A program made the position numbers and the translations under genes. This document shows positions 1 to 43,285 of a stretch of DNA of 43,285 nt, piece by piece. The notes below the pieces were generated by a model that was not told where the DNA came from, did no database searches, and saw nothing but the letters and a program-made list of their open reading frames with translations. Each line of letters begins with the position of its first letter. Position 1 is the stretch's first letter. Source of the stretch: a virus. The stretch is taken from positions 1 to 43,285 of the IMG/VR virus record IMGVR_UViG_3300029327_000059, one strand, 5' to 3'.

Positions 1-204
1 ATGATCTGCCACCCAGAAGCCCTTAAACTGTTGAAATTGCCCCCGGAACCAATGCCGTTGCGCGATTATGCACGGCTTTACCGTAGAGAACACCGCCGAA
101 GGACTGTAGTGGAAGAAAAGATGAGACGCATCAGCAATGTATTTCAAGCTGGTCTGCCGGAATCCATGACACTAATCGCGATTTTGTTAATCACTCGCAA
201 ATAA
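1..204 (+). CDS. Hypothetical protein at window edge, possibly 5'-truncated
   Basis: An open frame of 67 residues begins at the first base of the window, so its true start and ribosome site cannot be judged. The protein is rich in Arg and Leu in its first 45 residues and ends in a short hydrophobic stretch (residues 54-65). I do not recognise it. It lies on the opposite strand to the repressor gene and converges with it, with about 15 nt between stop codons. It could be the last gene of the flanking region or the end of a phage gene. Confidence 0.35.
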   Translation: MICHPEALKLLKLPPEPMPLRDYARLYRREHRRRTVVEEKMRRISNVFQAGLPESMTLIAILLITRK

Positions 205-219
205 CCCTCAAGGGGCGGT

Positions 220-606
220 TCAATACCGCCCCCTCTCCAGGTTTTCGTTTACCATTTTCTTCAGAAGCTCGTTTCGCTCTTCCTCAGTCATTTTCATTGC
301 TTCCAACAAGATCCGTGTATCACGCGGGCTTAACCCTATAAACCTGATTTTATCCTCCAAAGACATATTCTCCAAATTCGGATAAGCAGCCTTTGATGTA
401 GATAAAACATCGGCATCAGTGCTTGATGGTTTGATCCCAAGCACATTCTGCAGCTTTCTAATCACTTCAATATCAGGCTTTTTTACCTTGCCAGCCAAAA
501 GCCTATTAACCTTTGACTGTTCAAGGCCTGCCATCTTTGCAGCCCTAGACTCGCTAAATTTTTGTTTTTCAAGCTGTTTTTTTATTTCAGAAATGGCTTC
601 AAGCAT
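220..606 (-). CDS. HTH transcriptional repressor (CI-like, XRE type)
   Basis: A 128-residue protein and the only convincing leftward gene in the window. Residues 15-60 form an XRE-type helix-turn-helix: SESRAAKMAGLEQSKVNRLL looks like the HTH itself, followed by a third helix containing IEVIRKLQNVLGI. The C-terminal part is short and charged (MSLEDKIRFIGLSP, then EEERNELLKK), with no peptidase domain, so it is not a LexA/CI self-cleaving repressor; induction would need another route, such as the BRO-type antirepressor at 26595. It is divergent from a Cro-like gene across a 142-nt promoter region with a palindromic operator. This is the layout of a lysogeny repressor. HTH assignment is firm; the immunity role is inferred from position. 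Confidence 0.8.
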   Translation of the reverse strand: MLEAISEIKKQLEKQKFSESRAAKMAGLEQSKVNRLLAGKVKKPDIEVIRKLQNVLGIKPSSTDADVLSTSKAAYPNLENMSLEDKIRFIGLSPRDTRILLEAMKMTEEERNELLKKMVNENLERGRY

Positions 607-748
607 AATGTATTTTTGCCTTGATTTTAATGCGTTTTTGCATTAATTTATAAATCGTACTATTTATTAAACGCATAGGGACAAGCGACTTTTGGCTAAC
701 AAAATAAACGTCTTATGAATTTTATAAAATATCACGGAGCAAGCTACC
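607..748. promoter_or_regulatory. Divergent immunity promoter region with palindromic operator
   Basis: Between repressor and Cro-like genes lies an AT-rich region. TTAATGC (627-633) and GCATTAA (640-646) form a perfect 7-bp dyad around a GTTTTT spacer. The half-site motif ATGCGTTT recurs in reverse orientation at 669-676 (AAACGCAT). A rightward sigma70-like promoter fits TTGCAT (638-643), a 17-nt spacer and TATTTA (661-666), so the operator would cover its -35. On the other strand TAAAAT (reverse complement of 624-629) could be the leftward -10. Sites are seen by eye; binding by the repressor is inference. Confidence 0.55.
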
Positions 749-979
749 ATGCAACCAACAATCAAATCCCCTTCACATTATGACTGGTCTGGGTTCCAAC
801 GACAGCCACGAGGTTTTATCAAAAAATGGTGTCGTGGTCACGAGGTATCCTTTCAAACCACGTATCAGTTAATCCGCGGGTTATATGTGGGAGGTTCTGG
901 GCCTCGCATATCCAATATTATCCAGATTGCCTTGACCGAAGGCTTGATACAAGAAACTCCCTCGAAGGAAGCCGCATAA
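749..979 (+). CDS. Cro-like small DNA-binding protein (putative)
   Basis: A 76-residue protein, the first rightward gene after the divergent promoter, with a GGAG ribosome site before its ATG. Residues 31-70 can be read as a winged or simple HTH (SFQTTYQLIRGLYVGGSGPR, then ISNIIQIALTEGLI). It is the size and position of a Cro or early control protein. I see no diagnostic motif beyond the HTH-like pattern, so the role rests mostly on context. Confidence 0.5.
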   Translation: MQPTIKSPSHYDWSGFQRQPRGFIKKWCRGHEVSFQTTYQLIRGLYVGGSGPRISNIIQIALTEGLIQETPSKEAA

Positions 980-1035
980 AGCGTTTTAACAGATCAATTT
1001 TGTTAGTGAAATGATAAAAATGGAGGATATTTACC

Positions 1036-1512
1036 ATGAAAAAGAGAGGGGAAACTCCTGCTACCTACAACGAAGCAGTATACTTGGCAGTTCACCGTTC
1101 CTCCGTTCCTCCCAAACTGATTGCCGACCATCTCGGCATCAGTGAGTCAACTCTATACAATGCAGCAAACCCCAACAGTGAAGAGCCGCAATTACCCCGC
1201 AAACATATCGTCCCCCTTACCCGCTTTACCAAAAACTTCGCCATCCTTGATTACTTTGAACACGCGGTCGGACGGGTAGCATTTGAAATCCCCAGCTTTG
1301 CCGGTTCCTTCTCGTCCGTTGCCAGGGAAGCAGCCGAAACGACAGAACATTTCGGGGCGTTGCTTCGGGAAATCGGAGCGGCACTGGAAAACGACGGACT
1401 GATCGACATGAAGGAACTCAGGCGTATTGAACCCGCGTGTTTAAAACTCATTGAAACAATTGCCAGACTGTCCGCGGTTGCTCGCCAAGAAGCAGAGTCA
1501 ATGGTGAGATGA
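1036..1512 (+). CDS. Phage regulatory protein CII-like
   Basis: A 158-residue protein with GGAGG upstream of the start. Residues about 23-50 contain a clear HTH (PPKLIADHLGISESTLYNAA), followed by a helical C-terminal half with a conserved look (FVALLREIG-like LL-REIG around residue 115, then DGLIDMKE). This resembles the CII/CP76-type phage regulators that choose between lysis and lysogeny. It overlaps the next gene by 4 nt (ATGA), so it starts an early operon that continues to the recombinase. Family assignment is from pattern recognition. Confidence 0.65.
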   Translation: MKKRGETPATYNEAVYLAVHRSSVPPKLIADHLGISESTLYNAANPNSEEPQLPRKHIVPLTRFTKNFAILDYFEHAVGRVAFEIPSFAGSFSSVAREAAETTEHFGALLREIGAALENDGLIDMKELRRIEPACLKLIETIARLSAVARQEAESMVR

Positions 1513-1760
1513 ACCCTACCATCGAAGCGATACGTGAGCAATCACGGCTGATTGCGGAACAAAACAAGTTGCTGCGCCAACTTGCGGACAAGGAAATGGA
1601 GCGCTTAACGGATGGTGAATTCGAACCGGACGTTCACAGACGTGGTTGCATGATTTCCGATCGAGAGTTCCAACAAATCCTGATGAGCAGCGACATCATG
1701 GCGGCAATCGACCAGTGGAACGCCCATTATGACCGGTTCAAGAAAGGAAGAAAGCGATGA
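1509..1760 (+). CDS. Hypothetical early phage protein
   Basis: An 83-residue, charged, mostly helical protein. The first 35 residues (IREQSRLIAEQNKLLRQLAD) look like a short coiled coil. The start overlaps the CII-like stop by 4 nt and the stop overlaps the next small gene, so it is translationally coupled in the early operon. No family recognised. Confidence 0.55.
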   Translation: MNPTIEAIREQSRLIAEQNKLLRQLADKEMERLTDGEFEPDVHRRGCMISDREFQQILMSSDIMAAIDQWNAHYDRFKKGRKR

Positions 1761-1885
1761 ACCAAGAATGGAGTTACCGGAAAATCATAGTGCTTCTGAT
1801 CACATTTACCGTGTTGATGGGGATTACAGGACACATTGAGCACCAGGGCGACGATAATCCGGCCGAGGTGGTGGCGACCAGATAG
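1757..1885 (+). CDS. Small single-pass membrane protein
   Basis: A 42-residue ORF whose ATG overlaps the preceding TGA (ATGA). After a basic start (MNQEWSYRK) comes a hydrophobic segment IIVLLITFTVLMGI at residues 10-23, then a polar acidic tail. Its coupling and AAAGGAAGAAAG ribosome site just upstream support translation. Function unknown; superinfection exclusion or a small holin-like role are possibilities with no direct evidence. Confidence 0.45.
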   Translation: MNQEWSYRKIIVLLITFTVLMGITGHIEHQGDDNPAEVVATR

Positions 1886-1914
1886 GTGTAAGTAAGTTTG
1901 GAGGAAGTTAAATC

Positions 1915-2505
1915 ATGAAATACCTGTCAGAGAAAGAAGAAAAACATTTGTTGCGGACCGTCCGGAGCACCAAAGGCAAAAAGGCTGAACGTGACTATAT
2001 GATTTTACAGTTGGGTTTCGGTCTGGCGCTTCGGGCGGACGAACTGGCCAACCTGACGGTTGGCGATGTGCGTAACCGCGAAACGTTATATGTCCGTCCA
2101 GAGATAGCCAAGCTTTCTTCCAGCGGAACCGTGCCTATTTCAAAGGATCTGCAGGGAATCATCCGTAACTTCATCAAGCTGAAACAGACCTGGAAGGAAT
2201 CAATCAACGATGCGGCGCCGCTGTTCGTTTCGAGAAATGGTGGCCGACTTTCGAAGAGGAGCCTTCAGGAGAGTGTTGAGGGCTGGATGATCCTGGCGGG
2301 GCTGACAACCACGAAGGACAGCAAAGTTGTGGCGCTCTATTCGACTCACAGCTTACGTCATTCATGCCTCATGAGGATGAGGGAGCGCGGAGTGCGCCTG
2401 GAGACGGTGCAGAAGTTCGCCCGCCACAAATCTTTGGCGTCAACGGGCATCTATACCGAGGCAACGATTGACGAAATGATCGAAGCTGCAGAGATGCGGG
2501 GGTAA
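1915..2505 (+). CDS. Tyrosine recombinase, catalytic domain only
   Basis: A 196-residue protein with GGAGGAAG before the ATG. The whole length is a tyrosine recombinase catalytic domain: Arg40 (LALRADEL), Lys66, His145-x-x-Arg148 (HSLRHS), His171 (FARHKS) and nucleophile Tyr180 (TGIYTEAT). The usual N-terminal core-binding SAM-like domain (about 100 residues) is absent, yet the start is well marked, so this is the natural gene rather than a fragment. Such short recombinases act in integration, excision or multimer resolution, sometimes with partners. It sits in the early control operon rather than next to an attachment site. Which of the two recombinases integrates the phage cannot be told from sequence. 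Confidence 0.8.
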   Translation: MKYLSEKEEKHLLRTVRSTKGKKAERDYMILQLGFGLALRADELANLTVGDVRNRETLYVRPEIAKLSSSGTVPISKDLQGIIRNFIKLKQTWKESINDAAPLFVSRNGGRLSKRSLQESVEGWMILAGLTTTKDSKVVALYSTHSLRHSCLMRMRERGVRLETVQKFARHKSLASTGIYTEATIDEMIEAAEMRG

Positions 2506-2508
2506 AGG

Positions 2509-2661
2509 ATGAAAGAACAACAAGAGAAACATACCCCTCGACCAACAATTATATCTGTCTGTCTTCACGAGACATGCGGATACAACACAAATCGGCAGTG
2601 CACTGCGCCATCGGTTAAAATCGACGAGTTTTTGCACTGTTCTTCTTGGAGGCAAAAATGA
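2509..2661 (+). CDS. Small hypothetical protein, Cys-containing
   Basis: A 50-residue ORF starting three bases after the recombinase stop, with four cysteines (residues 18, 23, 31, 44). Its stop overlaps the next start (ATGA at 2658), so it may be translated by coupling. The ribosome site is only GGTAAAGG. No family recognised. Confidence 0.35.
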   Translation: MKEQQEKHTPRPTIISVCLHETCGYNTNRQCTAPSVKIDEFLHCSSWRQK

Positions 2662-2786
2662 GCCAGCAAAAGAACTGCGCCACCTGCAACCATGCAACAA
2701 AAAGGCATTCCCAAGAGCCTTGCAATTCATGTTTCGCAAAAATGACAAAAGATAATCACTTTCCGAACTGGGAGCAAAAAAAATGA
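2658..2786 (+). CDS. Small zinc-ribbon-like protein
   Basis: A 42-residue ORF preceded by TTGGAGG and overlapping the next gene by 4 nt (ATGA at 2783). It carries two CxxC pairs, CATC (residues 7-10) and CNSC (residues 22-25), spaced like a small zinc ribbon. Strong ribosome site and tight coupling to the OB-fold protein suggest a real early gene. Function unknown. Confidence 0.5.
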   Translation: MSQQKNCATCNHATKRHSQEPCNSCFAKMTKDNHFPNWEQKK

Positions 2787-3412
2787 AACATTTCAACAGC
2801 GGCAACATATTCGGCAAAGTCCTCGAAGTGAAGCCGGAGAGAAGCGACAACGGCAAAGACTATCTACAGATCAGTATGGATGTATCTGGAGAGAAGTCCG
2901 GACGGGTAACGGCATATTGCCGATTGTGGGATGGGGATCGGGGACGTTGCGCCGAGTTTATGAACGAATGGCAACGCTTCCCGAATACCATTTATTGGAT
3001 GAAAGGTTTTTTGGGGCAATACACCAGCCGTGAGGGGAAAGTGCTTTCCAACTTCACCATCTTTCAGTGGGAACGCAAAGAGACAGCTGAAAAACGGGCA
3101 GTATTCATCCTGAAGGGGGAAGTAACCAGCCAACCCAGCGGACTGAACGATGGCGGACAACGTTTTATCATGACAGTTAATCGTGACGGGGCAAACAACA
3201 ATACCCAATCTGAAGAATTTGAATTGTGGGCACCTGGCGAGAAGTTGTTTGACCAGGTTGCCCACGGCGACCTGGTGGAAGTCAAAGGTTTGATCCGTCA
3301 GAAGGATGTCGAGAATTTCTACGGCGGAAGCGATGGGCCAATCAGGGCCTACGTCGATATTCTCAAGATTATTCCGGAACAAGCCGCGACTGCTGACGAT
3401 ATCCCCAATTGA
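2783..3412 (+). CDS. OB-fold protein, putative single-stranded DNA-binding protein
   Basis: A 209-residue protein that appears to hold two similar beta-rich halves. The first (residues 3-100) reads FGKVLEVKPERSDNGKDYLQ with VTAYCRLWDG and YWMKGFLGQYTSREGK; the second (105-195) reads FILKGEVTSQPS, FELWAPGEKLF and GDLVEVKGLIRQKD. This pattern is typical of OB folds in replication proteins. It is encoded just before the primase-helicase, which fits a helper in phage DNA replication. A direct SSB homology is not certain: no acidic SSB tail is seen (it ends DDIPN). Confidence 0.55.
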   Translation: MKHFNSGNIFGKVLEVKPERSDNGKDYLQISMDVSGEKSGRVTAYCRLWDGDRGRCAEFMNEWQRFPNTIYWMKGFLGQYTSREGKVLSNFTIFQWERKETAEKRAVFILKGEVTSQPSGLNDGGQRFIMTVNRDGANNNTQSEEFELWAPGEKLFDQVAHGDLVEVKGLIRQKDVENFYGGSDGPIRAYVDILKIIPEQAATADDIPN

Positions 3413-3435
3413 CCATGACCACTGAGGAACGCGCC

Positions 3436-3732
3436 ATGTCCGATAAATGCAAAGCCGAATACGCATTGATGCTGAACCGGCTGGATGCGGTGATACGCGA
3501 CAAGTGGCCCGAAACCTTGGCGGGGGATGGCAGCGGGGTGTGGGTCTGGTTGCGGGAATCCAGCATAGAGACCATGCAAAAGCTGGCAAGCCTGCGCAAA
3601 CTTTTGGAAGAAGCCTGGTTGAACGGGATGTTTGCAGAAATGAAAGAACTTACGCTGCAGTGGGGCAAACTGACGCTGGAAATTTTCCGGGGATATTCCG
3701 GGTACCTGAAACAGAGAGAAGAGACACCGTAA
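3436..3732 (+). CDS. Hypothetical protein between OB-fold protein and primase
   Basis: A helical, slightly acidic protein of 98 residues. I chose the ATG at 3436 because GAGGAA lies 8 nt upstream; TTG 3409 and ATG 3415 are alternative in-frame starts that would overlap the previous gene. Trp-rich middle (KWPETL, VWVWLRESS). No family recognised. The position suggests a replication accessory protein. Confidence 0.5.
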   Translation: MSDKCKAEYALMLNRLDAVIRDKWPETLAGDGSGVWVWLRESSIETMQKLASLRKLLEEAWLNGMFAEMKELTLQWGKLTLEIFRGYSGYLKQREETP

Positions 3733-3799
3733 TTCAATTATATGCATGCGTGCGGTTAGCCGCTGCAGTTCTCGCAAACACAGTGACTATGAGAAACTA

Positions 3800-6700
3800 A
3801 TGTCCGACTACGACCGTATAAAAGAATCCATCCACATCCGCCAGATCATCCCCCAGGAAACCGGATTTGCGCTGAATGACAAAACCGGCCACCTGTCCGA
3901 ATGCCCCTTTTGCAAACACAAGGATTGTTTCAGCATCCCCAAGGGCGGCAAATATGACAACACCTGGAAATGCCACTCCTGTGACAAGGGCGGTGATCTG
4001 TTTACCTTCCTGGAGTTGTTCTACAACCTGGATAAAGCCGGGGCGCTGAAAAAGGGCGCGCAGTTGGCCGGCATCCCCCTTGAAGAGAAAAAACGCAGCA
4101 AGCCGCTCCCCAAGCCCGACCAAATCAGAATCGAGGCGGCAGAGTATTATCACGCCCGGATGATCGAGAACGGCGGCAAGGAATATTTCATCGACCGTCG
4201 CGGCCACCGCATGGAGACGCTGCAGGCCGAAAAATGCGGCTGGTCAGACGGGCGGCTGCTGGACCATCTGCGTTCCAAGGGATTTACTGACGTCGATATC
4301 GTTGAGAGCGGGTTGGCAAGGGAAAAGGAGATCGAGGGCGGTACCCGGGTGCTGGATTTTTTCCCGAAAGGAATGGCAATCTTTCCGCACTGGTCGCATC
4401 GACGGGTTCTTCATTTCACCATGAAGGATCCACGCCAGATCCCGGCAGCGGAAAAGTACAAGTTCCAGATGCCAAACGACAAACGGGACAAGAAGTGGTG
4501 TTTCTATGGTCAGGACGCACTGGAGAAATACGAAGAGGTCATTCTGGTTGAGGGCGAAAACGACCGCCTGCAGGTGCTGGATTCAGGCATTCCCTATTGT
4601 ATAGCCATGATCGGCCAGATCAGCGATGACCAATTGAAGGCACTGGTCAGCCGCTGTAAAACGAAACATCTCTTTCTCTGGACGGACAATGACGACGCCG
4701 GCCGCAAATATATTCGCAAGATATGCAAAGCCCTCCCGGAGGCGTATGTCCGCGTTATCGTGTATGGCAAGGATGAGGATGATCCGGATAGCTATCTGCG
4801 GCAAGTTGAAGGCGATCACAAGAAGCACATCCGCCAATTGCAACTGGATTCGGCCAACATGGATTATATCGCCTGGGAGATTCTGCAGGCGTCGTTCATT
4901 CCGACCCTCGAGGGAAGACTCGGGCATCTGAAGGCACCGGCAGGGGATGACCGAGCAAATGTGTTCCGCTTGATCGGCCGTCACCAGTTGGCACAGCAGC
5001 AGGTTTATTCTGAAAAACTGATTGCTCTAGGCTTTACTCCAAAAGCTATTGAGCAACAGCTTGATTTTTCGAATGATCTTTACAAGCAGATCACGGACTA
5101 TTACGAGACGGTCGGTGGCCAGCGCTGTGCCGACCCGATCGTGCTGGCCGAGATCATATACAAATTCTTTGCCCACCATGGCCGGTTCTATTACGACGCC
5201 ATGGATACAGTCTGGATGATCTACCAGAACCGCACGTATGAGGTGAGCAAGAACACTTCCTTTAACGCCATCATGCTCAAGATGACCCGTCTGATCGTGA
5301 GCCAGGCGCCGGGCACGCAAGTGTGGGATGCTCTGGTGCATACAGCCTACCTCAACGGCCGGCGCATTGACATGGGCCGCTGGATTCATAGCGATACCGA
5401 ACGCGACACCATCTTTTATAACCTGAACAGCCCCAATAACTTAATTTTGAAGCTCTCCCGGGATCGCATTGAGGAAATCCAGAACGGCATGAATGATGAT
5501 CATGTGCTGCTGGCATCGTCACACAAGATCATGCCGTTCAATTTCCTTCCGGATGCCGAGATACAAGAAGGCATGACGTTACTGAAAGAGCTGGTGTTTG
5601 ACAATCTGGCTGTGAGGAAAGAGCAGAGGTTTTTGATTCTCTGCTGGCTGATTTCCGGTTTTTGCCCGGATCTGGCGCCGTATCAGTTTCTGATGAAGTT
5701 CGAGGGGTACGCATCGAGCGGCAAGTCCACGGCGGCCAAGCTGGCCACGGCGTTGATGTACAAGAGCGAGGATCTATCGGACAACTCAGCGGCGGCGGCT
5801 TTCTCGTCGGCTGCCAAGAATCCGATGGTGGTTATCGACAACCTGGAGAACAAGGACCTGAACCGAGGCTTGCAAAAGTTCCTTCTGCTTGCGGCGACAC
5901 GTGGCCAAAAAGAAAAGCGCAAGGGCGGATCGGATACCGATACTATCGAGGAAAGCCCAAGGGCTCTTGTATGCGTTACAGCAATTGAGCCCTTCACCCT
6001 GGCCGAATTGATATCACGCACGTTTGTGCTTCCCTTCGACCGCCGGGTACACGGATCGGATAACTTCCACGAATCGGACGTGCTGGAGCAGATCAAAAAG
6101 AAACGCGATCTGATCCTGTCGGCTATTCTGCGTTTCCTCCAGAAAGAGATCCTGCCGAACCTGGACCAGCGCAAAGAGTTCATGACGATCCTGAACAAGC
6201 AGTTCAAGGGCCATTCCAAGGACCGCACTAATGCCTATCTGGCCGTGTTGATGCTGATCCTGGAGAAGATGCTGAAGTACATCCCCTACTACGAAGGTGC
6301 GCAAGCCGAATTGATGGACGGGTTTGATATCGGTGACAAAGATGTCTATACCGCGTGGATCGAGGAGCAGAACACTTCCAGCCGCGAAACAGAGGTCGGC
6401 AGTAATAACATTCTGCAGCTTCTGGAGGGGCTGGTAAGGGAGTACACACAGTTCTACAAAGGGAAAACATCGTTTATCCCTTGTTACGAACAAGGCTACG
6501 AAGAGAACGTTTTTGTAATGGAACATCCTGAGTATGGCATCAAGATGATCAAGACGGTTCCAGAGACGCTTTGTTCTGTTTGCGGGAACCATCCTGCGGA
6601 TTGCGTATGCGGCGGAGACCGTTACAGCAAGTCGATCATCGAGTTCGTAGTTACATCGGCCGAGCTGGTTGATGCCTTCGACCGAATGGCCAAGAACATC

Positions 6701-6874
6701 GGCAAGCGCAACCCATATGATTCGGCCAGCATATTCATTGCCAGGCTGCGCAATGACCGGGACTTGTTGAAGAAAAGTGGCTGGGATCTATTGACGTCCG
6801 AAGGGAACGAGCCTTATTTCAAAATCATACGGGGTAAACGGTTCCTGAAGTTCAGCCACACGTTGATCAGGTAG
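3800..6874 (+). CDS. Primase-helicase (zinc finger, Toprim, AAA+/SF3-like ATPase), P4 alpha-like
   Basis: A 1024-residue replication protein. Order: a CHC2-type zinc finger (CPFC at 35-38, CHSC at 58-61, then GGDLFTFLELF), a Toprim primase core (VEGEND near 250-255 and WTDNDDAG near 294-301), a linker, and a C-terminal ATPase with Walker A YASSGKST (637-644) and Walker B-like MVVIDNLEN near 675-685. A second Cys-rich motif (CSVCGNHPADCVCGG) lies near residue 924. This is the domain order of P4 alpha-type proteins that prime, unwind and recognise their own origin. An upstream ATG at 3746 is in frame, but MSDYDRIKES at 3800 gives the natural family start. The iteron array begins 2 nt after the stop codon, which supports an origin-binding role. 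Confidence 0.85.
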   Translation: MSDYDRIKESIHIRQIIPQETGFALNDKTGHLSECPFCKHKDCFSIPKGGKYDNTWKCHSCDKGGDLFTFLELFYNLDKAGALKKGAQLAGIPLEEKKRSKPLPKPDQIRIEAAEYYHARMIENGGKEYFIDRRGHRMETLQAEKCGWSDGRLLDHLRSKGFTDVDIVESGLAREKEIEGGTRVLDFFPKGMAIFPHWSHRRVLHFTMKDPRQIPAAEKYKFQMPNDKRDKKWCFYGQDALEKYEEVILVEGENDRLQVLDSGIPYCIAMIGQISDDQLKALVSRCKTKHLFLWTDNDDAGRKYIRKICKALPEAYVRVIVYGKDEDDPDSYLRQVEGDHKKHIRQLQLDSANMDYIAWEILQASFIPTLEGRLGHLKAPAGDDRANVFRLIGRHQLAQQQVYSEKLIALGFTPKAIEQQLDFSNDLYKQITDYYETVGGQRCADPIVLAEIIYKFFAHHGRFYYDAMDTVWMIYQNRTYEVSKNTSFNAIMLKMTRLIVSQAPGTQVWDALVHTAYLNGRRIDMGRWIHSDTERDTIFYNLNSPNNLILKLSRDRIEEIQNGMNDDHVLLASSHKIMPFNFLPDAEIQEGMTLLKELVFDNLAVRKEQRFLILCWLISGFCPDLAPYQFLMKFEGYASSGKSTAAKLATALMYKSEDLSDNSAAAAFSSAAKNPMVVIDNLENKDLNRGLQKFLLLAATRGQKEKRKGGSDTDTIEESPRALVCVTAIEPFTLAELISRTFVLPFDRRVHGSDNFHESDVLEQIKKKRDLILSAILRFLQKEILPNLDQRKEFMTILNKQFKGHSKDRTNAYLAVLMLILEKMLKYIPYYEGAQAELMDGFDIGDKDVYTAWIEEQNTSSRETEVGSNNILQLLEGLVREYTQFYKGKTSFIPCYEQGYEENVFVMEHPEYGIKMIKTVPETLCSVCGNHPADCVCGGDRYSKSIIEFVVTSAELVDAFDRMAKNIGKRNPYDSASIFIARLRNDRDLLKKSGWDLLTSEGNEPYFKIIRGKRFLKFSHTLIR

Positions 6875-6875
6875 G

Positions 6876-7196
6876 TGGTGCAGTCTCTGCCGGGTGCAGT
6901 TGGAGTGGTGCAGTCCTCACAGAGAAGGTAGGATCGAGAGGTAAAACGGGCCTTTCGGTTCTTATTTTAGGGTTACCGCGCGCACGTGGGGCGCATTTTT
7001 CAGAGACTGCACCACTGCACCACTTTTTAAATAAGTTATTGATTTTATTTATTATTAGCGTGGTGCAGTTGGTGGTGCAGTTGTGGTGCAGTGTGGGTGC
7101 AGTTGTGGTGCAGTCCGGCGGGGTTTTGGGAGACTGCACCACGTCGCAAATATAGCATTGATGCGGGTTTGAAGGCAAGTGGTGCAGTGGTGCAGT
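6876..7196. repeat. Iteron array with AT-rich tract: candidate replication origin
   Basis: Thirteen copies of a 9-bp motif TGGTGCAGT (two with initial G). Plus orientation: 6876, 6892, 6906, 7061, 7073, 7084, 7095, 7106, 7180, 7188. Minus orientation: 7006, 7014, 7133. The central five are spaced 12, 11, 11 and 11 bp, about one helical turn. Overlapping pairs at 7006/7014 and 7180/7188 form a perfect 20-bp inverted repeat (7004-7023 with 7179-7198). An AT-rich tract (7023-7057) lies between the minus pair and the central block and would suit duplex opening. Known iteron origins, including P4, have this make-up and often lie beside the initiator gene. No gene is supported in 6875-7460. Confidence 0.75.
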
Positions 7197-7461
7197 CTGA
7201 GAAATGCTCCAGGGTACTGCGGAGATTGCGGGACGGTCCAGAGGGTTTTCTACTTCCAAGGAAGGTTCCAGCCCGCCGCAGGCGTTAGAAGGGTGAGAAA
7301 AAGAGTATTTGATAACCTACTTTCAATCGCGTTCATTCATTTCTCTTATTCAATATTGACGGGGCATTGCTCAATCCCTGTGGCGGCTGTGATCGCTGAC
7401 AAGATAAAAAATGGCAGATTCCAAACCGGAAAAAGCGGAATCTCAACCACACCTTCTGTCA

Positions 7462-7560
7462 AAATGTGCGGTTCAAGGATAAATCAAAGGTGAAATTGTC
7501 AATGAATTCAAGGAGAGTCAAACAAGAAATGTGCGGTTCATTTTCAAAATGTCCAGTTCG
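7462..7560 (+). repeat. Three direct repeats upstream of the second recombinase
   Basis: AAATGTGCGGTTCA occurs exactly at 7462-7475 and 7527-7540, and a variant AAATGTCCAGTTCG at 7547-7560. Two readings are possible: arm-type or operator sites for the adjacent recombinase, or the end of a lost IS21-family element, whose ends carry multiple copies of motifs of this kind. No transposase gene is present here. The rest of 7197-7461 shows nothing that I can name. Confidence 0.45.
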
Positions 7561-7587
7561 TGCAGCCGGTCGGAGGCCACCCCCCTC

Positions 7588-7608
7588 GAAAAGTTTCATT
7601 AACTTTTC
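7588..7608. other. Perfect 8-bp inverted repeat before the recombinase
   Basis: GAAAAGTT (7588-7595) and AACTTTTC (7601-7608) flank a 5-nt spacer TCATT, between C-rich flanks and about 95 nt before the recombinase start. It could be a recombinase core site, an operator or a terminator-like hairpin; the geometry alone does not decide. Confidence 0.3.
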
Positions 7609-7703
7609 CGGCCCGCCCCCCTATCTGCCTCAATTATCGCAACCATATTCTAAAACCCTTTCCAAAAGTGGGGGGTGCGGGGGGAATTTTGGAGCTTGAA
7701 ACG

Positions 7704-8627
7704 TTGATAACGGCCTGGATGGAGTACCTTTTCATCATCAAGGGCCGCCAAGTGCGCGGTGTGAGGCAGTATACCAAGGTCGTGAGGGGTTTCTTTGCCT
7801 GGACTCTGGCGAATTGCGGGTATGATACTGAGCGGATCTTTGAAGCGGTGAAAGGTAGAGATATCGACGGTTGGCTGAAAGCTCTCTTCTATGACATGGG
7901 CAACATCAGCAACCAGTCGCGCGCATCTAAGCTTTCCGCTTTGCGGTCATTCTTCGGCTGGCTGAAAGCAACGGGGCACCGTAATGATGACCCTACGGGC
8001 GGGATACCCACACCAAGAGTCAGTCAGAAACACCCGCAGATATTCACTACCGAAGAATTGCGGTTGCTCTTCGCCGCCCCAGACCGCACCAAGCTGCAGG
8101 GCCTGCGTGATTACACTGTCATGCGCACTCTGCACGCCGCCGGTCCCAGGGTATCTGAACTCTGCGGCCTCGATATCAACCACGTTCACGACTCTGGCGG
8201 TTATATTCGGATACGTTTTGTGGAAACCAAAGGGGGGAAAGATCGCACCATCATCCTGAAGGAACGTGCCGCCAAGATGCTGCGTGATTGGCTTACTGTC
8301 CGGGCCGGGATCGCCACCGAACATTCGGCATTGTTTGTCAGCCTGCGGGGCGGGCATTACAACCGCCTCTCCCCAAAGTCCGCAGATGACATTCTTAAAA
8401 CTTATGCCAAGATTGCCGGGCTGGAATCGGTCAAGGCCTTCTGCCACAAACTGCGCTCCACCTTCGCAACCGACCTGTATAACGAAACCGGCGACATGCT
8501 CACCGTGCAGCTTGCCATGGGGCACAAGCGGATGGACACTACCATGCGCTACATAGCCGTCAGCAAACGCCACCTGAGCAAGCTGGCGCTCCCCAATAGC
8601 CGGTTTAAAGAAATAGAGGGAGAGTAA
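7704..8627 (+). CDS. Tyrosine recombinase (integrase, XerC/D-like), full length
   Basis: A 307-residue protein with both domains: an N-terminal core-binding domain (WMEYLFIIKGRQVRGVRQYT to FFGWLKATGH) and a catalytic domain with Arg149 (GPRVSEL), Lys176 (TKGGKDR), His248-x-x-Arg251 (CHKLRST), His274 (MGHKRM) and Tyr283 (MRYIAV). I chose the TTG start at 7704 because GGAG lies 9 nt upstream; a TTG at 7689 and a GTG at 7560 are in frame, but the residues before 7689 come from C-rich spacer sequence. It overlaps the Mor-like gene by one base. A likely phage integrase or a chromosome/plasmid dimer-type resolvase. Confidence 0.85.
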   Translation: MITAWMEYLFIIKGRQVRGVRQYTKVVRGFFAWTLANCGYDTERIFEAVKGRDIDGWLKALFYDMGNISNQSRASKLSALRSFFGWLKATGHRNDDPTGGIPTPRVSQKHPQIFTTEELRLLFAAPDRTKLQGLRDYTVMRTLHAAGPRVSELCGLDINHVHDSGGYIRIRFVETKGGKDRTIILKERAAKMLRDWLTVRAGIATEHSALFVSLRGGHYNRLSPKSADDILKTYAKIAGLESVKAFCHKLRSTFATDLYNETGDMLTVQLAMGHKRMDTTMRYIAVSKRHLSKLALPNSRFKEIEGE

Positions 8628-8896
8628 TGGCAAAGACCCGTTATCATGCTGATTTCTTCGAAACCTTTCAGGTTGTGGCGGAGACGTATGGCGAAGATAT
8701 CGCCGCAGGAGTGATGAAGCTGATCGCCATGCGCCACGGCGGCCAGCATATGAGAATCCCCGATCCCAAAGACATCTACCGGGAAGACCGTAACCGCCAG
8801 ATCCGCAACCGTTTTACCGGGTTAAATCATCAGGAATTGGCAATATTATTTAAAGTTTCGGTTAGTCAAATCAGAAGGATTGTGCAAAACGGATAA
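8627..8896 (+). CDS. Mor/C-family transcription activator
   Basis: An 89-residue protein matching the Mor activator family: a helical dimerisation half (FFETFQVVAETYGEDIAAGV), the link GGQHMRIP at residues 38-45, and a C-terminal HTH (IRNRFTGLNHQELAILFKVS, then VSQIRRIV) at about 58-87. In phage Mu, Mor and C are small dimeric activators that bind dyad sites near -35 of middle and late promoters. It starts by TAATG coupling to the recombinase. Two matching dyad-containing promoter blocks (12760 and 27486) stand before the two late operons, so this is the best candidate for the late activator. Confidence 0.75.
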   Translation: MAKTRYHADFFETFQVVAETYGEDIAAGVMKLIAMRHGGQHMRIPDPKDIYREDRNRQIRNRFTGLNHQELAILFKVSVSQIRRIVQNG

Positions 8897-8937
8897 AGAA
8901 GGTATGTTTTTCTTCATAATCATCACAGAGGGACTAA

Positions 8938-11082
8938 ATGGAAAAACTTAGTGAACCGAAAAAGTGGACCAAAAACGGTTTTGTCGCACATCTAGCTGAT
9001 TTTGACAAACGGATGAAGGACCGGGCTTTGGCATTTATCATTGGTTCGGGCGCGTCACAACCTTCCGGGATCAAAACCGGTGGAGATCTGGTTTGTCAGT
9101 GGTTGAAGGAAATACATCTCCGCGAAGATTTCGATAAACTCAGCCTAGAAGACTGGGCGAAGCCGGATACCTTGGGAATACCAGATTTTGAGTATTCACG
9201 GGCTGCTGAGTTTTACTCTGAAATTTTCCAGCGTCGTTATGCCCATGATCGGGAAGAAGGTTTTGCATTCCTTGAAGAGACGATGGAAGAGAAAGAGCCA
9301 AGCCTCGGTTATTCGATTCTGGCTGAACTCCTTTCTCAAACTCGTCACAAAGTAGTGGTTACCACCAACTTTGACAACCTGGTGGCTGACGCCTTGGCAA
9401 TACATGCCCGGAAACATGCTCTTGTGTGTGGCCATGAATCCTTAGCTGGTTTTATTCGCCCCCACCTGCGCCGTCCGCTAGTGGCCAAAATCCATCGAGA
9501 CCTCTTTCTTGCACCCAAAAACGATCCAGTCGGGGTTGGCTGCCTTGAAGATGGTTGGACCACTGCTCTTACTAGGCTTTTTGAACATTACACGCCTGTC
9601 GTGATTGGGTATGGCGGTAATGACGGCAGTCTCATGGGGTTTCTGGAGAAGGCCCAATTGCGAGGCGGACTCTGGTGGTGTTACCGGTCCGCTGATGGCA
9701 AGCCAGTGGAGAAAGTAAGAGAACTTGTGGCAAAAAAACAAGGCCGCCTGATTCCGATCATTGGCTTTGATGAATTTATGCTAGAGGTGGGAGCCAAGTT
9801 AATTCCCAATTTCGATATCACGGAAATTGGAAGCCGGATTGAAGGATTGGGAAAAGAGAGAGCCAGGCGTTATCGAGACGAAGCGAGCAAACTTTATGAC
9901 AGGATCAATAAAGCAGATGCGGATAAACAGGTGGAACTGGAGCCGACTCGGAAGGCATTACAGGCAACAACGGAGCAACCGCGTAACTGGTGGGGATGGG
10001 AGTTAAAAGCCCGTGCCGAAGCTGATCCAGTGAAACGGGAAGATATTTATCTAGAAGGTTTGCGGCATTGTAAAGATTCCGCTGACTTAACCGGCAACTT
10101 CGCAGTTTTTATGGTCAACATCCGCAAAGATTACGACGAGGCAGAGCGCCTCTATCGCAAGGCACTGGAACTCGACCTGACCAATGCTATCACTACCGGC
10201 AACTTCGCACTATTCATGCATCACATCCGCAAGGATTACGATGAGGCAGAGCGCCTCTATCGCAAGGCACTGGAACTCGACCCGACCAATGCTATCACTA
10301 CCGGCAACTTCGCACTATTCATGCATCACATCCGCAAGGATTACGATGAGGCAGAGCGCCTCTATCGCAAGGCACTGGAACTCGACCCGACCAATGCCAA
10401 CACTACCGGCAGCTTCGCACTATTCATGCATCACACCCGCAAGGATTACGATGAGGCAGAGCGCCTCTATCGCAAGACCCTTGAGCTCGAACCAGCCAAT
10501 GCCAATACTACCGGCAGCTTCGCACTATTCATGCATCACATCCGCAAGGATTACGATGAGGCAGAGCGCCTCTATCGCAAGGCACTGGAACTCGACCCGA
10601 CCAATGCCAACACTACCGGCAGCTTCGCACTATTTATGGACGAAATTCGCAAGGATTACGACGAGGCAGAGCGCCTCCATCGCAAGACCCTTGAGCTCGA
10701 ACCAGCCAATGCCAATACAACCTGCAACTATGCTGGTTTCCTGTTGTCTCGCGGTCGGTGGGACGAGAGTCGACAATATGCAGACCTCGCAGAAACATTG
10801 GTCACGGGTGAAACGAGCCAGACCACTGCTGAACTATTATTTTACCGGGTGCTCCTTACCGCGAAGCAGGGTGATGATCCCGAACCAGATCTAGTACGGC
10901 TCAAGTCGTTACTCTCTAAAGGATTTTTACGTGGTAAATGGTCGTTTGACTCCCATTTAGAGGCTATGGCACCATTTCTTGATGAAGTCAGATTGAAATT
11001 TTTCCGTGCTGTGGCTGATGCGATATTGGATGAAAAGAAAGTTAGTGACTTGGAGACGTTTAGTGAGTGGCAAGCTATCTGA
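8938..11082 (+). CDS. SIR2-domain protein with TPR repeats (putative anti-phage effector)
   Basis: A 714-residue cytoplasmic protein with GAGGGA before its ATG. Residues 30-240 form a SIR2-like domain: GSGAS (36-40), TTNFDN (142-147), His186 (KIHRD) and GYGGND (224-229), which correspond to the NAD-binding and catalytic elements. From residue 387 come six nearly identical 35-residue TPR-type repeats (KDYDEAERLYRKALEL) and a degenerate seventh. SIR2 domains in phage-defence proteins destroy NAD+ once a phage signal is sensed, and repeat domains are often the sensor. It lies alone between the Mor-like gene and a membrane-protein gene, as cargo. NADase activity and defence are inferred. Confidence 0.75.
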   Translation: MEKLSEPKKWTKNGFVAHLADFDKRMKDRALAFIIGSGASQPSGIKTGGDLVCQWLKEIHLREDFDKLSLEDWAKPDTLGIPDFEYSRAAEFYSEIFQRRYAHDREEGFAFLEETMEEKEPSLGYSILAELLSQTRHKVVVTTNFDNLVADALAIHARKHALVCGHESLAGFIRPHLRRPLVAKIHRDLFLAPKNDPVGVGCLEDGWTTALTRLFEHYTPVVIGYGGNDGSLMGFLEKAQLRGGLWWCYRSADGKPVEKVRELVAKKQGRLIPIIGFDEFMLEVGAKLIPNFDITEIGSRIEGLGKERARRYRDEASKLYDRINKADADKQVELEPTRKALQATTEQPRNWWGWELKARAEADPVKREDIYLEGLRHCKDSADLTGNFAVFMVNIRKDYDEAERLYRKALELDLTNAITTGNFALFMHHIRKDYDEAERLYRKALELDPTNAITTGNFALFMHHIRKDYDEAERLYRKALELDPTNANTTGSFALFMHHTRKDYDEAERLYRKTLELEPANANTTGSFALFMHHIRKDYDEAERLYRKALELDPTNANTTGSFALFMDEIRKDYDEAERLHRKTLELEPANANTTCNYAGFLLSRGRWDESRQYADLAETLVTGETSQTTAELLFYRVLLTAKQGDDPEPDLVRLKSLLSKGFLRGKWSFDSHLEAMAPFLDEVRLKFFRAVADAILDEKKVSDLETFSEWQAI
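10096..10725 (+). repeat. Six tandem 105-bp coding repeats
   Basis: Units start at 10096, 10201, 10306, 10411, 10516 and 10621. Several units differ by only a few bases, far closer than independent TPR evolution would leave. Units 4 and 6 share a variant block (KTLELEPANANTT) and units 2, 3 and 5 another (KALELDPTNA), which suggests duplication of a two-unit block or gene conversion. Such arrays expand and contract by recombination. Confidence 0.9.
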
Positions 11083-11133
11083 TGCCAATTTGTAGACACG
11101 ACCCTTTATACACATATACGTGCTCCTACAGAC

Positions 11134-11215
11134 AAGCCTGAACCTGCGTCAAGACCGACCCAAAAGCTGGCCGGTCAGGCTTATGGCGTTTTCCGGCCGC
11201 TGCGCGACCGGAAAA
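11134..11215 (+). terminator. Nested hairpins after the SIR2-TPR gene, probable terminator
   Basis: AAGCCTGA (11134-11141) pairs with TCAGGCTT (11175-11182), and TTTTCCGG (11189-11196) pairs with CCGGAAAA (11208-11215). The second hairpin is terminator-like, though without a long T-run. The segment 11151-11185 resembles 22141-22175 in another cargo boundary. Confidence 0.45.
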
Positions 11216-11310
11216 TGGGGCCAAATGGATAATAACTGATCCTCCCCTTTCCCTTTCGCCCTGTGAAGGGAGTGTCAGACACATGTGGTCATGTACAAAA
11301 GGAAAGTATC

Positions 11311-12435
11311 ATGTCTAAGAAAAAAACGGTTAAAACTACAGTGAATCACTCAGAAGAAAAAAACGAAGTGGTTCCTAACCGTGAAAGTAACGATGCACAA
11401 CTACTAAAACTAACAAAGAATCAGCTAAAAGAAATAGATTTGTATCTCGGAATTATCACTAAAATAGTCCCACTGACTTTTGCATCATTTGTGATATTAG
11501 GTGGTTTTGCCATATGGCTATACTTAGCAAAACTAAATATTACCTCAGAGTTTTCACAGTTGATATCTACTTACCAAATTTTATTCCAAATCAGTTTTTT
11601 TTCTTTAGTTTTAACTGTTTTAATTGTATTTGCATTAATCATTGGTCCAGTAATATACCGCATCGGATCTGATAAATTATATAAACCAAACCCTTCTAAG
11701 AGGACGTTTGTATTTGACCTGCTTGTAATATTTTTCAATATGGCCTTACAACTTGTTCTTGCCATCAATCTCCCTAAGGGTGTTTATGAGTGGGCAAACG
11801 TACTACTACTAATAATAACATCTGTCGTTATAGTAACAATTAGACCACGATTTGTCGATCATGACTCCATTAAGCTGAACGTGAACTGGTCGAAAAAGTT
11901 ATACATCGGTGGCGTGTATTTTTTTTCATTATTTTTAATGTTATTACCACTATCACTTTTGTTGTTAGCTGCATCAAAAAACCTACCAGAAACACTGGTC
12001 GGACATGGTGTTGTGGCACTTTTCTTGTTCGCATATTCCTCGATTGGGGCATTACTAATTGAGCGGAACAAAAAAGCTATAATTGTTTTATCCATGTTAG
12101 CCCTGGCACCGTTTTGTATATTTCAAGATCAAAGTGTAAATTTTTTCTTACAACATTATGGATTATCTCAATATAGCGCCACAATGTCATTTGATAACAA
12201 ATATACTGCAATTCTTGATGATAATTCGGAAATTCATGCCAAAAAAGTTCCTAACAATAGCGAACAATCAGCCATTTACCGGGACATATGGATTATACTT
12301 GATGTTCCTTCAACGATTATTTTATCAGCCACAAGTAAATCGCGTACTTTTGTTGAGCTACCAAAAATCGCTATGACAGGGAAGTCGATAAGCGTAAAAG
12401 TGCCTGAAATAAAAAAGGAAATAGATAAGAAATAA
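11311..12435 (+). CDS. Multi-pass membrane protein, cargo
   Basis: A 374-residue protein, AT-rich compared with the phage backbone. Start chosen at ATG 11311 because AAAGGAAAG lies just upstream; an ATG at 11263 is in frame but has no clear site. After a polar Lys-rich N-terminus come about seven hydrophobic segments (for example FASFVILGGFAIWLYLA, VLTVLIVFALIIGPVIY, FFSLFLMLLPLSLLLLAA, IIVLSMLALAPFCIF), then a soluble C-terminal region of about 110 residues. No family recognised. It sits behind the SIR2-TPR gene past a terminator-like hairpin, so it has probably its own promoter. Possibly a defence or surface-exclusion protein; function unknown. Confidence 0.6.
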   Translation: MSKKKTVKTTVNHSEEKNEVVPNRESNDAQLLKLTKNQLKEIDLYLGIITKIVPLTFASFVILGGFAIWLYLAKLNITSEFSQLISTYQILFQISFFSLVLTVLIVFALIIGPVIYRIGSDKLYKPNPSKRTFVFDLLVIFFNMALQLVLAINLPKGVYEWANVLLLIITSVVIVTIRPRFVDHDSIKLNVNWSKKLYIGGVYFFSLFLMLLPLSLLLLAASKNLPETLVGHGVVALFLFAYSSIGALLIERNKKAIIVLSMLALAPFCIFQDQSVNFFLQHYGLSQYSATMSFDNKYTAILDDNSEIHAKKVPNNSEQSAIYRDIWIILDVPSTIILSATSKSRTFVELPKIAMTGKSISVKVPEIKKEIDKK

Positions 12436-12637
12436 AAAAAGAACGAGCCGGCTACAGGACGAACAATGAGGATGGGTGAAGCAATACACAAAGGTCACAA
12501 TACTCAACTTTCGGCGGCAGCTGTTCGGCGTGGTGGACCGCACCGCCGCTGCGCCTCAAATCTGTAAAATGTCCTCTTTCCAACACCCAGATTGTTCGCG
12601 CTGGTAAAGCGGCGCAGACCCGGATGCCACTAACCAA

Positions 12638-12660
12638 AAACAAAATAGATTATTTTGTTT
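12638..12660. terminator. Perfect 10-bp inverted repeat in the 12436-12759 gap
   Basis: AAACAAAATA (12638-12647), GAT, TATTTTGTTT (12651-12660). It could end transcription of the membrane-protein gene on either strand or be an operator. Otherwise the 12436-12759 stretch holds no gene that I can support; a 33-codon frame at 12466 lacks a ribosome site. Confidence 0.4.
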
Positions 12661-12759
12661 GAAATGTGTAACCATGGTATTTCGTGGGGTTAAAGCGGGA
12701 AACATTAAACAAAATGACTAAAATGCTTATAAGCAGCTTTATGTTTTTCCTTTCCCCCC

Positions 12760-12807
12760 AAAAACTTCCACACCTGTCACAACTGCGGCATTGAAACCTG
12801 ATACAAA
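12760..12807 (+). promoter_or_regulatory. Late promoter block 1 (activator dyad plus extended -10)
   Basis: The 34 bases 12760-12793 match 27486-27519 at 32 positions. Inside is a dyad (12768-12788, centre 12778): left arm CCACACCTGT, right arm ACAACTGCGG. An extended -10, TG-A-TACAAA (12799-12807), lies 24 nt from the centre. No good -35 is present, as expected for an activator-dependent promoter. It is the entry to the terminase operon. Confidence 0.6.
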
Positions 12808-12851
12808 GCCCTCCATGGCGTGGACCAGAATCCACCCTGGGGGGCTTTTTC

Positions 12852-13598
12852 ATGGACGAACGCGAACAGCGCATTTTACAACTGCAGGAAGAAATCGCAC
12901 GGCTCGAAGCGGGTGAAGAGACAGATGCCCCCGATCCCGTCATGGAACGCCTGCGCGTCAAACGCACCTACACCATGACTCCCGCCGCCCTGGCCCAGCG
13001 CCAGACCGCCGCCCAAAACTCCACCGGTCCCAAAACTCCCGAAGGCAAAGCCGCCAGCAGCATGAACGGCTGGAAACACGGCCAGTACGCTAAAAAGCGC
13101 CTGCTCTCCCTTGGCAAACCCTGCAAAGCCACCTGTCCGCAATACCCCTGCAACCTTGTTGACGACGGCGCCACCCAACCCGGCCAACAGTGTCTCGACA
13201 AGGAATACATGCTCCACACCATCAACGCCCTGTCAAAAGCCCTCTCCGACGGAGATCTGTCCGATCTGAAACAAGTCGTCACCTTGCAGCTTGGCGGAAC
13301 CCTTCAAGTAATAGACGAACTTCAGGCATCCATCCTCGAATACGGCGTTTACATGAAGAACGAGAAAATCGGCAAAGACGGGAAAATCGTCGGCTACGAA
13401 ATCAAGCCCAACCCCTCATTACTGCCGCTTTCCAACCTGCTCAAATCCGCCGGCGTCACCCTTCCCGACTTCATGGTCACTCCGGCTGCGGTTGACAAAA
13501 GCAAGAACGACAAGGAAGCAGCGGAGACCCTGGCCGACATTTTCCGGGGTGCGGGCAATGCTCTGATCCAGGCGAAAACAAACAAGGAAAAGAGTTAA
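12852..13598 (+). CDS. Putative terminase small subunit
   Basis: A 248-residue protein just before the large terminase, with GGGGGG ahead of its ATG. Residues 1-20 form an acidic helix (EQRILQLQEEIARLE). Residues 50-75 carry a Gly/Pro/Lys motif seen in several phage and mobile-element proteins (NSTGPKTPEGKAASSMNGWK). A possible Cys cluster (C94, C98, C102 and C116 region) follows, then helices. DNA recognition and packaging are inferred from position; sequence resemblance to known small terminases is weak. It could instead be another packaging accessory protein. Confidence 0.5.
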   Translation: MDEREQRILQLQEEIARLEAGEETDAPDPVMERLRVKRTYTMTPAALAQRQTAAQNSTGPKTPEGKAASSMNGWKHGQYAKKRLLSLGKPCKATCPQYPCNLVDDGATQPGQQCLDKEYMLHTINALSKALSDGDLSDLKQVVTLQLGGTLQVIDELQASILEYGVYMKNEKIGKDGKIVGYEIKPNPSLLPLSNLLKSAGVTLPDFMVTPAAVDKSKNDKEAAETLADIFRGAGNALIQAKTNKEKS

Positions 13599-13601
13599 TT
13601 G

Positions 13602-13757
13602 ATGGAAACGGTAAAGCAAGCCGGAAAGGCGCTGGGGCACCTAAAGGTTGACATCGTTTTTCCCCGTGCGTGCTTTTCGCTCAAATTGTCGAATCAGTGG
13701 CTGGTTTTGGTTGCATTAATCTTTGTGTTTTGGAAGATGACATGGAAGCTGCTCTGA
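13602..13757 (+). CDS. Small membrane protein overlapping terL start (uncertain)
   Basis: A 51-residue ORF that starts three bases after the small-terminase stop and overlaps the terminase start by 16 nt. Residues 32-44 are strongly hydrophobic (WLVLVALIFVFW). Upstream AAGGAAAAGAG may serve as ribosome site. It might be real or just spacer that happens to be open. Confidence 0.3.
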   Translation: METVKQAGKALGHLKVDIVFPRACFSLKLSNQWLVLVALIFVFWKMTWKLL

Positions 13758-15526
13758 CCGACATAAACGATCTTGGCAAGGCAATCATCGTCCCGGAAGA
13801 AACCTTCGACGCCACCCTGCGGGACTTGGATTGGACCTGGCACCAGATCGCCAGAGGCGAATACCCGCCCCCCTTCACGTCCCTGGAACAACTCCAGCTT
13901 GCCATCATCTGCACCGACCCTGTCTTATGGTGCGCCGCCTTCCTGCGCAACCCCGACAATCCGGACCGCCCCTGGGTCTATTGGGACTACCAGGAAGAAA
14001 GCATCAGATACCAGGGTAACACCCTGCACGAATGCGGCGCCGAAGTGGGCAAAACCCGCGAGATCATCGGTAACATTCTGTACAAGGCCTTTACCACACC
14101 CAACGGCAGCGGCCTGGTCACCGCCCCCATGACCATCCACCTCATGGAAATTATCGACAGCATTGCCGAACAAATGGCCCACAACAAACTGCTGGGCACA
14201 TCCCTGGTGTTGCACCGCAAACAGCCGCATCACCATCTCAAGTTTGCCAACGGATTCAAGATCGACTTCCGCCCCACCGGACACGACGGCGAAGCCCTGC
14301 GCGGCGTGCACGTCTCCACCTTTGCCATGTTCGACGAAGCCGCCAAGGCCAAGAATCCCGATATCTTCAAAGAATTCTGGCGGGCCAGCAAGCCGGGCTG
14401 CGTACACAAGCTCTACTCCACCCCGGACGGCGACCGCTCCACGGTTTTCTACCGGCTCTGCCAAAAAGCCGAGGGGACACTGAAATCAGAGGATGAAGAA
14501 GCCAGCGGTGATGTAGGGCTGAAAAATCTGGAGTTCAGGAAGTTCCACTGGAGCAAAGAACTGATGCCACCCCCCTTCTGGACTCCGGAGCGGCGGCGCT
14601 TCTACATCGACCAATACGGCGGCGAAGATTCCCCCGGATATCAGCAAAACGTCCTGGGCAACTGGGGCGACCCGGAAAACAGCGTCTTCCCCTGGCATCA
14701 GTTCCAACGTCTGCTCAACGACATACCGGAATACCGCTGCCTGAAAATCCTGGTCGACGAATCCCAGGGAGAAGTCAGCATCTACGGATTTGAACTCCAT
14801 GCCCCCATCATCGACGGCGTCAAGGGCAAGCCCGAACCAGTTACCCTGGTCGACAAACGCATAGGCAAGCACGGTTTCAACCTCAAGACCGAAATCAAAT
14901 CCTTTTTCCAGGGGATACCCGGACTCTGCTACGGCGGGGCCGATCTGGGCTTTTCTCACGATCCGACCGAAATCTACGTCAAGCTGATCTACGGCCGCAC
15001 TCATCGCCTGATTGCCCGGGTGCAATTAAAGGGCGTCACCTACGACATGCAGGCCGAGGCCATCGACGCGCTTGACGATATCTTCGATGCAGGCAAGCTG
15101 ACCATGGGTTGGGGCTTGGACTTCGGCAACGCCGGTTCCGCCGTGGTGCACATCCTTCAGGGACAGGAAGCCTATACAGTGAAAAACTACGAAGATCGCC
15201 TGACCGGTTACCTCTTCGGCGGCGCCTACGATGCCGTCAATGAAGACGGCGAAAGCATTATCGACAAAAAAACCCGCAAGCCGGTGCGGCTCTCCGCCAA
15301 GGAACTGGCCACCGACCTGCTCACCACCAAAATGCAGCGCCTGGAGCTGCACTACCCCTATGACCCGGACATCATCCTGTACTACCCCAGCCACACCTAC
15401 CGTAACGGCCAGAACAGACGCATCTACAAAGACATCGATGATCACGCCATCGACGCCGATCGGGTGCTGACCCTGCGGGTAGTACTGCCGGGAGATAACG
15501 AAGAAGACCTTTTCGCCTGCGGATAA
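13742..15526 (+). CDS. terL: Terminase large subunit
   Basis: A 594-residue DNA-packaging motor. The ATPase domain has a Walker A-like GAEVGKTR (99-106) and Walker B FAMFDEA near 195-201; the C-terminal RNase H-like nuclease has acidic motifs GGADLGFSHD, WGLDFGNAG and a final DDHAIDADR near 560-572. ATG 13742 was chosen with GGAAG before it; an in-frame TTG at 13670 would add 24 residues of no family value. The general build resembles Mu gp28-type terminases. It cuts and pumps DNA into proheads through the portal encoded immediately downstream. Confidence 0.88.
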   Translation: MEAALTDINDLGKAIIVPEETFDATLRDLDWTWHQIARGEYPPPFTSLEQLQLAIICTDPVLWCAAFLRNPDNPDRPWVYWDYQEESIRYQGNTLHECGAEVGKTREIIGNILYKAFTTPNGSGLVTAPMTIHLMEIIDSIAEQMAHNKLLGTSLVLHRKQPHHHLKFANGFKIDFRPTGHDGEALRGVHVSTFAMFDEAAKAKNPDIFKEFWRASKPGCVHKLYSTPDGDRSTVFYRLCQKAEGTLKSEDEEASGDVGLKNLEFRKFHWSKELMPPPFWTPERRRFYIDQYGGEDSPGYQQNVLGNWGDPENSVFPWHQFQRLLNDIPEYRCLKILVDESQGEVSIYGFELHAPIIDGVKGKPEPVTLVDKRIGKHGFNLKTEIKSFFQGIPGLCYGGADLGFSHDPTEIYVKLIYGRTHRLIARVQLKGVTYDMQAEAIDALDDIFDAGKLTMGWGLDFGNAGSAVVHILQGQEAYTVKNYEDRLTGYLFGGAYDAVNEDGESIIDKKTRKPVRLSAKELATDLLTTKMQRLELHYPYDPDIILYYPSHTYRNGQNRRIYKDIDDHAIDADRVLTLRVVLPGDNEEDLFACG

Positions 15527-15534
15527 GGAGCATC

Positions 15535-17697
15535 ATGAAAATTTTAGGATTTGAAATAGGAAGGCCCAAGGCCAAGGCAGCCGGCGACGTTCCCATCAAG
15601 CCGCAATATCTCCCCAACGCTCCCCAGGGTCCGCTTACGCCCTGGTTCCGGGACTACCACCTGCGGAAAGTTTCCGGAGATTTTTACGAAGCATTGCGGG
15701 AGTGCATACCCGTTATTGACGCCGCTATCCGCCGGTTGATCTCGCTCAACGGCACCATCAAAATCATCGGGACCAACGGCTCTCTGGTATCGGAACTTGA
15801 AGAATTTTGCGCGACAGTCCCGGTCAACGACCATCAGCACGGCATTCATGCCTTTCTTGAAAACTTCAGCAATGAAGTATTCGAGCAAGGTTTTTCCATG
15901 CCCGAGTACATCGCCACCCCAGACCTGAAAGACATAGCCCAGTTGCGGGTACCGGACAGCAAGCAGATATTCTTCCGCCGTAATGAGGATGGCTTTTCCG
16001 AGGCGTGGTACCGCTACCTGAACAACTTCACTCCCGCGGCGGTCCAGCGCTACAGCTCGCCCGGCACCCTGGTGCAGCGCATTCTCAACGCCACCTATAA
16101 CCAGGCCGTCTACATCAACAGCGGCTGGGAAGTGAAGATCGACCCGGTAAACAAGCTCTATTTCAGCATCAATAATGAAAACACCGACCCGTACGGTGTC
16201 GCGATCATGCGGTCGATGGAGTTTTGTGCTCAGATCCTCATGACCATGCAAAACAGTCTCAGCAATGTCTGGGACCGTTTCGGAGATCCCTCCTATCACG
16301 TCAAATACAAAACCAACAAACGTGACCTCGCCGGAGTGGACCTGGAATCCCGGCGGCAAAAGATCCAGAATGATTTCGGACAAGCCATCCGCGCGAAACG
16401 GAACGGCCAAAGCGCCGATTTCGTCACCGCCGTCAGCAATGAAGCCGACATGGAGATATCCATCATCGGACACGACGGCCAGGTGCTTGAACTGGAAGTG
16501 CCCGCCCGCCACGTACTGGAACAGATCACCAGCAAAACCGGCTTGCCTGCCTGGATGCTGGGAATATCCAGCAAGACAGTTCAGGGCATGGCCACCCTCG
16601 AAGTTGAATCCTGTCTGCAGGACGCCAAAATCAGGCAACTGTCCATGCTCCCGGAAATAATCCGTCTCTTTTCCACCGTCCTGCGCCTGCGCGGCCGCAG
16701 TTGGAACAGCATCAATCTTTCCGGCGATCCCACCAAGCCGGGCGACTGGGGCGTCATCTTCGAAACGCCCAACCTGCGCGACCTCGTAGCCCAGGCTCAA
16801 GCCCGTTTCCTCAATGCCCAGGCAGACCAGATGGGCAGCGCTCCGAAGCCGGGAGAGCAAATCACGGTTAACACACCGGAAAAGAAGTCCGCCTGTACCT
16901 GTGGACACAACCATTTTGTTGTCGGCAACAAAATGGTTTCAGGATGCAAGGAAACCCGTCCTATCCCCTGGCCGCAACTCGATAAGGTCGAAGAGGAATA
17001 CGAAACCCGCCTGAAAGCTGACTGGGCAGAATTTGCCGTCAAAGTCTTCACCATCGCCAAACTCGACACCTCCAGCATAGCCCTGGGGATGTCGAAAGAG
17101 CCCGGCTCCGAGGCTTTCACGTTCTCAGAAGAACAGCGCGCACAGATTCTCAAAGAGATGGAAACCTACATCGGCAGCTATTCCATTGATGCCCCGGACT
17201 CTCCACTCCGCACCTATTACGGTGAATCCTACAGCCTGGGGCTGATCCAGGCCGCGAACATGATCGGCAAGGAACGGCCGATACTGGATATCATCAAAAA
17301 CAAGGAAATTTACGACGAACTGTGCGCCAACGGTTTCCAACTGGTTAAGGACAACATCACCACCGCCATAAAAGACCGCATCCTGGCCGAAATGCAGGCC
17401 CACTCCATCGCGGGCAGCAATCCCTTATCCGTCGCCAACCGACTGAACAAGCTCTTCGGAGATCAAAACAGCAGTTGGGAACGCTTGGCACGCACCGAAA
17501 TGGCGGACGCCGCCGAAACGGCCAAGACCGATGAATGGAAAACATGCGGGGTGAAGAAGGTTGATTTCGTTCCCGCACCGGATGCCTGCCCAATCTGCCA
17601 AGCCTTGAGTGGAACCTACGCCCTCGATGATTGCCCCAAAATCACCGTCCATCCCCGCTGCCGTTGCGCCAAGCGACCGGCTGTCGGCGAAGTGTAA
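15535..17697 (+). CDS. Portal protein fused to a MuF-type head protein
   Basis: A 720-residue protein, starting 8 nt after terL with AAGGAG before its ATG. Residues 1-440 are a Mu gp29-like (DUF935) portal: FYEALRECIPVIDAAIRRLI, NSGWEVKIDPVNKLYFSINN, and PAWMLGIS. Residues about 445-720 are like MuF/SPP1 gp7 head morphogenesis proteins: a Cys/His cluster (CTCGHNH), ARTEMADAAETAKTDEW and the closing CPICQALSG with HPRCRC at 706-711. In Mu and SPP1 these are two genes, so this is a fusion. The 3' end (17600-17697) recurs as two degenerate relics downstream. Confidence 0.85.
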   Translation: MKILGFEIGRPKAKAAGDVPIKPQYLPNAPQGPLTPWFRDYHLRKVSGDFYEALRECIPVIDAAIRRLISLNGTIKIIGTNGSLVSELEEFCATVPVNDHQHGIHAFLENFSNEVFEQGFSMPEYIATPDLKDIAQLRVPDSKQIFFRRNEDGFSEAWYRYLNNFTPAAVQRYSSPGTLVQRILNATYNQAVYINSGWEVKIDPVNKLYFSINNENTDPYGVAIMRSMEFCAQILMTMQNSLSNVWDRFGDPSYHVKYKTNKRDLAGVDLESRRQKIQNDFGQAIRAKRNGQSADFVTAVSNEADMEISIIGHDGQVLELEVPARHVLEQITSKTGLPAWMLGISSKTVQGMATLEVESCLQDAKIRQLSMLPEIIRLFSTVLRLRGRSWNSINLSGDPTKPGDWGVIFETPNLRDLVAQAQARFLNAQADQMGSAPKPGEQITVNTPEKKSACTCGHNHFVVGNKMVSGCKETRPIPWPQLDKVEEEYETRLKADWAEFAVKVFTIAKLDTSSIALGMSKEPGSEAFTFSEEQRAQILKEMETYIGSYSIDAPDSPLRTYYGESYSLGLIQAANMIGKERPILDIIKNKEIYDELCANGFQLVKDNITTAIKDRILAEMQAHSIAGSNPLSVANRLNKLFGDQNSSWERLARTEMADAAETAKTDEWKTCGVKKVDFVPAPDACPICQALSGTYALDDCPKITVHPRCRCAKRPAVGEV

Positions 17698-17705
17698 TTT
17701 TTTTT

Positions 17706-17760
17706 CTGCAACAGGTTGAAAAACAGTTCAAAAGTGATAAATGGTATATTATTAACTATT
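17706..17760 (+). repeat. Post-MuF repeat, copy 1
   Basis: The sequence just after the portal-MuF stop (GCAACAGGTTGAAAAACAGT onward, with TATATTATTAA) is similar to 22296-22350 after relic copy C (GCAACAGATTGAAAAACTGT onward, with ATATATTGTTAA). It shows that the duplicated segment extends past the coding end. Confidence 0.55.
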
Positions 17761-17907
17761 TTTAAAATATTCTTTTAAAGCATTCCCTTTTCCGTTCATT
17801 ATTTTGTCAAACAAAGGAATATTTTCAGTTCATAGCCTAAATGTCCAATTGAGGATGATCGTGCGACAACAGGTTGAACATAAAAAAATATGTCTGGAGG
17901 ACTAACA

Positions 17908-18729
17908 ATGAACACAGGAATAGCATTGACTATCGGACTTAATTGCGTTGATCCAAATCATTATGCTGGATGGAACGGCGAACTGAACGCCTGCGAGGCA
18001 GATGCAGAGGATATGGCAGCCATTGCAGCATCTCAGAAATTTAATGTATCTACTTTGTTAACGAAGGATGCGACCAGAAACGAGGTTCAAAAGAAGATTC
18101 AGGAAGCATCTAATAAGCTAAAAAAAGGTGATATCTTCATGTTGAGTTACTCAGGACATGGAGGGCAACTACCAGACACAAACAATGACGAACCTGATGG
18201 TCAGGACGAAACATGGTGTCTCTATGATGGACAATTTGTAGATGATGAACTGTATAGTCTTTTTGCAAATTTTGTACAAGGGGCGCGAATACTGGTCTTT
18301 TCCGACAGTTGTCATAGTGGCACTGTCGTAAAGGCGCTTTATTATGAAGCAGTAGCATCTTCCCACGCGGCGGAGGCTCGATATCGAGCGATGCCAAAGG
18401 ATATAGCACTTCGAACATACCGTATAAATAAGGGTTTTTACGACAAAATTCTTCAAGACCCAAAAAACAAAGAAAGTGAAGCACAGGTCAATGCTTCAGT
18501 CCTTCTCTTATCAGGTTGTCAGGATAATCAACTTTCAAATGACGGAAATTTCAATGGTCTTTTCACCGGCCAATTGTTGCAAGTGTGGAAGAATGGCTTG
18601 TTCGTAGGGAATTACATTGATTTTCACAAAGAAATTGTGAAACGCATGCCGCCAGACCAAACACCAAATCTATTTCGAGTTGGAACAATTGATTCAGGGT
18701 TTGAAACACAAAGACCGTTTACAATTTAA
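17908..18729 (+). CDS. Caspase-like cysteine peptidase (metacaspase, C14 clan)
   Basis: A 273-residue protein with GGAGG 8-12 nt before ATG 17908. It has the caspase/metacaspase fold markers: an N-terminal strand and loop (IALTIGLNCVDP), catalytic His84 in SYSGHGG, and catalytic Cys135 in SDSCHSG. Size fits a single p20/p10-like domain with no added sensor domain. Bacterial caspase-like peptidases act in regulated cell death and anti-phage defence, cleaving partners such as toxins or pore formers. Here it is cargo between the portal-MuF gene and a relic of its 3' end; an AT-rich promoter-like stretch (17700-17890) precedes it. The partner may be the secreted coiled-coil or membrane proteins downstream, which is inference. 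Confidence 0.8.
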   Translation: MNTGIALTIGLNCVDPNHYAGWNGELNACEADAEDMAAIAASQKFNVSTLLTKDATRNEVQKKIQEASNKLKKGDIFMLSYSGHGGQLPDTNNDEPDGQDETWCLYDGQFVDDELYSLFANFVQGARILVFSDSCHSGTVVKALYYEAVASSHAAEARYRAMPKDIALRTYRINKGFYDKILQDPKNKESEAQVNASVLLLSGCQDNQLSNDGNFNGLFTGQLLQVWKNGLFVGNYIDFHKEIVKRMPPDQTPNLFRVGTIDSGFETQRPFTI

Positions 18730-18798
18730 CTACTAGCCCATAGTTCTAGCTTGACCAAAATGCGATGAGATGTCTGGACGTACGTGCTTATCGTGGTT

Positions 18799-18893
18799 AA
18801 GCATTGAGCGAAGCCTTCCCCTCGATGGATGCCCCAAAATCACCGTCCATCCATGTTGTCGCTGCAACAAGCGGCCTGCGGCTAGCCAAGTGA
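18799..18893 (+). pseudogene. Relic of portal-MuF 3' end (copy B)
   Basis: The bases align with the end of the portal-MuF gene (17600-17697), including the segment coding for the conserved LDGCPKITVHPCCRCNKRPA (compare LDDCPKITVHPRCRCAKRPA). A short open frame runs through it (18770-18961) but lacks a ribosome site. It marks a cargo boundary. The rest of 18730-19131 holds no gene that I can support. Confidence 0.8.
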
Positions 18894-19131
18894 AAGTTAA
18901 CAACCGTAGCATATTAGTAAAAATTAAACAAAATATTATCAGACTTGATTTATATTTTTAAAAACTTTTTCCAGACAGTTGCTTGCGAGGCTAGAGGACG
19001 TAATACGCAACAATGCAAGGAAATTGAGTCAATTCACTCTCCAAAACTATATAGTAGTTTTCCAGTTAGTTACACCAGCCTGAAGACCGATTAGAGGGGA
19101 TTCCGTGTTCCTTGAATAAACAGGAGGTTCG

Positions 19132-20076
19132 ATGATGAGAAAAATCGGGTTGTACTTTTTACTTGTGATTGCAAGTTTAGAGATGGGAACCATAGTTCGC
19201 GGAGAAGACACGACGCCGGTTGATCCAGCTGTTGCTGCTGCTAATACAAAAAAAGCCGTAGCAGATGCCGAGAAAGCAGCAGCAGACGCTCAAACCGCCC
19301 AGGCACAAGCAGAGCTGGCAGCCCTGAAGGCAAAAATTGGCGAGGTTCCCACCTCAAGTCAAACAGGTGCTGTCGACCTTAAAGATAAGGCTGGTTATTT
19401 GGAAGCATCTCTTCTTGCATCGAGAGCAATAGTTGACGTAACTGCTAAAATAGTAAATCGCCTTCCTGAAAATAAAGGCAAAACCATTCTGTTAGCTAGC
19501 ACATCTGAGGTTCCTAATTTCAGTGCGTTAATGACATATAAGGCTCAAATTGCTATCCTAAAAAAAGCTAAGGAAATAGCTGATTATGCTACTAATAACG
19601 CTAAACAATATAAAATACCAGAAAAAGAAGAAAAAGCAGATAATAAAAAAACAAAAGCCCTTCCTTTAGTAGCTATAGCTGGAGCAGGACTTGTCCTTGA
19701 TGCGGGAAGTAAGCTGCTTAATTTTTTTAAAACTGACTTTACAGTAGGCGGCATCCAGATCACGTTAGAGGATTCTATTGTTATTCACGCCTTAGCAGGG
19801 CCTTTAGTTGAATCAAAAAAATTTGAAAATGTTTTAATATCTAACTTGATTAATCCTACAAGATTGTCAGAAAGTATGGTTACAACACTAGAAGAACGTG
19901 AAAACGACAGAATACAAGCTCAAAAGAACAAAGAAATAGAAGCAGAAGCAGTAAAGTATTACACAGATAAAGTATCAAAAGCAGAAAAATTGAAAACTGA
20001 AGCTGAAAATGCTTTAAAAAAATCTAAACTTGCAAAAAAAGATTCTTTTAAAAAAAAATATAGATATTGCAATTAA
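19132..20076 (+). CDS. Secreted or membrane-attached coiled-coil protein, interrupted by frameshift
   Basis: A 314-residue frame with AGGAGG before the ATG. Residues 1-26 are a signal peptide (LYFLLVIASLEMGTIVRG); then an Ala-rich coiled coil (AVADAEKAAADAQTAQAQAE), a hydrophobic segment LPLVAIAGAGLVLDAG near 182-197, and a second coiled coil to the end. The frame ends soon after an A9 run (20050-20058); reading one base further on joins smoothly to the frame that ends at 20524, giving about 463 residues. So this is either a frameshifted gene or one expressed by slippage. AT-rich cargo. No family recognised. Confidence 0.6.
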   Translation: MMRKIGLYFLLVIASLEMGTIVRGEDTTPVDPAVAAANTKKAVADAEKAAADAQTAQAQAELAALKAKIGEVPTSSQTGAVDLKDKAGYLEASLLASRAIVDVTAKIVNRLPENKGKTILLASTSEVPNFSALMTYKAQIAILKKAKEIADYATNNAKQYKIPEKEEKADNKKTKALPLVAIAGAGLVLDAGSKLLNFFKTDFTVGGIQITLEDSIVIHALAGPLVESKKFENVLISNLINPTRLSESMVTTLEERENDRIQAQKNKEIEAEAVKYYTDKVSKAEKLKTEAENALKKSKLAKKDSFKKKYRYCN

Positions 20077-20524
20077 TGATTTAAATGAAAATAAGAAAGG
20101 GTTAGATGCACATAATACGGCTTTAGCAAATTGGGTAAAAGTATTAGAACTAACAGATTCTTTTTTTACTAGGATTTTATCATTAGATGAAAAAGGATTA
20201 GTGCCACTTTCACAGATTGCTAAAGAAGAATATATAAATAGTAAGTTAAATAATGGAGTAATGCTTATTACAAAACTGCAAGCTTACGGAGGTTCATATT
20301 ACACAAAAAAGAACTTGTGGTCAGCTCTTGGAGCAATGCCATATTTTAATTCAGGTGGAGCTGTCATAAGTTACCTTCTAGTCCAGGGCCCAGATCGAGA
20401 GGTGATCCAGTCAGGCGTTGTTCCTCTCTTAGGAGGATACATGAAGCCAACAGAAATATCAGAAGCACTTAATTCTCCACCTAATCCACCTGCTCCACCT
20501 GCTCCCACCCCCCAAAAAAAGTAA
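20030..20524 (+). CDS. C-terminal part of the coiled-coil protein (other frame)
   Basis: This frame has an ATG-less natural beginning: the residues that follow the A9 run (NIDIAINDLNENKKGLDAHN) continue the helix of the preceding frame, so it is best seen as its C-terminal part rather than a separate gene. It contains a Gly/Tyr-rich middle (KLQAYGGSYYTKKN) and a Pro-rich end (SPPNPPAPPAPTPQKK), typical of a periplasmic tail. No ribosome site is seen near 20030. Confidence 0.5.
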   Translation: MQKKILLKKNIDIAINDLNENKKGLDAHNTALANWVKVLELTDSFFTRILSLDEKGLVPLSQIAKEEYINSKLNNGVMLITKLQAYGGSYYTKKNLWSALGAMPYFNSGGAVISYLLVQGPDREVIQSGVVPLLGGYMKPTEISEALNSPPNPPAPPAPTPQKK

Positions 20525-20577
20525 TGTATATCTGAAAAGAGGCTATGTTTTTTATTCAATTAATAAGTGACAAACAT

Positions 20578-20751
20578 CAATATGTATATGCAAGCATACA
20601 CATATTGAAGATACAAACATCTACAAAGGGACACATAGTCTGATTGATGATAAATAGTTAACCAATAAAAACCAAAATACGACAATAACAGGAAAAACAG
20701 AGGGGTCGCGTCTAAAAATTATAAGTCATGTCGGGAGTTAAGACGCGGCCC
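20578..20751. other. Long palindrome and hairpin in the 20525-20828 gap
   Basis: A 30-bp near-palindrome (20578-20607, 13 of 15 positions symmetric, outer arms CAATATGT/ACATATTG) and a separate 11-bp stem GGGTCGCGTCT (20703-20713) with AGACGCGGCCC (20741-20751, one G-T pair). They may be a terminator, a regulator site or a small RNA between two cargo genes. No gene in this gap. Confidence 0.4.
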
Positions 20752-20828
20752 TTCCTGGCTACTTATGGTCATTCCAGAGGTGAAAGAAACCAAAAGAAAT
20801 TCAATCAGTTTATCGGAGGGATATCGGT

Positions 20829-21137
20829 ATGATAAGAACTCTTGTACTGAATGCGTTTTTCATTTTGGTTGTTATTGCCGGCAGTATTTCACATGTCGAT
20901 GGCGCGGAGAGAAAAGCATCTCAAGCTCCTTCCGATGCCCAGGTTAAAAAGGCCATTATCAAAGAGTCTATTGCCTCTTATCCCGGTAATTGCCCCTGTC
21001 CTTATAGTACCGCCAGAAATGGCAGTAGGTGTGGAGGACGTAGCGCTTATAGCAGGCCAGGTGGTTATGCTCCAATTTGCTATCCACGTGATGTGACAGA
21101 GGAAATGATTATCGAATGGCGGGAGAACCATAAATAA
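20829..21137 (+). CDS. Small secreted Cys-rich protein
   Basis: A 102-residue protein with GGAGGG before its ATG. Residues 1-26 are a signal peptide ending ...VDGA. The mature part has a compact Cys/Gly/Tyr motif from about residue 54: GNCPCPYSTARNGSRCGGRS, then PGGYAPICYP with four cysteines, probably disulphide-bonded or metal-binding in the periplasm. I have a sense that this CPCPY...RCG.RSA.SRPGG pattern is a widespread small-protein family but cannot name a function. Confidence 0.6.
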   Translation: MIRTLVLNAFFILVVIAGSISHVDGAERKASQAPSDAQVKKAIIKESIASYPGNCPCPYSTARNGSRCGGRSAYSRPGGYAPICYPRDVTEEMIIEWRENHK

Positions 21138-21292
21138 CTACGGTGTTAGAGGGTCATATCTTGACAAACAAGGTTGTTGCCAGGAAAAAGCTGAAATTAA
21201 TATTTCAAGACCTGCCCCCAGCCCCTCTTGTTGATGTTCCTGATCTCCAGAGTTCACCGGCCAAGACGTTGGCTCCTTTAAGGAGGTAGTAC

Positions 21293-22054
21293 ATGGATAA
21301 CCTCGAAGGAATCGTAACGACGATCGGCCATGTGGCATGGCCAGCAACCGCAATCGGCATCGCAGTGATCGCTCGCAAAGAACTACTGAACGTCTTTGCG
21401 GCTCTTGCGAAAAGAATTGCAGACACGAATAGCTCCCTCTCAATAACTAAAGAGGGATTGGAAATCAAGGCTGTTGTTGAAGCGCAGGAAGCACGTCTGG
21501 TCTCTATGCAAGCTGAGCAAGATCAAGTTAAGTCACTCGCCTTACGCCACTTTAAGCCCACACGCCCACAGGATCCCGTTACGTTGAAACAAGTTGAAAT
21601 GCGTGACGTCGACACCCAACTTCGAAAAATGGCCGATGAGTACATGAATATCAACCTTCCAGACTACTCTGAACGTACACGAGCAAAAAATGCTGCTGCG
21701 GAGGAAATGGCCTTCTATATTGTGTCTAATAAAATCAACAAAGATCAACTTGCGAACGAAAAACATGAAGGTCTTTTAATTGCCCTAGCCGAATCTATCA
21801 TTCTCTCTGCCGAAACTGGTGATGCCGAAAGATTGCTTAAAGCCGCACATGGAGCGAAAAGGCTTCATGTCAGGTATCGAGTGCTCATTGCTATTACCAA
21901 ATTGCTTGAACGCAACTTGATGCCCCTGCCAACTCTAGATACTGTGAGAGAACTTCTTCGCGACTATGGGGTGGGTGCCGACAATTCTCTTAAGCGGCAA
22001 ATTTCCAATGTCACGTCCCTTGTGAATGAGGCCGTACATTTACCCAAGGGCTAA
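21293..22054 (+). CDS. Membrane-anchored helical protein, unknown function
   Basis: A 253-residue protein with AAGGAGG before its ATG. A single hydrophobic segment (residues 7-26, VTTIGHVAWPATAIGIAVIA) is followed by a helical, coiled-coil-like region and an all-helical C-terminal domain (KHEGLLIALAESIILSAETG). Only the N-terminus is membrane-bound. Base use is closer to the phage backbone than the preceding gene. It lies directly before a hairpin and relic copy C, so it closes one cargo module. No family recognised. Confidence 0.5.
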   Translation: MDNLEGIVTTIGHVAWPATAIGIAVIARKELLNVFAALAKRIADTNSSLSITKEGLEIKAVVEAQEARLVSMQAEQDQVKSLALRHFKPTRPQDPVTLKQVEMRDVDTQLRKMADEYMNINLPDYSERTRAKNAAAEEMAFYIVSNKINKDQLANEKHEGLLIALAESIILSAETGDAERLLKAAHGAKRLHVRYRVLIAITKLLERNLMPLPTLDTVRELLRDYGVGADNSLKRQISNVTSLVNEAVHLPKG

Positions 22055-22142
22055 CCTGGACGGAGGGCTATGGGGACGTTGATCAGTTCTACCAACTTAC
22101 GAAGGCTAACCTGTTGAAAAAACTGTTCCCAACTCGCGGCAC

Positions 22143-22166
22143 GACCGGTCCAGAAACTGGCCGGTC
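22143..22166 (+). repeat. Boundary hairpin shared with the SIR2-TPR module
   Basis: GACCGG (22143-22148) pairs with CCGGTC (22161-22166). The surrounding 22141-22175 aligns with 11151-11185 (about 25 of 31 positions), 11 kb away, each time after a cargo gene. It may be a mobile or recombining terminator. Confidence 0.5.
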
Positions 22167-22197
22167 AGCCTTGTGTTGACAGAAGAAGATATTATAA

Positions 22198-22350
22198 CCC
22201 CTCGACGAATGCCCCACAATAATCATCCCTCCCCGCAGCCGCTGTACCAAGCATTCAACAGCCGTTCAACATAAATACTTCTCCCGCACCATAATCGCAA
22301 CAGATTGAAAAACTGTGTGAATGTGGTAAACAATATATTGTTAATAAATG
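22198..22350 (+). pseudogene. Relic of portal-MuF 3' end and following spacer (copy C)
   Basis: 22198-22252 aligns, more loosely than copy B, with the end of the portal-MuF gene (CCCTCGA..AATGCCCCA, CCCCGCAGCCGCTGTACCAAG). 22296-22350 aligns with the spacer after that gene. Out-of-frame changes have removed coding sense. The remainder of 22055-22532 holds no gene that I can support. Confidence 0.65.
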
Positions 22351-22532
22351 CTTACAAAGCCATTCGATGGACAGTTGATTGACAAATGAACTACATCCCA
22401 GGAAAGCCAAAATAAAAAAAGACATAAGGGGACGCTCTTATCTATTTTCTAATATTGGGAACCAACATCAACAAGCAACCTGTCCCCAAAACCTTTCCCC
22501 AAAACTCTCTTCTCGATTCGTAGGAGACTCCA

Positions 22533-25436
22533 ATGAAAGACTCAAGTACCCCATACAGTTTGCGCGGGTCACTATGGCATCAGTGGGATCTGCACGTGCA
22601 TACACCATCCTCGTTTGAGTACGCAGACAAAAGCATTACTGACGAACAGATCGTGAATGGCCTCATTCAGGCAGGTTTGCGGGCGGTGGCTATAACGGAT
22701 CACCATACAATCGACGTATCTCGCATAACAAATTTACAGAAGCTTGGCAGTGGAAAGCTAACTGTATTCCCAGGCATCGAGCTCCGAGATGATCATGGCG
22801 GGGATCCGATCCATTACATATGCATCTTTCCGGAGAATTGCAACCTCAATGACGTCTGGACCACACTTCAAGGAAAGTTGGAACTGACGGCTACGGCAAT
22901 TGCAAGCAAGGGCGGTAATGAGAAGGTGTACATACCAATTGAGCAAGGCGCGAAGGAGGCACACGCTCTCGGGGGGATCGTATCAATTCATGCCGGAGCC
23001 AAGAGCAATTCAATAGAGGGCATCAGCAACAAGGAGCAATTTCAGCGACGGATCAAGTACGACATCGCCAATGATCACGTCGATCTGATGGAAATTGGTC
23101 AGATTAAAGACGTGGACCGCCACTACAAGACAATTTTTCCCGCTACAGGCCTAAACAAACCTCTTGTTCTGTGTTCCGACAACCACAAGGTGACTGAGTA
23201 TTCTACGAGAGCCCCCCTTTGGTTCCGTGCTGATCCGACATTTCGTGGTCTCCTCATGGTCCTGCGCGAACCCCGCGAGCGTGTATTCATTGGTGATCGA
23301 CCGCCAGAATTGATTCGTGTCGAACAGAATCGAACGAAGTACATTAGGAGCATATCTTTTCAACGGCGAGACTCCGCTCCACCGTCAGAGCAATGGTTTG
23401 GCGGCACGGTAGAATTCAATTCCGGATTAGTGGCTATCGTTGGCAACAAAGGTAGTGGCAAGAGCGCCCTGTCTGATATGCTCGGCCTTTTGGGCGCGAC
23501 GAAGAACGGAGATGCTTTTTCTTTCTTGAGCAAGGGTCGGTTCCGTCACCCCTCAGGTGGCTTGGCCGAACATTTCGACGCCACGATTGAATGGGAATCG
23601 GGCGACATATTGACCAAATGCCTTGCCGATGCAGTCAAATCCGAGGAAGTGGAACGTTTGAAGTACCTTCCCCAAGATCACGTTGAAAATGTCTGCAACG
23701 AATTGGCTGGCCTTGGCGAGGATGGGTTCGAGAAGGAGCTCAAGGCCGTAATTTTCTCGCATGTGCCGGAGGCTGAAAGACTAGGTCACTCAAATCTTGA
23801 CGATTTGGTCCTTTTCCAGACCGGTGAGAAACAGAAGCGAATCGACTCCCTGCTCAAACAGCTCCGCGAGATTAGTCGTTCGCGGGCAATTCTCGAAGCC
23901 CAGGCCGATCCGACAGTACGGAAAGAACTCACGGAGAAGATCAACCGACGGAAATTAGAACTTGAAGCGCATGAAAAAGCTAAGCCGGAAATGGTCACTG
24001 ACCCGTCTGTGGAAGATAATACAACAGCACCGGATACAGCTTTGCTTGACAAGCTAAAAACTGCGGAGTCATCCAAGGATAGAATCATTGCAAACATTAC
24101 CAAACAGGCTGAAGCGTTACGTGTAGCAGAGCGTCGCAATGCTGTCGCTAAACGGCTTCTTGAAAAACTGGACAACTTCGAAAAAGAATTTGACGTATTT
24201 AAGTCATCACTAAAAGAGGACGCTTCAGAACTCGGTCTTTCAGCAAACGAGTTGGTGTCGCTGACAATCACACGCGACAAGCCCGAAAATATTCGAAACG
24301 CGGCGGCGACAGACTCGAAAATAGCCAAGGATACTCTGGAGAAGATTGAACCCGCCGGACTCCGTAAGCAGCTTGAAACAGTTGAGGGGCAAATTACTGA
24401 ACTGCAAGTTCAGTTTGACGCTCCACACCGAGCCTATCAAGCTTATCTGAAAGCGTTGTCAGAATGGCAAGTTATGGGGACTGCGATTGAAGGATGTGAA
24501 ACTGATGCCGAGTCACTGAAGGGCTTGGAGCACAGTTTGGCGACCTTGGATGAACTTCCAACTAAGATCGCCGACACGAGAGACCAACAGACGGCCCTAG
24601 CCCTTCAGATTCATACGGAAAAAATTACACAAGCCGAAGTATATCGCAACCTTTACGCAGCTGTTCAGGGATTCATTAACTCCCATGTTTTGGCAAAAGA
24701 GAAATTGAAGCTTGAATTTCGCGCCGAGTTGACAAGCGAAGACTTTGCTGGCCGGCTTCTTGGTGCCCTATCGCAAAACCGAAAGGGCAGCTTCATGGGT
24801 ATCGAAGATGGGCGAAACAAAGCAAATTTATTCGTTCAAACAACCAACTGGGAGTCAGATCTCTCAGTAAAAGCATTTCTTATAGGTGTCGATGAAGCAC
24901 TCCATACAGATCAGCGCGAAGGGCAACACGGTCCTGTCCAACTTAAAGATCAACTCGCCAAGGGACGCAAGCCTGATGAAGTTTTCGACACTCTCTATGG
25001 GCTCGAATATATCCGGCCACGATACGTTCTCCGCTGGGAAGGTAAGGATTTGTCGATGTTATCGCCCGGAGAGCGTGGCACGCTCCTCTTGGTGTTCTAC
25101 CTGTTGATCGACAAAAGCGATTTGCCGCTTATCATTGATCAACCCGAAGGAAATCTCGACAACCACACAGTTGCAAAGGTGCTTGTCGAATGCATCAAGG
25201 AGGCACGTAACCGCCGCCAAGTGTTTATTGTAACACACAATCCAAACTTGGCTGTGGTCTGCGATGCTGACCAGATTGTACATGCTGAGATGAACAAATC
25301 CAACAATAACACCATCACTTATAAAACCGGATCGCTTGAAAATCCCGAAATGAGTCAATACGTGACCGATGTTCTGGAAGGTACTCTCTGGGCCTTCCGT
25401 GTCCGTGACAAGAAGTACAGTGTGGGCGAACGGTAA
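22533..25436 (+). CDS. PHP-domain ABC/SMC-like ATPase (TrlF type), putative defence protein
   Basis: A 967-residue protein with TAGGAGA before ATG 22533. Residues 15-250 form a PHP phosphoesterase domain: DLHVHTPSS (19-27), ITDHHTID (54-61), GIEL (81-84) and a late CSDNH. Walker A GNKGSGKS spans 304-311; a long coiled-coil arm (about 430-760) follows; then the ABC signature LSPGERG near 842, Walker B LPLIIDQPEGNLDN near 866-880 and switch His in VTHNPN near 900. This is the build of TrlF-type PHP-AAA proteins, related to other SMC-like nucleases found in defence islands. Nuclease or phosphatase activity gated by ATP is likely, by analogy. It begins the last cargo module. Confidence 0.78.
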   Translation: MKDSSTPYSLRGSLWHQWDLHVHTPSSFEYADKSITDEQIVNGLIQAGLRAVAITDHHTIDVSRITNLQKLGSGKLTVFPGIELRDDHGGDPIHYICIFPENCNLNDVWTTLQGKLELTATAIASKGGNEKVYIPIEQGAKEAHALGGIVSIHAGAKSNSIEGISNKEQFQRRIKYDIANDHVDLMEIGQIKDVDRHYKTIFPATGLNKPLVLCSDNHKVTEYSTRAPLWFRADPTFRGLLMVLREPRERVFIGDRPPELIRVEQNRTKYIRSISFQRRDSAPPSEQWFGGTVEFNSGLVAIVGNKGSGKSALSDMLGLLGATKNGDAFSFLSKGRFRHPSGGLAEHFDATIEWESGDILTKCLADAVKSEEVERLKYLPQDHVENVCNELAGLGEDGFEKELKAVIFSHVPEAERLGHSNLDDLVLFQTGEKQKRIDSLLKQLREISRSRAILEAQADPTVRKELTEKINRRKLELEAHEKAKPEMVTDPSVEDNTTAPDTALLDKLKTAESSKDRIIANITKQAEALRVAERRNAVAKRLLEKLDNFEKEFDVFKSSLKEDASELGLSANELVSLTITRDKPENIRNAAATDSKIAKDTLEKIEPAGLRKQLETVEGQITELQVQFDAPHRAYQAYLKALSEWQVMGTAIEGCETDAESLKGLEHSLATLDELPTKIADTRDQQTALALQIHTEKITQAEVYRNLYAAVQGFINSHVLAKEKLKLEFRAELTSEDFAGRLLGALSQNRKGSFMGIEDGRNKANLFVQTTNWESDLSVKAFLIGVDEALHTDQREGQHGPVQLKDQLAKGRKPDEVFDTLYGLEYIRPRYVLRWEGKDLSMLSPGERGTLLLVFYLLIDKSDLPLIIDQPEGNLDNHTVAKVLVECIKEARNRRQVFIVTHNPNLAVVCDADQIVHAEMNKSNNNTITYKTGSLENPEMSQYVTDVLEGTLWAFRVRDKKYSVGER

Positions 25437-25520
25437 GTCGGCACAATCAGGTTCTCATATCGATCTCGAAGCTTCCATTGAACCATCTGGTGGCGCCAAC
25501 AGTTATAGCCCCATACATCT

Positions 25521-26174
25521 ATGAGTGAAGTGAACTATAAAAAAAAATCTGATGCTAACCATCTTTATAATGAAAAAAACTATGTCATGAGAGTGTTTGT
25601 CATCCTTGGCATTTGTTTGTTTTTTTTGATGATGCGTTTTGGAGCAATATTTCCAAATTTGGAAAAAATTGAAATAAAAGGGTTTAAAATAGTAAACCTC
25701 TCTAAAACGATTGCTGCTTTTCATTTAATTTGGTTTTATCTATATTTAAGTTTCTACCAAAAGTATTGGATTTTAGTTAGAAAAAGCATAGTTGAATTAA
25801 AAGAGAGCATTTTTGAAGATAAAATTGCATTCTCAGTACTTCAAGAAATCCATGAAAGACATAAACACAATTTTGACTGGTATAACATCCACGCTTTAAA
25901 GTATTTTAAAATTATGCAATTTTGGATATCTTATTCACCTGTATCGTTTTTGGATCATGGAGAAGAGGATGAACATAGTAGTAGATTTTTTATTATTGAT
26001 TTAAAGAGTAAAAACAATAGAAAGTATATAACAAGATATTTGGTTAATGTTTATTTCCAAAGCCCTCTTGTTACTTCATATTTAATACCAATAATATTTC
26101 CAATTTTAGCTGTAATTATTTGTTTCACCGGAAAATGGCCCGGAAGTTTATTTGCAATCATTACAGGGTGGTAA
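25521..26174 (+). CDS. Membrane protein, AT-rich cargo
   Basis: A 217-residue, AT-rich gene about 85 nt behind the PHP-ABC gene. Three hydrophobic regions are seen: residues 22-40 (VMRVFVILGICLFFLMM), 62-82 (FHLIWFYLYLSFY) and 190-215 (YLIPIIFPILAVIICF); the middle is polar and helical with a His-rich patch (EIHERHKHN). The ribosome site is weak. No family recognised; could be an accessory to the ATPase or an unrelated moron gene. Confidence 0.5.
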   Translation: MSEVNYKKKSDANHLYNEKNYVMRVFVILGICLFFLMMRFGAIFPNLEKIEIKGFKIVNLSKTIAAFHLIWFYLYLSFYQKYWILVRKSIVELKESIFEDKIAFSVLQEIHERHKHNFDWYNIHALKYFKIMQFWISYSPVSFLDHGEEDEHSSRFFIIDLKSKNNRKYITRYLVNVYFQSPLVTSYLIPIIFPILAVIICFTGKWPGSLFAIITGW

Positions 26175-26330
26175 AAAACACGTTACAGAGGAATCAATTT
26201 TATTTTAATAAAATAGATGGTTAGGTCCACATTCTATACAAAAAAGTATATACACCCTTGCGACACGCGGACTGCGCTACGCTCCGCCTGTTCGCCTAGC
26301 TTCCATCATGCACCCCCCAAAACTTTGCCA

Positions 26331-26359
26331 TTGACAACCCCCCCAATCCCCGTTATACG
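26331..26359 (+). promoter_or_regulatory. Sigma70-type promoter of the C4-like RNA and antirepressor
   Basis: TTGACA (26331-26336), a 17-nt spacer and TATACG (26354-26359) make a near-consensus promoter. Transcription would begin near 26366 and give a leader of about 230 nt before the BRO gene. Within the leader are small hairpins GCCGTT/AACGGC (26382-26400) and TCAAGGAC/GTCCTTGA (26415-26453). Confidence 0.65.
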
Positions 26360-26480
26360 TCACATATCCAAACGTAGGGGCGCCGTTCCCCTTAAACGGC
26401 ACATCTTTTTTCGCTCAAGGACATTTCCCACAACCAGCCATAGCAGTCCTTGAAACCCCTCCGGCATACGGTATTCGTCT

Positions 26481-26561
26481 GCGTGCCGGTAGAGATGCGC
26501 CCTAACCGTGAGGCGGGCGGCGACCTACGTCGTGGATAGTCTCTACCGGCACGCTTTTTTT
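26481..26561 (+). ncRNA. c4: C4-like antisense RNA in the antirepressor leader
   Basis: A 15-bp perfect stem GCGTGCCGGTAGAGA (26481-26495) with TCTCTACCGGCACGC (26540-26554) is followed by seven Ts. The enclosed 44 nt folds into two hairpins, CGCC..GGCG and CGAC-CTAC-GTCG (26521-26532). The second contains CCTACGT (26524-26530), complementary to ACGTAGG (26577-26583), which overlaps the ribosome site of the BRO gene. In phages P1 and P7, C4 RNA lies at the same place, made from the same transcript as the antirepressor, and blocks its translation by pairing at the ribosome site. CCGGCA (26461-26466) could pair with TGCCGG (26484-26489) as an alternative fold. Confidence 0.7.
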
Positions 26562-26594
26562 GTGCCAAAAATCCAAACGTAGGAGGCAAGAAAA

Positions 26595-27164
26595 ATGAAA
26601 AAGGAGTTTGCAACATTCAGGGAATTCAGTTTCGACACGCAGCGGCAGATGGTCAGAACCATGATTGATCGGGACGGCGAGCCGTGGTTCGTAGCGCAAG
26701 ATGTGTGCGATGTACTGGAACACACCAACAGTAGAATGGCTATACAAAGCCTCGAAGAAGACGAAAAAGATGTAAGTAAAGTTTACACGTCCACCGGTGA
26801 AAAAGAGGCCAACATCATCAACGAATCCGGTCTCTACAATCTCATTTTCCGCTCCAACAAAACCCAGGCAAAAGTATTCCGCAAGTGGGTCACCTCCGAA
26901 GTTCTCCCCGCCATCCGCAAGCAAGGCTATTACTTCATCGGCCACCGTCTCAACATTCCCGATGATCTTGACCAGGCCTGCGCTCTCTACACCTGGTCCC
27001 GCAAACAGCGCACCGCCCTTGCCGGGCAGGTCAAAAAGCTGCGCGAAACCGAGCGGGCCTGCCTGGACCGCATTTCCCACGTCTCCCCTCCCCTCCGGAT
27101 CCCGGCCGGTCAGCAGCTTGTGCTGCCGTCCACCGCAACAGAACCAGCGGAGGTGACGCAATGA
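26595..27164 (+). CDS. BRO-family antirepressor
   Basis: A 189-residue protein. ACGTAGGAGG lies just before the ATG. Residues 10-110 are a BRO-N domain (GEPWFVAQDVCDVLEHTNSR, INESGLYNLIFRSNKTQAKV, FRKWVTSEVLPAIRKQGYY). The C-terminal part is helical and ends in a Pro-rich tail. BRO-N proteins in temperate phages act as antirepressors or DNA-binding regulators. Because the repressor at 220-606 has no self-cleavage domain, this protein is a plausible trigger of induction. Its synthesis would be controlled by the C4-like RNA. Its stop overlaps the next start. Confidence 0.82.
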   Translation: MKKEFATFREFSFDTQRQMVRTMIDRDGEPWFVAQDVCDVLEHTNSRMAIQSLEEDEKDVSKVYTSTGEKEANIINESGLYNLIFRSNKTQAKVFRKWVTSEVLPAIRKQGYYFIGHRLNIPDDLDQACALYTWSRKQRTALAGQVKKLRETERACLDRISHVSPPLRIPAGQQLVLPSTATEPAEVTQ

Positions 27165-27409
27165 GCACCCTCACAAAAGCCGGACACGAAGAAGCCCATA
27201 CCTTTAACCACGCAATCGACAAAATTAACGAAGTCCAGTCCCGGCTCACATTCCTCATGGAGTGCGCGCCGCTCAACAGCACCGCCTCCATGTTCACCAA
27301 AGAAGGCGTAAGCGGCATGGCCTGGATGATCAGCGACATAGTGGATTCCCTGACCGAAGCCAGGGATAATCTCGAAAAAATCCTAAAAATGCCCGAGGTA
27401 ACGGCATAA
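27161..27409 (+). CDS. Hypothetical protein coupled to the antirepressor
   Basis: An 82-residue helical protein whose start overlaps the BRO stop by 4 nt (ATGA). It has a His-rich start (GHEEAHTFNHAIDKIN) and a final helix (LTEARDNLEKILKMPEV). A strong terminator follows, so it closes the antirepressor unit. Possibly an antirepressor partner; no family recognised. Confidence 0.5.
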   Translation: MSTLTKAGHEEAHTFNHAIDKINEVQSRLTFLMECAPLNSTASMFTKEGVSGMAWMISDIVDSLTEARDNLEKILKMPEVTA

Positions 27410-27446
27410 GGCGCACATAGGATTAAAAACAAGCAGTGAATGGCGG

Positions 27447-27472
27447 AAAAGGCCGGGGAAACCCGGCCTTTT
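27447..27472 (+). terminator. Strong rho-independent terminator
   Basis: AAAAGGCCGGG (27447-27457), loop GAAA, CCCGGCCTTTT (27462-27472): an 11-bp perfect stem with T-tail. It separates the antirepressor unit from the second late operon. Confidence 0.85.
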
Positions 27473-27485
27473 CTTGTTTTCGCTG

Positions 27486-27534
27486 AAAAACTTCCGCACT
27501 TGTCACAACTGCGGCATTGCTTCCGTGCTATCAG
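27486..27534 (+). promoter_or_regulatory. Late promoter block 2 (activator dyad plus extended -10)
   Basis: 27486-27519 matches 12760-12793 at 32 of 34 positions. The dyad (27494-27514, centre 27504) has arms CCGCACTTGT and ACAACTGCGG, 9 of 10 symmetric. The extended -10 is TG-C-TATCAG (27526-27534), 25 nt from the centre. Placement over the -35 region fits Mor/C-type activation. Confidence 0.65.
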
Positions 27535-27540
27535 GCAATC

Positions 27541-27672
27541 ATGGCTGGCAAAGGACTGATCGGAAAAATCGGCGATTTCACCAAAGACCCTGAAGACAAG
27601 GATTTTAAAGGTTCAGCCATCGAAGGCCGGAAAACCGCCACCAAAGGAGCATCCCATGACCAAAAAGGATAA
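27541..27672 (+). CDS. Small ORF at the start of late operon 2 (uncertain)
   Basis: A 43-residue frame (MAGKGLIGKIGDFTKDPEDK...) whose ATG would sit almost at the transcription start, so it would be leaderless. It overlaps the next gene. Possibly real, but it may be only the leader of the operon. Confidence 0.3.
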   Translation: MAGKGLIGKIGDFTKDPEDKDFKGSAIEGRKTATKGASHDQKG

Positions 27673-27928
27673 AGCCCGCTTGGCCGAACTGATCGCCAAG
27701 GAAGACGCACTCACCGACGAGGAAAAAGCCGAGTTGACGAAATTGCAGGAATACGCCGGCCAGGAGGCCGTCGAGATCGAATCGCCGCCCGATTTCCGCG
27801 AAGGCGCTTCGCTCGTGGTCACCATGCGCGATAGCAAGCCTACCAGGGTGTACTACAAGGACGGCAAAGAGGTAGGGGCCGAAGATGCCGTGACTGAAAA
27901 AGCCGGGACCAAAGATGCCGGGAAATAA
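27656..27928 (+). CDS. Hypothetical protein preceding the head protease
   Basis: A 90-residue acidic protein with AAAGGAG 7 nt before the ATG. The first half is a helical hairpin (ARLAELIAKEDALTDEEKAE), the second is beta-like (SLVVTMRDSKPTRVYYKDGK). It overlaps the protease gene by 14 nt. Its place at the head of the capsid genes suggests a head assembly helper; no family recognised. Confidence 0.5.
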   Translation: MTKKDKARLAELIAKEDALTDEEKAELTKLQEYAGQEAVEIESPPDFREGASLVVTMRDSKPTRVYYKDGKEVGAEDAVTEKAGTKDAGK

Positions 27929-29036
27929 GGGTCTGAAAACCTTTACCAAGGAATTGCGGATCAAGGCCGTATCCGGTGCCGAATGCACGCCGGAAATGCT
28001 GGACAAGATAAACGCCTTTGCCCTCACTCCGTTAAATGCCGAGGACGTGTATGTCCGCAAGTTCCTTATGTCGCACAACTGCATTGATCGGGACAACGAA
28101 CGGTTTCCCGAACAGATGCTCGACCAGTTTGCCACCACCATGCCCGGCAAGGCCTGTATCCCCAGCCATGACCGCAAATTCCTTCCTCTTGCCACATGGT
28201 TCGATTCATCAACCGAAACCATGACGCCCGACCAGTTCAAGGCGTTAACCGGCGAAACTCCCAACCTTCCCGCCGGAATCGACATGGTCAAGGTTCAATG
28301 GGCGTGGATGTATACCGTTGCCAAGGACTGGAACCAGCAAATGCGGGATTCCATTGATGCCGGGATTATCCGGTTCTGTTCAATCGGATTTGCCGCGGCC
28401 GACCTCAATTCGATCAAGGAAAGCCCCACCGGGCCAACCCTCTACTGGGAATACTGCTGTCCGGGCGAAGCCCTGGAAGGTTCCCTGGTCTGGCTCGGCG
28501 CGCAGCCGGGCGCAAGCGCGCAAAAGACCCTGAAGGATCAGGGAACCGATAAAAAGGAGGAAAACATGAAGCATGTTATCTCGGCCCTGAACGGCCTGGG
28601 TCTGAAAAGCCTATCTCAGGACGCCACCGAAGAACAGGTGGTTGCCGGAATCAAGTCCCTGCTGGACGAACGGGACGCCACAATCAAGGGACTCGAACCC
28701 AGGGCCGCCGATGGCGATGCCTATCGCACCGACCTGGTGGCAGAAACCGTCAAGTTTGCCGCGCTGATCGGCGAAGTTGAAGACAACGAAAAGGCCAAGA
28801 AGGACGAAGAGGATTTCCTCAAAACTCTTCCCATCGCCCGCCTCAAGTCACAGCGGGACAAATACGAAGCCAAGGCCAGGGAGAAACATCCCACCTCCGC
28901 CCTTTTCATCGGCAAGGACCAGAGCGACCGCGAAAAGCGCGAAAAAGAGGCGGTGGAGCGCACCCAGGAAACCAAAGGCCGCAAGGACTTCACGCGGCCC
29001 GAGCATAACGAGCTCTTTGGGACTGTCGGCCGCTAA
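27915..29036 (+). CDS. Head maturation protease / scaffold precursor
   Basis: A 373-residue protein. The N-terminal two thirds (residues 30-200) resemble prohead proteases: VYVRKFLMSHNCIDRDNERF, PGKACIPSHDR with a possible catalytic His, and a conserved Ser-containing RFCSIGFAA. The C-terminal part from 218 is a charged, helical, scaffold-like domain. A ribosome site and in-frame ATG inside the gene (28566) would give this part alone. This matches the protease with nested scaffold design of lambda C/Nu3. The exact protease family is uncertain. Confidence 0.65.
   Translation: MPGNKGLKTFTKELRIKAVSGAECTPEMLDKINAFALTPLNAEDVYVRKFLMSHNCIDRDNERFPEQMLDQFATTMPGKACIPSHDRKFLPLATWFDSSTETMTPDQFKALTGETPNLPAGIDMVKVQWAWMYTVAKDWNQQMRDSIDAGIIRFCSIGFAAADLNSIKESPTGPTLYWEYCCPGEALEGSLVWLGAQPGASAQKTLKDQGTDKKEENMKHVISALNGLGLKSLSQDATEEQVVAGIKSLLDERDATIKGLEPRAADGDAYRTDLVAETVKFAALIGEVEDNEKAKKDEEDFLKTLPIARLKSQRDKYEAKAREKHPTSALFIGKDQSDREKREKEAVERTQETKGRKDFTRPEHNELFGTVGR
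28566..29036 (+). CDS. Scaffold protein from an in-frame internal start
   Basis: AAAAAGGAGG (28551-28560) followed by AAAAC and ATG 28566 is a textbook ribosome site inside the protease gene and in its frame (codon 218). The product of 156 residues is charged and helical (ATEEQVVAGIKSLLDERD, EDNEKAKKDEEDFLKTLP), as scaffolds are. The full-length protein would carry the protease attached to the same scaffold. Confidence 0.6.
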   Translation: MKHVISALNGLGLKSLSQDATEEQVVAGIKSLLDERDATIKGLEPRAADGDAYRTDLVAETVKFAALIGEVEDNEKAKKDEEDFLKTLPIARLKSQRDKYEAKAREKHPTSALFIGKDQSDREKREKEAVERTQETKGRKDFTRPEHNELFGTVGR

Positions 29037-29068
29037 CCCATAACCGCTGAAACAGGGAGGATAATCAC

Positions 29069-29410
29069 ATGGCTATCAAAGTACGCGATGCACTCGAACT
29101 GATCACCAGCATCAAATATACAAACGCCGCTGCCACCACCGTGGACACGGTTTACCTCTTCAACGGCCGGGTTGGTCTGGCAATGAACACCGCCGCTGCC
29201 AATACCCTCAACATCTACATGATCTGCGGCCTGATCGAGTACGCCTCGGAAACCGGAGTGGCCTGGACCGGCGGAGACAAAATCTACTGGGACGACACCA
29301 ACAAGCGGTTTACCAAAACAACCACCAGCAACACGCTGGCAGGCATCGTCTACGAGGACAAAGCTTCCGCGTCCGCCACCGGCATGGTCCTTCTCTGGCC
29401 CGGCGCCTAA
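29069..29410 (+). CDS. Capsid decoration (cement) protein
   Basis: A 113-residue, beta-rich protein with GGGAGG before its ATG, between scaffold and major capsid genes. Features such as VDTVYLFNGRVGLAMNTAAA, GDKIYWDDTNKRFT and LAGIVYEDKASASATGMVLL match DUF2190-type decoration proteins that stabilise capsids from outside. Confidence 0.65.
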   Translation: MAIKVRDALELITSIKYTNAAATTVDTVYLFNGRVGLAMNTAAANTLNIYMICGLIEYASETGVAWTGGDKIYWDDTNKRFTKTTTSNTLAGIVYEDKASASATGMVLLWPGA

Positions 29411-29444
29411 CACCAACCAATAAACCCTTTAAGGAGGATTAAAT

Positions 29445-30503
29445 ATGCCTTTCATTCAACGGAGCGGAGTCGGCCATACCGTCAAGCTCTTCACCGCCGA
29501 AACCTGCGGGATGATGAAGAACATGGATACCCAGGAACGCCGCCAGAAACTGTGCGGAGTCCTGACGGCCTTTTTCCAGAACAAAATGCCCAACACTCCG
29601 CTGGCAGTGGAAATCGCCAAAGAAATGGACGTTGACCAGGAACTGGTGGTCAAGATGCTCGGCATCCTGGCTGCCAAGGGCGCCACCGGCCCCAGCGACG
29701 CCCCCAACCTCATGAACCGGCAGATGCCGGTAACCGCCGGGGTGTTCTACGATGCCGTGCTCGACCCGTTGCTCGATTTCGGTTTCGAGGATCTGTACGA
29801 CTTCATCGACATGCGCCAGAGCCTGCAGACACAGTTCGACATTCTGGACGTCAATAACCTGATCACCTTTACCGAAGTCAAATCCGGCGAGCGCATGAAG
29901 AAGTACGGCATCCAGGACGGCAAATCCAGCGTGTCCAAAATGATCGTGGCCGCCGCCATCGGCATCCTGGATGACTGGATCAACTATGCCATGTACTGGA
30001 ACCTGAATCAGGCGGCGATTGAAGCCAAGTCCAAGTATTACGATAAGCAGGCAGCCGACCATTATGCCTTGATCTCTTCTTCGGCCGTAAATCAGGCCTT
30101 CGTCACCGACGATATCACCACCATCAACACCGCCTGCGCCGCAATCCTCACCGGCTGCGCCAACAAGGGATATACCCTGACCGGCAATGAATCATTCGAA
30201 CTGCGGGCGAATATCACCATGAAGGCGCGCATAGAAAAAGCCTTTGCCCTGAACTTCAACAGTCCCAATACGGACAAGAACCAACTGGTCTACACCCTGA
30301 ACCGTAAGTACAGCACCAAGCTCTCCACCACTGAATATTACGTGGTGCTGCCGGGCCGCAAGCTCAAGCGCGGTGTCTGGTCCGATCTCTCGGCCGAAAC
30401 CGACCGCGACATTTTGATGCGCGGAACCGATGTGGCCTATTGCGGCGAATACAACGCCGGCGTGGGCGAAGTCCAGCAAATCAGGAAATGTCAACTTAGC
30501 TAG
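29445..30503 (+). CDS. Major capsid protein
   Basis: A 352-residue protein with AAGGAGG before its ATG, in the usual position after protease and decoration genes. It has an HK97-like pattern: helical start, a long region with FYDAVLDPLLDFGF and TFTEVKSGERMKKYG, and a C-terminal beta part with YYVVLPGRKLKRGVW. No other protein in the operon is a better candidate. Sequence resemblance to known capsid families is not strong to my eye. Confidence 0.65.
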   Translation: MPFIQRSGVGHTVKLFTAETCGMMKNMDTQERRQKLCGVLTAFFQNKMPNTPLAVEIAKEMDVDQELVVKMLGILAAKGATGPSDAPNLMNRQMPVTAGVFYDAVLDPLLDFGFEDLYDFIDMRQSLQTQFDILDVNNLITFTEVKSGERMKKYGIQDGKSSVSKMIVAAAIGILDDWINYAMYWNLNQAAIEAKSKYYDKQAADHYALISSSAVNQAFVTDDITTINTACAAILTGCANKGYTLTGNESFELRANITMKARIEKAFALNFNSPNTDKNQLVYTLNRKYSTKLSTTEYYVVLPGRKLKRGVWSDLSAETDRDILMRGTDVAYCGEYNAGVGEVQQIRKCQLS

Positions 30504-30516
30504 TGACCAGAGACTG

Positions 30517-30563
30517 GGGACCGGGAACGGGTAAACCCTTTCCTGATCCCCGTTCCCTGGTCC
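30517..30563 (+). terminator. REP-like hairpin between capsid and downstream genes
   Basis: GGGACCGGGAACGGG (30517-30531) pairs with CCCGTTCCCTGGTCCC (30548-30563) with one bulged base. It resembles dispersed GGGAACGGGGACC-type repeats that I associate with Geobacter chromosomes. It may lower downstream expression or protect capsid mRNA from the 3' side. Confidence 0.55.
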
Positions 30564-30575
30564 CAGGTCCCCGTC

Positions 30576-31001
30576 ATGTCCAAAGTCACACCACAAAACA
30601 TCAAAGATCTGCAGTTTGTTGCCGAGCAGTTCGGTGACCCTGCGGACTTTGACGCCTTTCTGCAAGGCGTGATCAACGATCAGGAATCCATACTGACCGG
30701 ACGTGTTGGGAATGCCGTCTTCAACTCTGCGGTTTCGATCATCGCCAGCCAGGTAAAGGCCGCCTCAGTCGGTATGGTCGCGGCCGAATTGCTTCAGCGC
30801 CGGATCAACCGTTTGTCCGGCAATGTCGACGCCGACACCGGCAGCCTGATCCGCACCCTGCAGGCATCCCGCAAGGAGTATCTGGCCGGTGCGGAAGAGA
30901 AGATATCGAGAGTCGTCACCAGTGGATCCGCCCCGGATTCCGGAGGTTACAGCGGCGGGGTCTGGACCAGCGGCCATTATACGGATACCCCCGATGCTTG
31001 A
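30576..31001 (+). CDS. Head-tail connector-like protein
   Basis: A 141-residue, mainly helical protein directly downstream of the capsid gene. It begins VTPQNIKDLQFVAEQFGDPA and ends in a Gly/Ser-rich tail (GSAPDSGGYSGGVWTSGHYT). Head completion or adaptor genes are usual here; assignment is positional. Confidence 0.5.
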   Translation: MSKVTPQNIKDLQFVAEQFGDPADFDAFLQGVINDQESILTGRVGNAVFNSAVSIIASQVKAASVGMVAAELLQRRINRLSGNVDADTGSLIRTLQASRKEYLAGAEEKISRVVTSGSAPDSGGYSGGVWTSGHYTDTPDA

Positions 31002-31500
31002 TCTCAATGTAACCGTCCAGGGAGACAAGGTCATTATCGAAGGGCTGCAGGCATTGGCAGCCGATATGCCGCACGTCCTGCAGCGCGGATTGAAGCGGAT
31101 CAACCGTGGTGTTCACCGGTCGGCAATGGATTTCCTGAATGGGCCCGGCCGCACGGTAATGAAACAGAAAAACCGCCTGCGCGGACAATCCGACGACCTC
31201 GGCGCGCGCCCGGGATCGTATCCCGTTCCGGTAATCACCGGCAATCTGAAACGCTTGCTTGATTTCATCGACCCCAGCCAAAGCAAGGACAGATTCAGCG
31301 CCGGACCGCTGGAAGCCATCGTTTACGATTCAGCAGAATATGCCAATGTAATCCACGAAGGCACCGGCAGCAGCACCGCATATGGCCGCCGCCCCTTCCT
31401 TGACGACGCGCTTGAGCATTTCAACCAGGGCGGGCAGATCGCGGGGATTCTCGAAGAAGAAGTGCAAAAGGAAGTAAAAAAAAGGGGGTTGGCGAAATGA
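30994..31500 (+). CDS. HK97 gp10-like tail completion protein
   Basis: A 168-residue protein; ATG 30994 overlaps the preceding stop by 8 nt. Patterns typical of HK97 gp10-type proteins are seen: GLQALAADMPHVLQRGLKRI, YPVPVITGNLKRLLDF, AEYANVIHEGTG and the ending RRPFLDDALEHF. These proteins finish the tail or its joint with the head. Confidence 0.65.
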   Translation: MLDLNVTVQGDKVIIEGLQALAADMPHVLQRGLKRINRGVHRSAMDFLNGPGRTVMKQKNRLRGQSDDLGARPGSYPVPVITGNLKRLLDFIDPSQSKDRFSAGPLEAIVYDSAEYANVIHEGTGSSTAYGRRPFLDDALEHFNQGGQIAGILEEEVQKEVKKRGLAK

Positions 31501-31685
31501 TGGTTCCGGATTCAATTGTCTATTCCGTATCCGCGACTATCATCTCTGCCCCCCTGATCTGGATAGGCAGATCACTGGCCAGGATACTGATCGAGGTCAA
31601 GACGGTATCCATGATTGTCAGGACCTGCCCCAATTGCCAGAGCACTGTATCAATGATCGACAAGGCCAATGAGCACAGCATCTGA
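31497..31685 (+). CDS. Small membrane protein with CPNC motif
   Basis: A 62-residue ORF whose ATG overlaps the stop of the previous gene. Residues 8-30 are hydrophobic (YSVSATIISAPLIWIGRSLA); a CPNC motif follows at residues 44-47. It is the first gene of the lysis group and could be a small holin or antiholin; this is inference. Confidence 0.4.
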   Translation: MMVPDSIVYSVSATIISAPLIWIGRSLARILIEVKTVSMIVRTCPNCQSTVSMIDKANEHSI

Positions 31686-31719
31686 GAAAGACTAACAAAT
31701 AACCATCAGGAGACACATT

Positions 31720-32001
31720 ATGAAAAAAATGTCCGTTGCAAAATCCGTCATGCTGGCCGCAATCATTTGCGCGATTGCCCCCCTTGCATTCGCTGCCGAT
31801 CCGGCCGCCACCACAGCAGCCGCCGACCCGTCCCTCTTCGCCTGGTTCGTAGCCAACAAGGCGGCCATTTTTGGGGTAGCCCTGGCGATCAGCGAATTCC
31901 TTACGCTGATCCCGGGGTTCAAGGGCAACGGCATTCTGGATACGATTATCCAGGCCTTGAAGGTTCTTTCAGCCAAGGAAACCCCGGCGGGCAGCCAGTA
32001 A
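31720..32001 (+). CDS. Holin-like membrane protein
   Basis: A 93-residue protein with AGGAG before the ATG. It has a signal-like N-terminus (VMLAAIICAIAPLAFAAD) and a second hydrophobic segment (FGVALAISEFLTLIPGF). The size, two membrane segments and position next to the spanin pair suggest a holin. Sequence alone cannot prove this. Confidence 0.5.
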   Translation: MKKMSVAKSVMLAAIICAIAPLAFAADPAATTAAADPSLFAWFVANKAAIFGVALAISEFLTLIPGFKGNGILDTIIQALKVLSAKETPAGSQ

Positions 32002-32270
32002 TGGCAAGCGGGATCGCGGCGGCGGTCACTGCGGTATTCTCGGTGATCGCCTTGCTACTCGAGGCCTGGGCGCAGAACGCCCCGGCCAGGGAACAGGAGA
32101 AAAGGGATGAGCACATTGATCAGGGCAGGCAGGATCTGGTTGACGGCAATGTTTCTGCTGTCGAGTCTCGCATTGACTGCCTGCTCCGGGATGAAGTCAT
32201 CGACAACGCCGGTAGTCCTGCCGGAATCCAGGACGGCCAAGATAAAACAGGGCCAACCGGCTCCATTTGA
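32001..32270 (+). CDS. Inner-membrane spanin (Rz-like)
   Basis: An 89-residue protein; ATG 32001 overlaps the previous TAA (TAATG). Residues 5-24 are a membrane anchor (IAAAVTAVFSVIALLLEAWA), followed by a charged helical periplasmic part (REQEKRDEHIDQGRQDLVDG). A lipoprotein gene overlaps it in another frame from 32107, the classic Rz/Rz1 layout. The pair would span the periplasm and fuse the two membranes at lysis. Confidence 0.55.
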   Translation: MASGIAAAVTAVFSVIALLLEAWAQNAPAREQEKRDEHIDQGRQDLVDGNVSAVESRIDCLLRDEVIDNAGSPAGIQDGQDKTGPTGSI

Positions 32271-32352
32271 CGGCTGGATGCTGACCGACGGCGCCATGGC
32301 CAAACTGCTGGAACTGGCCGAAACCGGCAAAACGAGGAATTGCCCTAAATGA
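32107..32352 (+). CDS. Outer-membrane spanin lipoprotein (Rz1-like)
   Basis: An 81-residue protein in the +1 frame within and beyond the Rz-like gene. Its signal (IWLTAMFLLSSLALTAC) has a lipobox LTAC with the acylated Cys at residue 26. The short mature part includes PAPFDGWMLTDGAMAKLLEL. Size, lipobox and overlap suit an o-spanin. The lipoprotein and its need for an outer membrane indicate a Gram-negative host. Confidence 0.6.
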   Translation: MSTLIRAGRIWLTAMFLLSSLALTACSGMKSSTTPVVLPESRTAKIKQGQPAPFDGWMLTDGAMAKLLELAETGKTRNCPK

Positions 32353-32789
32353 GTTTTACCGACGATCTCGGCTACCTGAAAGGGCTTTTGGCAACCAACA
32401 GCGGTATTGCCGCCCTATTCCCCGGAAAAACCATCAAGGCAGTCCGCCGTTACAAGCCGCGTGCCGAGGTTCATGTTTCAGACCTGCCAATAATCATGAT
32501 TACCCGCCCACGAGCCACTACTGAACCGGGAAGCAACATCAGCGGTTTTCAGGACCACACCGTGGCGCTGTACTTTGGTTTCAACTGTGAGAACCGGGAA
32601 CAAGCCCAGGATTTACTGATCCGTGCCGAGGAAGCAATTGAAACATGCGTCATGCAGGACCCGACCCTGGGCGGGCGCGTTATGTACACTTCACCGGGCA
32701 ATTCCGCCAATGACGAAGGCAAATGGCACCCGGTCTACTTTTTTGTCAAAGAAATTGTCATCAGCAGGGAGGTCGTATGGCAACCATAA
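32349..32789 (+). CDS. Tail terminator-like protein
   Basis: A 146-residue protein overlapping the spanin stop by 4 nt. It resembles small head-tail joining or tail terminator proteins: DDLGYLKGLLATNSGIAALF, a middle with DLPIIMITRPRA, and an end VYFFVKEIVISREV. It lies just ahead of the tail tube gene. Family assignment tentative. Confidence 0.5.
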   Translation: MSFTDDLGYLKGLLATNSGIAALFPGKTIKAVRRYKPRAEVHVSDLPIIMITRPRATTEPGSNISGFQDHTVALYFGFNCENREQAQDLLIRAEEAIETCVMQDPTLGGRVMYTSPGNSANDEGKWHPVYFFVKEIVISREVVWQP

Positions 32790-33064
32790 CCGTTACAGCA
32801 AAGATCGATGGCGGCACACATCCGAAATACGGCGCGATCGTCAAGGATCGCGAATACACCATCGCAGAAGAAGATTTCGGAGCCGAGCTTTTTGAGCGCC
32901 CCTCGCACGATTGGCTCTCGCCTCATGAACAAGCCGACAAAGCCAGAGCCGAAGAGCTTGGCGTAACTGTGGGGGACTTCAACCCGCCGGAGCCCAAAGA
33001 GTCTCCTATGTTCAATGAATCCCTTCCGTCCCAGCCTGTAGAGGAGGAAATAACCCATGCCTAG
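32777..33064 (+). CDS. Hypothetical tail-region protein
   Basis: A 95-residue acidic protein; ATG 32777 has GGGAGG 6-8 nt upstream and overlaps the preceding gene by 13 nt. It begins with a beta-like part (TITVTAKIDGGTHPKYGAIV) and ends Pro/Glu-rich. Its stop overlaps the tail tube start. No family recognised. Confidence 0.5.
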   Translation: MATITVTAKIDGGTHPKYGAIVKDREYTIAEEDFGAELFERPSHDWLSPHEQADKARAEELGVTVGDFNPPEPKESPMFNESLPSQPVEEEITHA

Positions 33065-34124
33065 CCCCAGTGTAGGATTTCGTCAGGCCCTCGCGCTTGA
33101 TAAAGCTGCCACATGGAACACCGCCGTTGCCCTGGGAGCGTCGGACGGTATTCTTTTCCTCTCCGGACAGGCAAAGCGTTCAGCCACCGTTCAGGTGGAT
33201 GAATCACGCGGCATAGCCTTCAGCAAGGACGGCACCGCCGGTCCCATTGATTGTTCCGCCTCATATGTTTTCGATTTCCGTTACGAGGGAATGGACAAGC
33301 TGATTGCGTACCTGATGGGGATTGCCGGAGCCCCGACCGTGCAAGGGGCAACGACGGCCTACAAGAACACCTATAAATGGTCAACCGATACCTACGGCCT
33401 GTTTCTGACCGTCGCCAAGAACATGATTGCCTTTATCGAGGAAGTTCCGACAGCCAAGGTTTCAAAGATCTCCCTGACGGGTGAGGTTGGCGCCAAGCCT
33501 CTGCAATTGACTATCGATGTAATCGGTAGCAATCGGGAGGTAGCGAGCGCTGTAAATACCCTGGCAACATTCGCCAGCGTCACGCTTCCGACAGGAGCCG
33601 ACCGGAACCCGGTCATGTTCAGCCAGACGGTATTCCGCATGAACGATCAGGGCAGCACCGCATTGGGGAGCGGTGACCAGATCTATCCGAGCAAGTTCAC
33701 GCTCACTATCGACCGGAAGCTGAAGGGGGCTTACACCGGGGCGTACCGGACAACCGGCAATAATCCCCAGGATCTGATTGACGAACCGGTTGCCGAGGGA
33801 TTGCCGGAAATCAAGCTGAACCTGGAATTCCCTACCCTCACCGCAAACACCTATCTGGCGGCCCTGGGGAGCGACTCCCGGAAGAAACTTGATATCACCT
33901 GTACTGGTGGCCTGATCGCCGGCACATATTATTACCAGCACCAGCTCCAGTTTCCGCATTTGCAGTTGGTCACCGCCGATCCGACCGACGATCAGGGCAG
34001 GATCAAGCAGCCGTTGGAGTTTCTGGTGCATGGGGCGAGTACTGCCCCGACCGGTATGACCGGCATTACCGACCCGCTCTGGTGGACGGTGATTAATACC
34101 AGGACAACTGATCCGCTGGCGTAA
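33057..34124 (+). CDS. Major tail (tube) protein
   Basis: A 355-residue, beta-rich protein with GAGGAGG before the ATG. It lies between the tail terminator-like gene and the tail chaperone, where the tube protein of siphoviruses stands. Repeated Gly/Thr beta patterns are seen (DCSASYVFDFRYEGMDKL, KISLTGEVGAKPLQLTIDVI). No sheath gene is present, so a non-contractile tail is expected. Confidence 0.65.
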   Translation: MPSPSVGFRQALALDKAATWNTAVALGASDGILFLSGQAKRSATVQVDESRGIAFSKDGTAGPIDCSASYVFDFRYEGMDKLIAYLMGIAGAPTVQGATTAYKNTYKWSTDTYGLFLTVAKNMIAFIEEVPTAKVSKISLTGEVGAKPLQLTIDVIGSNREVASAVNTLATFASVTLPTGADRNPVMFSQTVFRMNDQGSTALGSGDQIYPSKFTLTIDRKLKGAYTGAYRTTGNNPQDLIDEPVAEGLPEIKLNLEFPTLTANTYLAALGSDSRKKLDITCTGGLIAGTYYYQHQLQFPHLQLVTADPTDDQGRIKQPLEFLVHGASTAPTGMTGITDPLWWTVINTRTTDPLA

Positions 34125-34171
34125 ACCAATTTGAGTGACGATTCATTTTCAAAATAAAGGAGATATAGCCC

Positions 34172-34564
34172 ATGGCAAAAGTAGCGATATTCACGGAAGA
34201 GCAAATAAAAACATTCGAGTACGACGAGGACACCGACGTCGACCTGAAATATCTGACCAAGGAAGAGGCGCAGGAACTAAACAAGAAAGTCGACAAGATC
34301 GTCAATCGTGCCGGATCCGACTGGGCTAAGGTTTGGAATCAGGTGTTGGGTGAGGCGGTTGTTCGAGGCTGGCGCAATCGTTTCGATCCGGATCAACCCG
34401 GTTTTACTCTTCCGGACGGCACACCGCTTCCCTTTAATGCCGAGAATCGCGACATGATGATGAAATCTTGCCGCGAATTTTCTCTGTTTGTCGGTGAAAA
34501 CACCGTCAACGCCACGGAATTCCTGAACCGCGGAAAGGAAACCCAGAAAGTAAAAAACTCCTGA
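34172..34564 (+). CDS. Tail assembly chaperone, gpG-like
   Basis: A 130-residue acidic, helical protein (EEQIKTFEYDEDTDVDLKYL, NRGKETQKVKNS at the end) with AAAGGAG before the ATG. It ends just after a slippery heptamer A-AAA-AAC at 34552-34558 in the correct phase. Ribosomes slipping by -1 there would continue into the next frame, giving a 237-residue gpGT-like fusion. This pair precedes the tape measure gene, as in lambda and most siphoviruses. Confidence 0.7.
   Translation: MAKVAIFTEEQIKTFEYDEDTDVDLKYLTKEEAQELNKKVDKIVNRAGSDWAKVWNQVLGEAVVRGWRNRFDPDQPGFTLPDGTPLPFNAENRDMMMKSCREFSLFVGENTVNATEFLNRGKETQKVKNS
34552..34558 (+). other. -1 programmed frameshift site
   Basis: The bases AAAAAAC are read in frame as GTA-AAA-AAC, i.e. 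X-XXY-YYZ with X and Y being A and Z being C, an efficient bacterial -1 heptamer. The -1 frame stays open across the stop to the next coding stretch. Confidence 0.75.
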
Positions 34565-34575
34565 CGGCCCACCTT

Positions 34576-34884
34576 TTGGCTCGGGCCGATTACTCAGGCG
34601 TTAATTGCTGCAGTTGCCGCCAGGGATCGCTTGAACACAGCCAAGTCCCTTTATGCTTTACCGGCGCATGCCCGACTCATTGGGACAAGGTGGAGGATAA
34701 CCCATTAGCTATCAGAATCATGACCATCCGGAGACTAATGGTCGGGCTACATGAAATAGGACTTGGCGGCAGGATTTGCGAGGTTTACGGGGTCGACCAG
34801 AACGATCTCGCTCTGCTGGCCTGGATTGAGGATTTTTTGAAAGAACTACAGCCGCCGAAACCGGGAGAGACAGAGAATGGCTGA
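34576..34884 (+). CDS. T-part of tail assembly chaperone (made by -1 frameshift)
   Basis: The 102-residue frame starts at a TTG without a convincing ribosome site, so it is probably not a free gene. From base 34558 the frame reads LLTAHLLARADYSGVNCCSC onward and ends at 34884, 108 codons after the shift. It has a Cys-rich start and a helical end (ALLAWIEDFLKELQPPKPG). It overlaps the tape measure start by 8 nt. Confidence 0.65.
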   Translation: MARADYSGVNCCSCRQGSLEHSQVPLCFTGACPTHWDKVEDNPLAIRIMTIRRLMVGLHEIGLGGRICEVYGVDQNDLALLAWIEDFLKELQPPKPGETENG

Positions 34885-37800
34885 AGTTAAGCTGACAATA
34901 GTGGGAGAAGATAAGAGCGGCCCTGCCCGGCAGGGCCTGCTCGACACTGAAAAGGCCATCGGTTTGGTCAAAGCCGCCGCAGTTGCCCTTGGTGTGTCTC
35001 TCTCAGCCATGACCCTGGTGAAATACGGCGAGGACGCTGCCATTATGGCTGCGCGCTATAACACCTTGGGCGTGACCATGACAAAGGTTGGTGCCAATGC
35101 ATTATACACAGCCAGCCAGATGCGTGAGTTTTCTGAATCACTGCAAAAAAACGGGATCGCCATGGTGGAATCCCGTCAAACCCTTACTCAAATGGCCCAG
35201 GCGCACGTCGATCTGTCAAAAGCGCAAGCTCTTGGCCGGATTGCCCAGGATGCCGCCGTTATCGGGAACATGAACTCGTCCGAAGCGTTCCAGCATATGA
35301 TTTACGGCATTCAATCGGGACAAGTTGAAATCCTCCGTACCATCGGTATCAATGTCAATTTTGAGCAGTCATATGCAAAACTGGGAAAGCAGCTTGGGAA
35401 AACCGCCGAGGAGCTGTCTGAAACTGAAAAAGCCCAAGCACGTACCAACGCAGTCATGGAAAAGGGCAAGGACATTTCCGGTACCTATGAAGCTGCCATG
35501 GGCACGGCCGGAAAACAGATCGCATCACTTAAACGCTACTTCGACGATTTGAAGGTGGTCGCTGGCGAAGCGTTCCAGCCATTGCTTTCGTCAGGTGTTG
35601 GCATCCTCACCAACACATTGAAGGCAATTTCTACCCACATTGAGGGCATAACCACGGCTATAGACCTGTTTGTGGGAACCGGAATTACTATATATTTCGC
35701 CAGGCTTACCGAAACTGTCGTGACGGCGGTTGTTGCTCAAAACAATTACATGCGCGCCGTGGCCGAGGGAAATGTTGTCACGCTCGGCAGCGCCGAGGCG
35801 AATCTGCAAAAAGCGGCAGCACTGGAAGCGGAAGCGGCTGCCACTGCAGCGGCAGCCATTGCTGAAGAGGCATATTGGAAGGCAGAACTTCAATCCGCTG
35901 TCGCTTTGAAAGAAAAGCTGGTTATCGAGGCGCAATCCATCCCTGTCGGAGTAAGCCGGGCATCAAATGCCCAGCGTATTGCTATTGCAAATATGGAGGT
36001 GAAGGCTACCGAAATAATGCTGGCTGAGTCAACAGCGGTAAGCTCGGCTGCACAGGCAAGAGCCACCGCTGCAACAGGGGCGCTGATTACAGCAAAAACC
36101 GGAGCCTCAATTGGCGGCAGGGTTTTGACGGGGGTAACATCCGGCCTGAATACGGCCATGACGTTGCTTGGCGGCCCGATTGGATTGATTACTATTGCCA
36201 TAACTGCCGCCACCTACGCATGGGTCAAATATGGCGAAGCCGCACAGGTTGCACAGGCGAAAGCTGCCCGCATGTCCGTTGATCGCCCGACGTCCAAGCT
36301 TGCCCTCCAAAACGAAGAGATGGAGCGTGCCATCAAGGCGGCACGGCAGACACCGGGAGAAAAGGAGACTGAGTCCAACAACAGGCTGGCAATCCAAATG
36401 GAAGGGTTTCAAAAAGAAAAAGCCGAATTGCAACGGAAAATTGCACTGGAACGCAACAAAACAACTTTTTTGGGATTCGGCGGCCCGGATAAAAAAGCCA
36501 TAGCCGACATGGAATACCAGCTAAAGCTTGTGGAGAGGGACATTGAATATGTGCCTCGGTTGACCGCTGAAAACAAAAAATTTACTGCCGAGTTGGACAA
36601 AATACGGGCAGCGAAAAACAATCCGGAAGATCCCGATAAAGCGGAAAAAGAATACCTCGCAAACATCAAAAACTCCATCGAAGGCGTCAAAAACTATGCC
36701 GCTGCCATGAAGGACCTGGGCAAGGAACGCCTGGCGTTTGCCGGTGAGAAGTACTCCGACAATCTCAAGCGCGATGTTGAGCTATATAAAGAAGGCAAGA
36801 AAGCAGCCGAGGATCTGATTACTCCTCTGAAACGCTATAACGTGGAAATCAATGGTGTGTATAACGAGCGTCTGTCCAGTGAAAAAAGCGGACTGGATAA
36901 GATTGCCGCCCTGTATGACGATTTTAAAAAGAAAATCAAGGTCAACTCCCAATCCAAGGAAGCAAAAGCCGCCGGTGTCGAGATCCTCAAAGCGTACCGT
37001 GATACAGCCCAGGGAATCATTGCAGTCGAGCAGGATCGCTATAAGACGTTGTACGAAGGTGAGCGGAAGCTATACGAACAGTTTAAAACGCTCAATGATG
37101 CCAAAAAGGCCGAGTTGCGCGAACTGAAACAGTCAATTGAGGAATCCAACAAGGCAGTGGAAGAAAACCGCCGCACGGCCCTGGGCGATTTTAGCGGCGG
37201 ATACGACTATCTCGATCCTAACCTTGATGCCCTGGCAAAACGACAGGCCATGCTTGATAAACTGCGGCAAGATGAGGCCGCCGCCAATGCCGTCGAAGAT
37301 CCGGCAACGAAACAGAAAAAGTTGCTGGCGGTCGCCGATGCCTACTTAAAAATCACTGATGCCGTTGACCTGAACGGACAAACCGTCATCACCAAAGAGC
37401 AGGCCTGGCAATCGGCACTGGAAAACCGAAATCGCATCCAGAAACAGGTTGTCTCGACCGCCGAAGCTGAGCAGCAAAAGCTTGAATCCCTCTATCAAAA
37501 GACCCTTGACAAGATGGAAACCTACAAGTCCAAGCTCCTCGATCTTGACAATATACTGCGGAGTCTGACCAGCACCATCACCATTGACCTGAAGGTCAAC
37601 GGCATGGAACAGATCAACAAAATCCAGGGTTTTGTAAACTCCGCCGTTTCCTCTCCGTTTTCTTCTTCAACCACAGTTTCAACCAGCACCGTGTCCGGTT
37701 TCCAGTCCGGCGGCAATGCCTGGGACTATTACCAGGTTGGCGACTCGTTTTACTGGGGAGACGGCACCTATGGAGGCCCAGCCTACGAAAAAGGCGGTCG

Positions 37801-38005
37801 AGTGGCTGAGACCGGTCTGGCACTGGTCCATAAAAATGAGGAAATCACCCCCGCCGGTAGTACGGCATCCCCACAAACTCAACCAGCCGGAGACACCTAC
37901 CATTTCCACGGCGACATGGTTTTGCCCAACGTAACCAACCAATCCACCGCCCGCGAGCTTTTCACCGAATTTCAAAAGCTCGCCCGCCGCCAAGCGTCGA
38001 AATAA
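34877..38005 (+). CDS. Tail tape measure protein
   Basis: A 1042-residue protein, the longest helical chain in the operon. It has a long helical N-terminal part rich in Ala, hydrophobic segments near 270 (AIDLFVGTGITIYFARL) and 435 (GPIGLITIAITAATYAW), long coiled coils (480-830) and a C-terminal beta part (YHFHGDMVLPNVTNQS). It sets tail length; by the usual rule of about 1.5 angstrom per residue the tail would be near 150 nm. GGGAGAG precedes the ATG. Confidence 0.85.
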   Translation: MAEVKLTIVGEDKSGPARQGLLDTEKAIGLVKAAAVALGVSLSAMTLVKYGEDAAIMAARYNTLGVTMTKVGANALYTASQMREFSESLQKNGIAMVESRQTLTQMAQAHVDLSKAQALGRIAQDAAVIGNMNSSEAFQHMIYGIQSGQVEILRTIGINVNFEQSYAKLGKQLGKTAEELSETEKAQARTNAVMEKGKDISGTYEAAMGTAGKQIASLKRYFDDLKVVAGEAFQPLLSSGVGILTNTLKAISTHIEGITTAIDLFVGTGITIYFARLTETVVTAVVAQNNYMRAVAEGNVVTLGSAEANLQKAAALEAEAAATAAAAIAEEAYWKAELQSAVALKEKLVIEAQSIPVGVSRASNAQRIAIANMEVKATEIMLAESTAVSSAAQARATAATGALITAKTGASIGGRVLTGVTSGLNTAMTLLGGPIGLITIAITAATYAWVKYGEAAQVAQAKAARMSVDRPTSKLALQNEEMERAIKAARQTPGEKETESNNRLAIQMEGFQKEKAELQRKIALERNKTTFLGFGGPDKKAIADMEYQLKLVERDIEYVPRLTAENKKFTAELDKIRAAKNNPEDPDKAEKEYLANIKNSIEGVKNYAAAMKDLGKERLAFAGEKYSDNLKRDVELYKEGKKAAEDLITPLKRYNVEINGVYNERLSSEKSGLDKIAALYDDFKKKIKVNSQSKEAKAAGVEILKAYRDTAQGIIAVEQDRYKTLYEGERKLYEQFKTLNDAKKAELRELKQSIEESNKAVEENRRTALGDFSGGYDYLDPNLDALAKRQAMLDKLRQDEAAANAVEDPATKQKKLLAVADAYLKITDAVDLNGQTVITKEQAWQSALENRNRIQKQVVSTAEAEQQKLESLYQKTLDKMETYKSKLLDLDNILRSLTSTITIDLKVNGMEQINKIQGFVNSAVSSPFSSSTTVSTSTVSGFQSGGNAWDYYQVGDSFYWGDGTYGGPAYEKGGRVAETGLALVHKNEEITPAGSTASPQTQPAGDTYHFHGDMVLPNVTNQSTARELFTEFQKLARRQASK

Positions 38006-38871
38006 TGCCGTCCCTCCGCCAGCAAAACTACGTCATCACCGGTTATGTCCGGAATGGCTACTTTGCCCCCTGGTCTCCGCCCGCCGGGTTGCATCACGTC
38101 AACCACGCGGCGATGTCGTTCGACCTGGCCCGCCTGCCGTCCTATCCGGAATACACCATCGAGTTCAACCAGTGGAGCAAGGAGAGCGGAGGCGGCGCAT
38201 TGTTCGTCGGCGATCCCTATGCCGCGCGGCTCTTTCATACGCTTTCCTGGCCATCAATTCGTAAAGCCGATCGCGATAACTGGGAAACGTTTTTCCTTAC
38301 GGTCGCCTGCGCCCAGTCCGAGCAATGGACCTGGTGGAATCCGGTTCAGGGCAATTCCCTGCCAATGCGTTTTGCCGATGCCAATTTCCCGGACACGCCG
38401 GAGATCGGCTACGGCTATCACCAGTTGCAGGGGCTGCGGTTGATGGTGGATATCAACTATCCCGGCCAGACGCCAAGCGGCACACCAAACTATAACGCCT
38501 CCATGGGTACCGCGCTGTCCGTCGGCAGCGTTGTCATGTGTTTCCCGCCCCCCGTGCGTCCTGCTACCGGTTACGGCATCGACACCCGCTATGCCCGCGA
38601 GGATTCCAGCGCCGGGCTGCCGGTTGTCTACCGGGTGGGAAAGACCCGGCGCCGCACCTGGACGTTGTCCTGGAGCAATCTGCGGTACCTCCACTGGGTT
38701 CGGTTGCAGGCGTTTTTCTGCACCTTTGTGCGGGGCATGAAACGGCCCTTCGTCTGGTACGATACCGACGGCACTGCCCATGCCGTGCGTTTGGCGGAGC
38801 CTAAAATCACCGTGAAACAACTGGGGTTTGACCGTTTTACCTGCGACCTGCCACTGCTGGAGGAGCTATGA
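38005..38871 (+). CDS. Distal tail protein
   Basis: A 288-residue protein coupled to the tape measure gene by TAATG. It is Trp/Tyr-rich and ends with a pattern typical of distal tail (Dit or DUF2460-like) proteins: TWTLSWSNLRYLHWVRLQAF, GMKRPFVWYDTDGTAHAVRL and a closing FTCDLPLLEEL. It should form the ring at the end of the tube. Confidence 0.6.
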   Translation: MPSLRQQNYVITGYVRNGYFAPWSPPAGLHHVNHAAMSFDLARLPSYPEYTIEFNQWSKESGGGALFVGDPYAARLFHTLSWPSIRKADRDNWETFFLTVACAQSEQWTWWNPVQGNSLPMRFADANFPDTPEIGYGYHQLQGLRLMVDINYPGQTPSGTPNYNASMGTALSVGSVVMCFPPPVRPATGYGIDTRYAREDSSAGLPVVYRVGKTRRRTWTLSWSNLRYLHWVRLQAFFCTFVRGMKRPFVWYDTDGTAHAVRLAEPKITVKQLGFDRFTCDLPLLEEL

Positions 38872-41162
38872 GAAGTTTTCCGTCAGCTTTTGCCACCGCC
38901 TTGGCAAACCGTAACGGCGCTGCTTTGATCTGGCTGCTTAGATTTACCGCCGGCGGCGTTGATTACGTGCTCTGCCAGGATGCCATCACCATCACGCCCT
39001 GGGGAATTAGCGCTGTTCCCTGGATCGCTTCCTGGGGCAAGCTCAACGAGGGTATAACGGGCACATTGAACGATTACCGGATTGCCGACCTGACCGTTGA
39101 CCTGATCAACGACCCATCCGCCGCCCCCAATATGCGCACCATGGCCAAGGCCCGGCAGCTGCACGGCATCTCCATGTCGGTTTATCTGTGGATTGACGGT
39201 TGTACCGATCCGCCCCAGGAGTTTTTCCGCCTCCGCGTCCGGGATGTCGATCTGCCGACGGAATCACAGGTGAATCTGGAGCTGCAGGATGAATCGATCA
39301 GATTGGAAAATTACTTTCCGGGCACGGTACTAACCAAAACCAATCACCCCCATGCCGACCCGGACGATATCGGCAAAGTAATTCCCCTACCGTTCGGCAC
39401 CGTGCCGAAACTCAGAGGTGTTTGTGTTGACGCCGGCTGGATAACCACGCTCTACAATGATTGCGCGGCTACGGACACCACGATGTTTGTGTCGGAGCTT
39501 CCAGGTTATACCGCGGTTGGCTTGACAGCATACATAGAGACAGAGCAGGTTTTGATTTCTGCCGTAGATACCGCAAACAAAATCATTACGGTAACGCGCG
39601 GGTATAACGGCACAACGGCGGTTTGCAACGATAGCGGGGCGCTGGTGGTCGAGAAAAAGGCTACACCTCTTGTGTGGTTGTTTGGTGACACGCCTGTAAC
39701 CGGCCTCGGCTCAATTTACGCTCGTTTCCAAGGCATTGATGTTGATATCACGCAGTATTGCACGAAATACACCGGAGCTACCGGCAGCATTTTATCCGGT
39801 TATTCCGGGCAAGCTGCTGTTTCCATCTCAACAACACCCCGTGTTATCCATGCAATTTCCCTGGCGCTTGAAAATGGTCTGAATGTGGCACAGGGTAATC
39901 ATCAACATTCTTCTTCGAACAGTACAACCGTCACATTCGATACGGCAACGGTTGACAGCACGTCGGATTTCCAGGTGGGGCATGATCAGACAAAGCTGAA
40001 TGATGGGGATACCAGTACCTATACCCGGTCAGGTGGTACCGGGTTTTTCTATTCATATCGGCACAATGCCACCATTACCAATTCCGCGACTCCTCTAGCA
40101 ATACGATTGGTGTTGATCCATGAAGTGCCTTGGAGCAATGGAGTAAGTGCCGGGAAAATACAGATTTACATTACGAATTCCTTGGTTGAAACCGTAAATC
40201 TATCGACGTCGGTGATTGCCAAAACCACGATATATTCCGGGTGGCACGCAATCAGTTCATGGGCAGATGTATATTCGGCTACCACAAAAGCGAAATTCTG
40301 GTGCAACTCCCTGGCATACCTGTATGAAGCGTATTGGGAAATTCAAACGGGTACCGCCTCTGCCTATTCGGCGGCCGCAGGTGTTGCGCTCACCGGGGAT
40401 TTATCCCTTGATGGCAACAGCACGGCCAACGTTACCACGTTTGATTTCCTTTCGTGCGATGTGGTGAATAACAATCTGTCGACGCCTGTTGCGGTTTTTA
40501 ACTGGATACTGGCCCGGGCAGGGTTTGCATACACTACGCAGCAAACCGGCGCGCTCCCGGCGTCGTATGCCCTGAATGGGGCTATTACCGAGTATGAATC
40601 AGCGCTTTCCCTCCTGCATAAGCTGGCGCTGCAATGCCGTTCATATTTTCGGCTGGGCATCGGTACCGCACGCCTGATCGTTCGCCCGGACGCTCTTACC
40701 CCCGTTAAATCCCTACAAGAGGTTCGCATCTCGAACGGAGAGATGGTTCACGGCCAGAAACTGACCGATGTGAATGATGTCATCAATACCATCAATCTGA
40801 AATACAACCGTGACTGGAGCGGAAAGAACAGTTCGGAGCCCTATCAACGTACCCTTACAGATACTGACCAGGATTCGATTACCGCTTACGGTACCCGCGA
40901 GCGTCCGGAGTTGTTCAAATTCGATTTTGTTGCGTCTGACGCCATGGCCGCCGATCTGGTGGCGTTTTACCTGCGCTGGTACGCCTGGCAGCGCTGGCAG
41001 CATACGCAGGAGGCTTATATGTTCGAAGCGGCGGCTTTGGAATTTGCCGATGCGGTGACATTGACGTTTTTGGAGGGTGAGGTGGGCGAATGCACCGAGG
41101 TGGGCTTTAATCCGGGCAACGGAACCACGAGCGATACAATAGGTTTGACGGTGGTCGAGTGA
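38868..41162 (+). CDS. Tail hub / baseplate protein
   Basis: A 764-residue protein overlapping the distal tail gene by 4 nt, with GGAGGAG before its ATG. The N-terminal 170 residues (LIWLLRFTAGGVDYVLCQDA, GTLNDYRIADLTVDLIND) look like a hub domain, a Thr/Ser-rich beta region of about 250 residues is inserted in the middle, and the C-terminal part (VHGQKLTDVNDVINTINLKY, then ADLVAFYLRW) again resembles hub domains. The central insertion may bind a carbohydrate. No peptidase motif is seen. Confidence 0.6.
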   Translation: MRSFPSAFATALANRNGAALIWLLRFTAGGVDYVLCQDAITITPWGISAVPWIASWGKLNEGITGTLNDYRIADLTVDLINDPSAAPNMRTMAKARQLHGISMSVYLWIDGCTDPPQEFFRLRVRDVDLPTESQVNLELQDESIRLENYFPGTVLTKTNHPHADPDDIGKVIPLPFGTVPKLRGVCVDAGWITTLYNDCAATDTTMFVSELPGYTAVGLTAYIETEQVLISAVDTANKIITVTRGYNGTTAVCNDSGALVVEKKATPLVWLFGDTPVTGLGSIYARFQGIDVDITQYCTKYTGATGSILSGYSGQAAVSISTTPRVIHAISLALENGLNVAQGNHQHSSSNSTTVTFDTATVDSTSDFQVGHDQTKLNDGDTSTYTRSGGTGFFYSYRHNATITNSATPLAIRLVLIHEVPWSNGVSAGKIQIYITNSLVETVNLSTSVIAKTTIYSGWHAISSWADVYSATTKAKFWCNSLAYLYEAYWEIQTGTASAYSAAAGVALTGDLSLDGNSTANVTTFDFLSCDVVNNNLSTPVAVFNWILARAGFAYTTQQTGALPASYALNGAITEYESALSLLHKLALQCRSYFRLGIGTARLIVRPDALTPVKSLQEVRISNGEMVHGQKLTDVNDVINTINLKYNRDWSGKNSSEPYQRTLTDTDQDSITAYGTRERPELFKFDFVASDAMAADLVAFYLRWYAWQRWQHTQEAYMFEAAALEFADAVTLTFLEGEVGECTEVGFNPGNGTTSDTIGLTVVE

Positions 41163-41174
41163 TTGGGAGGGAAT

Positions 41175-41630
41175 ATGTCAACGTTGTTGTCTCAACTCAT
41201 ACTGTATCGGAATATACTGCGGGAGATTGAATATGCGGAGATGGACGGGAATCTGGCGCTTTTGGCGAATGCCATTGATGCCCTGGGCGGAGGAAGCGGC
41301 GGCATTTCTCTGGATTCCCCCGAGTTTACCGGTACCCCCAAGGCCCCGACTGCAGCGCCGGGTACCAATACGACGCAACTTGCGACTACGGCTTTTGCGA
41401 CTGCGGCGGTGGCTGATAAACAGACGGCTGATCCGACGTTGACAGCTCTTGCTGCGGTGACAACGGCAGCGGACAAGTTGATCTATGCCACCGGCAGCGA
41501 TACGTTCAACACGACATCCCTGACACCGTTTGCCCGGACTCTGTTGGACGATGCCGATGCGGCAACTGCCCGAACGACGTTGGGTATTTCCGGCAGTAGT
41601 TCAGGCGGCGGAGGGTTTAAAATGCCATAA
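41175..41630 (+). CDS. Tail fibre, N-terminal part
   Basis: A 151-residue protein; ATG 41175 has GGGAGGG upstream. After a helical tail-attachment start come fibre-type repeats: SPEFTGTPKAPTAAPGTNTT, QLATTAFATAAVADKQ and DPTLTALAAVTTAADKLIYA. It ends in a Gly-rich stretch and ...GGFKMP. The following frame begins with the rest of a classic fibre motif, so a single-base loss probably split one fibre gene. Confidence 0.7.
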   Translation: MSTLLSQLILYRNILREIEYAEMDGNLALLANAIDALGGGSGGISLDSPEFTGTPKAPTAAPGTNTTQLATTAFATAAVADKQTADPTLTALAAVTTAADKLIYATGSDTFNTTSLTPFARTLLDDADAATARTTLGISGSSSGGGGFKMP

Positions 41631-41638
41631 TCAACGGT

Positions 41639-42346
41639 ATGTTCAATATTAATCAACGGAGCGTGGCCAGTCCGGTGACACTGGCTGCGGGTGTTTACAG
41701 TCACGATCGTTGGAAGGCCGGGACCGGGGGGTGTACCTATGGTTTTTCGACGTCGGAAAACAAGACTACCGTCACCATTACCGCAGGTACGTTACTGCAA
41801 GTTATCGAAGGAGTTAATTTGCAATCCGGCACCTATACTCTTTCCTGGGAAGGTACGGCCCAGGGCCGCATAGGTTCCGGTTCCTATGGCGCCTCCGGGG
41901 TAACGGGTACGGTGACAGGAGGCGCCAATACAACTATTGAATTCAATACGGGCACGGTAAGTAAAGTGCAATTCGAATGTGGTTCTTCCGCCACGGCTTT
42001 TGAGTTCAGGCCTTACACAATAGAATGTGCGTTATGCGCGCGGTATGCCCAATGGGTCGGTTCGAACTGGTCCGGTATGGAAGAAACGGCCACCACGTTT
42101 AGCGCAAGTATTTCCTATCCCACGCCAATGAGAGCAGCAGGTGCTTTAACTTCATTAGTCAGCACGATATCCACCCGGGTTGCGGGAGCGGATAAAACCA
42201 TGACGGGATGCACCATCACTTCATCTTCCACAAACACAACCGGGGCCTGGATTCTTATCACTACCACTGCCACAGGAGGTACTGCGGGTCGCCCGGTGGT
42301 TAGCAAAGCCCCGGCAAATATCGTATTTGTTTCGTGTGAAATGTGA
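41639..42346 (+). CDS. Tail fibre, C-terminal receptor-binding part
   Basis: A 235-residue frame. Read one base differently at the AAAA run (41619-41622), the junction would give GFKNAIINGMFNINQRS, a classic start of fibre C-terminal domains. Then follow a beta-sandwich-like region (QSGTYTLSWEGTAQGRIGSG), ECALCARYAQWVG and a Ser/Thr-rich end. There is no ribosome site before its ATG 41639. So this is more likely the separated half of the previous gene. Confidence 0.6.
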   Translation: MFNINQRSVASPVTLAAGVYSHDRWKAGTGGCTYGFSTSENKTTVTITAGTLLQVIEGVNLQSGTYTLSWEGTAQGRIGSGSYGASGVTGTVTGGANTTIEFNTGTVSKVQFECGSSATAFEFRPYTIECALCARYAQWVGSNWSGMEETATTFSASISYPTPMRAAGALTSLVSTISTRVAGADKTMTGCTITSSSTNTTGAWILITTTATGGTAGRPVVSKAPANIVFVSCEM

Positions 42347-42432
42347 AAAATAAGGAGATCTATATTGACCCAGCGGGAACTGCGGGATTGTTGGCGTTAC
42401 AAATAAACATAATCCGGCCGCCAGCTAACTGA
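42343..42432 (+). CDS. Small ORF or relic after the fibre (uncertain)
   Basis: A GTG overlapping the fibre stop begins a 29-residue frame (KNKEIYIDPAGTAGLLALQI...). An AAGGAG inside it could serve another start. It may be the truncated beginning of a fibre-associated gene. The remainder of 42433-42523 holds nothing else that I can name. Confidence 0.25.
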   Translation: MKNKEIYIDPAGTAGLLALQINIIRPPAN

Positions 42433-42523
42433 GCGAGCAGTGAGTCGACCAAGGCTGCCCTACCCCGTACACGGTTGGGCCAATGCATCAAAGCACATTT
42501 GATATTTCAAGGAGCTCACGCAT

Positions 42524-43285
42524 ATGCATTATCCTATTATTCCCTGGATAGGCGGCAAACGGCGTCTGGCTAAACGTATTTTGCCTCTTTTCCCCAAACA
42601 TACCTGCTACTGCGAACCCTTCGCCGGCGGAGCAGCCATGTTTTTTCTCAAACACCCGTCAAGCGTCGAAGTATTGAATGACTGCAATAATGACCTGGTA
42701 GCGCTCTACAGGGTGTTGCAGCATCATTTGGACGAATTCATACGTCAATTCAGATGGTCACTCATATCGCGTCAGATGTATGAGTGGTTGAAGATGACCC
42801 CGGAGGAAACGCTAACCGATATCCAACGTGCGGCACGTTTCTACTATCTGCAGAAGATGGCCTTCGGAGGTAAGGTTTCCGGTCGCACATTCGGCGTTGC
42901 GCCATCGGGATCTCCCCGGCTGAATTTGCTGCGCATTGAGGAAGATCTCAGCCAGGCACACTTAAGGCTGGCCAGATGCTATATTGAGCATCTGGATTGG
43001 CAGCGCTGCATTGAAAAATATGATCGTCCCGCAACGCTCTTTTTCTGCGACCCTCCATATTGGCAAACAGAGGGATATGGAGTCGATTTTGGAATTGAGC
43101 AATACCAAAGCCTGGCCCAGACCATGAAAACGTCTCAGGGACGCTTTCTGTTGACCATCAACGATCATCCGGATATGCGGGAAATGTTCAGAGACTTCAG
43201 GACCGAGACTGTGAAGATTAATTACACTGTAGGTGGGTCTGGCACAGGAAACAACAGGACAGAATTGATTGTTATGAATTGGTAA
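42524..43285 (+). CDS. DNA adenine methylase, D12 class
   Basis: A 253-residue protein complete to the last base of the window, with AAGGAG before its ATG. Motifs: PWIGGKRRL (7-15), CEPFAGGAAMF (about 30-40, SAM binding) and catalytic DPPYW (176-180). It adds a methyl group to adenine N6, probably in a short palindrome; the target cannot be read from sequence. As a late phage gene it may protect phage DNA from host restriction. Confidence 0.85.
   Translation: MHYPIIPWIGGKRRLAKRILPLFPKHTCYCEPFAGGAAMFFLKHPSSVEVLNDCNNDLVALYRVLQHHLDEFIRQFRWSLISRQMYEWLKMTPEETLTDIQRAARFYYLQKMAFGGKVSGRTFGVAPSGSPRLNLLRIEEDLSQAHLRLARCYIEHLDWQRCIEKYDRPATLFFCDPPYWQTEGYGVDFGIEQYQSLAQTMKTSQGRFLLTINDHPDMREMFRDFRTETVKINYTVGGSGTGNNRTELIVMNW

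Follow-up and report, generated by a model that had tools for sequence, protein, structure and literature searches.

The stretch of DNA analysed here (43,285 nt, hereafter the window) is an IMG/VR virus record with genes for an integrase, a CII-like regulator, a primase, and terminase, portal, head-decoration and tail proteins. A leader RNA followed by a gene for a Bro-N protein is located in its late region, between variable cargo with defence-like genes and the head genes. Defence-like cargo in the window comprises genes for a SIR2-TPR protein (8938-11082; PADLOC Argonaute-associated SIR2 models), a caspase-like peptidase (17890-18729) and a PHP-plus-SMC protein similar to PADLOC Ppl (22533-25436). 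The closest Bro-N relative, L002, is 93.5% identical to the window over a 2.5-kb segment that runs from Bro-N and reaches into the head genes, and the module is thus stably linked to head genes there; the L002 leader is missing because this sequence begins at a contig end. On the L024 contig the module resides about 10 kb past a portal gene that is 94% identical to that of the window. Elsewhere in the window, between the primase and integrase genes, a cluster of direct and inverted, iteron-like GGTGCAGT repeats (6869-7196) is possibly a replication origin; L012 holds a closely similar segment.

The leader is preceded by a sigma-70-type promoter (26331-26359, plus strand, as are all features below unless stated otherwise) consisting of TTGACA (26331-26336), a 17-nt spacer and TATACG (26354-26359). 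It matches 10 of 12 consensus positions, and a promoter scan demanding T at position 6 of the -10 element overlooks it. Transcription would be expected to start around 26366, with a transcript opening with TATCCAAACGTAGGGG. The two ends of the leader carry an exact 12-nt repeat, TCCAAACGTAGG, at 26367-26378 and 26572-26583. The upstream elements are a1 (TATCC, 26365-26369), assigned by duplex prediction, and b1 (ACGTAGG, 26372-26378), assigned by the repeat, duplex prediction and co-change in relatives. The downstream element a2b2 (ATCC ... ACGTAGG, 26571-26583) overlaps the Shine-Dalgarno sequence AGGAGG (26581-26586) of the Bro-N gene, which is part of the segment AATCCAAACGTAGGAGG after the leader's T-run.

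The RNA core (26481-26554) folds into a 16-bp stem, P1 (26481-26496/26539-26554), which encloses two back-to-back hairpins, P2 (26498-26519) and P3 (26520-26533), and five unpaired bases. With a z-score of -5.3, the fold was equalled by none of 200 shuffles. P3 presents b' (CCTACGT, 26524-26530), which is complementary to b1 and b2, and the unpaired strand between P3 and P1 is a' (GGATA, 26534-26538), predicted to pair with a and equivalent in position to a' of the phage P1 C4 RNA. A run of seven T residues (26555-26561) follows directly 3' of the GC-rich stem, an arrangement resembling, at the sequence level, an intrinsic terminator; a T-run is present in all members of the family described below. 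An earlier note on this DNA had correctly placed the promoter, a stem with T-run at 26481-26561, CCTACGT in an inner hairpin (the third in our fold) and ACGTAGG (26577-26583) at the Bro-N ribosome site. The stem, given there as 15 bp, proved to be one pair longer, the last pair being U-G, and both the upstream site b1 with its 12-nt repeat and the second contact, a' with a (GGAUA with UAUCC), had been overlooked.

The controlled gene (26595-27164) encodes a 189-aa antirepressor-like protein with a Bro-N domain (PF02498, E = 7e-26; 91.1 bits versus a Pfam cut-off of 25.6) that also matches the PHROG anti-repressor Ant family (E = 1e-45). An ORF of 82 codons without a family match (27161-27409) overlaps its stop codon and is probably part of the same transcript. 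At the other end of the window, a gene on the minus strand (220-606) encodes a candidate repressor of 128 aa, which consists of a helix-turn-helix (HTH) only (PF01381, E = 7e-7) and has no peptidase domain. This agrees with the earlier statement that the repressor lacks a self-cleavage domain, and induction by an antirepressor fits such an HTH-only protein. No operator-like repeat common to the leader promoter and the repressor region was found.

The duplex predicted with each target consists of two blocks, b'/b with 7 to 10 bp and a'/a with about 5 bp. In the window, energies of -20.0 kcal/mol were calculated for the copy at the ribosome-binding site and -26.6 kcal/mol for the upstream copy, where pairing with the b' region runs on into 26379-26385 and a1b1 includes GGGGCGCCG, the partner of the P3 5' arm. 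A single 7-mer match to a ribosome-binding site is weak evidence, and ACGTAGG occurs four times in the window against 1.9 occurrences expected. The triple arrangement of b1, b' and b2 at a ribosome-binding site, on the other hand, was recovered only once when the whole window was dinucleotide-shuffled 300 times.

Scanning viral contigs for sequence patterns yielded seven further loci with the RNA (L009, L010, L011, L024, L026, L036 and L042). Counting that of the window, six distinct versions exist, since the RNA of L024 recurs in L026 and no difference separates L036 from L042 across 650 bases. L026 has the same promoter as the window, and -35/-10-like sites occur at the same place in L009, L011 and L042; the ATCC of a1 is kept in L009, L010, L011, L026 and L042. 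In an alignment of the six RNAs, all 159 of 159 pair cells hold standard pairs; both partners have changed in eight pairs (13 cells) and a single partner in none, and the score exceeds that of all 500 shuffles. As the alignment was fitted to the structure, slid controls were included, and these drop to 34-47% paired. A covariance model built without L042 and L036 recovered both, L042 with 72.6 bits.

The relatives fall into four loop types. CCTACGT faces ACGTAGG in the window, CCTTGGG faces CCCAAGG in L009, L010 and L011, and CCTGTTG faces CAACAGG in L024 and L026. In L036 and L042 the loop CUCUUUUGAC is matched by GUCAAAGGAG at the ribosome-binding site and by GUCAGAAGGG upstream, with one and two G-U pairs, respectively. 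Thus, b' and both of its targets change in concert, and compensating changes at three sites maintain the loop/target complementarity, for which the earlier note had suggested a comparison of related prophages. Duplexes at the ribosome-binding site average -19.9 kcal/mol for same-type versus -12.5 kcal/mol for different-type combinations. The leaders of the window and L026 are 89% identical outside the b elements, whereas only 15 of 27 aligned columns agree inside them (Fisher p = 5e-5). To judge from these alignments, the b elements behave as a specificity element under selection for change.

Bro-N genes follow the RNA in the window, L024, L026 and L010. L009 has a gene for a KilA-N plus KilAC protein at this position, L011 a 73-aa ORF and then a KilA-N plus KilAC gene, and L036 and L042 small ORFs and then a gene for pRha. 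Three unrelated kinds of antirepressor (Bro-N, KilA-N/KilAC and Rha) are therefore found behind one RNA, which points to an antirepressor switch as the shared function. In L010 (220-761), the ATG after the controlled ribosome-binding site opens a frame of 26 codons, Bro-N being encoded in a different one; this is either a coupling like that of icd and ant or a broken or misread gene. L032, a second Bro-N gene of the L012/L024 contig, is not preceded by a C4-like leader.

Further searches added one distant element. The patterns TGCGCNNTNNCCG... and ATCCAAN{2,14}GGGGCGCCGNTCCC revealed no further members; chance pattern matches account for L018-L023, L025 and, apart from L036 and L042, the whole series L033-L055. 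A sequence-blind architecture scanner, which demands a stem, b', an upstream copy and a copy at a ribosome-binding site, was run over 1.68 Mb; it recovered the phage P1 C4, the C4 of an E. coli plasmid and members of the present family, along with two independent false positives, a GTGCA repeat region (in the window and L012) and L048. No relatives of the leader were found in phage and plasmid collections, nor among 398 genomes from the phylum of a Bacillus genome, the latter searched with a model (R1) whose structure was shifted by one column and which had no positive control. The covariance model of the family, R2, gave 30 bits for L014, which is related to the portal locus of the window. 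There (5350-5575), a three-way core with a T-run is preceded by an upstream site and by TTGACA as part of a promoter-like site in the usual place. The upstream duplex reaches -27.1 kcal/mol, while the downstream duplex is no better than chance (22% of random sites), and instead of an antirepressor gene a ten-codon frame and then a DNA methyltransferase gene on the opposite strand follow. L014 is probably a distant C4-like element of the family, which could be a relic or an RNA that stands alone.

Among RNA immunity switches, the C4 RNA of phages P1 and P7 is the textbook example, and C4 antisense RNAs are processed by RNase P to about 77 nt. The annotation of the phage P1 record places promoter, a1, b1, C4 RNA (77 nt), a2, b2, icd and ant in this order, and the Rfam structure comprises a long stem, two hairpins, of which the second has b', and a seven-base strand with a'. 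The leader of the window shares this design (Rfam RF01695): a stem around two neighbouring hairpins and a short unpaired strand, with b' located in the third hairpin and a' 3' of it, a promoter just upstream, a1b1 upstream in the same predicted transcript, a2b2 at the ribosome-binding site of an antirepressor operon, and specificity residing in short variable stretches. The small first ORFs of some relatives recall icd. There are also clear differences. Known C4 RNAs start with GGW and end with CCACC; both are absent from the window RNA, in which a T-run follows the stem in place of CCACC. Furthermore, a2 and b2 are nearly adjacent, a1b1 occupies the 5' terminus of the RNA, and in the window, L009 and L026 the ribosome-binding site is the antirepressor's own, without an Icd in between. 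The C4 RNAs of phage P1 and of L007, an E. coli N15-like plasmid, lack a T-run. Unlike in these two classic C4s, the stem therefore constitutes a terminator-like element.

The earlier note had proposed a search with the Rfam C4 covariance model. This search gave no match in the window region at the gathering score or at E up to 10, and none in L026, L009 and L042, while the positive controls scored 68.8 bits (phage P1) and 82.2 bits (L007). The c4-a1b1 model (RF03163) did not match the window region either, and model R2 did not match the phage P1 C4. As the Rfam model and R2 each miss the other's RNA, common descent with C4 is no more than a possibility, and the Rfam result rules out membership in RF01695. 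The window RNA is hence probably C4-like in its working, yet no recognised RF01695 member. The note's C4-like antisense reading as such gains support from the co-varying complementarity at three sites and from the HTH-only repressor. It was also right in naming a Bro-N target, but wrong in seeing this as a departure from the known systems, because in L007 an Rfam-recognised C4 precedes Icd-like and Bro-N genes.

Taken together, we consider it highly probable that the leader RNA works as an antisense RNA of the C4 kind. By analogy with phage P1 C4, it very probably silences the antirepressor, because relatives change the loop and both matching sites together. The leader (26365-26561) would yield a small RNA whose 3' end is probably set by the stem and T-run, with some transcripts continuing into the Bro-N mRNA. 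The P3 loop b' and the adjacent a' are predicted to pair in two blocks with a2b2, masking the Bro-N ribosome-binding site, and a resident prophage would in this way hold its own antirepressor as well as that of a superinfecting relative untranslated. When the RNA is scarce, the antirepressor would be made and would inactivate a repressor that cannot cleave itself, presumably the HTH-only protein.

The leader may in addition, or even primarily, act as a terminator/antiterminator switch, with the block of translation at b2 being secondary. Such a role is compatible with the C4-like explanation, and as the primary function it falls a little short of an even chance. The nascent a1b1 would pair with b'a' in cis, keeping P1 open and allowing read-through into the antirepressor gene, while mature RNA from a prophage would bind a1b1, so that the stem closes and transcription stops. 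Folding predictions at 37 °C are in line with this scenario. The stem-closed and the best stem-forbidden folds differ by at most 4.4 kcal/mol in all seven leaders, L014 included, and this near-equality suggests attenuation on top of the translation block. The open folds mostly have the loop and a' paired with a1b1 (with b1 alone in L042), and in most of them the 5' arm of the stem is sequestered by a segment such as CCGGCA further upstream; in the window, a possible anti-stem hairpin (26461-26489) pairs CCGGCAU with GUGCCGG of this arm. When the upstream part is shuffled, the gap rises by about 12-21 kcal/mol in six of the seven leaders, and at most 1 of the 200 shuffles per leader comes down to the real value; L014 is not distinct from shuffles (43/200). 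Pairing with a1b1 is, moreover, stronger than with a2b2 in all members except L042, and a T-run directly follows the stem throughout. These models give a good hint that the upstream site may open the stem in cis. However, the support consists of thermodynamic folding energies, b1 pairs with the loop partly by virtue of being a copy of b2, only L009 and L011 have a duplex of spacer and stem arm that is significant by itself, and a 16-bp stem around two hairpins would be an unusual terminator. The C4 leaders of phage P1 (L008, 731-925) and L007 (1851-2041) show the same balance (2/200 and 1/200 shuffles) without a T-run, so near-equal folds need not mean termination.

The CI RNA of phage P4, with its seqA and seqC sites, likewise has a target on each side in one transcript. 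By the same logic, pairing upstream and downstream of the window RNA might cause premature Rho-dependent termination beyond blocking initiation, but with b2 on the ribosome-binding site itself, a T-run belonging to the RNA and nothing that indicates Rho, this is improbable. An ordinary terminator with a chance match to the ribosome-binding site, common as a 7-mer match is on its own, is ruled out because four loop/target sets co-change at three places in relatives.

Antisense RNAs of the C4 kind remain the closest parallel, and a C4-based family has been reported from Proteobacteria and their phages (PMC2864571). IsrK of the Gifsy-1 isrK-orf45-anrP module also ends at an intrinsic terminator, with read-through giving the antirepressor mRNA, and acts in cis and trans on alternative folds; unlike the proposed role of the window RNA, it activates its antirepressor in trans, and its structure is unrelated (PMC4825925). 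In L007, matches to isrK and C4 are two separate elements. Group 1 sRNAs of Acinetobacter baumannii share the C4 fold with a variable target-recognition region, but are of RF01695 type and without known targets (PMC5320573); L014 may be a similar stand-alone case. The sar RNA of P22 also blocks translation of an antirepressor by antisense pairing, although a two-target C4 architecture is not described for it in the review consulted (PMC12197685). No earlier description of the present RNA family was seen in the open-access literature.

L007 shows that a Bro-N gene placed behind a C4 has a precedent. The novel features are a separate sequence family, a stem that runs straight into a T-run, the variety of antirepressors served and how many specificities occur. 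More tentatively, RNAs of the C4 kind could in general be two-state leader switches, in which the loop blocks the ribosome-binding site and pairing with b1 in cis decides whether the stem forms. The near-equal folds, seen also in the phage P1 leader, offer a proposal for the role of a1b1, annotated only as putative in P1. If the stem is indeed a terminator, a resident RNA would shut off the antirepressor of an incoming relative at both transcription and translation, and matching changes at the three sites would create new immunity types. A family that is invisible to Rfam but has the same anatomy, three kinds of antirepressor and at least four loop/target sets suggests that RNA-set heteroimmunity of the C4 kind is wider than catalogued.
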